Assembly: GCA_011390345.1 (NCBI GenBank)
Contig: JAABSP010000019.1
Span: 1 to 59,474 of the forward strand
Source of the DNA: Desulfobacteraceae bacterium
GTDB taxonomy: Bacteria; Desulfobacterota; Desulfobacteria; Desulfobacterales; JAABSP01
Direction of reading: 5' to 3'
DNA: 59,474 nucleotides
Shown here: positions 1 through 59,474 of the stretch, in pieces
How positions within the stretch are numbered: the stretch's first letter is position 1
Layout of the letters: each line of letters starts with the position of its first letter
Made by a program: the position numbers and the translations under genes
Notes under the pieces: model-generated
What the model was told of the DNA's origin: nothing
The model's database searches: none
What the model saw: the letters and a program-made list of their open reading frames with translations, nothing else

Positions 1-92
1 CTGAACCGATCCGAACATTTCAATCTTAAATAACTTTTGTTTGCAGTCGCTTATCCGATTCGATCAGCGCCGCAGGCGCCGCAAAAACCGTT

Positions 93-110
93 CTGGCACG
101 CTCATTGCTA
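93..110 (+). promoter_or_regulatory. Sigma-54 (RpoN) -24/-12 promoter of the arr operon
   Basis: The sequence TGGCACGctcaTTGCT matches the sigma-54 consensus TGGCACG-N4-TTGCW at every defined position. The invariant GG (95-96) and GC (107-108) are separated by exactly 10 bases. Transcription would begin near 120, about 55 bases before the first gene. Such promoters need an AAA+ activator; one is encoded convergently at 6276-7619, but a link between them is only inferred. Any upstream activator site would lie in 1-90 or outside the window. Confidence 0.85.
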
Positions 111-174
111 TATCATGGAGTGATCGGCAGGAAGATCAATATTTTTTATTCCAACAACCGCCGGGTATATCCTC

Positions 175-564
175 ATGATAAATCTGAACAACAGGGTTGC
201 CGTCGTCAGCGGGGATGCTCAGGAGATCGAGAACCTCTGTTCGATGTTGTCCGAAGACCGATTCGCATCGACGGTGTTTCGTCAACTGGAGGATCTCATG
301 GACCGGTTGTATCCCACGGACTGCCTTGCCGTCATCATCAATGTCGATACGGTCCGGTTAACGAACCGGAACGTCCGGAACCTTGCCGACCGCTTTCCCG
401 AAGTGAACATTTTCTGCACCTCGACGGCCCGGCTTCATCCCGAGCTTCAGGACGCGATGACCCGCCACATCCGGGCATGCCTGGCCAAACCGGTCGATCC
501 GGATGAGCTGCGCTTCTGGCTGAGATCTATCCACGACACCCGGATGTCGCCAGAAACCCTGTAA
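175..564 (+). CDS. Stand-alone degenerate response-regulator receiver domain protein
   Basis: This 129-residue protein is about the size of one receiver domain with no output domain. It keeps the overall pattern: a first beta strand ending in V-V-S-G-D, a third strand V-I-I-N-V-D, a fourth ending C-T-S-T, and the conserved Lys-Pro (C-L-A-K-P) before the last helix. The acidic pair that normally follows strand one is reduced to S-G-D, and the expected phospho-acceptor position reads Asn or a shifted Asp, so phosphorylation is doubtful. It is the first gene after the sigma-54 promoter and lies 61 bases before arrA, so it is probably co-transcribed. Its role, perhaps as a sensor or scaffold partner of the arr operon, is not known. 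Confidence 0.7.
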   Translation: MINLNNRVAVVSGDAQEIENLCSMLSEDRFASTVFRQLEDLMDRLYPTDCLAVIINVDTVRLTNRNVRNLADRFPEVNIFCTSTARLHPELQDAMTRHIRACLAKPVDPDELRFWLRSIHDTRMSPETL

Positions 565-625
565 TCGAGTGAACCCTGTCGAATCGGCAACACGACCCAC
601 CATAAACCGGTATTTTGGAGGAAAC

Positions 626-1093
626 ATGGAAAAACAACGAAACAAGCATCGAGCCCTGATGGAAACTTTTCTCGACAATGTCCGTTTGTCGCGGCGGTCT
701 TTCATTAAGGCTTCGGCCGCCACCGGCGCCGGGGTGGCCCTGGGCGCGGGTCTGGGTCCTCAGCTCAAATCGCTGGCGGTGGCGGCGCCCAAAGGCGCGG
801 GGGAAATGGGCGAGTGGAAGCCCGCCACCTGCCAGGGATGCACATCCTGGTGTTCCAAGCAGGTTTATGTGATCGACGGGCGGGCGGTGAAAGTAAGGGG
901 CAACCCCCATTCGAAGGTCAATCTGGGGGCCGGCTGTCCGCGATCCCATCTGGCGATCCAGCAGTTATATGATCCGGACCGGATCAAGACGCCCATGAAG
1001 CGAACTAACCCCAAAAAGGGCCGCCATGAGGATCCGAAATTCGTTCCCATCACCTGGGACGAAGCACTGGACGCAATAGCCGACCAAAAATAA
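626..1093 (+). CDS. arrA: Respiratory arsenate reductase large subunit ArrA, N-terminal part (frameshifted)
   Basis: This 155-residue part starts at an ATG preceded by GGAGGAAAC. A Tat signal is visible: R-R-S-F-I-K at residues 23-28, then an alanine/glycine-rich hydrophobic stretch, so the folded cofactor-loaded enzyme would be exported. Next comes the 4Fe-4S motif of the DMSO reductase family, C69-x2-C72-x3-C76 and C104. The reading frame stops at TAA (1091-1093) in the middle of the conserved stretch ADKIMELR, and the rest of the enzyme continues in the -1 frame at once. One extra A in the A5 run (1086-1090) would join the two parts as A-D-Q-K-I-M-E-L-R. It may be a mutation, a sequencing error or recoding. 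The TAATG stop-start overlap would allow coupled translation of the second part. Confidence 0.8.
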   Translation: MEKQRNKHRALMETFLDNVRLSRRSFIKASAATGAGVALGAGLGPQLKSLAVAAPKGAGEMGEWKPATCQGCTSWCSKQVYVIDGRAVKVRGNPHSKVNLGAGCPRSHLAIQQLYDPDRIKTPMKRTNPKKGRHEDPKFVPITWDEALDAIADQK

Positions 1094-3210
1094 TGGAGCT
1101 GCGGGACAACGACGAAACCCACAAGTACATGCTCATGCGGGGTCGTTATTCCTATTTGCGCGATATTTTGTATGACCGGATGACCAAAATCATCGGCTCG
1201 CCCAACAATATTTCCCACAGTTCCATCTGCGCAGAAGCGGAAAAGTTCGGCCCCTACTATACCGAGGGTTACTGGGGGTATCGGCAATATGATGTGCTGA
1301 AAGCGCACTACATCCTGTTGTGGGGCGCCGACCCATTGGCGGCCAATCGCCAGGTTTCCTATTATTCCAAGGTTTGGGGCGATGTTGTCGGCAAGGCGAC
1401 CATCGCCATTGTCGAGCCCAGACTCTCCGCTTCGGCCGGCAAAGCAGATGAATGGCTCCCCATCATACCCGGACAAGACGGGGCCCTGGCCGTGGCCATC
1501 GCCCATATCCTTCTGGTACAGGGGCTCTGGTACAGACCCTTTGTGGGCGATTTCACGGACGGCGTCAACCGGTTTGTCCCGGGCAAGACCGTCGATGAAT
1601 CAGGCTTTGAAGAGATATATACCCATGGAGTTGTCAGATGGTGGAATCTGGAACTCAAGGATAAAACGGCCGAATGGGCGGCCGACATCACCGGTTTGCC
1701 GGCGGAACAGATCCAGCGGGTGGCCGAAGGTTACGGCAATGCCGCGCCGCACGCCATTTCATGGGTGGGCGGCGGCCCCTGCATGCAGGTTCGCGGCGGG
1801 TATTCCAGCATGGCCTGTCACGCCTTGAACGGCCTTGTGGGGGCGGCTGACAATGTGGGCGGCACCCTGGTCAGCAACAAGGAGTACACCGGCAAATTTC
1901 CGGCTCCGGACGAATTTATGGACGAGATCGCCAAGAAAGGAAAAAAACACGAAAAAATCGACCAGCGAGGCCGCCTTCATTTACCGGCCATCAAATCCGG
2001 AAAGCCCGGCAGCGGGGTGGTCACCAACAACGCGGCCGACGGCATCCTGAATGAAGACCCTTACGACATCAAAGTGGCCATCGGCTACATGAACAATTTT
2101 TCGTTTTCAGCGCCCCAGCCCGAACGATGGGAAAGGGCCTTGTCCAAAATCCCTTTTCTGGTGCATATCACCACCAATGCGTCGGAGTTTTCCTGGTTTT
2201 CGGATATCGTGCTGCCGGACACCCACCATATGTTTGAAAAATGGGGCTATGTCAAATCGATCGGCAATGGCTATCGCCACGTCACCCTGATGCAGCCGAT
2301 CGTCAAAAACGTCTGGGACTACAAGATCGACGAAACCGAAATCCCCTGGTTGATCGCGGAAAAGCTGGCCCAAAAGGGATTCGACAATCTGTTGCGTCAC
2401 TTCCAGACATACCAGGACCCGGAAACGGGAAAAGCGCCGGCCGACGAAAAGGAGTTCGCCCTCTACGCCCTGAAACTCGTGACCCAAAACCTGTGGGACC
2501 CTTCACAATACAAAGGCGGCGACAAATTCAGCGGGTGGGAGGAATTTTCCAAAATAGGCGTTTGGAACTCCGACCCTTACCCCTTCCGAAAGCGATGGGG
2601 CAACATGAAGACCAAAACGGGGATGTTCGAGTTTTACAGCGAAACCCTCAAGGCGGCCCTGCAAAGCCACGCCGCCAACCACGGCGTCACGGTGAACGAA
2701 GTCATGAAAGCCACCAATTACCTGGCCCGGGGAGAGACCGCGTTCATTCCTCATTATGAAGAACCCTTTACTCTGGGTGACGAGAAAGAATATCCGTTTG
2801 TGCATGTGGACCATAAATCCCGCCTCAATCGCGAGGGACGTTCCGCCAACTGCACCTGGTATTATGATTTCAAAGACCTCGATCCAGGGGAAGAGCTGTG
2901 GGCCGACGTGGCCAAAATCAACCCCATCGACGCGCGCAAGCTGGGCATCGAAAGCGGGGACCGCATCAAGATCACCTCGCCCACCGGCAGTTTGATCTGC
3001 ACCGCCAAACACTGGGAAGGGGTGCGTCCCGGGACCGTGGCCAAGTGTTTCGGCCAGGGCCATTGGGCCTATGGACGGCTGGCGTCGGAAGAATTCGGCA
3101 AAAAGCCCCGGGGCGGCAACAATAACGACATCATTCCGGCACAGTATGAGGCATTGAGCGGCAGTTCCGCATACTATGGCGTAACGCGGATTAAAATCGT
3201 GAAGATATAA
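1093..3210 (+). CDS. arrA: Respiratory arsenate reductase large subunit ArrA, catalytic part (frameshifted)
   Basis: These 705 residues carry the molybdopterin-binding and C-terminal domains of a DMSO-reductase-family enzyme; joined to the upstream part the protein is about 860 residues, the usual ArrA size. Residues known from the Shewanella ANA-3 ArrA structure as arsenate or Mo ligands are present in the right spacing: R18-Y19 (G-R-Y-S), S43 and Cys46 in S-P-N-N-I-S-H-S-S-I-C-A-E, K51, and Y63 in G-Y-W-G-Y. The motif V-G-D-F, used for arrA primers, is also present. ArrA reduces arsenate to arsenite in the periplasm with electrons from ArrB. An unnamed close relative (arsenite oxidase ArxA or another substrate) is possible. 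It is 10 bases upstream of arrB. Confidence 0.75.
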   Translation: MELRDNDETHKYMLMRGRYSYLRDILYDRMTKIIGSPNNISHSSICAEAEKFGPYYTEGYWGYRQYDVLKAHYILLWGADPLAANRQVSYYSKVWGDVVGKATIAIVEPRLSASAGKADEWLPIIPGQDGALAVAIAHILLVQGLWYRPFVGDFTDGVNRFVPGKTVDESGFEEIYTHGVVRWWNLELKDKTAEWAADITGLPAEQIQRVAEGYGNAAPHAISWVGGGPCMQVRGGYSSMACHALNGLVGAADNVGGTLVSNKEYTGKFPAPDEFMDEIAKKGKKHEKIDQRGRLHLPAIKSGKPGSGVVTNNAADGILNEDPYDIKVAIGYMNNFSFSAPQPERWERALSKIPFLVHITTNASEFSWFSDIVLPDTHHMFEKWGYVKSIGNGYRHVTLMQPIVKNVWDYKIDETEIPWLIAEKLAQKGFDNLLRHFQTYQDPETGKAPADEKEFALYALKLVTQNLWDPSQYKGGDKFSGWEEFSKIGVWNSDPYPFRKRWGNMKTKTGMFEFYSETLKAALQSHAANHGVTVNEVMKATNYLARGETAFIPHYEEPFTLGDEKEYPFVHVDHKSRLNREGRSANCTWYYDFKDLDPGEELWADVAKINPIDARKLGIESGDRIKITSPTGSLICTAKHWEGVRPGTVAKCFGQGHWAYGRLASEEFGKKPRGGNNNDIIPAQYEALSGSSAYYGVTRIKIVKI

Positions 3211-3220
3211 GGAGGAAAAA

Positions 3221-3946
3221 ATGCCCAGATATGCCATGGTCATCGACCGTCAACGATGCGTCGGATGCGGCGCCTGCAGCATAGCTTGCAGAAATGAAAA
3301 CAACTTGTCCGAGGGGGTGTACTGGTCCCACAAGATTACCGAAACGTCCGGCGTTTTTCCAAATGTCCGGTTTCATTACCTGCCGACGCTTTGCAACCAT
3401 TGCACCGACGCACCCTGCGTCAGGGGATGCCCCACCAGGGCCATGCATAAAGCGGAAAACGGCATTACCATGCATGCCCCCAAAAAGTGCATCGGCTGCC
3501 GATACTGCATGATCAACTGCCCCTATGGCGTGATCTATTTCAACTGGAAAGAGTCCCACCAGTTCTGGAAGAACAAACAAGTCCTCATACCGGAGGTGAC
3601 ATCGTCGCCCGTGGAAGAGACGCGCAAAGTCGGCGGCACGGTTATCCCCTACTACAACCCGGAGCGGGAAGCGACCCTGGCCGGCATCCGACCCAAAGGG
3701 GTTGTGGAAAAATGCACCTTCTGCGACCATCGTATTGAAAATGGCCTGCTGCCGCGCTGCGTCGAGGCCTGTCCCGCGGATGCAAGAATATTCGGAGACC
3801 TCAACAACCCCCAAAGCAACGTGAATCATCTTTTGGGGAAATTCAAGCCCTTTCGGTTGCAAGAAGCCTTGGGCACCGATCCGGCGGTCTATTATATCAG
3901 GGATTTCAGCGCATCCAATTATCCCAGAACGAAAGGAGCAGTCTAA
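3221..3946 (+). CDS. arrB: Arsenate reductase iron-sulfur subunit ArrB
   Basis: A 241-residue ferredoxin-like subunit with four cysteine clusters in the order typical of the DmsB/PsrB/ArrB family: C-V-G-C-G-A-C-S-I-A-C near residue 13, C-N-H-C-x4-C-x3-C-P near 59, C-I-G-C-R-Y-C-x3-C-P-Y near 87, and C-T-F-C-x12-C-x3-C-P near 167. It should carry four 4Fe-4S clusters that pass electrons from the membrane subunit to ArrA. It has no signal peptide, so it would be exported together with ArrA by the Tat system. The ATG follows AAGGAGGAAAAA, a very strong ribosome site. Its stop overlaps the next start (TAATG), implying coupled translation with arrC. Confidence 0.85.
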   Translation: MPRYAMVIDRQRCVGCGACSIACRNENNLSEGVYWSHKITETSGVFPNVRFHYLPTLCNHCTDAPCVRGCPTRAMHKAENGITMHAPKKCIGCRYCMINCPYGVIYFNWKESHQFWKNKQVLIPEVTSSPVEETRKVGGTVIPYYNPEREATLAGIRPKGVVEKCTFCDHRIENGLLPRCVEACPADARIFGDLNNPQSNVNHLLGKFKPFRLQEALGTDPAVYYIRDFSASNYPRTKGAV

Positions 3947-5055
3947 TGAAGTCGAAAATCTGGTTCGGCATTCTCGGTGTAGGCATTCTCCTGGGTCTCT
4001 GGACAGCCTTCAGAGTCTATACGGTGGGGTTTTCCCTTTACGCCAAAACCGATGTTCTGGTCTGGACGCTTCCGTTGTCAACCTATATTTTTTTCAGTCT
4101 GACAAGCGCAGGCCTGGCCTTTGTATCTTCAATCCCGGTCGTTTTCGGCGTTCACCGGTACGACATCATCGAAAAGCGCACGGTTTACCTTGAAATCGCG
4201 GTCCTTCTCGGCTCCTTTGTGTGCCTCATACTGCATATCGGATCGCCTTTGAAGGTCATCTACATTTTCCTTTCCCCCAACCCCTCATCGCCTCTCTGGT
4301 GGCTGGCGATGCTCTACCACGTTTACCTTGTGGCCCTTTTAATCGCCTTCTGGCGGATTAACATCGGAAAGGTCAGCAAACCCATCGGAATCATTGTTTT
4401 CCTGATCGCGATCGGCACATCCACCACCCTGGGATGGTTGATGGGCATGACCGACGCGCGCCCGTCATTGAACGCTTCCTTTTTTTCGGTCTATTTTCCC
4501 CTCACCGGCTTCGGCTCCGGAATCGCCGCGCTGCTGTTGGTCAGCCTCGTTTACGAGCAGTTGCGGGGCCCGACCGGGTCAGACAAATTAGCCGAACTGT
4601 ATAACGAACTGGCCCGGATCATGGGCATGATCGCCGGCGTGGTGCTTATTCTTTTCTTATGGCGGACCATCGTCGGCGGAATATCGTCCACTTCAGAAGA
4701 TTTGCGCGCCTTCCAGCACATGATCGGGTCCATACCTTATCACATCGAACTCTGGCTGGGGCTTGTCGTTCCGGCTGTTTTAATGCTGATACCGCAAATC
4801 CGCAAAACCAGCCGGGGAAAAATTGCGGCCGGTTTTCTATTTCTGCTGGGCATGTTCGCGGGTCGGTTGGAGTTCGTTTTGAGCGGCGTCATCCGCCCCC
4901 TTGGTCAAATGACGGAAGGCCGCCCGGAATTCGTCAGTTATATGCCGACAGCTTACGAGGTCTTCGTAACCCTGGCCGGTTTTTCGGTCATGTTGCTGGT
5001 TTACACGTTAGGGGAACGCTATTTCAATCTCCATGCGACGCCGGAACAGAGATGA
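3946..5055 (+). CDS. arrC: NrfD/PsrC-type membrane anchor subunit ArrC
   Basis: A 369-residue polytopic membrane protein with about ten hydrophobic segments beginning with I-W-F-G-I-L-G-V-G-I-L near the N-terminus. Features of the NrfD/PsrC family are the position after an ArrB-type ferredoxin and the pattern of paired helices with conserved charged residues. It would anchor the complex in the cytoplasmic membrane and oxidise menaquinol without haem. No CymA-like cytochrome gene is nearby, so this subunit is the likely quinol entry point. It overlaps arrB by one base. A strong terminator follows 11 bases after the stop codon. The name arrC depends on the assignment of the large subunit. Confidence 0.78.
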   Translation: MKSKIWFGILGVGILLGLWTAFRVYTVGFSLYAKTDVLVWTLPLSTYIFFSLTSAGLAFVSSIPVVFGVHRYDIIEKRTVYLEIAVLLGSFVCLILHIGSPLKVIYIFLSPNPSSPLWWLAMLYHVYLVALLIAFWRINIGKVSKPIGIIVFLIAIGTSTTLGWLMGMTDARPSLNASFFSVYFPLTGFGSGIAALLLVSLVYEQLRGPTGSDKLAELYNELARIMGMIAGVVLILFLWRTIVGGISSTSEDLRAFQHMIGSIPYHIELWLGLVVPAVLMLIPQIRKTSRGKIAAGFLFLLGMFAGRLEFVLSGVIRPLGQMTEGRPEFVSYMPTAYEVFVTLAGFSVMLLVYTLGERYFNLHATPEQR

Positions 5056-5066
5056 CGGGATGCATG

Positions 5067-5115
5067 GGGTTTCCCCCGGCGATCTCTGGCCGGGGGAAAC
5101 CCTTTATTTTTTTAC
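5067..5115 (+). terminator. Perfect intrinsic terminator between arrC and arrD
   Basis: Two 14-base arms, 5067-5080 and 5089-5102, pair perfectly around an 8-base loop and are followed by TTTATTTTTTT. This is a textbook Rho-independent terminator. It sits between arrC and arrD, which run in the same direction only 85 bases apart, with no clear promoter after it. The chaperone would therefore be made only from read-through transcripts, which would lower its dose relative to the enzyme subunits. Confidence 0.9.
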
Positions 5116-5140
5116 ATCGATGACAAACGGAGTGAAGGCT

Positions 5141-5791
5141 ATGAACATGGAAGACCTGGCGGCTTATGAATCGATGCGGACCCAAGCCTACCGATTGTTC
5201 GCGGAGTGTTATCGCCTGCCGGAAACCGAGCTTGACAAGACCGTCGGGCGGTTGCGGCGGGAACTGGAGGGGATGGGATCGGCGTCATGTACGCCTGCGG
5301 AAAAGATGTACCAAGCCTGCGGCGCCGACCGGCTCGAAACGCTCAAGGTCGATTACGCGCGCCTTTTTGTCGGCCCCTATGGACTGCCGGCGGCGCCCTA
5401 CGGCTCAGTATATCTTGAAGAGGGTCGGAAAATCATGGGCGACTCCACCATCGACGCCCGCCGGATGTACATGGAGGCCGGCGTTGATATAGCTGCCGCT
5501 TGCAAGGATGCCCCTGACCATATCGCCGTGGAACTGGAATTTCTCCACCTGCTGAGTTTCCGGGAAGTGGAAGCGATGCGCCGGGGGGATATGAACGACG
5601 CGGCACTGATGATTGGGGAGCAAGCCGCGTTTCTGGCCCGTCACCTCGGTCTTTGGGTGGAACCGTTTGCGAGATCGGTTGAAAAGGCGGCCGAGACGGC
5701 TTTTTACCGAAGCCTGGGCGAGGCGACGCGGATTTTCGTCCTGGAGGATCAGGATCGGATTGCACGGGGCCCATCCGGATTGTTTCGCTGA
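5141..5791 (+). CDS. arrD: TorD/DmsD-family Tat proofreading chaperone ArrD
   Basis: A 216-residue cytoplasmic chaperone of the TorD family. The family signature is seen as P-D-H-I-A-V-E-L-E-F-L-H near residue 125, with the Y-x-x-L-F-V-G-P region ahead of it. TorD proteins bind the Tat signal and help insert the molybdenum cofactor into their partner, here ArrA. The start at 5141 was chosen because GGAG lies 8 bases ahead; an in-frame ATG at 5120 and a longer open frame through the terminator hairpin are less likely. It lies after a strong terminator, so its expression is expected to be lower than that of arrABC. Its 3' end nearly meets the convergent crcB. Confidence 0.82.
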   Translation: MNMEDLAAYESMRTQAYRLFAECYRLPETELDKTVGRLRRELEGMGSASCTPAEKMYQACGADRLETLKVDYARLFVGPYGLPAAPYGSVYLEEGRKIMGDSTIDARRMYMEAGVDIAAACKDAPDHIAVELEFLHLLSFREVEAMRRGDMNDAALMIGEQAAFLARHLGLWVEPFARSVEKAAETAFYRSLGEATRIFVLEDQDRIARGPSGLFR

Positions 5792-5807
5792 TGTTGCATG
5801 ACCCGGT

Positions 5808-6203
5808 TCAGAACCTGCTCCCACCCAGCCATAATCCGAACAGAAGAAGCCCCATGCCCCCCAGATTGTTGACCAGGATGTTCATGATGGGCTGCAGCGC
5901 CATGCCGGCCCGGCCGGCAGTGACCGTCTCCAGGGCAAAGGATGAGAAGGTCGTCAACGCGCCCAGATAGCCGGTGACAAGGAAAAGGCGGAGATCGGTC
6001 TTCAGCAGCCGGACATGTTCGGCCAGGCCGAAAAAGAGGCCGATCAGAAAGCATCCGGCCAAATTGACCAGCAGGGTTCCCCAGGGAAAATGGTTCCCCC
6101 AGATCCTGGCCGCCAGCAGCGCGACCCCATAGCGGGTTGCCGCGCCCAGGCTGCCGCCGCACATGACGATAATGATCTTTTTCAGGGTTGCCGCATCCGG
6201 CAT
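5808..6203 (-). CDS. crcB: Fluoride ion channel CrcB (Fluc)
   Basis: This 131-residue protein has four hydrophobic helices and the Fluc hallmarks: G-G-S-L-G-A-A-T-R-Y-G near the N-terminus, G-T-L-L-V-N-L-A-G-C-F with the pore Asn, and G-Y-L-G-A-L-T-T-F-S-S-F with the conserved Thr/Phe pore region. Such proteins form dual-topology dimers that let fluoride leave the cell. It follows the response regulator on the same strand by 72 bases and could be its operon's last gene. No fluoride riboswitch was recognised in that gap. It has no evident link to arsenate respiration. Confidence 0.92.
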   Translation of the reverse strand: MPDAATLKKIIIVMCGGSLGAATRYGVALLAARIWGNHFPWGTLLVNLAGCFLIGLFFGLAEHVRLLKTDLRLFLVTGYLGALTTFSSFALETVTAGRAGMALQPIMNILVNNLGGMGLLLFGLWLGGSRF

Positions 6204-6275
6204 AGGAGCCCTTTCCGCTTGAATTTGATGCTCTTCATTTCAGGTTTGCGTCCTAAAGCCTGTTATCTGCTCGAT

Positions 6276-7619
6276 TCAGGCAAGGATCTTGTACTTGTGG
6301 ATCTTCTTATATAAGGTCTTCCGGTTGATTCCCAGCATCTCCGACGCCCGGGTCTGATTGCCTCCGACCTCCTTGAGCACGCGGAGAATATGCTCCTTTT
6401 CCACATCCTCGAGGGTCTTGGGCTGTTTCGGCATCCCCTTTGACGGGGCCGGAATGTGGGGGGGCAGATCATCGATTCCGATGATCTCGGATTCTGCAAA
6501 GATCATGGCCTTGTGGATCACCGATTTGATCTCCCGGATGTTGCCTGGCCACTTGTAGGCAACGAGCCTTTCCATCGCGGCATGGGCCAGCTTCCTGGGG
6601 CCGTATCGCTCCGCATAGATCCCCATGAAATGGCCAATCAGAGAGCGGACATCCAAAGGCCGCATCCGCAGGGGCGGAATCTCGATCTGCATCACATCCA
6701 TCCGGTAGAAGAGATCCTCCCGCATGGCCCCCTGGCGCAGGGCATTTTTCAGGTCCATGTTGGTGGCCAGGATGATCCGGCTGTCCACGGACATCTCCCT
6801 GGTCTCTCCGACTCTTCTGAAGCGCCGGGTATCGAGAAATCGGAGAAATTTCTTCTGCAATTCCAAGTCGATATTGCCGATCTCGTCTAAAAAGAGAGTT
6901 CCCTTGTGGCTCTTCTCCACCAGGCCAGGCTTGTCATCCCCCGCGCCCGAGAACGCGCCCTTTTTGTGCCCGTACAATTCGCTCTCTGCCAGGTTCTGGT
7001 TCAGCAGACCGCAGTCCACAACAACAAAGGGGCCGCCCTTTCGCTGGCTCCGGCTGTGGATAAAGGCCGCAAGTACATCCTTTCCCACCCCGGTCTCCCC
7101 CTGGATCAGCACCGTGCTGTCGGTGGCCGCGATCTTTTCGGCCAGACCGTAGACCTTCTGCATGGCTGGGCTGGGACATTCGATCGCGGAGAAGGCCGCA
7201 GGAGAAGGGGATTTGAAACCACCGTTCTCCTTTCCGTCCTCCTCCCGGCTCTCCCGGATCACCTCCGAAGCCAGCCGGAGCAGCTCGTTGAGCTTGAAGG
7301 GCTTGGTCACATAATCCTTTGCTCCCAGCTTCATGGCCGCGACCGCGGAGGTCACATCGCCGTAGCCGGTGATCATGATCACATTGGACCGGGGCGCATG
7401 CCTTTTGATCCGGCGCAGGGTCTCGATGCCGTTCATGGCCGGGAGCTTGATATCCAGAAGCACCAGATCAAAAGGCTCCTTTTCAAAGCAGTTGAGCCCT
7501 GCCTCGCCGGTGCCGGTCGTGGTCACGGCATACCCTTCAAAGGTGAATTCGCTCTCGATCAGGTGGCGGATATTCTTCTCATCGTCGATGGCAAGGATCT
7601 TCCCTTTTGACACAGACAT
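6276..7619 (-). CDS. Sigma-54-dependent response regulator (NtrC family)
   Basis: 447 residues in three parts. The receiver (1-120) has the acidic pair I-D-D-E, phospho-acceptor Asp in L-L-D-I-K-L-P, Thr in M-I-T-G-Y-G and Lys in V-T-K-P-F, all intact. The AAA+ domain (about 145-380) has Walker A G-E-T-G-V-G-K-D, Walker B G-T-L-F-L-D-E-I-G and the arginine finger region. The sigma-54 contact loop reads G-A-F-S-G-A instead of GAFTGA. A Fis-type helix-turn-helix ends the protein (G-N-Q-T-R-A-S-E-M-L-G-I). It lies 20 bases downstream of the sensor kinase gene. It is a candidate activator for the arr promoter, but that is inference. Confidence 0.93.
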   Translation of the reverse strand: MSVSKGKILAIDDEKNIRHLIESEFTFEGYAVTTTGTGEAGLNCFEKEPFDLVLLDIKLPAMNGIETLRRIKRHAPRSNVIMITGYGDVTSAVAAMKLGAKDYVTKPFKLNELLRLASEVIRESREEDGKENGGFKSPSPAAFSAIECPSPAMQKVYGLAEKIAATDSTVLIQGETGVGKDVLAAFIHSRSQRKGGPFVVVDCGLLNQNLAESELYGHKKGAFSGAGDDKPGLVEKSHKGTLFLDEIGNIDLELQKKFLRFLDTRRFRRVGETREMSVDSRIILATNMDLKNALRQGAMREDLFYRMDVMQIEIPPLRMRPLDVRSLIGHFMGIYAERYGPRKLAHAAMERLVAYKWPGNIREIKSVIHKAMIFAESEIIGIDDLPPHIPAPSKGMPKQPKTLEDVEKEHILRVLKEVGGNQTRASEMLGINRKTLYKKIHKYKILA

Positions 7620-7639
7620 CTCTCCCCTCTTTCTCGACC

Positions 7640-8791
7640 TCAGGTGAAGACCAGGGGAAAGGTGACGGAAAAGGCAAAGCTGCCATCCTCTCCCCGGGAG
7701 TGGAGGATTTCCCCCTGGTGCTGTCGGATGATCTTGTAGCAGATCGACATGTTGAGCGCGTTCTCATCGGTCTCGCTCCAGCCCGAAGGGATGCCCGATG
7801 AAAGAGGCCTGTCCGAGATCAGGATCTCGATATTTCCGCCGTTATTGCGGGTCAGCGTGTGGAGCGTTCCGCCGTCCGGCATCTTTTTGAAGCTCCGGTT
7901 GAAAAGACTCAAGAAAACATGCTTGAGCTGGGATTCGTTCCCTGCGATGGCCTCCATCCCGGCAGAGAGGCCGTTCCGGTATGGGGTCTGAATCTGGCTG
8001 TCCTTGCCGTGCTGCCGGATGAGTGCAAGGGTCTCTGCGATGATCCGGTCGATGGAGAGAATCTCGTATTCCTCGGCCGAGGGCCGGCTGAAGTCGAGAA
8101 GATTTTTGATGATATCCTTGCACCGGTAGGCTTCGCTGTTGATGATCTGCAGATACTCCTTCAGATAGCTGCCGATCTTCGGCTCCAGGCGAAGGCCGAA
8201 GCTGTCGATTCGCTTGAGCAGGGCCTCGGAAAAGCCCGCGATGGAGGTGAGGGGGTTGTTGATCTCGTGCGCGACTCCGGCCGCCAGAAAGCCGACTTCG
8301 GCCATCTTCTCCGACTGCATCACCCGGAACTCCGAATCCCGTTTTCCGGTGACATCCTTCATCAAAATGATGATCTCCTCGACCCGGCCCAAGGGATCTT
8401 TGATCGGGGAGATGGTCCATTCAAAGGACCGGCCCGCGAGATCGCCCTTTTTATACAGAGTCTCCCCCCGAATCGTCTTCCCGGTCTCCAGGGTCTGCAG
8501 GGCCGGACACTTACGGCAGGCTTTCTCCCGCCTGAAAAAGAGTTCGTAGCACTTCCGCCCCACGAGCCGGCTGTCGGAAAAAAAGTCCCGCTGCACCTGA
8601 TTCGCGTAAACCACGGTCAGCTCCCGGTTTAGAATCGCCAGCCCGTCGCTGATGCCGTTGAAGATGGCCTCCAGCTTGTTGTGGCGCCGGGCCAGCTCCA
8701 GATTGAGCCGCTCCAGCTCCTTGATCTTGGTGCGGACCTCCTTGAAATCGGGAATCCCGGCTCTCTTGTCATCTTTTGGGTTCTCATTCAT
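7640..8791 (-). CDS. PAS sensor histidine kinase with a degenerate ATP-binding domain
   Basis: 383 residues: a short N-terminal coiled coil, a PAS domain (about 40-150) with a cysteine-rich patch K-A-C-R-K-C-P, a HisKA dimerisation domain with an intact H-box H-E-I-N-N-P-L-T-S-I, and a C-terminal HATPase-like region. That last region is unusual. The N-box reads L-F-N-R-S-F-K-K-M with Arg where the key Asn should be, the G1 box D-x-G-x-G reads D-R-P-L-S-S-G, the F-box segment is missing, and the G2 box reads E-N-A-L-N-M. ATP binding may be lost, or the protein may act mainly as a phosphatase. No membrane helices are seen, so it should be cytoplasmic. It is the first gene of an operon with the sigma-54 regulator. 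Confidence 0.85.
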   Translation of the reverse strand: MNENPKDDKRAGIPDFKEVRTKIKELERLNLELARRHNKLEAIFNGISDGLAILNRELTVVYANQVQRDFFSDSRLVGRKCYELFFRREKACRKCPALQTLETGKTIRGETLYKKGDLAGRSFEWTISPIKDPLGRVEEIIILMKDVTGKRDSEFRVMQSEKMAEVGFLAAGVAHEINNPLTSIAGFSEALLKRIDSFGLRLEPKIGSYLKEYLQIINSEAYRCKDIIKNLLDFSRPSAEEYEILSIDRIIAETLALIRQHGKDSQIQTPYRNGLSAGMEAIAGNESQLKHVFLSLFNRSFKKMPDGGTLHTLTRNNGGNIEILISDRPLSSGIPSGWSETDENALNMSICYKIIRQHQGEILHSRGEDGSFAFSVTFPLVFT

Positions 8792-9032
8792 TGCCCGCTC
8801 TTTTAAAAGGCTTCCTGATACATGGATTCGATATCGAAAACATACATGTCAAAAAAAGGAAGGATTTTCAACCCATTTTTCCGGATTTTGATCCATATCC
8901 CGCCCGACTGTAAAAAAAATTCATTGATTTTTGAAATCCATTGCATAAAATAGGGATCGAGCCGGACAGGCATGTCCTTTTGCATATCTCTCAAATGGCT
9001 GCGATCAGCAGCCAAGCCAAGGAGATCTCACC

Positions 9033-10157
9033 ATGTCCCAGCGGTATGACATCATCATCATCGGCGGCGGCCCCGGCGGCATAGCGGCCGCGGTCAAGGC
9101 AAAAGAGGCCGGTAAATCCTATGTGATTCTGGAAAAGGGCCGCCGGGTCCTCCAGGGAATCATCGATTCCTATCCCAAGGGAAAAAAGGTATATCCCACC
9201 ATCCCCAGAAACGAGGAGAAGCCCTTTCCCATCCCGGGCATCACTCCGCCCAAGGAGAAGATCCCGGTGGAGGCGTATGTGGATCAGGTGGAAGAATTCC
9301 TCAAGAATGACGCGATCGAGATCCAGTTGGACGAGGAGTACATGGATCTTGAGGAGGAAGGCCCCCGCAGCTATCGGATCAAGACCCGCAAGGGCTTTTT
9401 CTACGGCAGAAACGTGATCTTCGCGTTCGGCAGCAATGTGCCCAACGACCTGGGGATCTACGGCGAGGCCAAGACGGTCCGCCGGAACCTGGAAACCCCG
9501 GAGGAGTACATCAATGTCTCAACTCTGGTGATCGGCGGCGGCAATGCTGCAGCCGACGTGGTCGCGGCCCTCTCCAAGGTGAAGCGGGAGGCCGGAGACC
9601 ATACCCCGGTCTACTGGGGCCACATCAAGGAGCGGTTCGAGATCAACAAGGACACGGCAAGGGATTTGGGAGAGGAGATCCTGCTGGGGGGCCAGATCCG
9701 GATTCTGCAGGGCGCGATTCCCAAGATCGGCGAGGTGGACTCGGAAGGGATCGACCGGCTCTATATCCACCAGAGCCCGGGCCTCTACGGCAGGGACGAC
9801 GTCTTCATGTACCAGGGGATGAGCTTTCCCATGAAGAACGTCATCGCCTGCATCGGAACCCACGGACCGTCTGCCATCTTCAACAACCTCCATCTGCAGC
9901 AGATCACCTGCACCGGCGATATCTGCAAGATCGCCCGGGAAGGAGAACAGCTCCTTCTGCTCTCTTCATCCCTCCAGACGAGCCGCAGAGGGATCTATGC
10001 CATCGGCGGCTCCATCAGCCCCTCCCACATGGAGATCCTGCCGGACGGGACCATCAAGGAGAAGAAGCACTCGAACCTGATCTATACCGCGATCATCGAC
10101 GGGATCATGGCGGTCGAGGGAATATTGAACAGCGAGGAGCAGGCCAAATTGAAATAA
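9033..10157 (+). CDS. FAD/NAD(P)-dependent oxidoreductase, YpdA/thioredoxin-reductase-like
   Basis: 374 residues with two Rossmann dinucleotide motifs: G-G-G-P-G-G-I-A-A-A at residues 11-20 for FAD and G-G-G-N-A-A-A-D-V near 169 for NAD(P)H. The redox-active C-x-x-C of thioredoxin reductase is absent, which resembles the YpdA (bacillithiol disulfide reductase) branch rather than TrxB; the substrate is not known. The ATG has AAGGAGATCTCACC ahead of it. The gene stands alone, divergent from the sensor kinase operon, and is followed by a repeat element. No iron-sulfur or transmembrane segments are present, so it should be soluble. Confidence 0.8.
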   Translation: MSQRYDIIIIGGGPGGIAAAVKAKEAGKSYVILEKGRRVLQGIIDSYPKGKKVYPTIPRNEEKPFPIPGITPPKEKIPVEAYVDQVEEFLKNDAIEIQLDEEYMDLEEEGPRSYRIKTRKGFFYGRNVIFAFGSNVPNDLGIYGEAKTVRRNLETPEEYINVSTLVIGGGNAAADVVAALSKVKREAGDHTPVYWGHIKERFEINKDTARDLGEEILLGGQIRILQGAIPKIGEVDSEGIDRLYIHQSPGLYGRDDVFMYQGMSFPMKNVIACIGTHGPSAIFNNLHLQQITCTGDICKIAREGEQLLLLSSSLQTSRRGIYAIGGSISPSHMEILPDGTIKEKKHSNLIYTAIIDGIMAVEGILNSEEQAKLK

Positions 10158-10159
10158 GG

Positions 10160-10267
10160 CGATTTTCCGGAATCAAAATCCCACTGAAAAGGGACAAAGA
10201 AATGGACGGAGTGTAGGCTGAAACCCCAAGACCTTTGCTGGGATCTTCATTTCCAAAATTCACCTAA
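10160..10267 (+). repeat. Interspersed 108-bp repeat element, copy 1
   Basis: This stretch matches 49851-49964 along nearly its whole length, including GATTTTCCG, AATCAAAATCCC, the block CCAAGACCTTTG and the end GGATCTTCATTTCCAAAATT. The two ends form imperfect inverted repeats of about 22 bases. The centre contains GGAC-type 9-base units, one to two here and three in copy 2. It fills the gap between two convergent genes. It encodes nothing apparent; it could be a MITE-like or REP-like mobile element. Confidence 0.85.
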
Positions 10268-10292
10268 TCAGGGAGATTCTGCCCGATTTTTC

Positions 10293-11036
10293 TTAAAGGG
10301 TTCGCTTCTGCAGATGAATCTGAGCGTCCGATTTGCGGATATAATGGGGTGTAAAGCTGACAACGTCGTCCGCATCTTTTTCGATCAGCCGTCGGAAGGC
10401 GATTCGGGCAACCGCAGCCGCGCGGATCAGGTCATCCTGGGGGCTTGAAAAGAGGGCCTTTGAATCCAGCAGATTTCGGATGATCTCCCGGTAGAGCCGC
10501 GCACCTGTTCCCACAAAGAGGCAGGAATCTTTTTCTTCCGATCTTCCCGCAGATTCAGATTCCCGCTGCAAGATCTCCGGCAGAAGAATCTCGGGGACCT
10601 GCTCCGGCCGCATTACACCTTCGCGGCCGTATTTTTCGATCTTTCCATCTTCGCAGCGGTAGCTCTCGCCATAGACCTCCCCTTTCCGGGCATCCAGCAG
10701 TGCGCAGACTGTCCCTTCATAAAAGGCAAACGGAAAAGCCAGCGCATCTAAACTGGAAACCCCGGCCAAGGGCTTTCCGGTGGCCGCGCAAAGCCCCTTT
10801 ACGGTACTGATGCCGATCCGAAGTCCCGTAAAGCTTCCGGGCCCCCGCACCACCCCGAACCCGTCCAGATCTGAAACCGACAGCCTGACATCCGACAGCA
10901 CCTGGTGGATCATCGCCAGCAGATGGCGGGAATGGGTCTGCCGGAGGTTCAAGGTCATCTCTCCCAGCAGCTCCTCGTGATCGGACACCGCGACGCTGCA
11001 GCTCTGCGCCGCGGTATCAATGGCCAGAATCTTCAT
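10293..11036 (-). CDS. tsaB: tRNA threonylcarbamoyladenosine biosynthesis protein TsaB
   Basis: A 247-residue ASKHA-fold protein of the TsaB (YeaZ) family. The N-terminal M-K-I-L-A-I-D-T-A and the block G-P-G-S-F-T-G-L-R-I-G near residue 66 are diagnostic. TsaB is the scaffold partner of TsaD and TsaE in making t6A37 on ANN-decoding tRNAs in the cytoplasm. Residues D-A-R-K-G-E-V-Y also fit the family. It is the second gene on the minus strand after lon, with 129 bases between carrying a short tandem repeat, so co-transcription with lon is uncertain. The length is slightly above the 230 usual for the family. Confidence 0.93.
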   Translation of the reverse strand: MKILAIDTAAQSCSVAVSDHEELLGEMTLNLRQTHSRHLLAMIHQVLSDVRLSVSDLDGFGVVRGPGSFTGLRIGISTVKGLCAATGKPLAGVSSLDALAFPFAFYEGTVCALLDARKGEVYGESYRCEDGKIEKYGREGVMRPEQVPEILLPEILQRESESAGRSEEKDSCLFVGTGARLYREIIRNLLDSKALFSSPQDDLIRAAAVARIAFRRLIEKDADDVVSFTPHYIRKSDAQIHLQKRTL

Positions 11037-11083
11037 CGGCCTTCCCCCAACCTCTTTCCGGCCCCCAGTCTCTTCCCGGCTTC

Positions 11084-11142
11084 CGGTCCTTTATGTCCTT
11101 TTCGCCCCCCGGTCCTTTATGTCCTTTAAGTCCTTGTCCTTT
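11084..11142 (-). repeat. Period-9 GGAC short tandem repeat
   Basis: Read on the minus strand, the stretch contains GGACTTAAAGGACATAAA followed by GGACC, then a second block GGACATAAAGGACC, i.e. units of GGAC plus five bases. It lies in the gap between lon and tsaB. Related arrays occur at 48495-48555, in the two copies of the 110-bp element, and at the window's right end. Confidence 0.75.
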
Positions 11143-11165
11143 CAGTCTCCCGGCAGCCCACCCCA

Positions 11166-13607
11166 TCAATCCTCCCCGGTTTCCAACTCATCCGAATCAT
11201 CCGCCTCATCAGGAAAACCCCCACTCTTCTCCGGCGCATCCTCCAGCGTCAGCGGCAGCACCTCATCCATATGGCTCACCGGAACGAACTTGATCTTCCG
11301 CTTCACATTCATCGGAATCTCTGCCAGATCCTTTCTGTTCTTCAACGGCATGATCACCGTCTTCACGCCCCCCCGGACAGCGCCCATGGCCTTTTCTTTC
11401 AACCCCCCGATGGGCAGCACCCGGCCCCGAAGCGTAATCTCCCCGGTCATGGCCACATCCTTGTTGATCGCTCGCCCTGTCAGCGCGGAGATCAGTGCAG
11501 TGGCCATCGCGATCCCGGCCGAAGGCCCATCCTTGGGAATGGCCCCTGCCGGCACATGGATATGCATATCGGTACTCTCAAAGATCCGCTCATCAACCCC
11601 TAAAGATTCGATGTTGGCCCGCGCGTAGCTCACCGCGGCCCGGGCCGACTCCTGCATCACCTCGCCAAGCTGCCCCGTGATGATAAGATCCCCCTTGCCG
11701 CCGATCAGAGATGCCTCCACATAGAGGACCTCGCCTCCCACCTGGGTCCAGGCCAGCCCCGTGGCCAGCCCCACCTGGCTCTCCTCCTGATCCATCTCCG
11801 GCTGATATTCGGGAATCCCCAGAAATTTGGAAATATTCCCCTTTGTAATCACAAATGGCCCCTTCTCCTTCTCCGCGATACGCCGGGCCACCTTCCGGCA
11901 GAGGGTCCCCAGTTCCCGCTCCAGGTTCCGCAATCCGGCCTCGGAGGTATACTCCTGAATGATCTGCATCAACGCATTGGTGCTAATGGAGATCTGCTTC
12001 GGCTTCAGGCCGTTCTCCTTGATCTGCCTTGGAAGCAGATACTCTTCGGCAATCAGCCGCTTCTCCTCTTCGGTATATCCGGAGAGATGGATCACCTCCA
12101 TACGGTCCAGCAGCGCCGAGGGAATCGTATCGGTATGGTTGGCCGTAAGGATGAACATCACCTTTGAAAGATCAAAGGGCAGATTGATATAGTGATCTGA
12201 AAAGGCCACATTCTGCTCCGGGTCCAGCGCCTCCAGCAGTGCAGATGACGGGTCCCCCCGGAAATCGGAGACCAGCTTGTCGATCTCATCCATCATGAAG
12301 ACCGGATTGTTGACCCCGGCCGTCTTCAACCCCTGTAGAATCCGGCCCGGCAGGGCCCCGATATAAGTCCGCCGATGCCCCCGGATCTCGGCCTCATCCC
12401 GAACCCCGCCCAACGAGATCCGGACGAACTTCCGCTTCATGGCCGATCCAATGGCCCGCCCCAGCGAGGTCTTCCCCACCCCGGGCGGCCCCACAAAGCA
12501 GAGAATGGGCCCTTTCATCCCCGGGTTGAGCTTCCGCACGCTCAGATACTCCAGAATCCTATCCTTGATCTTCTCCAGCCCGTAATGGTTCTTGTCGAGG
12601 ATCTCCTTTGCCCGCTTGATATCGAGCACATCCTTGGTCGATTTGCTCCAGGGCATCTCCACCAGCCAGTCCAGATATGTCCTGACAATGGAGGACTCTC
12701 CGGAATCGGGATGCATCTGCTCCAGCCGGCGAAGCTGCTTCTGGGCTTCGTCCTCGGCATCCTTGGGCATCTTGGCCTTTTTGATCTTCTTGGTATACTC
12801 CTCGACCTCCTGGATCTTCTCGTCATACTCCCCCAGCTCCCGGTGGATAGCCCTGACCTGCTCCCGAAGATAGTAATCCCGCTGGGTCTTGGAGATCTCC
12901 TCTCTCACATCCGACTGGATCTTGGCCTGTATGGCAGAGACCTCCACTTCTTTGGAGAGGAAATCGTTCACCTTCTTCAGCCGCTCCACCGGATCGAGAA
13001 TCTCCAAAACCATCTGGGACTCATCGAGCTTCAGGTTGAGATTGGAGGCCACCAGATCGGCCAGTTTTCCCGGGTCTTCGATGCTCTCCAATATGGAACT
13101 CACCTCCCCGGTCATCTCTCCCCGGAGGGCCAGAATCTTCTCGGAGTACTCCCGGACATTGCGCATCAGCGCCTCCAGCTCGACACTCGACGATTCGGCC
13201 TCGGGCTCTTCCAGCAATTCAACCTTGACCTTGTAGTAGACCTTCTTTCTGGCGTACTCGACGATCCTGGCCTTGGTCACCCCCTGCACAAGGGCTTTGA
13301 GGCGGCCGTCCGGCAGTTTCAGCATCCGGAGCACCCGGCCCACGGTTCCCACCCGGTAGATCTGGTCCGGCTTCGGATTCTCGACATTCGGGTCCTTCTG
13401 GGTGGCCAGCATCAGATAACTATCATTGGCCACGGCCTCTTCCACGGCTCGCACCGATTTGTCCCGGCCCACAAAAAGAGGCAGGAGCATATCCGTAAAA
13501 ATCACCACATCCCGCACCGGCATCAGCGGCATGGTCTCGGGAATGTCGGTATCCTGCTCCTCCTCCTCGATAATGCTGATCAGATCGTCCCTGTCCGTTT
13601 CCGCCAT
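11166..13607 (-). CDS. lon: ATP-dependent protease Lon
   Basis: 813 residues, the normal bacterial Lon length. Order: N-terminal substrate-recognition domain (P-L-M-P-V-R-D-V-V-I-F start), coiled-coil linker, AAA+ domain with Walker A G-P-P-G-V-G-K-T-S near residue 375 and Walker B F-M-M-D-E-I-D, then the protease domain with catalytic Ser in K-D-G-P-S-A-G and Lys in G-G-L-K-E-K-A. It degrades misfolded and regulatory proteins in the cytoplasm. The acidic tail (E-S/D-D-E rich) is longer than usual. A sigma-70 promoter lies about 70 bases ahead; no heat-shock element was recognised. Confidence 0.97.
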   Translation of the reverse strand: MAETDRDDLISIIEEEEQDTDIPETMPLMPVRDVVIFTDMLLPLFVGRDKSVRAVEEAVANDSYLMLATQKDPNVENPKPDQIYRVGTVGRVLRMLKLPDGRLKALVQGVTKARIVEYARKKVYYKVKVELLEEPEAESSSVELEALMRNVREYSEKILALRGEMTGEVSSILESIEDPGKLADLVASNLNLKLDESQMVLEILDPVERLKKVNDFLSKEVEVSAIQAKIQSDVREEISKTQRDYYLREQVRAIHRELGEYDEKIQEVEEYTKKIKKAKMPKDAEDEAQKQLRRLEQMHPDSGESSIVRTYLDWLVEMPWSKSTKDVLDIKRAKEILDKNHYGLEKIKDRILEYLSVRKLNPGMKGPILCFVGPPGVGKTSLGRAIGSAMKRKFVRISLGGVRDEAEIRGHRRTYIGALPGRILQGLKTAGVNNPVFMMDEIDKLVSDFRGDPSSALLEALDPEQNVAFSDHYINLPFDLSKVMFILTANHTDTIPSALLDRMEVIHLSGYTEEEKRLIAEEYLLPRQIKENGLKPKQISISTNALMQIIQEYTSEAGLRNLERELGTLCRKVARRIAEKEKGPFVITKGNISKFLGIPEYQPEMDQEESQVGLATGLAWTQVGGEVLYVEASLIGGKGDLIITGQLGEVMQESARAAVSYARANIESLGVDERIFESTDMHIHVPAGAIPKDGPSAGIAMATALISALTGRAINKDVAMTGEITLRGRVLPIGGLKEKAMGAVRGGVKTVIMPLKNRKDLAEIPMNVKRKIKFVPVSHMDEVLPLTLEDAPEKSGGFPDEADDSDELETGED

Positions 13608-13682
13608 TGTCTCTTTTACACCTCAGTTCTTTCTATTCAGTCTTTTTCGTTCCTGCCCGACTGCTTTATGCGTAAATAATTT

Positions 13683-13710
13683 ATTATATGACAGGAAAGC
13701 TCTTTGGCAA
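13683..13710 (-). promoter_or_regulatory. Sigma-70 promoter of lon
   Basis: On the minus strand TTGCCA (13705-13710) and a perfect TATAAT (13683-13688) are separated by 16 bases. Transcription would start near 13676, about 69 bases before the lon start codon. The surrounding AT-rich stretch supports it. Assigned by eye only. Confidence 0.6.
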
Positions 13711-13808
13711 CCTGTTTGACAACATTGGCCTTGATTTTTTCCGCTAATCAGCCTACTCTTCTCTTTAATAAAACTCTTTACCCGTCAACGCAAGAGGGCC
13801 GCCATAAA

Positions 13809-14591
13809 ATGATCGACTTTCCTATCGGTTTCATCGCTTTTCTCTTCGGGCTTGCCATCGGAAGCTTCTTGAACGTCTGCATCCATCGGATTCCCCTGTC
13901 CCAGTCCATTGTGACGCCGCGCTCCAGATGTCCCGGATGCGGCCAGCCCATACGCTCCATCGACAATATTCCCCTGATCAGCTATACGGTTCTGGGGGGG
14001 AAGTGCCGCACCTGCCGGACCCCCATCTCCCTTCGCTATCCCTTTGTGGAGCTGCTGACGGGCCTCTTTGCAGCAGCAGCGGTATGGCGCTTCGGGTTCA
14101 ACATCACCGCCCTGGTCCACTACGCCTTCATCTGCGTGCTGATCGCCATCACCTTCATCGACATCGACCATCGGATCATCCCGGATATGATCAGCCTGCC
14201 GGGGATTCCGGTCTTTTTCTTCGCGTCCCTGCTTGTTCCCACAATAACAATAAAGGCTTCGATCCTCGGCATCCTCATCGGAGGCGGAAGTCTGTTCGCG
14301 GTGGCTTGGGGATACTACCTGCTGACCGGCAATGAGGGAATGGGGGGCGGTGATATCAAGCTTCTGGCCATGATGGGTGCGCTGATCGGCTGGAAGGGGG
14401 TTCTTTTCACCATCTTTGCGGGATCTGCCACCGGAACCCTGGTGGGGATTTCGGTGATGCTCTATCAGCGGGGAAACATGAAGCTGGCCGTTCCCTTCGG
14501 CCCCTTTCTGGCCCTGGGGGGCATTCTCTATCTCTTCTTGGGGCCCGAAATCATGGAATGGTACTTCAACCTGATGAAGACCCCCTACTGA
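13809..14591 (+). CDS. pilD: Type IV prepilin peptidase / N-methyltransferase (PilD/GspO)
   Basis: 260 residues of an integral membrane aspartic protease. An N-terminal helix is followed by the zinc-type cytoplasmic loop C-P-G-C ... C-R-T-C, then the first catalytic Asp in F-I-D-I-D-H-R and the second in the G-x-G-x-x-D motif G-M-G-G-G-D-I-K-L-L. It cleaves the leader of type IV pilins or type II secretion pseudopilins and methylates the new N-terminus. The start with A-G-A-G-G-G upstream was preferred to an in-frame ATG 35 codons earlier, which adds an unrelated leader. No pilin genes lie near it. It is divergent from lon. Confidence 0.93.
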   Translation: MIDFPIGFIAFLFGLAIGSFLNVCIHRIPLSQSIVTPRSRCPGCGQPIRSIDNIPLISYTVLGGKCRTCRTPISLRYPFVELLTGLFAAAAVWRFGFNITALVHYAFICVLIAITFIDIDHRIIPDMISLPGIPVFFFASLLVPTITIKASILGILIGGGSLFAVAWGYYLLTGNEGMGGGDIKLLAMMGALIGWKGVLFTIFAGSATGTLVGISVMLYQRGNMKLAVPFGPFLALGGILYLFLGPEIMEWYFNLMKTPY

Positions 14592-14607
14592 CGGAGAAAT
14601 AAACTTC

Positions 14608-14627
14608 CGGCTCTCTTTACAGAGCCG
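14608..14627 (-). terminator. Hairpin at the 3' end of the TMEM43-like gene
   Basis: CGGCTCT (14608-14614) and AGAGCCG (14621-14627) form a 7-bp stem with a 6-base loop, overlapping the last codons of the minus-strand gene. On that strand a weak T-containing stretch follows. It lies between two convergent genes. The poor T-tract keeps confidence low. Confidence 0.4.
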
Positions 14628-15765
14628 ATTCAGAGCCCGGATCCTGAACCCCGGGCAGCATCCGCATACCGGCCAGCACTGCAACCGCGGCCGTCAGCAG
14701 CACTGCCGACAGAATGGGCCGGGCAATGAACCAGGTGATCGCGATGGTCATAAAGCTGAGGGCCACGGCCATCATAAACGCGGTGATGGAATTCTTCATC
14801 AGCAGCCAGAGACCGCCCCACATCATCAAAAGTCCCAGGCCCCGAATGCCCCATGTGACCAGTACATTCTCCTCGGGCGCCTTCCGGAGGATGTGTTCCG
14901 GGCTGTGTGCCCCGGTCTTCAGGAGCATCAGAGGGCCCGACGCGGCAGGATAGGGCCGAAAGGTATTTCCCGTCTGCTGGGCCACCACGGTTACGGTAGT
15001 GGGCTCCACAACGCTGTATCCCACCCGGATGTCTCCGACTTCCGGCCTTCCCGGGGCGGCTCCGAAAAAGAGTTCTCCCTTATCCAGAATCGCCTGATAC
15101 CGGATCTCCGGCGGCAATTGCTCACGGTCTGTCTCGGAGAGTGTCATGGGCCGGAACCGGTCCAACTGCTCCACCAGCCGCGGGGGAAGAAAAAATGCCC
15201 CCAGCGTCACTCGTTGAGCCGTGGCCTTCCACCGGGCAAAGGGCTGGAACCCACGGCCCTCGGGGTCAACCGCAATCAGTGAGCGGTTGATTTCGCTCTC
15301 CGGTTCAAACCAGATCCCCCGGCCACCCTCCTGGCCTTGGCCGATCACCGCCTCATCCGGTTTCTCATCCGGTTTCTCATCCGGTTTCTCATCCGGCTTT
15401 TCCGCAGCGGGTTTGTAAATCCGGACATTCCGGCGGATGCGGAGGGCATTGGCCGAGATCCCATAGATTGGGTCCATCAGTATCTCGCCGGTGGTGGCAA
15501 GTCCTGTCAGATGGACCAGTTTTCCATCATTTGCCGGATCGATCCGGTCCATCCGGACCGATATTACGCCACTCTCTCCTACGCCGATGGACCGATAGAA
15601 CCGGACCGCGCGGCGTTCATTGAAGAAGAGCAGCACAAAAGCGCTCAGAAGGAGAAGAAGACCTGTGACCACGATATGCGCGGGTCGCCCTGCTTTTCTG
15701 CCCTCAGTTCCGCCGCCGTCCCTCTCCTCTTCCATCCATGCCTCTTGTGAAGCTTCCTGCACCAT
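14617..15765 (-). CDS. TMEM43-family (DUF1625) membrane protein
   Basis: About 382 residues. A first membrane helix near residue 30-50 (V-V-T-G-L-L-L-L-L-S-A-F-V-L) is followed by a large extracytoplasmic region, then three or four helices at the C-terminus, the layout of the TMEM43/LUMA family, whose bacterial role is unknown. The start ATG at 15765 has AAGGA seven bases ahead; a GTG nine codons upstream (15792) lacks a better site. The extracytoplasmic part contains a 4-fold K-P-D-E tandem repeat encoded by a 12-base DNA repeat. Nothing near it suggests a pathway. Confidence 0.75.
   Translation of the reverse strand: MVQEASQEAWMEEERDGGGTEGRKAGRPAHIVVTGLLLLLSAFVLLFFNERRAVRFYRSIGVGESGVISVRMDRIDPANDGKLVHLTGLATTGEILMDPIYGISANALRIRRNVRIYKPAAEKPDEKPDEKPDEKPDEAVIGQGQEGGRGIWFEPESEINRSLIAVDPEGRGFQPFARWKATAQRVTLGAFFLPPRLVEQLDRFRPMTLSETDREQLPPEIRYQAILDKGELFFGAAPGRPEVGDIRVGYSVVEPTTVTVVAQQTGNTFRPYPAASGPLMLLKTGAHSPEHILRKAPEENVLVTWGIRGLGLLMMWGGLWLLMKNSITAFMMAVALSFMTIAITWFIARPILSAVLLTAAVAVLAGMRMLPGVQDPGSESAL
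15352..15399 (-). repeat. 12-bp tandem repeat inside the TMEM43-like gene
   Basis: Four copies of CTCATCCGGTTT (plus strand), the last with one C-for-T change, encode a run of Lys-Pro-Asp-Glu units. Being a multiple of three, copy-number change would keep the frame and alter linker length. Confidence 0.9.
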
Positions 15766-15904
15766 GGAGGGTTCCTTCCCTTTGGATTTCACACCCCACT
15801 CTCTTTATCCAGAAATCCCTTCCATCTTAGCCATATTATGGGTAGGATTTCAAGAACGATCCTTAATTTTTCGCAAATCCTCCCGATTCATCAGGAAAAA
15901 GGGA

Positions 15905-16816
15905 TCACGGGGAGGAGGTCTGGGGCCGGAGAAGAGCATGGCGGCGCCGATACGCGCGATAAGCGTCCGCGGAATAGATCCCCAGCGCGAGCCAGATCAT
16001 GCAGAATGTGAAGATCTGCCCCGGGTAGAGCGGCTCCCCGTAGAGGAAGACCGCCAGCAGAAAGGTACAGCTCGGCGCGATGTACTGTAGGAAACCAATT
16101 GTTGCCAGATGAATCCGCCGGGCCCCTATTGTAAAGAGCAGCAGCGGAAGCCCCGTCACCAGAGCCGTTCCCATGAGCAGGAGACTGATCCCAAACCCCC
16201 TGTGGTAAAATGCCCCCCCTCCCGCACCGTTCAGGTAGATCAGATAGATGGCCGCAGGAACCGAAAGTAGCAGGGTCTCGGTCGCAAGCCCGATCAGTGC
16301 CGGCACAGGAACCGTCTTCCGGATCAATCCGTAAAAGCCAAAGGAGAAGGCCAGCGCCAGGGAGACCCAGGGAAAGCGGCCAAAACCGAAGGTGAGAAAA
16401 AGAACCGCAATCCCCGCGATGGCCACCGCGATCTTCTGCAGAGGCCGAAGCTCCTCTTTCAGAAAGACCCGTCCCAGAAAGACGTTGACCAGCGGGTTGA
16501 TATAATAGCCGAGGCTCGTCTGGAGCACATGGTCCGAATTGATGGCCCAGACAAAGAGAAACCAGTTGCAGCCGACGAGCAAGGTGGTTCCCATTAGCAC
16601 CGAAATCCGCTTCGGGTCCCGCAGGACCTCGATGAACTCTCGACCCTTGCCGGTCAGCAGGATCAGCGGTGCGAGAAAGAGAAAAGACCAGATCATCCGG
16701 TGCATCAGGATCTCGAATGCCGGCACCGATTTCAATGTCTTCCAGTATATGGGGCTGAGCCCCCAGATCAGAAACGCAATCACGCCGAATGCTGCGCCTG
16801 CCGCCTCTTTTCCCAT
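15905..16816 (-). CDS. rarD: RarD-type EamA/DMT permease
   Basis: 303 residues with about ten membrane helices of the drug/metabolite transporter superfamily. The RarD signature is clear: an opening helix A-F-L-I-W-G-L-S-P-I-Y-W-K, then E-I-L-M-H-R-M-I-W-S, and N-W-F-L-F-V-W-A-I-N-S in the middle, with L-G-Y-Y-I-N-P-L-V-N-V following. RarD homologues were first named for chloramphenicol sensitivity; the true substrate is unknown. The start at 16816 has AAAGGA upstream and gives the family length; longer in-frame starts (16858, 16978) add non-hydrophobic leaders. Confidence 0.88.
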   Translation of the reverse strand: MGKEAAGAAFGVIAFLIWGLSPIYWKTLKSVPAFEILMHRMIWSFLFLAPLILLTGKGREFIEVLRDPKRISVLMGTTLLVGCNWFLFVWAINSDHVLQTSLGYYINPLVNVFLGRVFLKEELRPLQKIAVAIAGIAVLFLTFGFGRFPWVSLALAFSFGFYGLIRKTVPVPALIGLATETLLLSVPAAIYLIYLNGAGGGAFYHRGFGISLLLMGTALVTGLPLLLFTIGARRIHLATIGFLQYIAPSCTFLLAVFLYGEPLYPGQIFTFCMIWLALGIYSADAYRAYRRRHALLRPQTSSP

Positions 16817-16999
16817 TGATGATTCCTTTTGCACCTTATCTTCATTTCCGGTCTTCATTTCCGGCAGAGATTTTTGAAAATGCCAAACCTTTTGACGATA
16901 AACGATTTGACAGAGGGTGTCAAAGGAAAGTACCTTAAAACAGCCATCGAAAGAATGGGAACATGCAGGTTTTTCCACAACACCGAAAAAGGAGGCGAT

Positions 17000-17386
17000 A
17001 TGACTTTAAAAGAGTATTTTGAAAGCAAGAAGGGCACCGGAGTACTGGCCACATCGGACAAGGAAGGGAAGGTGGACGCGGCCATCTATTCCCGGCCCCA
17101 TGTGATGGAGGACGGAACCATTGCCTTTATCATGAACGACCGGCTCTCCCATGAGAACATTCTCCAGAACCCTCATGCAGCCTTTCTCTTCCGGGAGGAG
17201 GGCGGCGGGTATATGGGGAAACGCCTCTTCCTCACCAAGGTGAGAGAGGAGGAGGAGACGGAGCTGCTCCATTCCCTGAAACGAAGAAAATATCCAAACG
17301 ATGATGCGCCCGAGGCCAAAGGTCCCAAATTTCTGGTCTTTTTTACCATAGACAAGGAACTGCCGCTGATCGGCCCGGGCCAATAG
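17000..17386 (+). CDS. Pyridoxamine 5'-phosphate oxidase-like FMN split-barrel protein
   Basis: A 128-residue protein of the split-barrel flavin-binding fold. The N-terminal strands G-T-G-V-L-A-T-S and G-K-V-D-A-A-I-Y-S-R-P and the following I-A-F-I-M-N-D-R fit the pyridoxamine-oxidase-like family, most members of which reduce flavins, haems or F420 rather than make PLP. The start was set at the ATG following AGGAGGCGAT, an excellent ribosome site; upstream in-frame ATGs overlap rarD's start region. It lies 14 bases before the PLP-dependent decarboxylase gene and is probably in its operon. Confidence 0.82.
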   Translation: MTLKEYFESKKGTGVLATSDKEGKVDAAIYSRPHVMEDGTIAFIMNDRLSHENILQNPHAAFLFREEGGGYMGKRLFLTKVREEEETELLHSLKRRKYPNDDAPEAKGPKFLVFFTIDKELPLIGPGQ

Positions 17387-17400
17387 GAGCGGAATCGAAC

Positions 17401-19050
17401 ATGCCCGACTGCGCAACCGGAGAAAGTAAAACCGAAACCCAGCCTCCCCGGCTCGTCGCCAATTGGGAGACCCTTCACCGGCTCTTCATCCGCCCTGAAA
17501 ACGACGCGGCCCGAACCGCTCTGGTCAAATACATGGAGCAGATCCTCTTCGGGCTGCACGACTTTCTGCAGCAGCATGTGGGGATCACCCGGGAGGCGAG
17601 CCTGAAGGAACTCTCGGAGTGGTTCACCCAAAGCCGGATCAGCGACGAGCCGGCCAAAAAGCTGCCGGACGTGATCACCGGGATCGTCGAACGGATCGCG
17701 CCCCACGCGGTCAATGTGGCCTCCCCCTATTTCGTGGGGCACATGACCGCGGCCATCCCCTTTTTCATGGTGCATCTCGCGACCATTGTGGCCGCGCTCA
17801 ACCAGAACCCGGTGAAGCTGGAGACCTCGAAGGTGGTCTCGGTCCACGAACGGGAGGTGCTGGCCAAGATCCACCGGATGGTCTATGACTTGGGCGATTT
17901 CTTCTATTACGCCCATGTCCAGCGGCCAGAAAGCACCCTGGGCAGCTTTGTGGAGGATGGGACCCTGGCCAACATGACAGCGCTCTGGGTGGCCCGAAAC
18001 CGGGCACTTCCTCCCAAAGAGGGCTTTGAAGGGGTGGAGAAGGCGGGCATGGCTTCGGCGCTGAATGCCTACGGGCTCGACCGGTGCGCGGTGATCGTCT
18101 CCCGGCTGGGCCACTACTCCCTGAAAAAATCGGCCGGGGTTTTAGGGATCGGCAACGACAATATGATCCGGGCCGAGCTGGACAGGAATGGCCGGGTCGA
18201 TCTTGTCCGCCTCAAGGGCCTGATCCGCGAACTCGGCCGGAGCCGAACCCGGATCATTGGGGTCGTCGGCATTGCCGGAACAACCGAGACGGGCGCGGTG
18301 GACCCGCTCGCCGGCATGGCCGAAATCTGTAGAGAATCGGGAATCCATTTCCATGTGGATGCGGCCTGGGGCGGCCCCACCCGGCTTTCGGCAAAATACC
18401 GGAATCTGCTCTCCGGGATCGAGGCGGCCGATTCCGTCACCATCGACGGCCACAAACAGCTCTACATGCCCATGAGCTGCGGCATGGTGCTATTCAAAGA
18501 TCCCGAGGCCATGAACGCGGTGGCCTACCATGCCGGCTATATCAACCGGCCCGGATCCGTGGATCTGGGCATCCGCTCTCTTGTGGGCTCCCGTGCAGCC
18601 ACCTCCCTGGTACTGGGCGGCGCACTCGAGATCATGGGGGCAAAGGGATACGCGCTGATGATCGACCACGGCATCGAGCTGGCCCGGGCCTTTGCCGAAG
18701 AGATCGAAACCCGGCCCCTTTTCGAGCTTGTGACCCGGCCCCAGCTCAATATCCTCACCTACCGCATCCTTCCGCCCCCCCTTAAAGAAGCGTTGGCAAA
18801 GGCAGATTCCCAAGCGGAAAGGGCTGAGATCCAAGGAGAGATCAACGAGATCAACATCCTGGTCCAGCGCCTCCAGCGGGAGGCCGGGAAGAGCTTCGTA
18901 TCCCGGACAACCCTCCGCCGCTTTCCGGGAGAGGAGACCGTGGTGCTGCGATCGGTTCTCATGAACCCCATGACCGACATGAAGATCCTGTGCGAGATCC
19001 TGGAGGAGCAGGAGGCGATCTACCGCAGGGAATTTCCCCCCCCATCTTGA
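17401..19050 (+). CDS. panP: PLP-dependent aspartate 1-decarboxylase, PanP-like
   Basis: 549 residues of the group II PLP decarboxylase fold. The PLP Lys lies in T-I-D-G-H-K-Q-L-Y near residue 358, the ring-stacking region and D-A-A-W-G-G come before it, and the N-terminal block Y-F-V-G-H-M-T-A-A-I-P is typical of PanP. PanP makes beta-alanine from aspartate for coenzyme A in bacteria lacking the pyruvoyl enzyme PanD. The length matches Vibrio PanP (about 548). A glutamate or tyrosine decarboxylase activity cannot be ruled out. The start follows AGGAGCGGAATCGAAC. It is coupled by position to the FMN-barrel gene upstream. Confidence 0.75.
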   Translation: MPDCATGESKTETQPPRLVANWETLHRLFIRPENDAARTALVKYMEQILFGLHDFLQQHVGITREASLKELSEWFTQSRISDEPAKKLPDVITGIVERIAPHAVNVASPYFVGHMTAAIPFFMVHLATIVAALNQNPVKLETSKVVSVHEREVLAKIHRMVYDLGDFFYYAHVQRPESTLGSFVEDGTLANMTALWVARNRALPPKEGFEGVEKAGMASALNAYGLDRCAVIVSRLGHYSLKKSAGVLGIGNDNMIRAELDRNGRVDLVRLKGLIRELGRSRTRIIGVVGIAGTTETGAVDPLAGMAEICRESGIHFHVDAAWGGPTRLSAKYRNLLSGIEAADSVTIDGHKQLYMPMSCGMVLFKDPEAMNAVAYHAGYINRPGSVDLGIRSLVGSRAATSLVLGGALEIMGAKGYALMIDHGIELARAFAEEIETRPLFELVTRPQLNILTYRILPPPLKEALAKADSQAERAEIQGEINEINILVQRLQREAGKSFVSRTTLRRFPGEETVVLRSVLMNPMTDMKILCEILEEQEAIYRREFPPPS

Positions 19051-19251
19051 CAAATCCGAATCTGTCATCATTATTTTTTCTGTAATTAAACTCTGGATTT
19101 ACAGAATCTTTCAGGATTTAGGGATCATTCTTTTATCCCGGCTATCCTCGATGATCCTGTGAATCCAAATTCGCATTGTTATTGATCCCTTTATTGTTGA
19201 TATCCGTTTGACCATTATTTTTGCTGTAAAACAGCATCAGGAGAGGAGAGT

Positions 19252-21177
19252 ATGGAAGGCAGAAAAGAGACACATGAATTCAAAACCGAGGTAAAGCAGA
19301 TCTTAAACCTCATCATCAATTCCCTCTACTCCAACCGGGAGATATTTTTGCGGGAATTGATCTCCAACGCATCGGACGCGATCGACCGGCTCCGGTTCCG
19401 TTCACAGACCGAGCCCGACATCCTCGGAGAGGACCCGGAGTTTAAAATCAAGCTCTTCCCGAACAGAGACGCCAACACTCTTGTCGTCAGGGACAACGGC
19501 ATCGGCATGACCTACGAGGAGGTCATGGAGAACATCGGCACCATCGCAAAGAGCGGAACTGCCGCGTTCATGGCAGCCCTCGAGGAGAGCAAAAACCAGG
19601 ATGTACTGACCCCGGAGATGATCGGCCAGTTCGGTGTCGGCTTCTACAGCTCGTTCATCGTCGCGGACCGGGTTGTAGTGGAGAGCCGCGCTGCCGGACA
19701 GGAGAAGGGCGTCAAGTGGGAATCTTCGGGCGACGGCGCCTATGCGATCGAGGAGATCGACAAGCCGGACCGGGGAACCACCGTGACCCTTTTCCTCAAG
19801 AAGGTCGAGGAGGATGAAGAGGATTTCACCGAGGAGTGGACACTGCGGGACATCGTCAAGCGCCACTCCGACTTTGTCCGGTATCCGATCCTGATGGATG
19901 CGGAGACCACCGAGCCGATCCCCGAGGCCGAGCAGATCAAGGACCCGGACGGCAAGCCGATCGGCGAGACCACCCGGCAGGTGGTCAAGGAGGAGACCTT
20001 AAACTCCATGAAGGCCATCTGGGCCAAGAGCAAGAACGAGGTCACGGATGAGGAGTACAAGGAGTTCTACAAGCACCTTGGCCACGACTGGAACGATCCG
20101 CTGGCCCATCTACACCTGAAGCTGGAGGGCGTCACCGATTACAGCTCGCTGCTCTACATCCCGTCAAAGGCGCCTTTCGATCTTTTCGACCGGGAGCGGA
20201 AACACGGCATCCGCCTCTTCTGCAAGCGGGTCTTCATCATGGATGACTGCCGGGAGCTTATGCCGGAATACCTCCGATTCATCAAAGGCGTGGTGGATGC
20301 ACCGGATCTGAACCTGAACGTGAGCCGGGAGATCCTGCAGCAGGACCGGCTGGTGAGAAACATAAAGAAGAATCTGGTCAAAAAGGTGCTGGAGCTGATC
20401 AAGAACCTGGATGAGGAGAAGTTCAATACCTTTACAGAGGAGTTCGGCCAGGTCATCAAAGAGGGGGTCCACTTCGACGGCGAGAACCGGGAGAAGCTCG
20501 CGGAACTGATCCGGTACAAGACCACCAAGTCCGAGGACAAATGGGTCTCTCTCAAAGCGTATGTGGAGCGGATGAAGCCGGACCAGAAGGAGATCTACTA
20601 CATCACCGGCGAAAACCTCACCTCGCTGGCCAACAGCCCCCATATCGAGAAGCTCAAGGACAAAGATTACGAGGTTTTGCTGATGACGGACCCGGTAGAC
20701 GAGTGGGTGGTCCAGTCCCTGCCGGAATATGAAGGAAAGCCGTTCAAGAGTGCGGAAAAGGGCGATCTGGAGATCGACGAGGCCGAAAAGCCTGAAGCCG
20801 ACGAATACACCGATCTCTTCGGCTTCATCAAGACCAGCCTGGAGGAGAAGATCAAGGAGGTCAAGCCCTCCACGCACCTAAAGGAGTCGGTCTCCTGCCT
20901 CTCGGGCGATGCCTATGACATGAGCGCCTACATGGAGAAGATCCTGAAAGCCTCCGGAGCGCAGGCGCCCGAAATGAAGCGGGTGCTGGAGATCAACACG
21001 GGCCATCCGGTCATTACCAAGATCAAAAGCCTCTATGACAAGGACAGAAACGACCCGGCACTTAAAGACTACAGCGACCTGCTCTTTGACATGGCCGTGA
21101 TCGCGGAGGGGGGCAAGATCGAAAACCCCTCCCGCTTTAACCGGATCGTCGGAAACCTCATGAACAGCGCACTTTAA
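19252..21177 (+). CDS. htpG: Chaperone HtpG (bacterial Hsp90)
   Basis: 641 residues, slightly longer than E. coli HtpG. N-terminal GHKL ATPase motifs are intact: [19 protein letters not shown], and [11 protein letters not shown] lid region. Middle and C-terminal dimerisation domains follow without gaps. It remodels client proteins in the cytoplasm. The start has AGGAGAGGAGAGT ahead of it. The gene stands alone, with 200 AT-rich bases upstream in which no convincing heat-shock promoter was recognised. An inverted repeat follows but lacks a T-tract. Confidence 0.97.
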
Positions 21178-21368
21178 AAACCATCAACCCGCCTGGGGCC
21201 GGTTTCCCAGAGAGAATCCTTTGATCCCTTATCCAAAAGGGAGCCCGGCCCCCTTAAAAAACTTTGCCCGATATCCATTTTTGACTATACAAAAGCCGCT
21301 TCATCTGATATAGGCTTATAATATCAGTAACCATTGCAGCCAAAAGATCAGGAAATCGGTGAAAACAA

Positions 21369-21884
21369 TTGTCGATCAATCCGCCCGCACATCAGATCCC
21401 TTATGAAGATCTGCTGAAGAGAATCGAAGAGGATTTTCTTCTCCGCGCCCGACTGCAGCCGGTAAAGCTTCGGCAATATTACGCTGAAATCGATGCCCGG
21501 GTCGATAACTGCTCGGAAATCTACAAAGAACAGATCCGCAGCGACTGGCGGTACCGCTTTCCCAAAACCCCCTTTTCCGAAGAACTGCTGAAGGAGAAGC
21601 TCGAATTCGTCCTGCAGCTCAGAAAGTTCGAGGCGGCCGACACCCTGATATGGAACCTGGAGAAGGATCGCCGGTTTCACCGGTTTCACCATTTCCTGTT
21701 TCGAAGACAGGACTGGCGCTTTCTCGTAACCCTTCTCCTCTCCCTTTTCACGCTCCCCCTGTTCCTGAATCTTTTCTCTTCCCAGACGCGGCTCATCCAC
21801 CAGGCCGGCATGGCAGGACTCTTTGCCAACCTCGGTATTATCTGTTTTTTTTTTGGCAACTTCTTCAAAAAAACTGCCGTTTAA
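21369..21884 (+). CDS. Hypothetical two-helix membrane protein
   Basis: A 171-residue protein of no family I recognise. The first 115 residues are soluble, helical and charged (L-L-K-R-I-E-E-D-F-L-L-R-A-R-L), and the C-terminus carries two membrane helices, F-L-V-T-L-L-L-S-L-F-T-L-P near 118 and G-L-F-A-N-L-G-I-I-C-F-F-F near 150. The only fitting start is a TTG with AGGAAATCGGTG upstream, so the exact N-terminus is uncertain. It precedes the secreted protease by 68 bases on the same strand and could be expressed with it. Confidence 0.6.
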   Translation: MSINPPAHQIPYEDLLKRIEEDFLLRARLQPVKLRQYYAEIDARVDNCSEIYKEQIRSDWRYRFPKTPFSEELLKEKLEFVLQLRKFEAADTLIWNLEKDRRFHRFHHFLFRRQDWRFLVTLLLSLFTLPLFLNLFSSQTRLIHQAGMAGLFANLGIICFFFGNFFKKTAV

Positions 21885-21952
21885 CTGCTGACGTTTATCA
21901 TCGAAAAGAGACCGTATCCGTTTCGGATTCCGGCTCCAAGGACAGTAAAATC

Positions 21953-23053
21953 ATGAAAAGAACAGCAAAGATATCCCCTTTGATCCGTATTTTCCCGATG
22001 ATTCTCATTTCCCTGCTGCTTCTCAGCGGCCCCGCCACCGCCCAAATCTACAAATATCAGGACGAGAGCGGCAACTGGCACTATACCGATACCCCCATGA
22101 CCGACAATGAGGATTTGGAGGAGGTGGAGGGAACGATCGATCCGGGTTCCGGGAGAGAGAATCTGCAAAAGAGCCTTTCCGAGCGGTTCCGGCCCAAAAA
22201 TGAGATCGAAAGGGCCGCGATCGGAACCGTCACGGTGATCTCGCCCATGGGACAGGGGAGCGGCTTTTTCGTCTCCGAAGATGGCTATATCATCACCAAC
22301 AGGCATGTGATCCGGGGAGATGAGGAGCAGTTGGATCAGGTATCGGGGCAGTTTGAAGATGCTGATGAAAAAGTGGAAGTGCTCGAGGATCGGTTTCAGG
22401 AGGAGGAGAAGAAGCTGGAGAAGGCCCGAAAGCAACTCTCGGACTACCGTTATTCGATCGACCGGATGAAAGAGGGCCAAAGGCAAAGTGTGGAGGAGCA
22501 GAAATATGCCATCCACATGGAACGGTTCAATCAATGGGAGCGGGATTTTCAGCGGCGGAAGTCGGAATTCTCATCGGAGCTGGACAATTATCGAAAAAAG
22601 AAATCGGATTTCAACTATACAAAGAGCATGGCCAGACTGGCCAGAAACTTCACGGTCACGCTGAAGGACGGCTCCGAGTACTCGGTCCGGCTGGCGGCCG
22701 TCAGCCCGGACCACGATCTTGCCCTGTTGAAGCTCGATGATGCTGTCACCCCGAGCCTTCTCCCCGGGAACATCCGTGCCCTGATGCAGGGGGCTCCCCT
22801 CTATGCGGTGGGAAGCCCCGTAGGACTGCGGGACACGGTTTCGGCAGGGGTCTTCTCCGGCTTCCACACCAGCTTCATAAAGACCAACGCGCAGATCTAT
22901 CCCGGAAACAGCGGGGGCCCCTTGATCAATGAAAAGGGGGAGGTGATCGGGATCAACACCTTCAAGCAGCTCACCCGCAAATTCGAGGGGCTCGGCTTTG
23001 CCATTCCCATCGATACTGCGCTGAAGGAGTTTTCCCGGCATCTCCGGCCCTAG
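21953..23053 (+). CDS. Secreted HtrA-like serine protease with DUF4124 and coiled-coil insert
   Basis: 366 residues. A signal peptide (about 1-30, ending A-T-A) is followed by a DUF4124-type segment, I-Y-K-Y-Q-D-E-S-G-N-W-H-Y-T-D-T-P. Then comes a trypsin-like domain with the full triad: His118 in T-N-R-H-V-I, Asp255 in D-H-D-L-A-L-L, Ser320 in G-N-S-G-G-P. Between His and Asp, about residues 122-230, lies a charged coiled coil (E-E-K-K-L-E-K-A-R-K pattern) that ordinary HtrA/DegP proteins lack. No PDZ domain follows. It should act in the periplasm. The start has AAGGA nine bases ahead and was preferred to earlier in-frame ATGs that run through the preceding gene. Confidence 0.85.
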   Translation: MKRTAKISPLIRIFPMILISLLLLSGPATAQIYKYQDESGNWHYTDTPMTDNEDLEEVEGTIDPGSGRENLQKSLSERFRPKNEIERAAIGTVTVISPMGQGSGFFVSEDGYIITNRHVIRGDEEQLDQVSGQFEDADEKVEVLEDRFQEEEKKLEKARKQLSDYRYSIDRMKEGQRQSVEEQKYAIHMERFNQWERDFQRRKSEFSSELDNYRKKKSDFNYTKSMARLARNFTVTLKDGSEYSVRLAAVSPDHDLALLKLDDAVTPSLLPGNIRALMQGAPLYAVGSPVGLRDTVSAGVFSGFHTSFIKTNAQIYPGNSGGPLINEKGEVIGINTFKQLTRKFEGLGFAIPIDTALKEFSRHLRP

Positions 23054-23057
23054 CGGT

Positions 23058-23393
23058 TCAGAAGAGCAGCCAGCGGAAGGCCGTATCCAGAAGGGTGATC
23101 AGAAATGCGGCCACCAGTGTCGATCCCAGCCCTTCGATCTCGAAATCCTTGATGAGCTTATCGGTGATCCAGAGCAGAAATGCATTGATGACGAACTTGA
23201 AGAGGCCGAAGGTGATGAGGATAAAGGGAAGGGAGATGAGAAAGAGGAGCCATCCGATAAAGAAGCTGATGAGGCTGTAAACCATCGCCACGAGGATGGC
23301 AGTCCAGTAGTTCTTGATCCGGATGGTGGGCATGAGCTGGGCCACGACGAAGATGGCAATGCTGAGCAGCAGAATGTTGAGCAGAAAATTCAT
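23058..23393 (-). CDS. Phage-holin-4 superfamily (PF04020) small membrane protein
   Basis: 111 residues with four membrane helices. The pattern N-F-L-L-N-I-L-L-L-S-I-A-I-F-V-V, G-W-L-L-F-L-I-S-L-P-F, then I-T-F-G-L-F-K-F-V-I-N-A-F and a closing W-L-L-F fits the family named after mycobacterial phage holins, which in most bacteria is a chromosomal protein of unknown role rather than a phage gene. The start has GGAGGG nine bases upstream. It converges with the protease gene with only 4 bases between. No phage genes are nearby. Confidence 0.82.
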   Translation of the reverse strand: MNFLLNILLLSIAIFVVAQLMPTIRIKNYWTAILVAMVYSLISFFIGWLLFLISLPFILITFGLFKFVINAFLLWITDKLIKDFEIEGLGSTLVAAFLITLLDTAFRWLLF

Positions 23394-23489
23394 GATCCGT
23401 TTTTCCCTCCTGTTTCCTTTCCGTTGGTTTCCTGTTTTTGATCCCTCTTTATTATTCTTTTTGCAAGCCCATCATCAACTTCTTTCTTT

Positions 23490-23681
23490 TCAAATTGCAA
23501 CTTCCAACAGTTGATAAGGTTCTGCGTCAGGCACTAAACCGTCATTGATATCATTATAAATCTCCAATAAATTCTCTTTCAACTCTTCCAAGGTTTTGCC
23601 TTGACTTTCATAATCTTGATATTCTTGAATATGGCCGATGAACCATTCTTTTTCTTTTTTGTAAATGATGTTTATTTTCAT
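23490..23681 (-). CDS. HicB-like antitoxin domain protein
   Basis: A 63-residue protein with the HicB N-terminal fold: an opening strand I-N-I-I-Y-K-K, E-W-F-I-G-H-I-Q-E-Y, the E-S-Q-G-K-T-L-E-E-L-K-E-N-L segment and an ending strand. It lacks the C-terminal DNA-binding part of full HicB. No HicA toxin gene is adjacent. It follows the YgiT gene by 38 bases in the same AT-rich patch and may be the third gene of that unit. The ribosome site GGAGGCGTACA is strong. HicB-like proteins without HicA are common, and their role is unclear. Confidence 0.78.
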   Translation of the reverse strand: MKINIIYKKEKEWFIGHIQEYQDYESQGKTLEELKENLLEIYNDINDGLVPDAEPYQLLEVAI

Positions 23682-23719
23682 TGTACGCCTCCACTTTGTT
23701 TTTTTGCTGAAACTGCGAT

Positions 23720-23956
23720 TTATGCCGTTTTTTGATCGAAACTTACGATTTCAACATCCATACGGGCTTTGACAGGATGCTTGTCAGAAAGAAATTCATC
23801 AATTGCATCAAGTATTTTTGCATGGAAGTATCTTTCTCCGCATTCTTTGCATACTTCCGCATTGACATCTTCAACAATATATAGCTTTTTATTGTGCCAA
23901 TGGTGACGTTTAACTTTCTTGTTTTTGGTTTCCCCGCCGCAGAATTCACATAACAT
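23720..23956 (-). CDS. YgiT-type zinc-finger antitoxin
   Basis: 78 residues with a C-E-F-C ... C-K-E-C pair that would bind one zinc, as in the N-terminal half of MqsA/YgiT. The helix-turn-helix half of MqsA is absent, but the C-terminal V-E-I-V-S-F strand is present. It lies 8 bases after the DUF4258 gene, a common toxin-antitoxin pairing in which this is the antitoxin. The start was set at an ATG with GGTGAT five bases ahead; an upstream in-frame ATG adds 21 odd residues overlapping the preceding gene. Base composition is clearly AT-richer than neighbouring genes. Confidence 0.82.
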   Translation of the reverse strand: MLCEFCGGETKNKKVKRHHWHNKKLYIVEDVNAEVCKECGERYFHAKILDAIDEFLSDKHPVKARMDVEIVSFDQKTA

Positions 23957-23964
23957 AGGATCAC

Positions 23965-24237
23965 CTATAAAGCATAAACAGTAATGATAATAAGATTTTC
24001 GCTTTCCTTGAACCGGCATATAACCTGAATTAACCTGCCATCTTCTGCCGGTCCTTCTATACGATACCTTGTTCCACGAATATCATGCGTCATCTTTTTC
24101 TCTATGCGCCCATACAAAATCGCATTTTCAATGTCTTTGCGCTCAAGATCATCATCTGACATTTCTTCTTCAGCATGAGATGACAAATAATAATTCCGGT
24201 CAACTATGCATTGTTTGATTTTTGTGGAGATGTTCAT
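23965..24237 (-). CDS. DUF4258 putative toxin
   Basis: About 90 residues with the DUF4258 pattern: Y-Y-L-S-S-H-A-E-E-E-M near the N-terminus, D-I-E-N-A-I-L-Y-G, R-Y-R-I-E-G, and an ending strand L-I-I-I-T-V-Y-A-L. The family resembles MqsR/RelE-type mRNA interferases in size, in the conserved His and in its pairing with YgiT antitoxins. The start ATG chosen lacks a good ribosome site, so the N-terminus is uncertain. A perfect palindrome lies 33-45 bases upstream and may be the autoregulatory operator. Toxin activity is inferred from family and context. Confidence 0.75.
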   Translation of the reverse strand: MNISTKIKQCIVDRNYYLSSHAEEEMSDDDLERKDIENAILYGRIEKKMTHDIRGTRYRIEGPAEDGRLIQVICRFKESENLIIITVYAL

Positions 24238-24269
24238 GGTTTCATTTGTCGTTGATACCGATCCACAAT

Positions 24270-24282
24270 TGCTCAATGAGCA
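24270..24282 (-). promoter_or_regulatory. Perfect palindrome upstream of the DUF4258-YgiT genes
   Basis: TGCTCATTGAGCA is a 6-1-6 perfect inverted repeat, 33 bases before the putative DUF4258 start. Toxin-antitoxin operons usually bind their own antitoxin at such sites; that role here is inferred. Confidence 0.45.
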
Positions 24283-24353
24283 TTGTCTCACCGGCCATCG
24301 CTTCTCTCCATTTTGGGCGAGTACCATTTTATCCGTCTATTTGGCGATATGCC

Positions 24354-25265
24354 TTATAATATACAACGCTTCTTCAAAGCCGCTTCAATCTCCTCCAGGT
24401 GGGCTGTGATCATCTCCTGCGCGCGGCAGAGGGAATCAGCGGCCGGAAATGCCGATTCGAGTTCAAAGAGGATGCGCTCGTATTTCCAGGGGCCGGGAGA
24501 TGAAGAAGAATCGGAGAAGAGCGGTTTTCTATCGTAGAGGCCGTCTTCGAAGAAGTAGTTGACCGGATTTGCCCCATCGGTCCGTTGAAAAGGCCAATGG
24601 AACTTGAGCAAGAGAAATTTTCGCAAAGCCTCTGCAGCCGCTGATCCGCATTTGACCATTTCTGCCCGAAATGGCCGCCCCAGATGTTCCCGGACAGCTT
24701 CAAAGGAGGCCGTTACCAGGCCGTGATCGGTGATCAGCAGGCCGTAGGCATACCAGTCCAAAGCGAAGAGTTCCGTCAGAATCCGCTTTTCTTCGGCATC
24801 GAGATTCCGATATGTTGGACAGAAAAAGCTCCGGCAGGCCATGCCGCCATACTCGCTCAGCCCCCGGAAATCGACGCCCCTGTTTCCGATTCCCAGGGGA
24901 TGGAGCAGGCATCCGGGACGGCTGAGATCCGCTCCGATCAGCCCGACAAAGGGGCAGTGGTGGAATTCGGGAAAGGGTTTCTCTCCGAGATCGGCGAGGA
25001 TCTTCTCCCCAAAGGCGATGATGGCCTCGATCTCCCTCGGAACGGTTCGGAAAGCCGCAGTCCGCTCCTGCAGCAGTTGCAGCAGCCGATCTTTCGAAAG
25101 ATCCGGAATGTTATAGAGGCCGCAGCAGGCCCCGCAGGAGACGTTCTCGTTCACCTGACAGAGATAGATGACTCCGGGCGGAATCTCGCCGTTTTCCGGC
25201 CGGGACGGGTCAGTCAGCCGGTCAGAAGGATCTTTACGTCTTATCGTGGGGATCAAGGGATTCAA
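24354..25265 (-). CDS. Cysteine-rich YkgJ-like metal-binding protein
   Basis: Up to 303 residues. Conserved-looking cysteines lie in C-G-A-C-C-G near residue 44, H-H-C-P-F near 102, P-G-C-L-L-H-P near 117 and C-R-S-F-F-C-P near 143, the spacing of YkgJ-type zinc/iron-chelating clusters. The remaining 150 residues are not recognised. The longest frame starts at a TTG without a ribosome site, so the true start may be later, before the first cluster. It is the last member of the long minus-strand run but is separated from the upstream 65-residue gene by 303 bases, so it may be transcribed alone. Function unknown. Confidence 0.65.
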   Translation of the reverse strand: MNPLIPTIRRKDPSDRLTDPSRPENGEIPPGVIYLCQVNENVSCGACCGLYNIPDLSKDRLLQLLQERTAAFRTVPREIEAIIAFGEKILADLGEKPFPEFHHCPFVGLIGADLSRPGCLLHPLGIGNRGVDFRGLSEYGGMACRSFFCPTYRNLDAEEKRILTELFALDWYAYGLLITDHGLVTASFEAVREHLGRPFRAEMVKCGSAAAEALRKFLLLKFHWPFQRTDGANPVNYFFEDGLYDRKPLFSDSSSSPGPWKYERILFELESAFPAADSLCRAQEMITAHLEEIEAALKKRCIL

Positions 25266-25568
25266 AACTGTGGGAAAAATATCGAGAAAAAAATCTGGCC
25301 GACACCTTGTTGGTGAGGAAGTCGCTTCCGAAAGAGGTTTCAGGTCTAAAACGAGTGGGAGATCCGATAGAGCAGCATCGCAGATAGAATTTCAGCATGA
25401 GATGAGGTCAGGTGTCGCATGAGGTTCCGCATTCGCGCCCACAGGGTGTCGGCCAGCCTGCGCCGGTACAGTCCGCATCAGGTCCAGATTCAGCATTCCG
25501 GTTCAAAAAGGACCGTCGCGGCGCAGTAAAACGTAATTTTTAAAAGATCAAAAAGAAGTGCAGATTTT
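25266..25568. other. Intergenic stretch without a recognised gene
   Basis: About 300 bases between two minus-strand cysteine-rich genes. Neither strand shows an open frame with a ribosome site, a tRNA fold or a clear terminator. The promoter of the downstream gene should be here, but no convincing -35/-10 pair was found. Confidence 0.5.
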
Positions 25569-25766
25569 CTACTGCATCTTCATGAAGATGCCCTCGGGGG
25601 AGAACATATCCTCCAGCATCTCGAGCTGATCATTCTGCTCCCGCTCGATCGCGCACCGAAGGCTCAAAATGCAGTGTTTCTTACAGATCCTGTCCTCCAT
25701 CCGAAATTCTCCAAAGCAGCCGATATGGTCTTCGGCAACGATGGTGTTGGTCGGTTGATTTTTCAT
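25569..25766 (-). CDS. Small cysteine-containing conserved-type protein
   Basis: A 65-residue protein with four cysteines in C-F-G-E-F and I-C-K-K-H-C-I-L-S-L-R-C, the last three spaced C-x3-C-x5-C, followed by an acidic helix rich in Glu and Met. It could bind a metal. The ATG has GAAGGGAGACGA upstream, so it is very likely translated. It begins 11 bases after suhB and should be in that operon. I do not recognise the family. A longer frame on this strand that runs back through suhB is a shadow. Confidence 0.75.
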   Translation of the reverse strand: MKNQPTNTIVAEDHIGCFGEFRMEDRICKKHCILSLRCAIEREQNDQLEMLEDMFSPEGIFMKMQ

Positions 25767-25777
25767 TCGTCTCCCTT

Positions 25778-26554
25778 CTACAAGGCTAATAGCGCCAGCA
25801 TCTCCTCGTGGATGTTGCCGTTGGTGGCCAGAAGCTCCTTCTTCTCGAGCCGAAAGGGCTTTCCGGAGAAGTCGGTGATCTTTGCACCGGCCTCCTGGGA
25901 GATGATGACACCGGCCGCGGTATCCCAGGGATTGAGATTCTGCTCCCAGAATCCCTCGAACCGTCCGCAGGCCAGATAACAGAGATCCAGAGCGGCCGAA
26001 CCGAGCCGGCGCACTCCGCGAGACGCTTTCAGGCAATTGCCGAAACGGGTGTTCACCTGGTCGAAAATCTCTTTGAAATTATACGGAAAGCCCGTAACCA
26101 GAAGGCTTTCCGATATTGCTTTTGTCTTGGATACGCCGATGGGGCGGCCGTTCAATTGGGCGCCGCTGCCCTTTACGCCGGTGAAGAGTTCGCCGCTGAC
26201 GGGATTGAAGACAACCCCCACCTGCAGATCACCGGAATGGGCGTAGGCAATGGAGACACAGAAGATGGGGATGCCGTGGGCGAAATTGGTGGTTCCGTCC
26301 AGAGGGTCGATGATCCACTGATGGTCTGAAACGCTCCCGCTCTCTCCGCTCTCCTCGGCAAGCACGCCATGATCCGGAAAAACCTTTTGGATCTCCTCGA
26401 TAACCGCCTTTTCCGAACCTGTATCAGCTTCGGTCACCAGATCGATGGCCCCCTTCTTGCCGATATCATGGGTCTTGCCGACCCGGCTGCGGATGATCTC
26501 TCCGCCACGGTATGCCGCGGCAATTCCGACTCTTTTGATACGTTCCAAATCCAT
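25778..26554 (-). CDS. suhB: Inositol monophosphatase family protein (SuhB-like)
   Basis: 258 residues with all lithium-sensitive phosphatase motifs: Glu in the L-A-E-E-S region, W-I-I-D-P-L-D-G-T-T-N-F near residue 80, and N-P-W-D-T-A-A-G near 207. It hydrolyses inositol-1-phosphate or related sugar phosphates with Mg; in E. coli SuhB also assists rRNA transcription. It is soluble. It sits in the minus-strand run after hflX, 70 bases away. The window holds a second, divergent family member at 45238-46035 that lacks the canonical third motif. Confidence 0.92.
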   Translation of the reverse strand: MDLERIKRVGIAAAYRGGEIIRSRVGKTHDIGKKGAIDLVTEADTGSEKAVIEEIQKVFPDHGVLAEESGESGSVSDHQWIIDPLDGTTNFAHGIPIFCVSIAYAHSGDLQVGVVFNPVSGELFTGVKGSGAQLNGRPIGVSKTKAISESLLVTGFPYNFKEIFDQVNTRFGNCLKASRGVRRLGSAALDLCYLACGRFEGFWEQNLNPWDTAAGVIISQEAGAKITDFSGKPFRLEKKELLATNGNIHEEMLALLAL

Positions 26555-26624
26555 TGCTACCTCTTATATCTACATCTGTCCGCGGATGTCAACCCGGAGG
26601 TTACAATCTCTTGAATTTTTTCCC

Positions 26625-28337
26625 TCATTTTATGGAATCCCGATCCGAATCCCGATCTAAAACCGGGGCAGCATCATCGACCGAATCGGCCGGCGGAAGC
26701 GCCGATGGGATCACCAGCCGCTCCAGGGTCTCCTCCATGTTCCGTATCAGGGGCATGAGGCTTGCCCGATGCGTTGCAGAGACCGCGATCCCGTCCCAGG
26801 TCCGCTCCAGCCGCTCCAGAGTGGGCCGGTCCAGCAGGTCCTGCTTGTTGAGCACCCGGATCATGGGGATCTCCGCCAGCTCCAGCTCCTCGATGATCTT
26901 CTCCACGGATTCGATCTGCTCTTCATGGCGGGGATTGCTGATATCGATGACGTGGAGCAGCAGATCCGCGCTCTCCAGCTCCTCCAGGGTGGCCCGGAAA
27001 GCGACCATCAGATCCTGGGGCAGATCCCGGATAAAGCCCACGGTATCGGTGATGATCACCTCCAGATCACGGGGGAAGCGGAGACGCCGGCTGGAGGGAT
27101 CCAATGTTGCAAAGAGGCGGCTTTCAGCAAGAACCTCGCTCTGGGTCAGGGTGTTCAGCAGGGTCGATTTTCCCGCGTTGGTATAGCCGATGATGGAGAT
27201 CACCGGCAGCCCCTTCTTCTCTCTTCGGGCCTTCTGCTGGCGCCGCTGGCCCCGCACCCTGTCCAGCTCGTCCCCCAGCCTCTTGATCCGGTCCCGCACC
27301 CGGCGCCGGTTGATCTCCAGCTTTGTCTCGCCCGGGCCTCTGCCGCCGATGCCGCCGGTGAGCCGGGACATGGCTGTATTTTTGGTCACGAGCCGGGGCA
27401 GAAGATACTTGAGCTGGGCCAGCTCCACCTGGAGCTTTCCCTCCCGGCTCCGGGCCCGCTGCGAGAAGATGTCTAAAATGAGCTGGGTCCGGTCGATGAC
27501 CTTCAGATCGGTGCTGTCAGTGATGGAGCGGATCTGGGAGGGGTTCAGCTCCTGGTCGAAGATGAGCAGCTCCACCCCCCGCTGCAGTGCCTGGATGATC
27601 AGCTCCTGGAGCTTGCCGCTGCCGATGAGAAACCGGGAATCCGGCTTCTTCCGCAACTGGAGCACCGTATCGACCACCTGGATGCCGGCCGAACGGGCCA
27701 GCTCCTTCAGCTCGGCCAGAGAGTCCTCTGCCATGCGCCGGGGCCGGGTGGAGACGCTCACCAGGAGGGCCCGCTCCCCTTTTTTGGCCCCAGCCGCCAC
27801 GGCCCGCACGTCGGCCATCTCCGCCTCCAAAGCCTGGATCAGGGAGAGACAGTTGATGTCGAGCTGGTTGGGAGGCAGCGGCTCCATGATCCGGTAGGGC
27901 TTCTCCTCCTGTTCCGAGGGGAGAATGTGCGCGGCATTCACGGCTTTTGGCCCACCGTCGGGATGCAAAGTCACGGCCGCCATCATATCGAGCCGCAGCA
28001 GGGAGAGGTCCGTGAGGTCATCCTCGGTCAGGGGCTCCTCTTTCAGGTGGGTGTGGACGCAGCGGAGCCCCCGGAGCCTTCCGGGCGCGTGCCGGTATTC
28101 CGGCGTGTCCGGGATCACGATCTTTGCATCGTCTCCCAGGATCACATACCGCACTTTGCCCATCCGCTCGATCAGCACAGCCACCTGCCGGCCCATCTCC
28201 GCGGAGAGATGGCCCATCTCCCGGGTCAGTTCGGGAGTGATCAGATACTGGGGGGGAATCCGCCGGCGATAGAGGTTCTCCAGACGCCGGATGGGATCGG
28301 TTTTGAGGCCGTCGGTATTTCCGTATATTTTTGGCAA
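26625..28337 (-). CDS. hflX: GTPase HflX with long N-terminal extension
   Basis: 570 residues against about 430 in E. coli; the extra length is a roughly 165-residue N-terminal domain, seen in some anaerobe lineages. The nucleotide-binding-like HflX domain (R-F-L-I-G-S-G-K-L-Q-E-L) and the glycine-rich G-G-I-G-G-R-G-P-G-E-T-K segment precede the G domain with G-Y-T-N-A-G-K-S-T, D-T-V-G-F-I and N-K-Q-D. HflX splits or rescues stalled ribosomes. The start is TTG, chosen because P-K-I-Y-G-N-T begins typical long HflX proteins; no clear ribosome site is seen. It follows dnaB by 15 bases. Confidence 0.93.
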   Translation of the reverse strand: MPKIYGNTDGLKTDPIRRLENLYRRRIPPQYLITPELTREMGHLSAEMGRQVAVLIERMGKVRYVILGDDAKIVIPDTPEYRHAPGRLRGLRCVHTHLKEEPLTEDDLTDLSLLRLDMMAAVTLHPDGGPKAVNAAHILPSEQEEKPYRIMEPLPPNQLDINCLSLIQALEAEMADVRAVAAGAKKGERALLVSVSTRPRRMAEDSLAELKELARSAGIQVVDTVLQLRKKPDSRFLIGSGKLQELIIQALQRGVELLIFDQELNPSQIRSITDSTDLKVIDRTQLILDIFSQRARSREGKLQVELAQLKYLLPRLVTKNTAMSRLTGGIGGRGPGETKLEINRRRVRDRIKRLGDELDRVRGQRRQQKARREKKGLPVISIIGYTNAGKSTLLNTLTQSEVLAESRLFATLDPSSRRLRFPRDLEVIITDTVGFIRDLPQDLMVAFRATLEELESADLLLHVIDISNPRHEEQIESVEKIIEELELAEIPMIRVLNKQDLLDRPTLERLERTWDGIAVSATHRASLMPLIRNMEETLERLVIPSALPPADSVDDAAPVLDRDSDRDSIK

Positions 28338-28352
28338 AGGCTTTTTTTAAGT

Positions 28353-29729
28353 CTATTCTCTGAATTCGGGTGCGGGGTTTTCGAAACGGGTATAGGTGCC
28401 GATGAAGGTGAGAGGAACGGTTCCGATGGGGCCGTTTCGCTGTTTGGCAATGATGATCTCGGCCTTTCCCCGGTTCGGATTGTTCTCGTCCTTGTTGTAG
28501 ACTTCATCTCTGTAGATGAAAGTAACCACGTCCGCGTCCTGTTCAAGGCTTCCCGACTCCCTCAGGTCCGACAGCATGGGCCGCTTGTCGCTTCGCTCCT
28601 CAAGCTTCCGGTTGAGCTGGGAGAGGGCCAGCACCGGCACATTGATCTCCTTGGCCAGCATCTTCAAGGAACGGGAGATCTCCGAGATCTCCAGATCCCG
28701 CCGCTCCTGACCGCCTCGGACCTTCATGAGCTGGACATAGTCGACGATCACCAGCCCCAGATCCTTTTCCATTTTAAGACGCCGGGATTTGGCTCGGATC
28801 TCCATTGCCGATACATCCGGGGAGTCGTCTATGAAGATGGGGGCTTCGGAGAGGGCATCGGCCCCGTCCGTGAGGCGGACCCAGTCGTCGTTGCTGAAGA
28901 ATCCGCTTCTGAGGCGGGAGGAGTCGATCCGGGACTCCGCGCAGAGCAGGCGCATGGAGAGCTGCTCCTTGGACATCTCCAGGGAGAAGACGGCCACCGG
29001 AACTTTGGCCTCGATAGCCGCGTTCCGGGCGATGTTCAGGGCCAGCGCGGTCTTTCCCATGGAGGGACGGGCCGCCAGGATGATAAGATCAGATTTCTGA
29101 AGGCCGGCCGTGAGGGTGTCGAACTGTGTGTATCCGGTGGAGATGCCAGTGACAAGGGCCTTGTTCCCCTGACGCTCCTCCAGAGTGTCGATGTTGCTCT
29201 CGATGACCTTCGCTATGGGGTAAAATGCCTGGCTGGTCTTGTGGCGGGAGATCTCGAAGATGGCGCTTTCGGCAAAGTCGATCACCTCATCCACTTCTTC
29301 CCGGTCGTCGTAGCAGCGCTGGGTGATCGCGTTGGCCTTGACGATCAGCATCCGGAGGCAGGCCTTTTCATGGACGATCCGCGCATAATGAGGCGCGTTT
29401 GGGGCCACTGGGATATCGTCCATCAGGGAGGAGATATAGCTCGCGCCCCCGGCATCCTCCAGATCTCCGTTCTGCTTGAGGCGGCTGACCAGAGTGATCA
29501 GATCGACCGGCTCGTTTCTGGAGAAGAGTTCGGAGATCGCGGCAAAGATCTTCTGATGGCCCGGCCGGTAGAAATCCTCGGGGTTGAGGATGTCCATGAC
29601 ATCGAGGAGCACGTTGTTGTCGAACAGAATCGATGACAACAACGACTCCTCGGCGTCGATGTTCTGAGGAAGGACGTTCAAGGGGATGTCCTTCTTCGGA
29701 TTTAGGCTCTTTTTCCGCTGTACCGCCAT
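28353..29729 (-). CDS. dnaB: Replicative DNA helicase DnaB
   Basis: 458 residues. The N-terminal helical collar domain begins P-L-N-V-L-P-Q-N-I-D-A-E-E-S-L-L. The RecA-like motor has Walker A A-R-P-S-M-G-K-T-A near residue 210, Walker B L-V-I-V-D-Y-V-Q-L-M and the closing S-Q-L-N-R-K-L-E-E-R. It unwinds DNA at the replication fork. The order rpsF-rpsR-DUF2232-rplI-dnaB is a widespread gene string. A DUF721/DciA-like protein, a DnaB loader family in bacteria lacking DnaC, is encoded elsewhere in this window at 55388-55708. Confidence 0.97.
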   Translation of the reverse strand: MAVQRKKSLNPKKDIPLNVLPQNIDAEESLLSSILFDNNVLLDVMDILNPEDFYRPGHQKIFAAISELFSRNEPVDLITLVSRLKQNGDLEDAGGASYISSLMDDIPVAPNAPHYARIVHEKACLRMLIVKANAITQRCYDDREEVDEVIDFAESAIFEISRHKTSQAFYPIAKVIESNIDTLEERQGNKALVTGISTGYTQFDTLTAGLQKSDLIILAARPSMGKTALALNIARNAAIEAKVPVAVFSLEMSKEQLSMRLLCAESRIDSSRLRSGFFSNDDWVRLTDGADALSEAPIFIDDSPDVSAMEIRAKSRRLKMEKDLGLVIVDYVQLMKVRGGQERRDLEISEISRSLKMLAKEINVPVLALSQLNRKLEERSDKRPMLSDLRESGSLEQDADVVTFIYRDEVYNKDENNPNRGKAEIIIAKQRNGPIGTVPLTFIGTYTRFENPAPEFRE

Positions 29730-29738
29730 GGAGTGGCG

Positions 29739-30185
29739 CTATTCTTCCGGAACCACTTCCACGGTGATCTCGGGTTCGATATCCATATAGACCCGGATCG
29801 GCACCTGGAAGGTTCCGAGGGTCTTGATGGGCTCCACCAGCAGAACCATCCGCTTCTCCACTTCGATGCCCAGCTTGGAGAGGGCCTCGGTGATGTCCCG
29901 CTCCGAGACAGAACCGTAGAGCCGGTCATCTTCGGAGACCTTGGCCGGAATCTGGATGGAGATGTTCTCCACCCGCTTGGCCATCTGCTGTGCCGACTCC
30001 TTCTCCTTGGCCATCTGGAGTTCGAATTTCTCCTTCTCATGTTCCAGCATCCGCCGGTTGGCCTCGGTGGCCGGAACCGCCTTCTGCTGCGGCAGGAGAT
30101 AGTTGCGGGCATACCCCGGCTTCACATCGACTTCGCTGCCGATAATCCCCAGGGATTTGATGGTTTCCGTTAATATCACTTTCAT
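29739..30185 (-). CDS. rplI: 50S ribosomal protein L9
   Basis: 148 residues, the normal L9 length. The N-terminal signature is seen: M-K-V-I-L-T-E-T-I, L-G-x-x-G-x-E-V-D-V-K-P-G-Y-A-R-N-Y-L-L-P. A long central helix and a C-terminal domain follow. The ATG has AAAGGTAG upstream; a longer open frame extends into the preceding gene and is not used. It binds 23S rRNA at the base of the L1 stalk. It sits between the DUF2232 gene (13 bases) and dnaB (9 bases), so it is in the operon. Confidence 0.97.
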   Translation of the reverse strand: MKVILTETIKSLGIIGSEVDVKPGYARNYLLPQQKAVPATEANRRMLEHEKEKFELQMAKEKESAQQMAKRVENISIQIPAKVSEDDRLYGSVSERDITEALSKLGIEVEKRMVLLVEPIKTLGTFQVPIRVYMDIEPEITVEVVPEE

Positions 30186-30198
30186 ATTTTTTCTACCT

Positions 30199-31146
30199 TT
30201 ACGTTTCATCCCCGTTTCGGGTGATCCGCCTGCGGAAGTCGAGCCAGATGTCGAAAAAGCCCAGGCCCACCACCGCCAGGAGGATAAACTGCTGCAGCAC
30301 GATAATACCATACAGCAGCCCCCGAACAAAGAGGGGAAATCTCTTTTTTTCAAAGAAGAAGGAGACGATCGCAATCCCTCCGAAAAAGTAGATCGTCATC
30401 AAAACGATCAGGCCGTTTAAGGCCCAGACCTTTATGGTCCGATCCGGAATCAGGAGGGCTGCGCCGCATCCGATCACCCCCCAGACCAGTTGCTCCGGGG
30501 GTTTCCATCGATTGAGTCTGCCAAAGGACGGATACTCGATCCGTCCGCTGCGAAACAGGGGCCGGGCCATCAGCAGGGTGGCCCACGCCACACAGAGGGC
30601 CGATCCCGCGGCCATGGCCGGCAGCATCAGGACCATGACTTCGGCGATCTGATCCAGGGAGCCGGCAATCCGGTGCAGGGTCTCTTGGGGAATTCCGACT
30701 TCCTCATAGAGCTTGACGGTCTCGGTCAGATTCTTGAGGACATATCCAGAGATCATCTCGCCCAAAGAACTCCCGGAAAGCCCGGCATAGACGAGAAGCC
30801 CCATAAAACCGGAGGCCAGCGCCGCACCCGAGGCTCCAAGAACCACCGTTTCCACCGTAAAGTTCCGCCGGATCAATTCCGCCATCACCAGCCCCATCAG
30901 CATCAGCTCTGTAAAGAAGAGGAGATCGACCGTGGGGCCGCCGAGGACAAAAAGCATGATCAGCCCTGTGCCGACCAGCAGCAACAGCCCCCCTGAATGC
31001 CCTAGAACCGCCCGGTAGTACAGGATCGTCAGCGGGATGAGCAGGGAGATGAAAAAGCCTATGATCGGAAGGGAGATGGCAACGGTAAAGATCAGCACCA
31101 TTACGGCGATTCCCTTGACCAGTTGCTGCTGATATTCCCGGTTCAT
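30199..31146 (-). CDS. DUF2232 (YybS-like) membrane protein
   Basis: 315 residues with about eight hydrophobic segments, beginning G-I-A-V-M-V-L-I-F-T-V-A-I-S. The position between rpsR and rplI is the usual one for DUF2232/YybS proteins across bacteria, and the helix layout fits. Its function is unknown; a role in membrane or translation-linked processes has been guessed only from context. A soluble loop near the middle carries N-L-T-E-T-V-K-L-Y-E-E. It is 38 bases after rpsR. Confidence 0.82.
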   Translation of the reverse strand: MNREYQQQLVKGIAVMVLIFTVAISLPIIGFFISLLIPLTILYYRAVLGHSGGLLLLVGTGLIMLFVLGGPTVDLLFFTELMLMGLVMAELIRRNFTVETVVLGASGAALASGFMGLLVYAGLSGSSLGEMISGYVLKNLTETVKLYEEVGIPQETLHRIAGSLDQIAEVMVLMLPAMAAGSALCVAWATLLMARPLFRSGRIEYPSFGRLNRWKPPEQLVWGVIGCGAALLIPDRTIKVWALNGLIVLMTIYFFGGIAIVSFFFEKKRFPLFVRGLLYGIIVLQQFILLAVVGLGFFDIWLDFRRRITRNGDET

Positions 31147-31184
31147 CTATCCTTTTCCCCTGCTCAACCGCTTGCCATTTTGGA

Positions 31185-31451
31185 TCAAACCTCCAGATTT
31201 CCCACATAGGGGAGCAGCGCAATGGTCCGGGCCCGTTTGATGGCCGTGGTCAGGCCTCGCTGATGCTTTGCGCAGGTTCCGGAGATCCGGCGGGGAATGA
31301 TCTTGCCCCGTTCGGTGATGAAATACCGGAGGGTTCTGACCTCCTTGTAATCGATGTTCAGACTGGTGTCCGCACAGAACCGGCAGACCTTGCGCCGGTG
31401 AAATACTCTTTTTCTGCGTCTGGTGGGCCGACGTTTCGGGGGTCTTGCCAT
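31185..31451 (-). CDS. rpsR: 30S ribosomal protein S18
   Basis: 88 residues with the basic N-terminus and the core [21 protein letters not shown]. The cysteines C-R-F-C and G-T-C-A-K-H suggest the zinc-binding (C plus) form of S18. It binds next to S6 on the 30S platform, and its gene follows rpsF by 3 bases. Start and stop are unambiguous. Confidence 0.97.
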
Positions 31452-31454
31452 ATC

Positions 31455-31919
31455 TTATTCCTCCTCCTCTTCGCTGGTCTCGGCCTCGGCCGTCTCTTCC
31501 GAAGCCTCTTCTGTTTCGCCCGCTTCGGCTTTGGCCTCCTCTTCGGAGGTCTCCCCTTCGGCAGTCTCCTCTGCGGGGGTCTCCGGGCTCTCGGCCGCAC
31601 TGATCTCGGCTTTGATCTTCTCCGGGTCCACATTCTCTTCCAGCAGCACCGTCATGAACTTCATCACCCGGTCGTCGATGCGGAAGGTCCGCTCCAGCTC
31701 CGCCACCAGCTCTCCCTCGCCGCAGTAGTCGATGCGGACATAGTGGCCCCGGGCTTTTTTCCGGACTTCATAGGAGAGCTTCTGGTTTCCCCAGTTGTCG
31801 AACATCACCAGCACGCCATCTCTTGCGCTGATGGTCTCTTCGATCCGTTCGAGAAGCGGCTCCCGCTGCTCGTCCGACAGGTCCGGATCGACGATAATCA
31901 TGGTTTCATACCGTCTCAT
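31455..31919 (-). CDS. rpsF: 30S ribosomal protein S6 with acidic C-terminal tail
   Basis: 154 residues. The S6 core (1-105) opens M-R-R-Y-E-T-M-I-I-V-D-P and contains K-A-R-G-H-Y-V-R-I-D-Y. After it comes a low-complexity tail of about 50 residues made mostly of Glu, Ala, Thr and Ser, with S-E-E-E-A-K-A-E-A. E. coli S6 has a short poly-Glu tail added by RimK; here an acidic tail is genetically encoded. The gene opens the operon and has a GGAGG site seven bases ahead of the start. It lies just downstream of tRNA-Lys and its terminator. Confidence 0.96.
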   Translation of the reverse strand: MRRYETMIIVDPDLSDEQREPLLERIEETISARDGVLVMFDNWGNQKLSYEVRKKARGHYVRIDYCGEGELVAELERTFRIDDRVMKFMTVLLEENVDPEKIKAEISAAESPETPAEETAEGETSEEEAKAEAGETEEASEETAEAETSEEEEE

Positions 31920-32010
31920 CGATGAAAAAACCTCCTTGTGGATATAGCCCTGAACTCTTTCGGATCAGATTTCGGCTCAGAGCAAGGATTGAAACAGGAG
32001 CGCATGATCA

Positions 32011-32046
32011 AAAAAAGGGTTAGCCTTTTTGGAAGCTAACCCTTTT
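32011..32046 (-). terminator. Intrinsic terminator of tRNA-Lys
   Basis: AAAAGGGTTAGC (32013-32024) pairs perfectly with GCTAACCCTTTT (32035-32046) around a 10-base loop. On the minus strand it is followed by a T-run, and it lies 8 bases after the tRNA 3' end. It separates the tRNA from rpsF. Confidence 0.88.
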
Positions 32047-32053
32047 GCGCTCG

Positions 32054-32130
<77 letters not shown>

Positions 32131-32161
32131 TTCAAGGTGTGCAATCAACAAACAAAAAGAA

Positions 32162-32190
32162 CTTTTATCAGGATGGGACTTTTATGTCAA
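32162..32190 (-). promoter_or_regulatory. Putative sigma-70 promoter of tRNA-Lys
   Basis: A perfect TTGACA (32185-32190, minus strand) is followed after 17 bases by TAAAAG (32162-32167). Transcription would start about 25 bases before the mature tRNA. The -10 match is only partial. Confidence 0.55.
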
Positions 32191-32199
32191 CCAAAAAAT

Positions 32200-32952
32200 T
32201 TATTTTTTTCTCTCCCCCTCCCGCATCCGCTCTTTCTCCCGCCGGGCCCGCTTCTTGTCGATATCCCGCTTCTTCTTATCCCGGCGGCCCTCCTTTCCCT
32301 CTTCGGGAATATCGAGGATGAAGCTGCCGGGCATGAACTCCTTGTTGACCTTGGGCGCCTCTTTATTCTTCCCGGGCTTTTTGGCCTCGGGCTTCTCCTT
32401 GGGCAGGGCCGGCGCGGTGAAGCACCCCGCGGGGATCCCGCCTGCCAGATAGAGGGATTCCCCCAGCCGGGAAAAGAGGACCCCCTCATTTTTAGCGCAC
32501 TCGGTCTGCACGGTCAGAAGCACGGGCGCGGAATCGCTTCTTCTGCCCATCCGCCGGGCCAGCTCCTCATCTGCGGCCAGAATCACTTTGGTGTGGGCAG
32601 TGGGTCTGATCCCCTTCTCCAGCACCACAGGGTGGGCCTTTTTCCGAACGCAGGTATAGATGAGCTTGGGCATGTCCCCTGCCGGTATCTCCTTTGGCAG
32701 AAGCTTTCGGTCCACCGCGCGGATGCGGCTTTCGGTCAGCTCGACCGGAGGGTCCGGAATTGTGAGAACCACCTCGTTGAGGTTCGCGCGTCGGACATGC
32801 CGCCACCCCTCCTCCTCGGAGAGCGCCTTGAGGAGATCCTTGATGCGGATATACCCTTCCTCGTCCGGAACCAGCCCGAAGGCATCGGGCCTGCGGGCCA
32901 CGACATAATCCAGAAACTTGGCCAACTGCTGCGTGGACTTGCTCGGTGTCAT
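32200..32952 (-). CDS. kptA: RNA 2'-phosphotransferase KptA/Tpt1-like
   Basis: 250 residues. The N-terminal winged-helix part matches Tpt1: L-A-K-F-L-D-Y-V-V-A-R-R-P-D then E-E-G-Y-I-R-I-K-D-L-L-K-A-L and W-R-H-V-R-R-A. The NAD-using part has a conserved K-A-H-P-V-V-L-E-K-G-I-R-P. The enzyme removes 2'-phosphates from RNA with NAD; in bacteria its natural substrate is unclear. After residue 180 a Lys/Glu/Arg-rich tail of about 65 residues is added, which the usual KptA lacks. It is located directly upstream of tRNA-Lys on the same strand but past its own promoter. Confidence 0.85.
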   Translation of the reverse strand: MTPSKSTQQLAKFLDYVVARRPDAFGLVPDEEGYIRIKDLLKALSEEEGWRHVRRANLNEVVLTIPDPPVELTESRIRAVDRKLLPKEIPAGDMPKLIYTCVRKKAHPVVLEKGIRPTAHTKVILAADEELARRMGRRSDSAPVLLTVQTECAKNEGVLFSRLGESLYLAGGIPAGCFTAPALPKEKPEAKKPGKNKEAPKVNKEFMPGSFILDIPEEGKEGRRDKKKRDIDKKRARREKERMREGERKK

Positions 32953-33141
32953 ACCTTCCTCGAATCTATGGCTTCCTCAATTTCATGCCTTCTTCAAATT
33001 CATCGGTTGAAATCTCTTTCAATCCGGTGTAGGTGTTACGGATAATTTCATTAACCATAGTAAAATGTCAACAGGATTTCCGTAAAGAAACTGGGAAAAA
33101 AAAATAAAGAACCCAAAACGCAAAAAAAGAGAGGAAAAAAG

Positions 33142-34431
33142 ATGAACAGGGAAAAGTCCAAAGCGCTCTTCGAACAGGCCCGAAAGATCATTCCCGGCGG
33201 CGTCAACAGCCCGGTGCGGGCCTGCGCCTCCGTGGGAACCGAGCCGGTTTTCATCGAAAAAGGGAACGGCGCGGTCATCTTTGATGCGGACGGCAACAGT
33301 TATATCGACTATGTCGGCTCCTGGGGCCCCATGATTCTGGGACATGCCCATCCGTCCGTGGTGCAGAGCATCGTGCAAGCGGCCCAAGAGGGCACGAGCT
33401 TCGGCGCGCCCACGGAGATGGAGACCCGGTTGGCGCAGATGGTGGTCGATGCAGTGCCCTCGGTCGAGATGGTGCGGATGGTCAACTCCGGAACCGAGGC
33501 GACCATGAGCGCGATCCGGCTGGCCCGGGGATATACCGGAAGGGATATCATCATCAAATTCGACGGCTGCTACCACGGACATGCGGATACCCTGCTGGTG
33601 CAGGCCGGCTCCGGGGTTGCCACCCTGAACATCCCGGGAAGCCCCGGTGTTCCGAAATCCTTTGTGGAGTATACCCTCTCCCTGCCCTTCAACGACATCG
33701 AGATTCTGTCGAAGGTGATGGCCGAAAAAGGGGACAAAGTGGCCGCGATCATTGTGGAGCCCTTGGCCGGGAACATGGGAATGGTGCCACCGGTTCCGGG
33801 CTTTCTCCAGGCCCTGCGGGATCTTACCCGGAAGCACGGGGCCTTTCTCATCTTTGACGAGGTGATGACCGGCTTCCGGGTGGCCTATGGCGGTGCGCAG
33901 GAGAAATTCGGCATCACCCCGGATCTCACCTGTCTGGGAAAGGTGATCGGCGGAGGACTGCCGGTGGGGGCCTACGGCGGAAGACGGGAGATCATGGAGA
34001 AGATCGCGCCCCAGGGGCCGGTCTACCAGGCCGGAACCCTCTCGGGAAACCCATTGGCAATGGCGGCCGGCATCGCCACGCTGACAAAGCTCAAAGAGCC
34101 GGGGGTCTACGAGGCGCTGGAGGAGCGGGCCGGACAGCTCATCAACGGGCTGCTGAACGCGGCAGAGGATGCAGGGATTCCCGCGACCGGGGGCCATATG
34201 GGGGCCATGCTGGGGCTCTTCTTTACAGACAAGGCGGTAAGAAGCTTTGAAGATGCCAAAAAGAGCGACACTGACCGCTTTTCGGCCTATTACCGGAAGA
34301 TGATGGGCCGGGGGATTTATCTCGCGCCCTCCCCGTTCGAGGCATTCTTCCTTTCCACAGCGCACAAGGAAGAGCATATCGAAGCAACTTTAGCGGCCGC
34401 AGGGGATATTTTCCGTGAACTCGCACCATAA
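33142..34431 (+). CDS. hemL: Glutamate-1-semialdehyde 2,1-aminomutase
   Basis: 429 residues of the class III aminotransferase fold. Signatures: N-S-P-V-R-A near residue 20, the PLP-phosphate region [17 protein letters not shown], and the PLP Lys in L-G-K-V-I-G-G-G. It makes 5-aminolevulinate in the C5 haem pathway, so this organism makes tetrapyrroles from glutamyl-tRNA. The start follows GAGGAAAAAAG. Its last 17 bases overlap mpl, implying coupled translation. Some 190 AT-rich bases lie upstream. Confidence 0.95.
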
Positions 34432-35863
34432 CCGCATCCCGGAAAGGGTCCAAACCATTCATCTCATCGCGGCCTGCGGCACCGGTATGGGCGCGCTGGC
34501 CTGCATGCTGAAGGATCTGGGATATAAAGTCACCGGATCCGATGCAAATGTCTATCCGCCGATGAGCACCTTTCTCATGGAACGGGGAATACCGGTGATG
34601 GCCGGTTTTGATGAGGCCAACATCGCATACCGCCCCGATCTGGTGGTGGTGGGCAATGCCGTGATCCGGGAGAATCCCGAAGCCCGTGCAGCAGACGAGA
34701 TGGGGCTCTCCTACTGCTCCATGCCCCAGGCCGTCAACCACTTTCTGGCCGGGGAGAAGAAGCGGCTGGTGGTGGCCGGAACCCACGGCAAGACCACCAC
34801 CGGATCGCTGCTGGCCTGGCTGCTTCAGTCTGCCGGCCGCGATCCCTCATTTGTCATCGGCGGGATATTGAAAAACTATCTGAGCAACTATCAACTCTCT
34901 GCCGGCCCGGAGATCGTCATCGAAGGAGACGAGTATGACACGGCCTTTTTCGACAAGGGGCCCAAGTTTCTCCATTACCCGCCCCACATGGCGATTCTCA
35001 CGAGCGTGGAGTTCGATCATGCCGACATCTATCGGGATCTTGCGCATGTCAAAAGCGCTTTCTTGAAATTTTTAGAGGGGATCGAGAAGGATAACCTGCT
35101 GATGGCCTTTGCCGATGATCCCGTGGTCCGGGAGCTGATCCGAAATTTTAACCGGGATATCTCCTGCAGGGTCATGACCTACGGCCGGAAAGCCGATGCG
35201 GACTGGCGCCTGGGTCCGGTCCGGATCGAGCCGCCCCTTGCACTCTTTGAAGTTTTCAAGGAAAATAGATTGTTCGGAGAATTTCGGTCCCGCCTGATGG
35301 GAGAGTACAACCTCTGCAATGCACTGGCCGCGATCGGTATCGCAGATGGGCTCGGGATCGAAAAGGCGGCCATTTCAGAGGGGCTGATGACCTTTGAAGG
35401 GGTGCGCCGGCGTCAGGAGGTGCGGGGGGTGATCCAAGGGATTACGGTGATGGATGATTTCGCGCACCATCCGACAGCGGTCCGGGAGACGGTTCGGGCC
35501 CTCCGGCCCTTCTACCCGTCGGGCCGGCTGATCGCACTCTTCGAGCCGAGAACCCATGCCAGCATGCGCAAGTTCTTTCAGGATGCCTATCCTCCGGCCT
35601 TTGACCATGCCGATCTTGTCTGCATCCGGGAACCGACCCTGTTTCAAAAGGTGCCGGAGGCGGAACGGATGTCTGTCCAACAATTGGTTGAAGATATCCA
35701 AAGCCGGGGAAAGGCCGCGCATCTCTTCACCGATACCGAATCCCTCATCGAATTCACCGCAGAAACCGCAGCTCCGGGGGATCTGGTGCTGATCATGTCC
35801 AACGGAGGATTCGACAATATTCATGAGAGGCTTTTACAAACCCTTATCAGGAGAAAAAAATGA
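34415..35863 (+). CDS. mpl: UDP-N-acetylmuramate:L-Ala-gamma-D-Glu-meso-DAP ligase Mpl
   Basis: 482 residues of the Mur ligase family. N-terminal [15 protein letters not shown] near residue 16, then the ATP motif G-T-H-G-K-T-T-T, and [10 protein letters not shown]. The opening sequence and lack of a signal fit Mpl rather than MurC. It attaches recovered tripeptide to UDP-MurNAc for peptidoglycan recycling in the cytoplasm. The start is GTG inside the end of hemL. The last four bases overlap the start of the DUF4124 gene, so hemL, mpl and that gene are one unit. Confidence 0.93.
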
Positions 35864-36429
35864 AGGCCGGATCGATCATTTTCAAAATGTTTTTTGCAGT
35901 TGGGGTATTTCTTTTTCTCTCACCCCCCTCCCATGCCGAGTTCTACAAATACCGGGATGCCAATGGCATCATTCGTTATACCGACAATCTTGGGGAGGTT
36001 CCCCCGGATCAGCGGCCCGAGGTGGAAAGCTATGTCGAGCCCGAGGATTTTGCAAAGCCGACGCCCCAAAAAGCGCAAAATCCAAAGCCGCAGAAAAATG
36101 CAAAAGCTGCAGCCGGAACGGAGATTGTCCTTTATCCGGAAGAATCATCAAAGATGTCGCCTGAAGCGGTTGCGGAGATGCTGATAACGGAAAAAGCGGC
36201 GCTGGAGGCAGAGTATCAGGAGATTCAAAACGTAAAAGAGAATTTGGCGGCCAGTCGGAAGGGGTTGAGTACGCCAGCCTCCTTTCGGGAGTTCAATAAA
36301 GAACATTCCCGGCTTATGGCCAGGAGCACTGCCTATGAGAAACGGCGGAAGATGTTTGAAGTCAATGTAAAGCTGCACAATGCCGATGTATCGACGGAGT
36401 CGGTCAAGCCGGTCGATCTCCGGCAATAA
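35860..36429 (+). CDS. Secreted DUF4124 protein
   Basis: 189 residues. A signal peptide (about 1-26, ending S-H-A) is followed by the DUF4124 module E-F-Y-K-Y-R-D-A-N-G-I-I-R-Y-T-D-N, then a Pro/Lys/Gln-rich linker and a helical, probably coiled-coil C-terminus. The module is the same as in the protease at 21953-23053. It should be periplasmic; function unknown. It overlaps mpl by four bases (ATGA), so its expression is tied to peptidoglycan recycling, which may hint at a cell-wall role. Confidence 0.8.
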   Translation: MKAGSIIFKMFFAVGVFLFLSPPSHAEFYKYRDANGIIRYTDNLGEVPPDQRPEVESYVEPEDFAKPTPQKAQNPKPQKNAKAAAGTEIVLYPEESSKMSPEAVAEMLITEKAALEAEYQEIQNVKENLAASRKGLSTPASFREFNKEHSRLMARSTAYEKRRKMFEVNVKLHNADVSTESVKPVDLRQ

Positions 36430-36493
36430 AAGGGGCGGCAGCTTTTGATTTAGCCGTATTCCAACGTAAGCAGCACATATTCCCAAGCCTTTT

Positions 36494-36889
36494 TTAAAAT
36501 TCCGGCTCGGTTACGGGAGCCACGAATTTGAAGCCGAGCCGGCACCCTCCCTCCTCCAGCCGTTCGGCCCAGATCAGATGGGCTCTGTAGTGGTGATCAT
36601 TTCCTTGGGCAGTAAAGCGCATTTCAAAGGGAAGATCCCCATCCACCTCAAATCCGACCCCGCCGGCCGAAAGATCGATTCCCTTTGCCTCGAGAATATC
36701 GAAATCGGCAATGAATTCGATCTCGGCGTTAAAGGGGGTTCGGGGGCTGCGGGGCTGCGGCTCCCGGTCATCCGGGGCTGCAATCTCCGACTCCAGCAGC
36801 CAGATCCGGTTCCGCAGCCGCTCGATCTCGGTCTGCATCTTTTCGATTTCCCGGATGCGCTCGGCGTCGGTACGCTCATGATCCGCCAT
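36494..36889 (-). CDS. PilZ-domain protein with N-terminal coiled coil
   Basis: 131 residues. A short coiled coil (I-E-K-M-Q-T-E-I-E-R-L-R) precedes a PilZ-like barrel with R-S-P-R ahead and the signature D-L-S-A-G-G-V-G-F-E. PilZ domains bind cyclic di-GMP; the Arg pair and D-x-S-x-x-G motif seen here fit binding, although the arginine motif is not perfect. A PAS-GGDEF-EAL protein able to make or break that messenger is encoded at 46048-48468. It is the last gene of the run beginning with the Uma2 and guaA genes. Confidence 0.75.
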   Translation of the reverse strand: MADHERTDAERIREIEKMQTEIERLRNRIWLLESEIAAPDDREPQPRSPRTPFNAEIEFIADFDILEAKGIDLSAGGVGFEVDGDLPFEMRFTAQGNDHHYRAHLIWAERLEEGGCRLGFKFVAPVTEPEF

Positions 36890-36939
36890 AAATTCCTTCT
36901 TTCTATTCTATTTGCAATTGTTTTCAGGCGATATTACGG

Positions 36940-37608
36940 CTAAGGCTTCTGCCCATTACCCGCAGGTTGACCTTTTCCCTTCTTTATCATCATCTCCGGA
37001 ATCCCGAACTCGTTCTTCTGGCAGAGATCCAGAGAGCTTTTCAAAAACATTCTGTACCCTTCTGCGCCATTTAGATACTCGTCATAGCCGGTGAAGAGAT
37101 CCTCTCTGATCCTTTTGAAATACTGCTCCCGCATCTCTGCCATATACTCCCGAAACGCCTTTTCATACTCTGATCCGGGCCCTTTGGCTGTATGGCTTCG
37201 CTCGATCTCCTGTCGCCGTTTCTCAAAATCCTCCCGGACCTTCTCCAGATCCCGCCAGAGCTGGATCAGATCCCGCCGGACCTCCTCTGTGGAGCGCCTG
37301 GCGATTTCGGCCTCCTTGAGCCGGGATTCCCAGATCATCCGCCAGTTCTGATAGATCTGGCTCTTCCGGAGATTCAACGTCTTGAGGCGGCTCTGATAGA
37401 CGCAGTCGTTGAGGTTGTCAGCCACCGCATTCAACTCTTCGGTCAGGGTATCGAGCCGCTTTTCATATTCCCGGCGCTGCGCCTCAAGATCCCGGCGCTT
37501 TGCCTCTAGCCCCTTGTAATCCTCCTGCAGCGATGCAGCATCGGCCGTGTTCAGCACAAATCCAATTGCCAGAAGCAGAACCCATCCTACCCAGTAGAAC
37601 CTTCCCAT
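36940..37608 (-). CDS. Secreted coiled-coil protein of unknown function
   Basis: 222 residues with a signal peptide (G-W-V-L-L-L-A-I-G-F-V-L, ending A-D-A-A) and then a long coiled coil rich in Arg and Glu (L-E-A-K-R-R-D-L-E-A-Q-R-R). Two cysteines, in D-N-L-N-D-C-V-Y and D-L-C-Q-K, could form a disulfide in the periplasm. No family was recognised. It lies 26 bases after a second coiled-coil protein and 50 before the PilZ gene on the same strand. Confidence 0.7.
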   Translation of the reverse strand: MGRFYWVGWVLLLAIGFVLNTADAASLQEDYKGLEAKRRDLEAQRREYEKRLDTLTEELNAVADNLNDCVYQSRLKTLNLRKSQIYQNWRMIWESRLKEAEIARRSTEEVRRDLIQLWRDLEKVREDFEKRRQEIERSHTAKGPGSEYEKAFREYMAEMREQYFKRIREDLFTGYDEYLNGAEGYRMFLKSSLDLCQKNEFGIPEMMIKKGKGQPAGNGQKP

Positions 37609-37634
37609 CTCCCCTCCTTGCCTTTCCCATCTTT

Positions 37635-38633
37635 TCAGTTTTGAATATCCTGCTCGTAAAAAGTTCCCGGTTTGGGCGGCGACTCAACCGCCCTGGGCGG
37701 GGAGGCTTTAGCTGCCCGCTCCGCAGCCCGGGCGACTCTTTCCACCTGATCCATTCGGCTCTGCAGCCCTGCAATCACCTCCTCCTTCTCCTTGATCTGG
37801 GAGGAGACCCGCCAGATCTGACGCTGAAGGGCCTCCTCCTGGTTTTTGAGGGCCCGGGAGAGATCCGCGCTGCTGACGCTGCCGGCCGCAAGGCTCGAGG
37901 TGAGTTCCGAAAGAACCTTCATGTCCTCCTGAGTCGTCTCCAGCACGGAACGGAGCTGTCCGATCTCTTCGGAAATCTGTGCAGCAGTTTCGATGGTTTC
38001 GGACAATTCCGAGATCCGGGACCGAAAATCCTCCAGCGCGGTCTCAACCTCCTCCTGCAGCACGGTCTTCATCTCCTCCCGGAGCCGGTTCCCGGCCTCC
38101 CGCACCCTGTCGATCTCAGACTTGAGCGGCTCCAGGGTCTCGTGCATCCCCTCGATGATGTTCTCTGCCAGCAGCAGATCCTCGGCCTCGGCCTTGGTAT
38201 TTTGCAGCCGGGCCTGCATGTCCTCGATATCATCCATCCGGATTATCACCGTGTCGAGCTTCTCATCCAGAGCCGAGGTGGAACTCTCCAGGGCCAGAAA
38301 GATCTCATCCATGGGAAAGACCTTTCTGGTCAGCGACTTTTCCAGATCCTCGTACCGGCTGAAAATGGCGGCCATCCGTTCTTCCACCTTTTCCGAGAGG
38401 GCCTCGTTCTGTCTCTCGCTCTCCATCTCCAGCAGGGCCACCCGTTTCTTGATGTCCATATAGGCAAACACGAAAAGCCCCCCCAGCAGCAGAAGGATCA
38501 GGGTGAAAAGAAAGATGGTCTTTCCCCCGGAACTCTTCTTTTCTTTGCGATTGGGACGGGCTCTTTGAAAGCTTAAGTCCTTGACCCCGTCTTCATTATC
38601 GAAGCTGAACTGTGAGGAGCGATCTTTCGGCAT
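37635..38633 (-). CDS. Membrane-anchored coiled-coil protein of unknown function
   Basis: 332 residues. A basic cytoplasmic N-terminus is followed by one membrane helix near 35-57 (T-I-F-L-F-T-L-I-L-L-L-L-G-G-L-F) and then nearly 250 residues of heptad-like coiled coil with no globular domain. The C-terminus is proline-rich (S-P-P-R-A-V-E-S-P-P-K-P). It would be a periplasmic rod or scaffold. No family was recognised. It starts 6 bases after guaA and precedes another coiled-coil gene, so they are probably translated from one message. Confidence 0.72.
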   Translation of the reverse strand: MPKDRSSQFSFDNEDGVKDLSFQRARPNRKEKKSSGGKTIFLFTLILLLLGGLFVFAYMDIKKRVALLEMESERQNEALSEKVEERMAAIFSRYEDLEKSLTRKVFPMDEIFLALESSTSALDEKLDTVIIRMDDIEDMQARLQNTKAEAEDLLLAENIIEGMHETLEPLKSEIDRVREAGNRLREEMKTVLQEEVETALEDFRSRISELSETIETAAQISEEIGQLRSVLETTQEDMKVLSELTSSLAAGSVSSADLSRALKNQEEALQRQIWRVSSQIKEKEEVIAGLQSRMDQVERVARAAERAAKASPPRAVESPPKPGTFYEQDIQN

Positions 38634-38639
38634 GGCGTT

Positions 38640-40169
38640 CTATTCCCACTCGATGGTGCTGGGCGGCTTTGAGCTGATGTCGTAGACAACCCGGTTGACC
38701 CCCCGCACCTCATTGATGATCCGGTTCGATATCTTTCCCAGCAGTTTGTGGGGCAGTTTTGCCCAGTCCGCGGTCATCGCGTCCTTGCTGGTGACGGCAC
38801 GGATCGCTACCACGTTGTCGTAGGTCCGGTGATCCCCCATCACGCCGACGCTCTTCAGGGGCAGCAGCACCGCGAAGGACTGCCAGAGCTTTCTGTAGTA
38901 TCCCGCGGCCCGGATCTCCTCCAGCAGCACCGCATCCACCTCCCTAAGCACATCGAGGCGCTTTTTCGTCACCTCCCCCATGATCCGGATAGCAAGGCCC
39001 GGGCCCGGAAAGGGCTGGCGCCAGATCATCTCCTCGGGCAGGCCGATGGTCTTTCCCAGGCGCCGCACCTCGTCTTTGAAGAGATGGCGCAGCGGCTCCA
39101 CCAGCTTCAGCTTCATCCGTTTGGGCAGCCCCCCGACGTTGTGGTGGGACTTGATCACCGAAGTGGGGCCCCCGAACGCGGAGACCGACTCGATCACGTC
39201 CGGATAGAGGGTCCCCTGGCCCAAAAACTCTGCACCCTCGATCCCTTTGGCCTCGGCCTCGAAGACCTCGATAAAGGTCTTTCCGATGATTTTGCGCTTC
39301 TTCTCCGGATCGATGACGCTTTTCAGTCCCGAAAGAAAGGTCTTTGCGGCATTGACAAACCGGATGTCGATGTCGAATTCCCTGCTGAGGCGCTCTTTGA
39401 CCTGCTTCCCCTCATCCTTCCGGAGCAGGCCGTTGTCCACGAAGATGCAGGTGAGGTTCTTGCCGATGGCCTGGTGGATCAGAAGAGCCGCGACCGAGGA
39501 ATCGACGCCGCCGCTCAGGCCCAGAATCACCCGTTTTTCCCCCACGGTCTCTTGAATGCGGGCGATCTCCTCTTTTGCAAAGGACTTCATGGTCCAGCTC
39601 TTTTTGCATCCGCAGATGTCAAAGAGGAAGTTGGCGATGATTTTCTTGCCCTGGGGGGTATGCTCCACCTCGGGGTGGAACTGGAGGCCGAAAAGGCGCC
39701 GGTCATTGTCCGCGATCGCGGCATAGGGGGTGTTCGGCGTCGATGCCAGCACCTCGAATCCTTCGGGGAGTTCCTTCAGGGAATCGCCGTGGCTCATCCA
39801 GCAGGTGCCGCTCTTTTTGATATCCTTGAAGAGCCTGGAATCCTTCTCCACGATCAGCTCGGCAAAGCCGTACTCCCGCTTGCCCGCGCCCTTGACCGAT
39901 CCGCCGAGCGCGTCGATCATATACTGCATCCCGTAGCAGATGCCGAGTACCGGGATTCCCAGATCGAGGATGGCCGGGTCCGTCTTGGGCGCGTTCTTCT
40001 CATAGATGCTGGCCGGCCCCCCGGAAAGGATGATCCCTTCAGGATTTTTGGCCTTTACCCGCCCGATGTCGATGTCCGGCGGCTCGATCTCGCAGTAGAC
40101 CCGCTCTTCCCGGACCCGCCGCGCGATCAGTTGGTTGTATTGGGAGCCGAAGTCGATGATCAGTATCAA
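38640..40169 (-). CDS. guaA: GMP synthase (glutamine-hydrolysing)
   Basis: 509 residues. The class I amidotransferase domain has Cys in G-I-C-Y-G-M-Q and His/Glu in F-H-P-E-V-E; the ATP pyrophosphatase domain has S-G-G-V-D-S-S; the C-terminal dimer domain ends with the universal T-I-E-W-E. It converts XMP to GMP. The start codon is TTG (I-L-I-I-D-F-G-S-Q follows), with GAGG upstream. It follows the Uma2 gene by 20 bases and leads into two coiled-coil genes, an unusual partnership. Confidence 0.97.
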
Positions 40170-40189
40170 AACCGTTGCCTCATATTGGA

Positions 40190-40666
40190 TTATATGTTGA
40201 TGGTATGGGGGAAATCGGGAATCATGGGGGAGATTTCAGCAGCGCCTTCGGGGGTGTAAAAGGCCACCCTCCCCTTTTCATCACAGGTCCAGAATTCCTG
40301 GGCCCCGGCTTCAAAGTAGAGGCGCCGCTTTTGTGCCATCTCAGAATCGGTATTGGATTCGGAGATGACCTCGATGCATATCTCCGGGGCCACGGAGCAT
40401 TCGATCTCATCCCGCACAATCTTCAGCCGCTTTGCAGAGAGCCACGCGACATCCGCGACCTTTGTGCCCTCCCGGGTGCGGACCGCGCATTCCGGCAGGG
40501 CCTTCCCGCGAGTCAGCCGCCGTTCGAGCTGCCGCTGAATCTCCCCCTGCAGCAGCGAATGGATCACCTTTACCGGGCTCATGACGATCTGCCCCAACCG
40601 GTTGAGTTCAATTTTATACGGCAGATCCTTCAGATTCGGATCTTTGCATACCTCCTGCCAGTTCAT
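40190..40666 (-). CDS. Uma2-family PD-(D/E)XK nuclease-like protein
   Basis: 158 residues with the Uma2/DUF820 pattern: [33 protein letters not shown]. These carry the Asp, Glu and downstream Lys of the PD-(D/E)XK nuclease core. The family is abundant in cyanobacteria and some anaerobes, with no settled function. The start has GAGGTAAAGCGAC upstream, and a good sigma-70 promoter lies 46-74 bases ahead. It is the first gene before guaA. Confidence 0.85.
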
Positions 40667-40711
40667 GTCGCTTTACCTCAATTCTCTTCAAGAGATTGCG
40701 GAAATAAGTCG

Positions 40712-40740
40712 AATATGGTAGAGACGGGGAAAAATGTCAA
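40712..40740 (-). promoter_or_regulatory. Sigma-70 promoter of the Uma2-guaA unit
   Basis: TTGACA (40735-40740, minus strand) and CATATT (40712-40717) are 17 bases apart, with a start expected near 40705, some 39 bases before the Uma2 start codon. It probably also serves guaA and the coiled-coil genes. Confidence 0.62.
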
Positions 40741-41004
40741 CTCCATTTTCCGTTTTAAAGCATCAAAACCCTCTTCAAAGCCATCGATTACTTCCGGCCC
40801 CACATCCTCAATTTCTGCGAGGCCGTTACCCTGCAAAATGATGTTTTACAAACCGTCGAACCTCTGATAAAGTTACAGCAGGCCGTAAATGAATGATTGC
40901 AAGATGTCAAACCGGTGATCCGCCTGCAGAGAGTCAGGCCGTATCGCCGATCTTTATTTTAATTTTAGAAATGTTTTTTCAACATCAAGGAGGAAGTACC
41001 GGCA
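40741..41004. other. Intergenic stretch before efp
   Basis: About 260 bases between divergent genes. No open frame with a ribosome site, tRNA or riboswitch was recognised. The last 60 bases are AT-rich and presumably hold the efp promoter, but no convincing -35/-10 pair was identified. Confidence 0.5.
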
Positions 41005-41568
41005 ATGTATGATACCAGCAACCTGAGAAAGGGCCTGAAGATCGAACTCGACGGAGACCCCTACATCATCACCCAGTTCGATTTCGTCAAACCCGGCAAG
41101 GGACAGGCCCTCTACAAATGCAAGCTGAAGAACATGGTGACGGGCGCGCAGTTCGACCGCACCTGGCGATCCGGGGAGAAGTTCAACGAGGCCAATCTCG
41201 AAGAGCGGGAGATGGAGTACCTCTACCAGGAGGGAAACACCTACTGTTTTATGGATACCTCAAATTACGAGCAGATCTTTCTCACCGAAGAGCAGGTCGG
41301 AGACGTAAAGAGCCTGATGAAGGAGAATACCGTCTGCCAGGTACTCTTCTTCGACGCCCGGGCCATCGGATTGACCCTGCCCAACTTCGTGGATCTGACC
41401 ATTACCGAATCCGAGCCCTGGGCCAAAGGAGACACGGCCGCCGGCAGCACCAAGCCCGCAACTCTGGAGACGGGCCATGTGCTTCAGGTTCCGCCATTTG
41501 TCAACGAGGGGGAGAAGATCCGGATCGACACCCGCACCGGCGAATATGTGGAGCGGGTCAAGGAATAA
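41005..41568 (+). CDS. efp: Elongation factor P
   Basis: 187 residues in the three-domain EF-P arrangement. The domain I loop reads K-P-G-K32-G-Q, with Lys at the modified position, as in the EpmA-type or unmodified EF-Ps. The C-terminal motif I-D-T-R-T-G-E-Y-V-E-R is diagnostic. It relieves ribosome stalling at polyproline. The start follows AAGGAGGAAGTACCGGCA, a strong site. No epmA/epmB gene is present nearby. It precedes the DUF362 gene by 45 bases. Confidence 0.96.
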   Translation: MYDTSNLRKGLKIELDGDPYIITQFDFVKPGKGQALYKCKLKNMVTGAQFDRTWRSGEKFNEANLEEREMEYLYQEGNTYCFMDTSNYEQIFLTEEQVGDVKSLMKENTVCQVLFFDARAIGLTLPNFVDLTITESEPWAKGDTAAGSTKPATLETGHVLQVPPFVNEGEKIRIDTRTGEYVERVKE

Positions 41569-41613
41569 AAATCAGGAACAGACATTGATTCAATCCTTTG
41601 ATATAAATCAGAT

Positions 41614-42600
41614 ATGGAAAAATCAAATTTCAATCGACGCGCCTTTATACTCCGGCTTTTGAAGGCCGGCGGGGTAATCGCCGGGGCCGGGGCAGCAGGT
41701 TTTCTATTCTATGATCCCAATGGCCTGCCCCGGCCGGGACAGGAGATGGCCGGGGTCTATCTTCCCGATTTTTCCCTTCCGGAACAAAAAGGGAAAATGG
41801 CGGTTGCGCACGGCTCAGACCGGGAGAAGACTCTTCGGGCCGCGCTAGATGCTATTGGCGGGATGAAGGCATTCGTTCAAAAAGGGGATCGGGTGGTCTT
41901 GAAGGTCAATGCCGCGTTCGCGTCTCCGGCCGCCATCTCCGCGACAACCCATCCGGATCTGGTCGAAGCTGCGGTCCGCGTCTGCTTCGAAGCTGGGGCC
42001 GCATCGGTGATCGTCACCGACAACCCCATCAATGATCCGGCAAGCTGCTTCTCCTTAACCGGCATCGGGCCTGCGGCAAGGTCATCCGGGGCAGAAGTGA
42101 TGCTGCCCCGAGAGGATCTGTTCCGGCCCGTCACTGTTCCGGGCGCGAAGCTGATCAGAAACTGGCCTCTGCTCTATGGACCATTCGCTTCGGCCAACAA
42201 GCTGATCGGGCTGGCCCCGATCAAGGACCATCACCGATCCGGGGCATCCATGACCATGAAGAACTGGTACGGCCTTCTGGGAGGGCGGCGGAACATCTTC
42301 CACCAGGATATCCACACCACCATCACGGAACTGGCCCAGATGGCAACCCCCACGCTTGTGATTCTGGACGGAACCGTGACCATGATGCAGAACGGCCCCA
42401 CCGGCGGCTCCTTTTCCGATCTGAAGCCGACGCAGACCATGATCGTCTCCACGGACCCGGTCGCGGCCGATGCCTTTGGCGCGACGCTTCTGGAACGGAA
42501 GCTTTCGGAACTGCCCCACATCGGAAGAGCCGAAGCGGCCGGGGTCGGAACCGCGGATTACCATTCTCTGTCTCCTGAAATCCTTTCGAACATCTCATGA
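41614..42600 (+). CDS. Tat-exported DUF362 protein
   Basis: 328 residues. A twin-arginine signal, N-R-R-A-F-I-L-R, and a hydrophobic G-V-I-A-G-A-G-A-A-G-F open the protein. The rest is DUF362: V-V-L-K-V-N-A-A-F, then A-T-T-H-P-D-L-V, T-D-N-P-I, and K-D-H-H-R-S-G-A-S-M-T-M-K-N-W near residue 205. DUF362 proteins occur beside or fused to ferredoxins in anaerobes; their chemistry is not established. Here there is no ferredoxin motif of its own, but the next gene overlaps by four bases and codes for a multi-cluster Fe-S membrane protein, a likely partner. Confidence 0.85.
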   Translation: MEKSNFNRRAFILRLLKAGGVIAGAGAAGFLFYDPNGLPRPGQEMAGVYLPDFSLPEQKGKMAVAHGSDREKTLRAALDAIGGMKAFVQKGDRVVLKVNAAFASPAAISATTHPDLVEAAVRVCFEAGAASVIVTDNPINDPASCFSLTGIGPAARSSGAEVMLPREDLFRPVTVPGAKLIRNWPLLYGPFASANKLIGLAPIKDHHRSGASMTMKNWYGLLGGRRNIFHQDIHTTITELAQMATPTLVILDGTVTMMQNGPTGGSFSDLKPTQTMIVSTDPVAADAFGATLLERKLSELPHIGRAEAAGVGTADYHSLSPEILSNIS

Positions 42601-44411
42601 AGATCACAACTGTCCGACGCATCAGCCAGACCTTTTTCCTGCTGCTCTTCTTCTGGTTCTGTTTTGTCATGACCCTGGGAGAGCGGTGGCATCAGCTCCG
42701 GGGATGGCCCGTGAACTGGTTTCTGCAGCTCGATCCGCTGGCGGCTCTGGGAACCCTCGTCACGACCGGAACTCTGTTTCGGGGGATGGTCTGGGCCGTC
42801 GTCACCATCGCGCTCACCGCGCTTTTGGGCCGCTTCTTCTGCGGATGGCTCTGCCCCTTCGGAACCCTGCACCAACTGATCGGCTATCTGGCCCATCGGA
42901 AAGAGAAGACCCTTGCCCGCGCGGCCGTTAATCAGCCCCATCGGGCCCAGCGGATCAAATACTACATTCTGATCGCGATGCTCGCCGGGGCCGCGCTCCA
43001 TCTGCTTCCCTTCGCGGATTCGGCCTCTCTGCAGACTGGGCTTTTGGACCCGATTCCGCTGCTCTACCGCTCGGTCAATCTGATACTGCTCCCGTTTGCC
43101 GATGGTGCCGGGCTGCCCGTATCCCCCCTGCCCCGCTTCTATGAAGGCGCTTTTCTCATCGGGGCCATCTTTCTCACTGCTCTTTTTGCCAATCTCTGGA
43201 TTCCCCGGTTCTACTGCCGATTCGTCTGTCCACTGGGTGCGCTCTTCGGCCTCATCTCCCGGTACAGCCTCTTTCGGATGGGGCAGCGGGAGAGCGCGAA
43301 ATGCACCCAGTGCCACATGTGCGAGAAGAACTGCGAGGGGGCCTGTGCGCCCGGGGATACGATCCGCATCCATGAGTGCGTCCTCTGCATGAACTGTCTG
43401 CACACCTGCCGCCAGGCCCGGATGACCTACAGCACGGCTCTGTCGGCCCAAGGGGAGATCCTCTCCCCGGATCTTAGCCGCCGGGGATTTCTCATTTCAG
43501 CCGCAGCGGCCGGGGCAGCCATCCCTTCCATGCGCCTCAGTGGCGCACTCGCGGCCAACTGGAACCCGAACCTAATCCGCCCCCCCGGGGCTCTGGCCGA
43601 GGCCGATTTCCTGAGCCGATGCATCAAATGCGGCCAGTGCATGCGGATCTGCCCCACCAACATCATCCATCCGGCAGGGTTGTTCGAGGCCGGATGGGAG
43701 GGGATCTGGACCCCGATCCTCAACTACCGGATCGGCACCAGCGGATGTCAGAAGAACTGCATCGCGTGCGGCAACATCTGCCCCACGGCCGCGATCCGGC
43801 CCATCACCATCGAAGAGCGGCTCGGAACCGGCGCGTTTGCAGAGCAGGGCCCCCTGAAGACCGGAATGGCCTTTGTGGACAGGGGCCGCTGCCTCCCGTG
43901 GGCCATGAACCTGCCCTGCATCGTCTGTCAGGAGAACTGCCCCGTCAGCCCCAAGGCCATTGTCACCGATACGGTATATGCCCTGCTCCATGAAATGGAG
44001 ATCATTGAGGCAGACGGCAATACACTGGAACTGAAGGGAAAGCTCGAGCCGGGCCAGGCCGCGACCGGGGACTATTTCTGTACGATCAGGGGAAGGGGAA
44101 TCGGAAAAGAAGGAGAGAGCGAAGGGGAGACAGGTAACGGACAACATGGGGCCGAAGAAGAGGGCGGCGGACGGATTCGGATCACGGCCAACACCGAAAG
44201 CCGCCTGACACTGGAGCGGAAATGGGATTCTTCCCCGTCCCCCCGCGAGACCGCACAGATCCGAATCCGGCTTCAGCGGCCTGTTATCGCAGTTGACCGG
44301 TGCATCGGATGCGGCATCTGTGAGCATGAGTGTCCGGTGCGGGGATTGCGTGCGGTTCGAGTCACCGCGGAGAATGAATCCCGGAATGAAGAGCATCTGT
44401 TGCTGCTGTAA
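42597..44411 (+). CDS. NapH-NapG-like fusion iron-sulfur membrane protein
   Basis: 604 residues. The first half resembles NapH/CcoG-type quinol dehydrogenases: membrane helices with F-C-G-W-L-C-P (81-86) and Y-C-R-F-V-C-P (207-212), then ferredoxin clusters C236-x2-C-x2-C-x3-C and C261-x2-C-x2-C-x3-C. In the middle is a twin-arginine stretch, S-R-R-G-F-L-I-S-A-A-A-A-G (294-306). The second half is NapG/MauM-like, with clusters near 342, 384, 441 and C569-I-G-C-G-I-C-E-H-E-C-P. A low-complexity Gly/Glu segment (505-525) precedes the last cluster. It may pass electrons from quinol to periplasmic proteins such as the DUF362 partner. ATGA overlap couples the two. Confidence 0.85.
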   Translation: MKITTVRRISQTFFLLLFFWFCFVMTLGERWHQLRGWPVNWFLQLDPLAALGTLVTTGTLFRGMVWAVVTIALTALLGRFFCGWLCPFGTLHQLIGYLAHRKEKTLARAAVNQPHRAQRIKYYILIAMLAGAALHLLPFADSASLQTGLLDPIPLLYRSVNLILLPFADGAGLPVSPLPRFYEGAFLIGAIFLTALFANLWIPRFYCRFVCPLGALFGLISRYSLFRMGQRESAKCTQCHMCEKNCEGACAPGDTIRIHECVLCMNCLHTCRQARMTYSTALSAQGEILSPDLSRRGFLISAAAAGAAIPSMRLSGALAANWNPNLIRPPGALAEADFLSRCIKCGQCMRICPTNIIHPAGLFEAGWEGIWTPILNYRIGTSGCQKNCIACGNICPTAAIRPITIEERLGTGAFAEQGPLKTGMAFVDRGRCLPWAMNLPCIVCQENCPVSPKAIVTDTVYALLHEMEIIEADGNTLELKGKLEPGQAATGDYFCTIRGRGIGKEGESEGETGNGQHGAEEEGGGRIRITANTESRLTLERKWDSSPSPRETAQIRIRLQRPVIAVDRCIGCGICEHECPVRGLRAVRVTAENESRNEEHLLLL

Positions 44412-44475
44412 GAGGGGGAAGTAAGGGCAAAGGCAAAGGAGGGGCCGGAACAAGGGCTGGGGCGCCTGGGTTCGT

Positions 44476-45081
44476 TCAGGAATCGGACGAGGGCCTCTTT
44501 TTTACTCTCCCCTTTTTCCGTTGCTCCTCGATCCTCTTTTTCGCCTTTTTCCGGGCCAGCCTCTCCTTCTGCCGCGCCAGCTTTGCCCGGATTTCGGCCT
44601 GATACTTACAGATGGCCGTATAGGAGAGGAAGTAGCCGGCCAGTGCGATGGGCAGCCCGATAATTATACCGCCCAGGGTCAGGGTCCAGAGGATCTCCGG
44701 TGCTTTGGCGATGTTTGCCAGAAAATGGGCAGATTCAATGCTCTGTGCCGAAGGCGGCGTCCCCCTGATCCCCATCATTTCCGCGCCGGCCATGTAGGTG
44801 ATGGTGTAGAGAAAGGGGGCTGTAACGGGATTTGAGATCCAGACACCGATCGCGGCAGAGATCTTGTTCCATCCCAAAAGGCTGGCCGCAAAAACGGAAA
44901 CAGCGGTCTGAAACCCCATATAGGGCGAGGTTCCGACAAAAATGCCCAGTGCGAAACCGAGCGCGATCTCCCGTGGCTGCCCTCTGATCTTTACCAGTCG
45001 TTCGTAGGCTTTATGTAAAAGAGCCTTAAGCCGGCCCTTTTTCTGCGTGACAGTTTCGTTTTTTTTCTCTATATCTTCCAT
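44476..45081 (-). CDS. DUF2062 membrane protein
   Basis: 201 residues. Three to four membrane helices include the DUF2062 signature G-Q-P-R-E-I-A-L-G-F-A-L-G-I-F-V-G and W-I-S-N-P-V-T-A-P. The C-terminus is a long basic tail (K-K-A-K-K-R-I-E-E-Q-R-K-K). DUF2062 is often attached to glycosyltransferases but stands alone here. Function unknown. It is convergent with the Fe-S fusion gene and divergent from the phosphatase gene. Confidence 0.85.
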   Translation of the reverse strand: MEDIEKKNETVTQKKGRLKALLHKAYERLVKIRGQPREIALGFALGIFVGTSPYMGFQTAVSVFAASLLGWNKISAAIGVWISNPVTAPFLYTITYMAGAEMMGIRGTPPSAQSIESAHFLANIAKAPEILWTLTLGGIIIGLPIALAGYFLSYTAICKYQAEIRAKLARQKERLARKKAKKRIEEQRKKGRVKKRPSSDS

Positions 45082-45237
45082 AAGAGATGAGATATTTTAC
45101 TTCAGATGGTTCATCATAGATGATCCGGGCAGATATGGATCGGGCAAAAGGGTCTTTTAAAGGATAAATTCTCCTTTTGCAAGACCTTTCCATCTGATAC
45201 AGTACCTCTTTTTAACCATAGACACGCTGGAGGAAGA

Positions 45238-46035
45238 ATGGCAACTGGAATGGGGAACGCGGTGGGAGAACTGAAGGATTTTGCAATGGAGATGATCCGC
45301 CAGTGCGGAGAGAAGGCCATCTCCTATTACGGAAAGGGAAAGCACACCATGAAGTTCGATGAAAACCTCATCACCGAGGCCGAACTCGATCTGTCCGATT
45401 ACTTCAGGGATCAACTGAAAAAGAGATTTCCCGAGCACAGCCTCTTTCCCGATTCCATCGAAGAGAACGGCTACACCCATGAGGAAAAAAGATATCTCTG
45501 GATCTTCGACCCTTTGGACGGCGTGGCCAACTTCCAGGCCGGCATCCCGCTATGGGGGATCTCGGTCGCGCTTTTTGAAAACTACTGGCCCCTCTTCGGC
45601 ATCTTCCACATGGCCGCAACCGGGGACCTATTCCGGGCCGATGCCGGGGCCGAGGCATTCTGGGGAGATCAGCCCATCACGGTTTCCGATCAGGAGCGGA
45701 TCAGCGACGAGACCCTTCTCTTAACCTTCTCCCGCTTCCACCAGCATTACAGAACCGCTTTTCCCGGCAAAGTCCGAAACCTGGGCTGCACCGGCGCGCA
45801 CCTCTGTTATGTGGCCATGGGCCGGGCCGAGGCCGCAGTGATCGCTAATGAATCCTACCGGGAGCTGGCCGCGGCATCGGTGATCGTCCGCTCCGCGGGG
45901 GGGCGGATCTATCGGATGGACGGCTCCGAGTTTTTCCTCAGCGAGTATCTGGAAGAGGGGAAATCCCCGGAGCACCTTATCGTGGCCCCCCCGAAAACCC
46001 ATCTCCAGTTCCGGAAATATCTGGAAAGGATCTGA
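45238..46035 (+). CDS. Divergent inositol monophosphatase family protein
   Basis: 265 residues of the IMPase fold. The second motif is present as F-D-P-L-D-G-V-A-N-F near residue 90, with Val for the usual Thr. The third motif, normally W-D-x-A-A-G, reads Y-R-E-L-A-A-A-S, so the metal-binding Asp is replaced by Glu or Arg. The first-motif acid is around P-D-S-I-E-E-N. It may act on a different substrate or be a poor phosphatase. The start has GGAGGAAGA upstream. It is 12 bases upstream of the GGDEF-EAL gene and probably in one operon. Confidence 0.82.
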   Translation: MATGMGNAVGELKDFAMEMIRQCGEKAISYYGKGKHTMKFDENLITEAELDLSDYFRDQLKKRFPEHSLFPDSIEENGYTHEEKRYLWIFDPLDGVANFQAGIPLWGISVALFENYWPLFGIFHMAATGDLFRADAGAEAFWGDQPITVSDQERISDETLLLTFSRFHQHYRTAFPGKVRNLGCTGAHLCYVAMGRAEAAVIANESYRELAAASVIVRSAGGRIYRMDGSEFFLSEYLEEGKSPEHLIVAPPKTHLQFRKYLERI

Positions 46036-46047
46036 GGAAATATAATC

Positions 46048-48468
46048 GTGCGGGATTTTCAATACGAAGATCTGGGGCTCGTCACCATCGGAGCAGGTGT
46101 ATCCATCCTCTACTATGCCCTTGAGAAGTCTCTCGGGACCTATGACATCCAGACCCTGATCGTAATCGGAACCATTATAGTCTACAGCCTGATGACCCAG
46201 GCTCTGATCAACAATGTCCGACGCTCCCAGGCCAAACTCCGGCAGAGCGAGAAGCAGTACCGGCTCATCGCGGAGAATGCCACCGATGTGATCTGGGTGC
46301 TGGATGAAAATCTCCGGTTCACCTATCTCAGCCCTTCGGTCACCACCCTCACCGGTTATTCCCCGGAAGAGATCCGGGAGCTGACCGTCAGACAGATCCT
46401 TGCCCCGAACTTCTATCGGGAGGCGACCCGGATCATCGAGAAGCGAAAAGAGAAACCCCCGGGGGCCGGGCAGGAATCGGTCTCCTTTGAATATCAGCAG
46501 CGGATCAAAGATGACACGATGATCTGGATGGAGGCTCTGGCCTCCTTTATCTATGATGAAAAGGGAGAGTTGGAGCGCATCCAGGGCGTCTCAAGGGACA
46601 TCACCCGCCGGAAGATGGCCGAAGAGGCCCTTCGGGGCGTCAATGAAACCCTGGAAGCCAAAGTTCAAGAGCGGACTGCGGAGCTGGAGACCTCCAACGA
46701 GCAGCTCAATGATGAGATCGTCACCCGGCGGGAGGCGGAAAAGCGGCTGCGGGAATCGGAGAGCCGATACCGGTCGATCTTTGAAAACACGGGCGCGGCC
46801 ACCATCATCATCGATCGGGAGATGACGATCATTCTGGCCAACAGCGGATTCGAGACCATCACGGGCTATTCAAAGGCCGAGATCGAGGGGAGCAAATCCT
46901 GGCTGGAGTTCATCGATGTCAATGACCTGGAAAAGGTGCTCCATTTCATCCGGAAATCGGACGAACGAAAGCCGGCCGGCCAGATCTGCGAATGCAGCTT
47001 TGTGGACAAATTCGGCAGCAAGCACCACATCCTCATCTCCTATGCAGAGATCCCGGAGAGCCGGCAGAGCGTCATCTCCCTTTCCGATGTCACGGATCTC
47101 AAGGCTGCGGAAAAGCAGATCTACCACCAGGCATTCTATGACACGTTGACCAATCTGCCCAACCGGACCCTCTTCATGGATCACCTGAACATGGCTCTGA
47201 AGCGGCGGAAGCGCAGCGATCAGTACCATTTTGCCGTCATCTACCTCGATATCGACCGGTTCAAGAACGTCAACGACTCCCTGGGCCACATCGCGGGTGA
47301 TCAACTTCTGCTGCTCTTTTCCAAAAGGATTGAAAAATGCCTCAGAGATATTGACACCCTTGCCCGTTTCGGCGGCGATGAATTCGTGATCCTGCTGGAG
47401 GACATCGACAAGCCCGATTCGGCCATCCAGATCTCCGATCGGATTATCGAGGCCCTCAACAAGCCCTTCGATCTCAACGGCCATGATGTCTTTACCACCG
47501 CCAGCCTCGGCATCGTCTTGAACACCGAGACTTATGATAATCCGGAAAATATCATCCGGGACGCGGATGCGGCCATGTATTATGCCAAGGAGCGGGGCAA
47601 AGCGCGATATGAACTCTTCGATTATACCCTGCACGAGAAGATCCAGTACATCTTCGAGCTGGAATCGGACCTGCGCAAGGCCGTGGAGGGGGAGGAGCTG
47701 GAACTCTATTACCAGCCCATTGTCTCGGTAAAGACCGGCGATCTGATCGGATTCGAGGCCCTGGTGAGATGGAACCATCCCCGGCAAGGGCTGATCATGC
47801 CGAGCGACTTCATCCCCATTGCAGAGGAGACCGGACTGATCATTCCCATCGGCCGCTGGATTCTGCGAGAAGCCTGTATGCAGATGAAAACCTGGCAGGA
47901 GAATTCCACGGAGATCTCAAACTTCTTCATGAGCGTCAACATCTCCGGAAAACAGCTTCCAACTCCTGGTCTTGTGGAGGAGGTGCGGGATATACTTTCC
48001 GAATCGAAGATCTCCCCGTCTCAGTTGAAGCTGGAAATTACGGAAAGCGTAGTTATGGAGGATACGCAGCTTGCCATCGACGTGCTGACCCGGCTCAAGG
48101 ATCTGGGACTTCAGATCGTCATCGATGATTTCGGAACCGGATACTCGTCTCTCTCCTACCTGCAGCAACTGCCCATAGATGCCCTCAAGGTCGACAGAAG
48201 CTTTGTCATGCCCATGCGCAAGGAGATTTTGGAAAACCGGCAGATCGTCGAGGCTATCATAACGCTTGCCCACCGGCTGGGGATCAATGTCATTGCTGAG
48301 GGCGTAGAGACCGACGAACAGCGGCTGATTCTTTCCGACATGAAATGCCACTCGGCCCAGGGGTATTACTTCTCAAAGCCGATGAACAAGGGGGCCACCG
48401 GAACCTATCTGAAAAACGGCAAAAAATCCCTTCTACCGCTGCCGATCCCGCTTCTCCTAAAAGAATAG
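46048..48468 (+). CDS. PAS-PAS-GGDEF-EAL cyclic-di-GMP protein
   Basis: 806 residues. Two hydrophobic segments at the N-terminus (about 8-55) suggest membrane anchoring. Two PAS domains follow (about 72-195, with a PAC tail, and 245-360), then GGDEF (about 370-530) with R-F-G-G-D-E-F intact, then EAL (about 545-790) with F-E-A-L-V-R-W and I-D-D-F-G-T-G-Y-S-S-L. Both catalytic signatures are preserved, so it could make or degrade cyclic di-GMP depending on PAS input. The start is GTG with GAGGAAA upstream. A possible effector, a PilZ protein, is encoded at 36494-36889. Confidence 0.93.
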   Translation: MRDFQYEDLGLVTIGAGVSILYYALEKSLGTYDIQTLIVIGTIIVYSLMTQALINNVRRSQAKLRQSEKQYRLIAENATDVIWVLDENLRFTYLSPSVTTLTGYSPEEIRELTVRQILAPNFYREATRIIEKRKEKPPGAGQESVSFEYQQRIKDDTMIWMEALASFIYDEKGELERIQGVSRDITRRKMAEEALRGVNETLEAKVQERTAELETSNEQLNDEIVTRREAEKRLRESESRYRSIFENTGAATIIIDREMTIILANSGFETITGYSKAEIEGSKSWLEFIDVNDLEKVLHFIRKSDERKPAGQICECSFVDKFGSKHHILISYAEIPESRQSVISLSDVTDLKAAEKQIYHQAFYDTLTNLPNRTLFMDHLNMALKRRKRSDQYHFAVIYLDIDRFKNVNDSLGHIAGDQLLLLFSKRIEKCLRDIDTLARFGGDEFVILLEDIDKPDSAIQISDRIIEALNKPFDLNGHDVFTTASLGIVLNTETYDNPENIIRDADAAMYYAKERGKARYELFDYTLHEKIQYIFELESDLRKAVEGEELELYYQPIVSVKTGDLIGFEALVRWNHPRQGLIMPSDFIPIAEETGLIIPIGRWILREACMQMKTWQENSTEISNFFMSVNISGKQLPTPGLVEEVRDILSESKISPSQLKLEITESVVMEDTQLAIDVLTRLKDLGLQIVIDDFGTGYSSLSYLQQLPIDALKVDRSFVMPMRKEILENRQIVEAIITLAHRLGINVIAEGVETDEQRLILSDMKCHSAQGYYFSKPMNKGATGTYLKNGKKSLLPLPIPLLLKE

Positions 48469-48494
48469 ACGCTTCCGGCCATCTGTTCCGGCTC

Positions 48495-48555
48495 CGTCCT
48501 TTGCGTCCTTTCCCGTCCCTTTCGTCGTTTTTGTCTTTTAGGTCCTTTGTCCTTT
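48495..48555 (-). repeat. Degenerate period-9 GGAC tandem repeat
   Basis: On the minus strand the stretch contains GGACAAAGGACC, GGGACGGGAAAGGACGC and AAAGGACGG, a degenerate version of the GGAC-plus-five unit seen near lon. It lies in the short gap between the convergent GGDEF-EAL and racemase-like genes and runs into the 3' end of the latter. Confidence 0.6.
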
Positions 48556-49365
48556 ACCCGGCAATCCACAGCGCAAATCCAGCCGCTTACCGTAAAACAT
48601 CCGAGCATTTTCGGCCACAGCAGGCGTCAGGTCCGACACCCAAGCGGTAAACCGCCCATTTTTGGAAATTTCCCGGTCCAGATCGGGCCGGTCAGCAAGG
48701 AAAACCTTCAATTTTTCCGCCAGGCACTCTGCCGGGTCGATCAATTGCGCCCGCTTCCCGATCTTCTCTTGGATCAGTCTGCGGATAAAGGGATAATGGC
48801 TATCCCCCGGAATCAGGGCATCGATCTGCCGGATCTTCAAAGGATGAAGGTATTTCTTCACGATCATCCGGGCTTCCGGCTTCCGGGACCAGCCCGATTC
48901 CAGCAGGGGAACCACCAGGGGAGATTCCCTTGAGAGCACCGACACATCCGGCCTGATTTCCTGAAGTGCCGTCTCATAGGCGCGGCTTCGGATCAGTGCC
49001 CGGCTTCCGATCACCCCGATCCGCCCCTTTTTCGAAATCTTTACGGCCGCTCGGGCTGCGCAGCCGATCCCGTCCAGAACCCGCGCATCCAGCTCTGCCC
49101 CGGAAGTGCGCAACACCCCAGCAGCAGACCCACAGAGCACCAGAATCAGAACAGCCCCCTCCTCTTTCAGCATCTCCAGGCCCTTTCGAACCCGCGTTTG
49201 GATCAGATCGAGGCTTCTGTCGCCATAGGGGCCGTCTGCCGTATCCCCGAAATAGAGAAAATCATGCGCCGGAAGGTGTTCCCGAAACATCCGCATGGAA
49301 CAGAGCCCCCCGACACCCGAATCGAAAAACGCGATCATGGCCTCTTTATTTTGCCCCTTCCACAT
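48538..49365 (-). CDS. Glutamate-racemase homologue with altered catalytic motif
   Basis: 275 residues of the Asp/Glu racemase superfamily. The opening F-F-D-S-G-V-G-G-L and F-G-D-T-A-D-G-P-Y-G are those of MurI. The first catalytic motif, normally C-N-T-A, reads L-C78-G-S-A; the Cys is kept. The second, normally G-C-T-H-Y-P, reads G-D188-S-H-Y-P, so the second catalytic Cys is Asp. Two-base racemisation as in MurI would need replacement of one base. It may be a hydrolase, lyase, one-sided racemase or inactive regulator. An internal ATG nine codons in is an alternative start. It overlaps the YkgJ gene by 20 bases. Confidence 0.75.
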   Translation of the reverse strand: MWKGQNKEAMIAFFDSGVGGLCSMRMFREHLPAHDFLYFGDTADGPYGDRSLDLIQTRVRKGLEMLKEEGAVLILVLCGSAAGVLRTSGAELDARVLDGIGCAARAAVKISKKGRIGVIGSRALIRSRAYETALQEIRPDVSVLSRESPLVVPLLESGWSRKPEARMIVKKYLHPLKIRQIDALIPGDSHYPFIRRLIQEKIGKRAQLIDPAECLAEKLKVFLADRPDLDREISKNGRFTAWVSDLTPAVAENARMFYGKRLDLRCGLPGKGQRT

Positions 49366-49843
49366 TGCCCACCGGCTCCGGATCGGCTTCCGGATCAGCT
49401 TCGGGCCCAGCCATCATCTCTCCCCTTGCCCGGCGCACCGCATCCAGAATCGATTCATCCGATACATCGGTCCGCATCCCGGGGCAGTTGTCGGCCATCA
49501 CCCGCCAGTTCCGCACATCGACCAGCACTCCGCTGATAAATGGCCATACCCGGCACATCCGCGGCTTGACCGGATGAATCGAGCAGTTCCCATCCCAGAA
49601 GAGACAGTAGCCGTTCTCCCCCTGCGCTATCACAAACCGGGAGCCCGACATCCGGCAGTATCTCTCCCGAAACCCTTCCGACTCGACCCCGATATAATTT
49701 GCAATGGCCCGGATATCCGCATCGGTCACATAGGTTCCGCCATACCCTTTGCAGCACTCCCCGCACTGGGTGCAGTCGAAGATCTCCGCGCCCTCCCCTT
49801 CTTTCCTTTCCACGCTTCCTTCCGCCTCCTGTTCACCAGCCAC
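49346..49843 (-). CDS. YkgJ-family cysteine cluster protein
   Basis: 165 residues of the PF03692 zinc/iron-chelating family: C-T-Q-C-G-E-C-C near residue 24, then G-Y-C-L-F-W-D-G-N-C-S-I-H-P-V-K-P-R-M-C and a final D-N-C-P-G. Such proteins are common in anaerobes; one relative methylates flagellin, but the general role is unknown. The acidic C-terminal tail (P-E-A-D-P-E-A-D-P-E-P) is unusual. Its 3' end overlaps the racemase-like gene, so the two are co-expressed. A repeat element lies just upstream of its start. Confidence 0.88.
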   Translation of the reverse strand: MAGEQEAEGSVERKEGEGAEIFDCTQCGECCKGYGGTYVTDADIRAIANYIGVESEGFRERYCRMSGSRFVIAQGENGYCLFWDGNCSIHPVKPRMCRVWPFISGVLVDVRNWRVMADNCPGMRTDVSDESILDAVRRARGEMMAGPEADPEADPEPVGNVEGAK

Positions 49844-49850
49844 TAAGTCG

Positions 49851-49964
49851 ATTTTCCGAAATCAAAATCCCCCCATTAAAAAGGACGAAGTGGACAGAGT
49901 GGACTGAGTGGAGGCTGAAATCCCAAGACCTTTGTCGGGATCTTCATTTCCAAAATTCACCTAA
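49851..49964 (+). repeat. Interspersed 114-bp repeat element, copy 2
   Basis: This is the second copy of the element at 10160-10267, in the same orientation on the plus strand. It has three GGAC-type 9-base units (GGACGAAGT, GGACAGAGT, GGACTGAGT) against one or two in copy 1, explaining the length difference. Ends form imperfect inverted repeats (GATTTTCCGAAATC against GAATTTTGGAAATG). It fills the gap between the YkgJ gene and recR. Confidence 0.85.
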
Positions 49965-49988
49965 CCACTATCCACGAACCACCACCCA

Positions 49989-50588
49989 CTAAAGCCCGTG
50001 CCGGGTCTCCATCGCCCTTCTCAATGTCACGCCGTCCACATACTTGAGATCTCCGCCAATGGGAACCCCGGACGCGATCCGCGTCACCCGCACCGGCAAT
50101 TCCCCAAGGCATTTGGCCAGGTAGGCGGCCGTGGCCTCCCCCTCCAGACCGGTTCCTGTGGCGATGACGATCTCCTGAACCCCGCCCCCCCGGACCCGGG
50201 CCAGCAGCTCCCTGATCCGGATCTCATCTGGGCCGATGCCGTTGATGGGGGAAAGAGTTCCCTGCAGAATATGGTACTGGCCGTTGTATCCGCCGGCCCG
50301 CTCGATGGCCACCATCTCGGCCGGCTGTTCCACCACGCAGACCAGTGTCCCATCCCGGTTCGGATCTGAACAGATCCGGCAGATATCGGCATCGCTCAAC
50401 CCGAAGCATTGCTGGCAGAGGCGGATCTTCTCCTTGAGTTGCAGAATGCTCCCGGAGAGGGCCTGGGCCTCCTTTTCCGGCGCATTCAGGATATGCATGG
50501 CCAGCCGTTCGGCCGTCTTCTCTCCGATGCCCGGCAGCTTTGACAGGTTTCCGATCAGATCGAGGATCGACCGGGGGTAGTGGCTCAT
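49989..50588 (-). CDS. recR: Recombination protein RecR
   Basis: 199 residues, the normal RecR length. A helix-hairpin-helix region (L-P-G-I-G-E-K-T-A-E-R-L) is followed by the zinc finger C-Q-Q-C-F-x6-C-R-I-C, the Toprim domain with V-V-E-Q-P-A-E-M, and a C-terminal Walker-B-like segment. RecR works with RecF and RecO in loading RecA at gaps. It overlaps ybaB by one base, and ybaB follows dnaX, the conserved dnaX-ybaB-recR order. Confidence 0.97.
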   Translation of the reverse strand: MSHYPRSILDLIGNLSKLPGIGEKTAERLAMHILNAPEKEAQALSGSILQLKEKIRLCQQCFGLSDADICRICSDPNRDGTLVCVVEQPAEMVAIERAGGYNGQYHILQGTLSPINGIGPDEIRIRELLARVRGGGVQEIVIATGTGLEGEATAAYLAKCLGELPVRVTRIASGVPIGGDLKYVDGVTLRRAMETRHGL

Positions 50589-50908
50589 CAGGTGAGGCCC
50601 GGAATATTGAGGCCGCCGGTAAGTTTGTTCATCTCGCCGGAGACCATCTCCTGGGACTGGGTCAGCGCGTCGTTGACTGCCGCAAGGATCAGATCCTGCA
50701 GCATCTCCACATCCTCGGGGTCCACCACCTCTTTTTCGATATCGATGGAGACGATCTGCTGTTTGCCGTTGGCCACCACCTTGACCATCCCGCCGCCGGA
50801 CGCGGTCTCGACGGTTCTTTCGGCAAGCTCCTCCTGGAGTTTCATCATCTTGGACTGAAGCTTCTGTGCCTGCTTCATCATGCCGCCCATGTTTCCCATA
50901 CCTTTCAT
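50588..50908 (-). CDS. Nucleoid-associated protein YbaB/EbfC
   Basis: 106 residues with [11 protein letters not shown] near the N-terminus and [12 protein letters not shown] in the middle, the family's signature. These small dimers bind DNA and affect nucleoid shape. The opening G-M-G-N-M-G-G-M-M is Met/Gly-rich, as usual. The gene stands between dnaX and recR, and its stop overlaps recR's start. Confidence 0.95.
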
Positions 50909-50969
50909 ATCAGACTACCTCCTTATCGGATTGTCATAGGATTCGTATCATCATCGGATTATCAAAGGA

Positions 50970-52754
50970 TCAGGAGTTTTCCAGAACCTGGATATCCGTC
51001 ACCTTTCCTTCGAAAATTTCAATGGCCGCGGCCACCAGCGGGTGTTCCAGGGCCTCTTTTTTCAACAGTTCCGTTGTTTCGAAGCGGCCTTTCTGCGCCG
51101 CTTCATAATCCCCGTCGGCCTTAATGACCAGCTCCATCTCCCGGGAGAAGAACTCCCGGCAGGCCTCCCGGATTATATCAGAATTCTTCTGAATTCGATT
51201 GGCGGAACTGGTATTGCCGCCGCTGGTCAGGATCTCGATCCTGCCATCTTCCAGAGATTTGAGAGCGCACTTCCCCAGACATGCGCCCAATGGCCTGCTC
51301 GTTGCCGAAATCTTCTCCACCAGTTTCTCCCAGACGCGCTCCGGAGGCTCCCCCGGCTCGTATCCGAAACCATCATCGGGTCGAACCCGCGGAACAAGAT
51401 CGCCGGACCCGGCCGCAGCGTCTTCAAGATCCTCCGGACCCCACTGGGAACCATAACCAAGATCCGATTCCAGATCCGCGTCATCTTCCCTTTGAACATC
51501 ATCTTTCTGCGCCGGAACCGTATCTGCACTGGCATCATCGACTTCATCAACCTCGGCCGGAACCGCTTCCCGGGGATGGGAGATCCGGGCCGGCGCGGCA
51601 TCGGCTGCCGGAAGATTCTGCCGAAGCGCATCTATCTTCTCGATTAGGCTGTCGATGGGCAGCATCGGCTTCACCTGGAGCATCCGGATAAAGACCATCT
51701 CCAGCGCGACCCGCGGCTGTGCAGAAAACCTTACCGACGTCTCCTCCTTCAGCAGCAGATCCACCAGCCGGCCCAGGTATATCTCGGTGACAGGAGCGGT
51801 CCCCTTCGCCATCCATTCCAGCTCATGGTCCGGCAGGTCCACCAGCTTTGCGGTCCCCTTGCCCATCTTCACCAGCAGCAGGTTCCGGAAATGTTCGATG
51901 ATGTCACCGTAGAGGGCCTTTAAATTGTGGCCGTACTCGTACAGCTTCTCTAATAGATCGAGGATGGCCGGGGCATCCGAGTTCAACACCGCTTCGGAGA
52001 TATCAAAGAGAACTTTCCGGTCCACCACCCCCAGCAGATCGAGCACCTGAGCATGGGTGACGGCATCGTCTGCAAAGGTGAGCACCTGATCCAGAAGGCT
52101 CAGGCTGTCTCTGACACTGCCGTCGGCCTCCCGTGCCACCAGCCAGAGGCTCTCATCGTCGATCACCACCCCTTCCCGCCGGCAGAGGTCCTCCAGATGC
52201 GCGTGCAGGGATCGGGTATCGACCCGCCGCAGGTCGTGGCGCTGGCATCTGGAGAGAATGGTGATGGGGATCTTGTGGGGCTCGGTGGTGGCAAAGAGGA
52301 ACATCACATGGGGGGGCGGCTCCTCCAGAGTCTTCAGCAGAGCATTGAAGGCCGGGGTCGAGAGCATGTGAACCTCGTCGATGATGTAGATCTTCTGCCG
52401 GCTGTGGGCCGGGAGATATTTGCTGTTCTCCCGAAGCTCCCGGATGTGGTCCACCCCGTTGTTGGATGCGCCGTCGATCTCGAAGACATCGGCCGCGCCT
52501 CCGGCCGTGATCTCCTTACAGGAGCGGCACTCGTTGCAGGGCGTCGGCGCAGGCCCCTGTTCGCAATTGACGGCCTTGGCCAGAATCCTTGCAATGGTGG
52601 TCTTTCCCGTTCCCCGGGGGCCGGCAAAGAGGATCGCGTGCGCGACCCGGTCCGCTTCAATGGCATGGGCCAATGTCCGGGTGACATGCTCCTGTTTGAC
52701 GACCTCGTCAAAGGTCTGGGGACGGTACTTCCGTGCTAGGACGAGATAGGACAT
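50970..52754 (-). CDS. dnaX: DNA polymerase III subunit gamma/tau
   Basis: 594 residues. The clamp-loader AAA+ domain has Walker A G-P-R-G-T-G-K-T-T near residue 45, the four-Cys zinc module (C-E-Q-G-P-A-P-T-P-C-N-E-C-R-S-C), Walker B I-D-E-V-H-M-L and sensor 1. Domain III follows, then an acidic, variable linker (about 400-490) and a C-terminal tau-like region. No programmed frameshift site for a short gamma form was recognised. Two tRNA-Ser genes lie 48 bases and further upstream on the same strand. Confidence 0.96.
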   Translation of the reverse strand: MSYLVLARKYRPQTFDEVVKQEHVTRTLAHAIEADRVAHAILFAGPRGTGKTTIARILAKAVNCEQGPAPTPCNECRSCKEITAGGAADVFEIDGASNNGVDHIRELRENSKYLPAHSRQKIYIIDEVHMLSTPAFNALLKTLEEPPPHVMFLFATTEPHKIPITILSRCQRHDLRRVDTRSLHAHLEDLCRREGVVIDDESLWLVAREADGSVRDSLSLLDQVLTFADDAVTHAQVLDLLGVVDRKVLFDISEAVLNSDAPAILDLLEKLYEYGHNLKALYGDIIEHFRNLLLVKMGKGTAKLVDLPDHELEWMAKGTAPVTEIYLGRLVDLLLKEETSVRFSAQPRVALEMVFIRMLQVKPMLPIDSLIEKIDALRQNLPAADAAPARISHPREAVPAEVDEVDDASADTVPAQKDDVQREDDADLESDLGYGSQWGPEDLEDAAAGSGDLVPRVRPDDGFGYEPGEPPERVWEKLVEKISATSRPLGACLGKCALKSLEDGRIEILTSGGNTSSANRIQKNSDIIREACREFFSREMELVIKADGDYEAAQKGRFETTELLKKEALEHPLVAAAIEIFEGKVTDIQVLENS

Positions 52755-52801
52755 GGAATGAATGCTTAATTTTTTGCTGCTGGTATCGGCCTAAGGGTAA
52801 A

Positions 52802-52895
52802 TGGCGGAGAGAGAGGGATTCGAACCCTCGGTGCCGCTTTTGACAGCACACACGATTTCCAGTCGTGCACCTTCGGCCAGCTCGGTCATCTCTCC
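52802..52895 (-). tRNA. tRNA-Ser (anticodon GGA)
   Basis: 94 bases with an encoded CCA. Acceptor stem GGAGAGA/TCTCTCC, anticodon arm CACGA-CTGGAAA-TCGTG giving anticodon GGA, and a long class II variable arm (TGTGCTGTCAAAAGCGGCAC) typical of serine tRNA. It follows a second tRNA-Ser and precedes dnaX. Confidence 0.97.
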
Positions 52896-52959
52896 GGCTT
52901 GATAAGTCCTGCGGGTGGTTCTGCGGGCAGTAAAAGCCTCATGTACAGCGGAATCCGGG

Positions 52960-53053
52960 TGGCGGAGAGGGTGGGATTCGAACCCACGATCCCGGTTTAA
53001 GCCAGGATACCGCTTTTCGAGAGCGGGGCCTTCAGCCGCTCGGCCACCTCTCC
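52960..53053 (-). tRNA. tRNA-Ser (anticodon CGA)
   Basis: 94 bases with an encoded CCA. Acceptor stem GGAGAGG/CCTCTCC, anticodon arm CCGCT-CTCGAAA-AGCGG giving anticodon CGA, and a long variable arm as in serine tRNAs. It is the first gene of the tRNA pair, 15 bases or so after the predicted transcription start. Confidence 0.97.
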
Positions 53054-53074
53054 GACTCATTTTGTAAGAAAAGA

Positions 53075-53103
53075 AATTTAAACTTTTCCAAACCGTTTGT
53101 CAA
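53075..53103 (-). promoter_or_regulatory. Sigma-70 promoter of the tRNA-Ser pair
   Basis: On the minus strand TTGACA (53098-53103) and TAAATT (53075-53080) are separated by 17 bases. A start near 53068 would give a short leader before tRNA-Ser(CGA). dnaX could be transcribed from the same promoter. Confidence 0.72.
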
Positions 53104-53256
53104 TGATCTTTTCAAAAAAATTCTCTTGAACTCCGAAGGGCTTTCCTGTAACAATGTTCCTTTTAATGAAACCCGGGGCGGTCTTCCATCGGGTTCGAAC
53201 ATCACCTGCCCGAATCGGAAAAACCGCCTTTTTTCAACCGAATAAGGATAAAAAAC

Positions 53257-54582
53257 ATGGCAGATATCTTCCCCTTTCCGGGAATTCTATACAATCGGGA
53301 AGTGATCGACGACCCTTCCCGGGTAACGACCCCGCCCTATGACGTGATCTCAGAAGCCGAGCAGGACATCTTCTATGAGCGTCATCCCAACAACATGATC
53401 CGGCTGATCCTTCAAAAACGCCTTTCCGGAGAGGATACGGACGGTCCCCGCCACAGAAGGGCCGCGGAATCCTTCAAAGAATGGATGGCATCCCGCGTCC
53501 TGATCCAGGACCAGACGCCCGCATTCTATCTGACCGGCGTGGAATTTCCGGCAGGAGATCAGAAGGTCCGGCGCTTCGGCCTCATCGCATCGGTGCGGTT
53601 GGAGCCTTTTTCCAGAGGCATTATTCTGCCCCATGAGCGGACATTTTCAAGGGTGAAATCGGAGCGGCTTGCGCTGATGAAGCAGTGCCACACCAATTTC
53701 AGCCCGATCTTCTCCCTCTATTCCGATACCGAAGACATTCTGGAGAAGCTCAAGACCGCGGCCCTGGACCAAAGGCCCGACATGGACTTCACCGATACCG
53801 CGGGCCACCGCCAGACCCTGTGGCGGATCACCGACCCGGATGTCCATGAGGAGATCCAAAAGAAGATGGCCCGAAAGCCGATCTTCATCGCAGACGGCCA
53901 CCACCGGTACGAGACGGCCCTGAGCTACCGGGACTGGCTAGCCCAAAAGACCCCCGGCTTTAACGAAGATCATCCCGCAAACTTCATCATGATGTATCTC
54001 TCGAGCATGCAGGACCCGGGACTTCTGGTGCTGCCGGCCCACCGGATGATCAAGACTGCTCTCCCGGAGCGGCGGGCAAAGATGCTGGCAGATGGACGGG
54101 ATTTCTTCGATATCGAGTCAGTTCCCCTCAACGGCGCAGGGCCCAAGGCGGCCGGCCCCTGCATGGAAAAGATCGAAGGCCGGAGCCGGGAGCATTCCAT
54201 CGGTCTCTTTATGAAGGATCAGCCCGAATATTACACCCTTACCCTGAAGCCGGGAGTGATGGGAAAACTCTTCGGCGGCGAGATCGAGCCGGAACTGCGG
54301 GATCTGGATGTGACGGTGCTGACCCGGCTGCTGCTGGTCCGCCTGCTGGGCATGGGGGAGGAGGATCTGGACAATGAGCAGCTTCTCACCTATTCGAGCA
54401 GTGCGGAAGAGGCCGTCGGAAAGACCCTCTCCGGCGAGTGCGAGATGACCTTTCTGCTCAACCCGACCCGGATCGAACAGGTGCGGAATGTGGCCGAGAA
54501 CCGGTTGATCATGCCGAGGAAATCGACCTATTTCTACCCCAAGGTGATCACAGGGCAGGTGATCAAGTCCCTGCTTCCCTAA
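53257..54582 (+). CDS. DUF1015 family protein
   Basis: 441 residues of the DUF1015 family: the N-terminal I-F-P-F-P-G-I-L-Y, T-T-P-P-Y-D-V-I near residue 25, G-I-I-L-P-H-E-R-T-F near 125, and F-I-A-D-G-H-H-R-Y-E-T-A-L near 208. The invariant H-E-R-T and D-G-H-H-R-Y blocks look catalytic. The family is distantly related to ParB/sulfiredoxin-like kinases such as archaeal SerK, but the activity here is not known. The ATG follows AAGGATAAAAAAC. The last four bases overlap the convergent methyltransferase gene. Confidence 0.88.
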   Translation: MADIFPFPGILYNREVIDDPSRVTTPPYDVISEAEQDIFYERHPNNMIRLILQKRLSGEDTDGPRHRRAAESFKEWMASRVLIQDQTPAFYLTGVEFPAGDQKVRRFGLIASVRLEPFSRGIILPHERTFSRVKSERLALMKQCHTNFSPIFSLYSDTEDILEKLKTAALDQRPDMDFTDTAGHRQTLWRITDPDVHEEIQKKMARKPIFIADGHHRYETALSYRDWLAQKTPGFNEDHPANFIMMYLSSMQDPGLLVLPAHRMIKTALPERRAKMLADGRDFFDIESVPLNGAGPKAAGPCMEKIEGRSREHSIGLFMKDQPEYYTLTLKPGVMGKLFGGEIEPELRDLDVTVLTRLLLVRLLGMGEEDLDNEQLLTYSSSAEEAVGKTLSGECEMTFLLNPTRIEQVRNVAENRLIMPRKSTYFYPKVITGQVIKSLLP

Positions 54583-55391
54583 CGGTCCTCAGCCGCATCC
54601 GGCTCGGGCTCCGGCTCAGTTTGGGATGCCTTTTCCTCGGCCGGACTCCGGGCCCCGGCGCCGGAGAACATGGCCGCTACCGCCTCGGTATAGCGCCCAT
54701 CCTTATTATAGAGGAAAAGAGCCGGTTCGATCCGCATTCCGGGCTGCGCGCCCCGGGTTCCGGTGACAAGAACCAGCCGGCCCTGGTCCCCCTGCCGGGA
54801 GTAGATTACCTGCAGGATCTTGGGCTCGATGCGGGCCCCGGTCATGCTGCTGAGAAGTTCCCCTGCGCGGGGGGCCGGATAGACCACGGAAAACCGTCCC
54901 CCGACGCGCAGGAGGCGCCGGGCCGTCTCCAGCAGTTCGGGCAGGGTGATTCGGATCTCGTGGCGGGCCGCGGCCCGCTCGTCCTCCGGGTTGATCCGCC
55001 CCGATCCGACCTTTCTGAAGGGCGGATTGGACACGATATGATCCAAGGGACCTCCGAACTCATCGGCCCGGAGTTCCCGCATATCGGCACACCGAATGAA
55101 AAGCCGATGGGAAAGGCCGTTTTGGGCAGCATTCCGCTGCGCCAGCCCGGCAAGCCCCGGCTGGATCTCCGCGCCGTAGATCCGGATATCTGGATGGAGG
55201 GCCGACAGGAGCAGCCCGATGATCCCGCTCCCGCAGCCGAGATCGAGGATTCGCGCGGTCTTCCGGGGCCGGACATGATGTGCCAGCAGCACAGCATCCA
55301 CAGAGAACCGGTATCCGGTTCGGCGCTGCAGGACCTTTATGCGGCCATTGAAAAAGGTGTCTTGGGTGAGATCGTCTTCTGCGTCTATCAC
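54579..55391 (-). CDS. TrmN6/YfiC-like tRNA adenine-N6 methyltransferase
   Basis: 270 residues of the class I methyltransferase fold. Q-R-R-T-G-Y-R-F-S-V-D-A-V-L-L-A near residue 22 is the YfiC/TrmN6 opening, I-L-D-L-G-C-G-S-G-I-I-G is the SAM-binding motif, and I-V-S-N-P-P-F marks an adenine-N6 enzyme. E. coli TrmN6 modifies A37 of tRNA-Val. The C-terminal 35 residues are acidic and extra. The start is a GTG overlapping the DUF721 stop codon (GTGA), so the two genes are coupled. Confidence 0.85.
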   Translation of the reverse strand: MIDAEDDLTQDTFFNGRIKVLQRRTGYRFSVDAVLLAHHVRPRKTARILDLGCGSGIIGLLLSALHPDIRIYGAEIQPGLAGLAQRNAAQNGLSHRLFIRCADMRELRADEFGGPLDHIVSNPPFRKVGSGRINPEDERAAARHEIRITLPELLETARRLLRVGGRFSVVYPAPRAGELLSSMTGARIEPKILQVIYSRQGDQGRLVLVTGTRGAQPGMRIEPALFLYNKDGRYTEAVAAMFSGAGARSPAEEKASQTEPEPEPDAAEDR

Positions 55392-55708
55392 GCAAGGGGC
55401 CCGATTTTAAAGCGGATCTCCCGGACCCGTGCCCCCTCCAGGGTGCTGTTGAGCCGCTCGATGATCCCCTGCCGGTGAAAGCAGAGTTCCTGCATCCCCG
55501 AGGAGTGGGCCACCCGCACGAAAAGGGTCTCCTCTTTGAATGCCTCGGGCCGGGTGTATGCCGCAACCGCATCGCCTGCCGCATCGGGCCAGATATCCCA
55601 GATCCGGCTCATGGCGTCCCCCACCTCCCGAAGTCGCGGGGAAAGCAGATCCGGAATCATCTGCCCCAGAGCGACCGGGGCCGCTGTTCTCTTTCTTTTT
55701 CCAGCCAT
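55388..55708 (-). CDS. DUF721/DciA-like protein
   Basis: 106 residues with the DUF721 pattern: a core W-D-I-W-P-D-A-A-G-D-A-V-A-A-Y-T-R-P, then L-F-V-R-V-A-H-S-S-G-M-Q-E-L and I-I-E-R-L-N near the end. DciA proteins of this family load the replicative helicase DnaB in bacteria that lack DnaC; no dnaC is seen here and dnaB is present in the window. The domain is at the core size without long extensions. It overlaps the methyltransferase gene by four bases. Confidence 0.85.
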   Translation of the reverse strand: MAGKRKRTAAPVALGQMIPDLLSPRLREVGDAMSRIWDIWPDAAGDAVAAYTRPEAFKEETLFVRVAHSSGMQELCFHRQGIIERLNSTLEGARVREIRFKIGPLA

Positions 55709-55827
55709 AACGGAGGAAAGAATACCGGAGGCAAAGGGACATTGTCAAGAGGAGATCGGTTCCGTAGCAGGCCGGGCAATCCTCCTGATCCGGACCGGTC
55801 CGGATAAAGCCGACAGATGAAAGGCGG

Positions 55828-55874
55828 TTGACATATTCATCGTGATATCGTACATTTTTGATTGTACATGTACA
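55828..55874 (+). promoter_or_regulatory. yefM-yoeB promoter and operator
   Basis: TTGACA (55828-55833) and TACATT (55851-55856) are 17 bases apart. Two head-to-tail TGTACA hexamers follow at 55863-55874, covering the expected transcription start and abutting the AGGAGG ribosome site. TGTACA is the known core of the E. coli YefM-YoeB operator, so autoregulation by YefM is likely. Confidence 0.8.
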
Positions 55875-55885
55875 GGAGGTGCGTC

Positions 55886-56137
55886 ATGGAAGCCATCACT
55901 TATACAAACGCCCGGCAGAATCTCGCGAAAACCATGGAAAAGGTCTGCCAGGATCATTCACCGGTAATTATCACCCGAAAAAAATCCGATTCAGTCGTCA
56001 TCATGTCTCTCGAGGACTATAAAGCGATTGAAGAGACCGCGTATCTTCTGCGTTCTCCGAAAAACATGAGACGGCTGATAGAATCGATATCCCAGCTCGA
56101 GAATGAGGAAGGAACGGAAAGAGACCTGATCGATTGA
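55886..56137 (+). CDS. yefM: Antitoxin YefM (Phd/YefM family)
   Basis: 83 residues of the Phd/YefM antitoxin fold. The DNA-binding N-terminal part is seen as I-T-Y-T-N-A-R-Q-N-L-A-K-T-M, then P-V-I-I-T-R-K-K-S-D-S-V-V-I-M-S-L-E-D-Y near residue 30-50. The C-terminal acidic tail would wrap the toxin. The ATG after AGGAGGTGCGTC was chosen over one eight codons earlier. It overlaps yoeB's start by two to three bases. An operator with two TGTACA sites lies just upstream. Confidence 0.92.
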   Translation: MEAITYTNARQNLAKTMEKVCQDHSPVIITRKKSDSVVIMSLEDYKAIEETAYLLRSPKNMRRLIESISQLENEEGTERDLID

Positions 56138-56387
56138 AACTCATTTTCTCTGATCATGCATGGGAGGATTATCTTTTCTGGCAGAAAACCGACAAAAAAC
56201 CCTCCGCCGGATCAACCTCCTTATAAAGGAAACAAAGCGCACTCCATTTGAAGGGATCGGAAAACCAGAGCCTCTTAAACATGGGTTTTCGGGCTACTGG
56301 TCCCGTCGGATCAACGATGAGCATCGTTTCATTTATAAAGTGACCGATGATTCGATTCATATTGCCCAGCTTCGATATCACTACTGA
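56134..56387 (+). pseudogene. yoeB: Toxin YoeB, interrupted by a one-base frameshift
   Basis: Starting at a TTG overlapping yefM's stop, the frame reads K-L-I-F-S-D-H-A-W-E-D-Y-L-F-W-Q-K-T-D-K-K as in YoeB, then goes out of frame at the A6 run 56194-56199. From there the -1 frame continues T-L-R-R-I-N-L-L-I-K-E and ends R-Y-H-Y, as in E. coli YoeB. Catalytic-type residues Glu in T-P-F-E-G, Arg in R-R-I-N-D-E-H-R and the final His are all kept downstream. One added A would restore a full 84-residue toxin. This may be decay, a base-calling error, or -1 slippage at A-AAA-AAC-like sequence. Confidence 0.82.
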
Positions 56388-56443
56388 TCTCCCCTGCCGG
56401 CGACATACCCGTCAATGAACGATACCCCGCCTTACGTTTTTCC

Positions 56444-56472
56444 TTGACTTGGCAGCGGCAAATGATTAGAAC
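56444..56472 (+). promoter_or_regulatory. Putative sigma-70 promoter of hflKC
   Basis: TTGACT (56444-56449) and TAGAAC (56467-56472) are 17 bases apart, 50 bases before the hflK start. The -10 matches four of six positions. Confidence 0.5.
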
Positions 56473-56521
56473 ATATTGAATTTGAATATTTTAATCCAAC
56501 CTTACGAAAGCAGGAAAAATC

Positions 56522-57556
56522 ATGTCTTGGGATTGGGAAAAGCTGAAAACACAGCAGCAGAAAAAAGGCGAGCTTCCTCCGCAGTTAGAGGATCTCTTCA
56601 AAAAATTCAACCAGTTCAAAATGCCGGGAGGTTTCTCCATCATCGTGGTCCTGGTGGTTCTTGCCCTGCTCCTCGGCTCCACCATGTTCTATACGGTGGC
56701 GGTGGACGAGGTGGGCGTGGTGCAGCGGTTCGGCAGGTATGTGCGCCAGACCAACCCGGGCCTCAACTTCAAGCTCCCCATGGGGATCGAGAGGGTGACC
56801 AATGTCAAGGTGCGGCGGATCTACAAAGAGGAGTTCGGCTTTGAAACGCTGCGGGTTGAGGGCGGGAACACAAGAGTGCCCAGAGGCTCGGACGAAAACA
56901 GCACCTCGCTCATGCTCACCGGCGACCTCAATGTGGCGGTGGTCCCCTGGATCGTACAGTACCGGGTCAAAGACCCCTACAACTATCTTTTCAAGGTGGA
57001 GAATGTGACCCAACTGCTGCGGGACATGTCCGAATCCTCCATGCGCCTTGTGGTGGGGGATCGAAGCATCAATGAGGTGATCAGCAAGCGGGAGGAGATC
57101 GCACAGGAGTCGAAAGCGGTCCTGCAGAAGGAGCTGGATCAGGCCGAAACCGGCATCCATGTGGAGACCATCGAGATGAAGCGGACCAACGTCCCCGGCC
57201 CGGTGCAGCCCTCCTTCAACGAGGTGAACCAGGCGACCCAGGATCGGGAGAAGCTGATCTACGAGGCCCGGGAGGAGTACAACAAGGTCATCCCGTCTGC
57301 CCGGGGTGAAAAGGACCAGATCATCAAGGGCGCAGAAGGGTACAAGCTGGAGCGAGTCAACCGGGCCCAGGGCGATGCGGCCCGATTCAAGAGCCTCTAT
57401 GCGGAGTATCAAAAGGCCCCGGAAGTCACCCGAAGGCGCCTCTATCTGGAGAGCATGAAGACCGTTCTTCCCAATATGGGGGAAAAATATATCGTGGATG
57501 AAGGACAGAAGAACCTTCTGCCGCTGTTGAACCTCGGCAGGAAGGAGGGACAATAG
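56522..57556 (+). CDS. hflK: SPFH membrane protease modulator HflK
   Basis: 344 residues. A short N-terminal region rich in Gln and Lys is followed by one membrane helix (about 38-60) and the SPFH domain with G-V-V-Q-R-F-G-R-Y, P-G-L-N-F-K-L-P-M-G and Y-R-V-K-D-P-Y. A coiled coil A-R-E-E-Y-N-K-V-I-P-S-A-R-G-E follows, typical of HflK. With HflC it forms a periplasmic cage around FtsH. The Gly-rich N-terminus of E. coli HflK is missing. The start has AGGA upstream; the stop is 2 bases before hflC. Confidence 0.94.
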   Translation: MSWDWEKLKTQQQKKGELPPQLEDLFKKFNQFKMPGGFSIIVVLVVLALLLGSTMFYTVAVDEVGVVQRFGRYVRQTNPGLNFKLPMGIERVTNVKVRRIYKEEFGFETLRVEGGNTRVPRGSDENSTSLMLTGDLNVAVVPWIVQYRVKDPYNYLFKVENVTQLLRDMSESSMRLVVGDRSINEVISKREEIAQESKAVLQKELDQAETGIHVETIEMKRTNVPGPVQPSFNEVNQATQDREKLIYEAREEYNKVIPSARGEKDQIIKGAEGYKLERVNRAQGDAARFKSLYAEYQKAPEVTRRRLYLESMKTVLPNMGEKYIVDEGQKNLLPLLNLGRKEGQ

Positions 57557-57558
57557 AA

Positions 57559-58509
57559 ATGAAAATCAAAGGTATTGCACTGGTTGTGCTGGTGCTCGCG
57601 GTGCTGCTTCTTTTTTCTTCGGCCTATGTGGTGGATGAGACCGAGCAGGTGGTGGTGACACAGTTCGGAAAAGTGGCCGGGGACCCGAAGGTGGAGCCGG
57701 GCCTCTATTTCAGAACCCCCTTTATCCAGAAGATCAACTTCTTCCCCAAGAATCTGCAGATGTGGGATGGGGACCCGGGGCAGATCCCGACGCTGGACAA
57801 GACCTATATCTGGGTGGATGCCTTTGCCCGGTGGAAGATCGTCGATCCGATCAGCTTTTTTCAGACCATCGGGACAATGTTCGGCGCGATGAGCCGGCTG
57901 GATGACATCATCGACCCTGCGGTGAGAAACCTGATCACCTCCTACCCACTTATCGAGGCGGTTCGGAAGAGCAACCGGGAGCTGAACATCTCTGAGCTGG
58001 GGATAGAGGATGAGGAGGAAGTGGAGGAGAAGAAGGCCGAGTATAAGATCACCACGGGCCGGATGATCATCACCCAGGAGATTTTGAAGCAGGCCCAGCC
58101 CAAGCTCGACCTGTTCGGCATCGAGCTGGTCGATGTGAAGATCAAGCGGATCAATTATGTAGAGCAGGTGCAGAACTCGGTCTACGGAAGAATGATCGCG
58201 GAGAGAAAACAGATCGCGGAAAAGTTCCGCTCCGAGGGAAAGGGAGAGGCCAGGCGGATTATCGGTGACAAGGAACGGGACCTGAAGCAGATCCTGTCAG
58301 AGGCTTACGAAGAGGCCCAGGAGATTCAGGGTGAGGCAGATGCCGAGGCGATCCGCATCTATGCTGATGCCTATGGCGTCGATCCGGAGTTCTACTCTTT
58401 TATGCGGACCCTTGAAATCTATACGGAATCTCTGGATAAGAGCAGCTCCCTGGTTCTCTCCACCGATTCGGAACTCTTCAAATATCTCAAGAAGTTCGAC
58501 GTACAGTAA
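57559..58509 (+). CDS. hflC: SPFH membrane protease modulator HflC
   Basis: 316 residues. One N-terminal membrane helix (A-L-V-V-L-V-L-A-V-L-L-L-F) precedes the SPFH domain with Y-V-V-D-E-T-E-Q-V-V-V-T-Q-F-G-K and E-P-G-L-Y-F-R-T-P-F. The coiled coil with R-M-I-A-E-R-K-Q-I-A-E-K-F-R-S-E-G is diagnostic for HflC. It partners HflK in regulating FtsH. A short acidic insert (E-D-E-E-E-V-E-E-K) sits in the middle. An intrinsic terminator ends the transcript. Confidence 0.95.
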   Translation: MKIKGIALVVLVLAVLLLFSSAYVVDETEQVVVTQFGKVAGDPKVEPGLYFRTPFIQKINFFPKNLQMWDGDPGQIPTLDKTYIWVDAFARWKIVDPISFFQTIGTMFGAMSRLDDIIDPAVRNLITSYPLIEAVRKSNRELNISELGIEDEEEVEEKKAEYKITTGRMIITQEILKQAQPKLDLFGIELVDVKIKRINYVEQVQNSVYGRMIAERKQIAEKFRSEGKGEARRIIGDKERDLKQILSEAYEEAQEIQGEADAEAIRIYADAYGVDPEFYSFMRTLEIYTESLDKSSSLVLSTDSELFKYLKKFDVQ

Positions 58510-58522
58510 CTCCAGAGAATCG

Positions 58523-58570
58523 ACACCCGGCGCCGTCGATATGAAATGCCATCGACGGGCCGGGTGTTTT
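58523..58570 (+). terminator. Intrinsic terminator of hflKC
   Basis: Arms at 58523-58540 and 58551-58567 pair over some 17 positions with one bulge (ACACCCGGC...GCCGGGTGT at the base), loop of 10 bases, followed by GTTTT. It lies 13 bases after the hflC stop. Confidence 0.85.
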
Positions 58571-58606
58571 CATCAGATCCTTCAGGAAGAAACGAGGGTT
58601 CATCTT

Positions 58607-58705
58607 CTATTTACCCTTTCTTCGCTGATGCCGCGTACGAGCGAGAAGTTTTCTGTGCTTGTGACGTCTCATCTTCTTTCTGCGTTTTTTGATGACGCTG
58701 CCCAA
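58607..58705 (-). CDS. Small ribosomal protein bS22 / mS38 (AURKAIP1-COX24) family
   Basis: A 32-residue, extremely basic protein that begins G-S-V-I-K-K-R-R-K-K-M-R-R-H-K and ends R-T-R-H-Q-R-R-K-G-K. This matches the AURKAIP1/COX24 C-terminal family, known as mS38 in mitochondria and as bS22 on the mycobacterial 30S subunit. The start codon is TTG with GGAGG spaced well ahead (AAAAGGAGGTGGTCAT). It is too short for most gene finders. It stands alone, antisense to the gap between hflC and the peptidase-like gene. A role near the decoding centre is inferred from homologues. Confidence 0.88.
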   Translation of the reverse strand: MGSVIKKRRKKMRRHKHRKLLARTRHQRRKGK

Positions 58706-58836
58706 ATGACCACCTCCTTTTCTTTCTATTTGCTTCGAAAAGCCTTACAATACTAATATCGGTTTACGGTTTTTTCAAGCTTTTTTATGGATTTTCAATC
58801 AGAAAACAGATACGGCCGGAAAACGGATACCGCGTC

Positions 58837-59400
58837 ATGATCATGGAAAAGAAAGAGCTTCGACACTTTGACGGGGATCAGCTCCGGGATGTCAATGACG
58901 CAGTGGCAATGGCCGAGGAACTCGTCTGCAACCATTACAAGATGTCGGACAACCAGTGGCTGCGGTTGCGCTACGACATCCGGACACTTGCAGATCTTTC
59001 CGGAGAAGAGATCGTTTACGGCCCATTTGCCCAGGTGATCCGTTACGAGGGGAAGCCGAAGGGGATCTCTCTGGGCTCTTTGACCTATGATTTCTACAAG
59101 ATCTGCCTCCAGGACCATTGCATCCTGCTGGCGCTGGCCCAGGAAACGCCCGTCAGTCAGGCCCTTAGGGTCGAAATCTTTCCCTTTCTGCTCTATATCA
59201 TCACCCATGAGCTTGTCCATGTGGTGCGCTTCTGCAGATTCCTGCAGAATTTCAACGCATCCGCACAGGAGCGCCAGGAGGAGGAGATTCGGGTTCACGA
59301 ATTCACCCGGCTGATCCTGGAACCGGTCAAAGTATCCCGAATGGATGCGGTCTTCCGCTTCTACGACCGGTGGCATCCGATGATGGATCAGCTCTCCTGA
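58837..59400 (+). CDS. Putative zinc-dependent peptidase (HExxH protein)
   Basis: 187 residues of a family I do not firmly recognise. The motif I-I-T-H-E-L-V-H-V-V-R-F near residue 125 is a classic H-E-x-x-H zinc site, and a Glu/His-rich segment 25 residues later (E-E-I-R-V-H-E-F-T-R) could supply the third ligand. No signal peptide or membrane helix is seen, so it would be cytoplasmic. The ATG is used with a weak site; a second ATG lies two codons later. It is not obviously linked to the neighbouring hflKC, from which a terminator separates it. Confidence 0.65.
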   Translation: MIMEKKELRHFDGDQLRDVNDAVAMAEELVCNHYKMSDNQWLRLRYDIRTLADLSGEEIVYGPFAQVIRYEGKPKGISLGSLTYDFYKICLQDHCILLALAQETPVSQALRVEIFPFLLYIITHELVHVVRFCRFLQNFNASAQERQEEEIRVHEFTRLILEPVKVSRMDAVFRFYDRWHPMMDQLS

Positions 59401-59443
59401 AGAGCCGTTCCCGAATCATTCGGCCCCTTGACGGCCTTTAAGA

Positions 59444-59474
59444 CGAAAAGTGGACCGAGTGGACAAAATGGACA
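59444..59474 (+). repeat. Period-9 GTGGAC repeat cut by the window end
   Basis: GTGGACCGA, GTGGACAAA and ATGGACA are consecutive 9-base units, as in the middle of the 110-bp repeat elements. The array runs off the window, so its full form is not visible. Confidence 0.7.

Follow-up and report, generated by a model that had tools for sequence, protein, structure and literature searches.

The window, the whole analyzed stretch of 59,474 nucleotides from Desulfobacteraceae bacterium (contig JAABSP010000019.1), encodes a NapH-like/NapG-like fusion polyferredoxin, the gene of which overlaps the gene of a DUF362 protein with a Tat-type signal. In loci of related fusions these two genes recur together with genes of a DUF6599 protein and a Tat aldo/keto reductase: among the best 80 of 263 relatives, all four genes are present in 40 of the 48 loci with 4.5 kb of DNA upstream and 3 kb downstream of the fusion. 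The fusion is probably a quinone-linked Sec/Tat polyferredoxin, exchanging electrons with the exported partners encoded with it. Membrane insertion of such a protein has been published, and the partner set is the new element.

The dual-inserted polyferredoxin is a model for the Sec-to-Tat handover, and the literature searched gives no physiological partner for it. The recurrence of three exported or anchored companions provides a testable role for this protein, and DUF362 and DUF6599, families named as of unknown function, gain a redox setting.

Gene pair and its surroundings

The features of the gene pair in the window are the following:

41614..42600, + strand: DUF362 protein, 328 aa, with a Tat-type signal (RRAFIL, residues 8–13) and a predicted fold of the LarA N-terminal domain (residues 66–297)
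within 41614..42600, + strand: conserved residues K97, N99, D136, H206, K216 and H230 of the DUF362 protein, from alignments
42597..42600, + strand: ATGA overlap of 4 bp between the DUF362 stop and the fusion start, from the sequence
42597..44411, + strand: NapH–NapG-like fusion polyferredoxin, 604 aa, with Cys sets sufficient for about seven 4Fe-4S clusters (three on the N-terminal and four on the C-terminal side of the twin arginine)
42597..43445, + strand: NapH-like membrane half, residues 1–283, with CX3CP at C82/C86 and C207/C211 and two more Cys sets in residues 236–271
43479..43538, + strand: internal twin arginine (residues 295–296) and weakly hydrophobic helix, residues 295–314, with the conserved P310-x-x-R313 at its end
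43557..43970, + strand: NapG-like ferredoxin half, residues 321–458, with three conserved 4-Cys sets
44301..44336, + strand: last of the four 4-Cys sets in the C-terminal half, C569–C579

The overlap of the DUF362 stop with the fusion start suggests translational coupling of the two genes. Upstream of the DUF362 gene, across a gap of 45 bp, lies an efp-like gene (41005–41568), named from its translation; downstream of the fusion, the next gene-like long open frame (44476–45081) is on the opposite strand. Promoter- and terminator-like sites in the region 40700–45300 were no commoner than in shuffled sequence. A preliminary description of this DNA had reported a NapH–NapG fusion with an internal RRGFLIS stretch, coupled to a Tat DUF362 protein. 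Both statements were confirmed: the former by the open reading frame, the profile matches of both halves and the twin arginine at residues 295–296, the latter by the ATGA overlap and the twin arginine at residues 8–9 of the DUF362 protein.

Structure and conservation of the fusion protein

Residues 3–283 of the fusion match the NapH profile NF007013 (E 3.8e-21), and its second half matches the NapG profile NF007012 (E 5.3e-20), with the best stretch at residues 294–458. The scores are far under the NCBIfam equivalog cut-offs, namely, 75.4 against 234 bits for NapH and 71.7 against 269 bits for NapG, and therefore ‘NapH-like’ and ‘NapG-like’ is the right wording. Shared with the NapG/NapH quinol dehydrogenase are the profile matches of both halves and a likely relay from quinone to periplasm. 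Unlike NapG/NapH, besides the low scores, the fusion is a single polypeptide, and its partners are DUF362, DUF6599 and aldo/keto reductase proteins.

The alignment (81 rows) consists of the window protein and the best 80 of 263 relatives from titled genome records. The twin-arginine position, encoded by codons 43479–43484 in the window (RRGFLIS from residue 295), is occupied by RR in 72 of the 81 proteins and by KR in nine, and the second arginine is invariant. Loss of the motif in homologues, which the preliminary description had named as evidence against its use, was thus looked for, and RR or KR was found in all 81. Judging by this conservation, the internal twin-arginine motif is more than a chance occurrence.

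Three Cys sets before and four after the twin arginine are invariant or almost so, the number of clusters and the membrane sides being read from the sequence. P310 and R313 are also almost invariant. The fifth hydrophobic segment (TMD5) is less hydrophobic than the first (TMD1) in 80 of the 81 proteins on the Kyte–Doolittle scale, and the alignment columns of residues 311–330 contain one to four Lys or Arg residues in all 81. Helix 295–314 is present in the AlphaFold2 model of the fusion; the model of the presumed periplasmic half is poor, with pLDDT mostly below 50 near the clusters.

Gene set around the fusion

Among the best 80 of 263 relatives, a DUF362 gene lies within 4 kb upstream of the fusion in 52 of the 57 loci with at least 4 kb of upstream DNA, and within 400 bp in 59 of the 74 loci with at least 1.1 kb; the gene pair, the conservation of which the preliminary description had proposed to check, is accordingly conserved. 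In the same set of relatives, 46 of the 50 loci with at least 5.9 kb of upstream DNA have the gene of a DUF6599 protein (PF20244) no more than 6 kb upstream, and 55 of the 64 loci with at least 3 kb of downstream DNA have that of the Tat aldo/keto reductase no more than 3 kb downstream. A hydrophobic N-terminal segment was found in 54 of the 57 DUF6599 rows. The partner families were checked against Pfam in loci L039 and L040. One cultured bacterium with the complete set of four genes is Desulforhabdus sp. TSK (locus L076). DUF362 was absent within 4 kb in five of the 57 loci (L080, L084, L089, L090 and L091), including three of the nine with KR proteins, and the reductase was absent within 3 kb in nine of the 64; therefore, no partner is indispensable next door.

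The genome of the window bacterium keeps all four genes in three places. The DUF362–fusion pair is still together, one DUF6599 gene is on contig C87, away from the window, and contig C141, likewise outside the window, encodes a single close reductase, which shares 60% identity with that of L039.

Co-occurrence was counted in 198 genomes of the phylum, with the close fusion type defined by E no higher than 9.1e-127; genome G016 (E 1.7e-114, a frame of 511 residues) was excluded from this type. Fourteen genomes contain the reductase and 13 contain the close fusion type; 12 genomes have both (Fisher p 2e-16, uncorrected for kinship). Genome G033 contains the close fusion without the reductase, and genome G071 the reductase without the close fusion. 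DUF6599 was found in 53 of the 198 genomes, including all 13 with the close fusion. Genome G187, not counted as close type, was considered as a case of natural splitting of the fusion and rejected, as its frames suggest a deletion from DUF6599 into the NapG half; the reductase is present beside the damaged locus.

Fusions of a more distant type are widespread: they account for the majority of the 94 genomes matched at E 1e-40. In a survey of 20 stretches, 18 of them of the distant type, DUF362 is near the fusion in 15 of the 18, with another open frame lying between in L133 and L148, and two of these stretches also contain the reductase and DUF6599. No DUF362 was recognized in the distant-type stretches L136, L138 and L144; the first two are from the same genomes as L033 and L036, where DUF362 adjoins the fusion and was missed by gene picking.

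No paper was found on the set of DUF362, DUF6599, fusion and reductase genes, in a search of largely open-access literature. PMC9012536, as far as its available text goes, deals with separate NapH homologues in ANME archaea, and not with this fusion or gene set.

An extra gene is located between DUF362 and the fusion in six Planctomycetes-type loci. It encodes a DUF4832 protein in L040, L053, L062 and L070 (Pfam-checked in L040) and a PHP-type hydrolase in L110 and L113 (checked in L113).

Tat aldo/keto reductase

Across 63 sequences of the reductase, at least 97% retain residues D101, Y106, K134 and H165, the catalytic tetrad of aldo/keto reductases, and cysteines C337, C340, C344 and C400. 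In 61 of the 63, a twin-arginine motif lies within the first 70 residues. The spacing of the cysteines points to a likely [4Fe-4S] site. A 4Fe-4S profile (Fer4_9) was weakly matched, with E 1.3e-4, by the reductase of L131, which neighbors a distant-type fusion, and no Fer4 profile match was detected in the close-type reductases scanned, those of the window genome, L039 and L040.

The reductase is the plainest candidate for electron exchange with the NapG-like half. It appears a more obvious electron acceptor than the DUF362 protein, which the preliminary description had put forward as a possible recipient, because a Cys cluster is absent from the latter, whereas the reductase has four conserved cysteines. 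In the periplasm, an aldo/keto reductase would need bound nicotinamide or another hydride source.

DUF362 protein and its likeness to LarA

The product of 41614–42600 matches Pfam DUF362 with E 1.9e-40, and the twin arginine at its residues 8–9 is invariant in 67 aligned members. In the AlphaFold2 model (pLDDT 93.8), the protein is predicted to have the fold of the N-terminal domain of LarA, the lactate racemase dependent on the nickel-pincer nucleotide (NPN): the best 12 structure matches are of LarA type, with Z 14.9–17.1 over model residues 63–298, and the next fold has Z 5.6. The top match (Z 17.1) extends over 207 residues at 3.0 Å. Eleven of the 12 structures are named lactate/malate racemase or LarA-like, and the twelfth, 4nar, is also matched by a LarA sequence. 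Foldseek alone gave E 3.5e-5. DUF362 and DUF2088 are described as members of one Pfam clan, with DUF362 as the outgroup of a LarA tree (PMC11770544).

For profile comparison, the DUF362 alignment was broadened with two paralogues of the window genome, distant-type partners and every third close partner (57 rows, of which 54 were used, wrongly picked frames from L004, L005 and L006 being left out). Its hhalign scores against 22 LarA proteins were 42–57, whereas the reversed profile scored 16–19 and shuffles no more than 23.6 (30 column shuffles per seed, three seeds). With all three seeds, H206 and K216 pair with LarA H175, the second catalytic His, and K185, the NPN-anchoring Lys. With the paralogue L001 as the seed, the Ni-binding His of LarA is paired as well; this paralogue reads HELSGFGGAIK where LarA has HYLAGFGGGRK. 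A distance of 16 residues separates the Lys from the Ni-binding His in LarA, as in Lys183/His199 and Lys195/His211 (PMC12611868, which prints the last once as His221). Paralogue L001 keeps the Ni-binding His at this spacing, and in the window protein H230 follows K216 by 14 residues. H206, K216 and H230 show no variation among the 67 close partners, nor in two additional sets of 16 and 12 rows; 15 rows of the first set and all 12 of the second are outside the close type, and some come from the same genomes.

The differences from LarA are also considerable. The C-terminal substrate domain is absent from the DUF362 protein of 328 aa, which has a Tat signal, and no Lar_N match was obtained for any of the 67 members at E up to 1. 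In the profile alignment, LarA D72, R75 and H109 (L152 numbering) have no Asp, Arg or His opposite them in the window protein. The narrow-family profile aligned with LarA at a probability of 9.7% and in a different register, and neither the narrow nor the broadened alignment matched a PDB chain by sequence at the thresholds used.

One alternative, which we regard as unlikely, is that DUF362 and DUF6599 are factors of assembly or metal handling, serving cofactor insertion or acting as chaperones for the Tat-dependent half, and that the reductase is the sole redox partner. The lack of a Cys cluster in DUF362 agrees with this, and so does the occurrence of DUF362 with the distant fusion type in 15 of 18 stretches, against two of 18 for the reductase, as expected of a dedicated accessory. 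However, the strictly conserved set of Lys, His and Asp residues on a predicted LarA-type enzyme fold argues for catalysis, and, according to their signal or anchor, both proteins would face the periplasm, where cluster insertion would already be finished.

Possible nickel-pincer cofactor

In the window genome, genes larE, larB and larC adjoin on contig C28, and LarA was not detected, as no Lar_N match was found at E 0.001 in this genome, which is 97% complete. The presence of larBCE without larA has been described for about 15% of analyzed genomes (PMC11796402). DUF362, with its predicted LarA-type fold and its Lys/His pair in a genome of this kind, has a bearing on that question. Among the 198 genomes of the phylum, LarC and DUF362 are both present in 159 and both absent in 11, with DUF362 only in 18 and LarC only in 10 (Fisher p 1.4e-5, uncorrected for kinship). 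LarC is present in 169 of the 198 genomes, and therefore its presence in all 13 close-fusion genomes, by partial matches in two of them (G033 and G040), says little.

These data allow a reading, in our view improbable, in which electrons go mainly to DUF362 as a periplasmic LarA-like enzyme with Lys-tethered NPN or a similar nucleotide cofactor; the cofactor would be loaded in the cytoplasm, Tat would export the folded holoprotein, and the polyferredoxin would recharge or discharge the hydride. We likewise give very little credence to its extension, that DUF362 proteins are the missing non-LarA users of NPN or a related Lys-tethered nucleotide cofactor, the one here working as a periplasmic single-His hydride-transfer enzyme wired to quinone via the polyferredoxin, with the Tat aldo/keto reductase as redox partner. 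The LarA-type best matches, the hhalign scores above controls with H206 and K216 paired from three seeds, the lar genes of the window genome and the co-occurrence of LarC with DUF362 are in favor of such a role. Opposed to it are the missing C-terminal domain, the lack of profile counterparts of D72, R75 and H109, the narrow-family profile without this register and, above all, the distribution of LarC.

In 50 genomes from fusion-carrying loci, fixed beforehand as the 27 of the 80 loci titled outside the Desulfobacterota/delta group and 23 of the other 53, no LarC match was found in 24. LarC was present in 18 of the 23 genomes of the Desulfobacterota/delta group and in eight of the 27 elsewhere, i.e., missing in 19 of these 27. 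Of the 24 genomes without LarC, 20 have a recognized DUF362 gene at the locus, and two, L039 and L072, are records titled as chromosomes that contain all four module genes. DUF362 as a general NPN enzyme was largely given up because of these 24 of 50 genomes. A nickel-pincer cofactor general to the module is thus unlikely, and, barring a divergent LarC or incomplete records, the module would work without NPN. The likeness of DUF362 to LarA is an anatomical result, and the nickel reading is a minority view.

Proposed membrane insertion and electron transfer

Tooke et al. 2017 (PMC5449189) described a polyferredoxin (PFD) family, in which the MLMS-1 protein Q1NSB0 is a fusion of NapH and NapG. 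In their work, MBP and AmiA fusions to the MLMS-1 homologue required Tat and the twin arginines for export but not for membrane insertion, the reporters covering the membrane part of this one homologue. Low hydrophobicity of TMD5, measured on another scale than ours, and the positive charges after it governed the Sec-to-Tat handover, and leucine substitutions pointed to a P-x-x-R pair, P355/R358 (PMC5449189). The window protein has the sequence features of this kind of protein: the same order of halves, RR directly before the fifth hydrophobic segment, 3 + 4 Fe-S Cys sets and a weakly hydrophobic TMD5 followed by positive charges. P310/R313 are likened to P355/R358 from the published description. 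In contrast to the present loci, PMC5449189 makes no mention of DUF362 and, in the text available, gives no gene neighborhood.

An undescribed mechanism of insertion was therefore rejected, since insertion by Sec and then Tat is already published in PMC5449189. Of the undescribed electron-export module suggested by the preliminary description, the topology part is covered by that paper, and the novelty of the partner set stands, as no paper on it was found in the literature searched.

It is highly doubtful that the internal twin arginine is a relic, with both halves cytoplasmic or the C-terminal half cleaved off as a separate NapG-like protein, since, although KR occurs in nine of the 81 proteins and an AxA-like site follows the helix in the window protein, RR or KR is never lost, AxA-like triplets are not conserved (20 of 81) and the homologous PFD-MBP reporter was membrane-bound and near its theoretical mass (PMC5449189).

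For a quinone-linked polyferredoxin inserted in this way, the following sequence of steps is proposed. Sec would insert the NapH-like half, leaving the Fe-S sites of this half facing the cytoplasm; the fifth segment, being only weakly hydrophobic, would be released and then taken by Tat via the internal twin arginine, so that the folded, cluster-loaded NapG-like half would end up in the periplasm. There the fusion may connect the (mena)quinone pool with periplasmic partners through electron transfer, presumably in the direction from quinol to periplasm, by analogy with NapGH. The partners would be two Tat-exported proteins, the aldo/keto reductase with its likely [4Fe-4S] site and the LarA-like DUF362 protein, and the membrane-anchored DUF6599 protein may be a scaffold or a substrate-handling subunit.

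Translocation of the C-terminal half by Tat, as in Rieske-type insertion, had been suggested in the preliminary description and fits the sequence data; both the reporter evidence, for the MLMS-1 homologue, and the comparison with Rieske insertion were already given in PMC5449189. According to Tooke et al., the actinobacterial Rieske protein (Sec/Tat) follows the same insertion logic. It differs from the polyferredoxin in belonging to another family with another cofactor and in having two Sec-inserted TMDs before the Tat-dependent one.

Tat translocase genes and variant loci

The gene tatC was found near the cluster of DUF6599, DUF362, the NapH-NapG-like fusion and the Tat aldo/keto reductase in 12 loci of the Planctomycetes type, including L040, L053, L055, L062, L066 and L070; its identity was checked against Pfam in L040 and assigned in the other loci via a similarity cluster. 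In six of the 12, tatC is accompanied by a small gene resembling tatA. In the tatC loci, a Tat translocase adjoins a cluster with many Tat substrates.

Five of the loci whose fusion carries KR in place of RR (L060, L075, L080, L089 and L090) have a common neighbourhood, where genes of pyruvoyl-dependent arginine decarboxylase and agmatinase, families checked only in L060, lie nearby. A DUF362 gene directly adjoining the fusion is present in none of these five; in L060 it lies 3.6 kb from the fusion.

In a 13 kb stretch of genome G187 (locus L129), DUF6599 and the NapG-like half appear to have been joined by a deletion that spares the beginning of the former and the later part of the latter; the reductase is retained, and DUF362 is gone from the locus. 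The set is present in G162, a genome of the same genus.

Nickel-pincer synthesis genes and orphaned reductase

Contig C28 of the own genome (locus L181) contains a complete larE-larB-larC set, identified by profile matches, yet LarA was not detected in this genome. Two DUF362 genes are located about 6 kb away from the set.

Features of L181 (locus coordinates)
3205-4722, DUF362 gene with an internal Cys-rich insert
4747-5778, DUF362 gene without the Cys-rich insert
11921-12697, larE
12942-13562, larB
13639-14784, larC

The own genome also encodes an orphaned Tat aldo/keto reductase on contig C141 (L121, 2408-3664), the gene upstream of which reads, from its translation, like penicillin-binding protein 1C. 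At least two Tat-signal aldo/keto reductase genes, consecutive or close together, follow downstream of the fusion in L062, L070 and L073.
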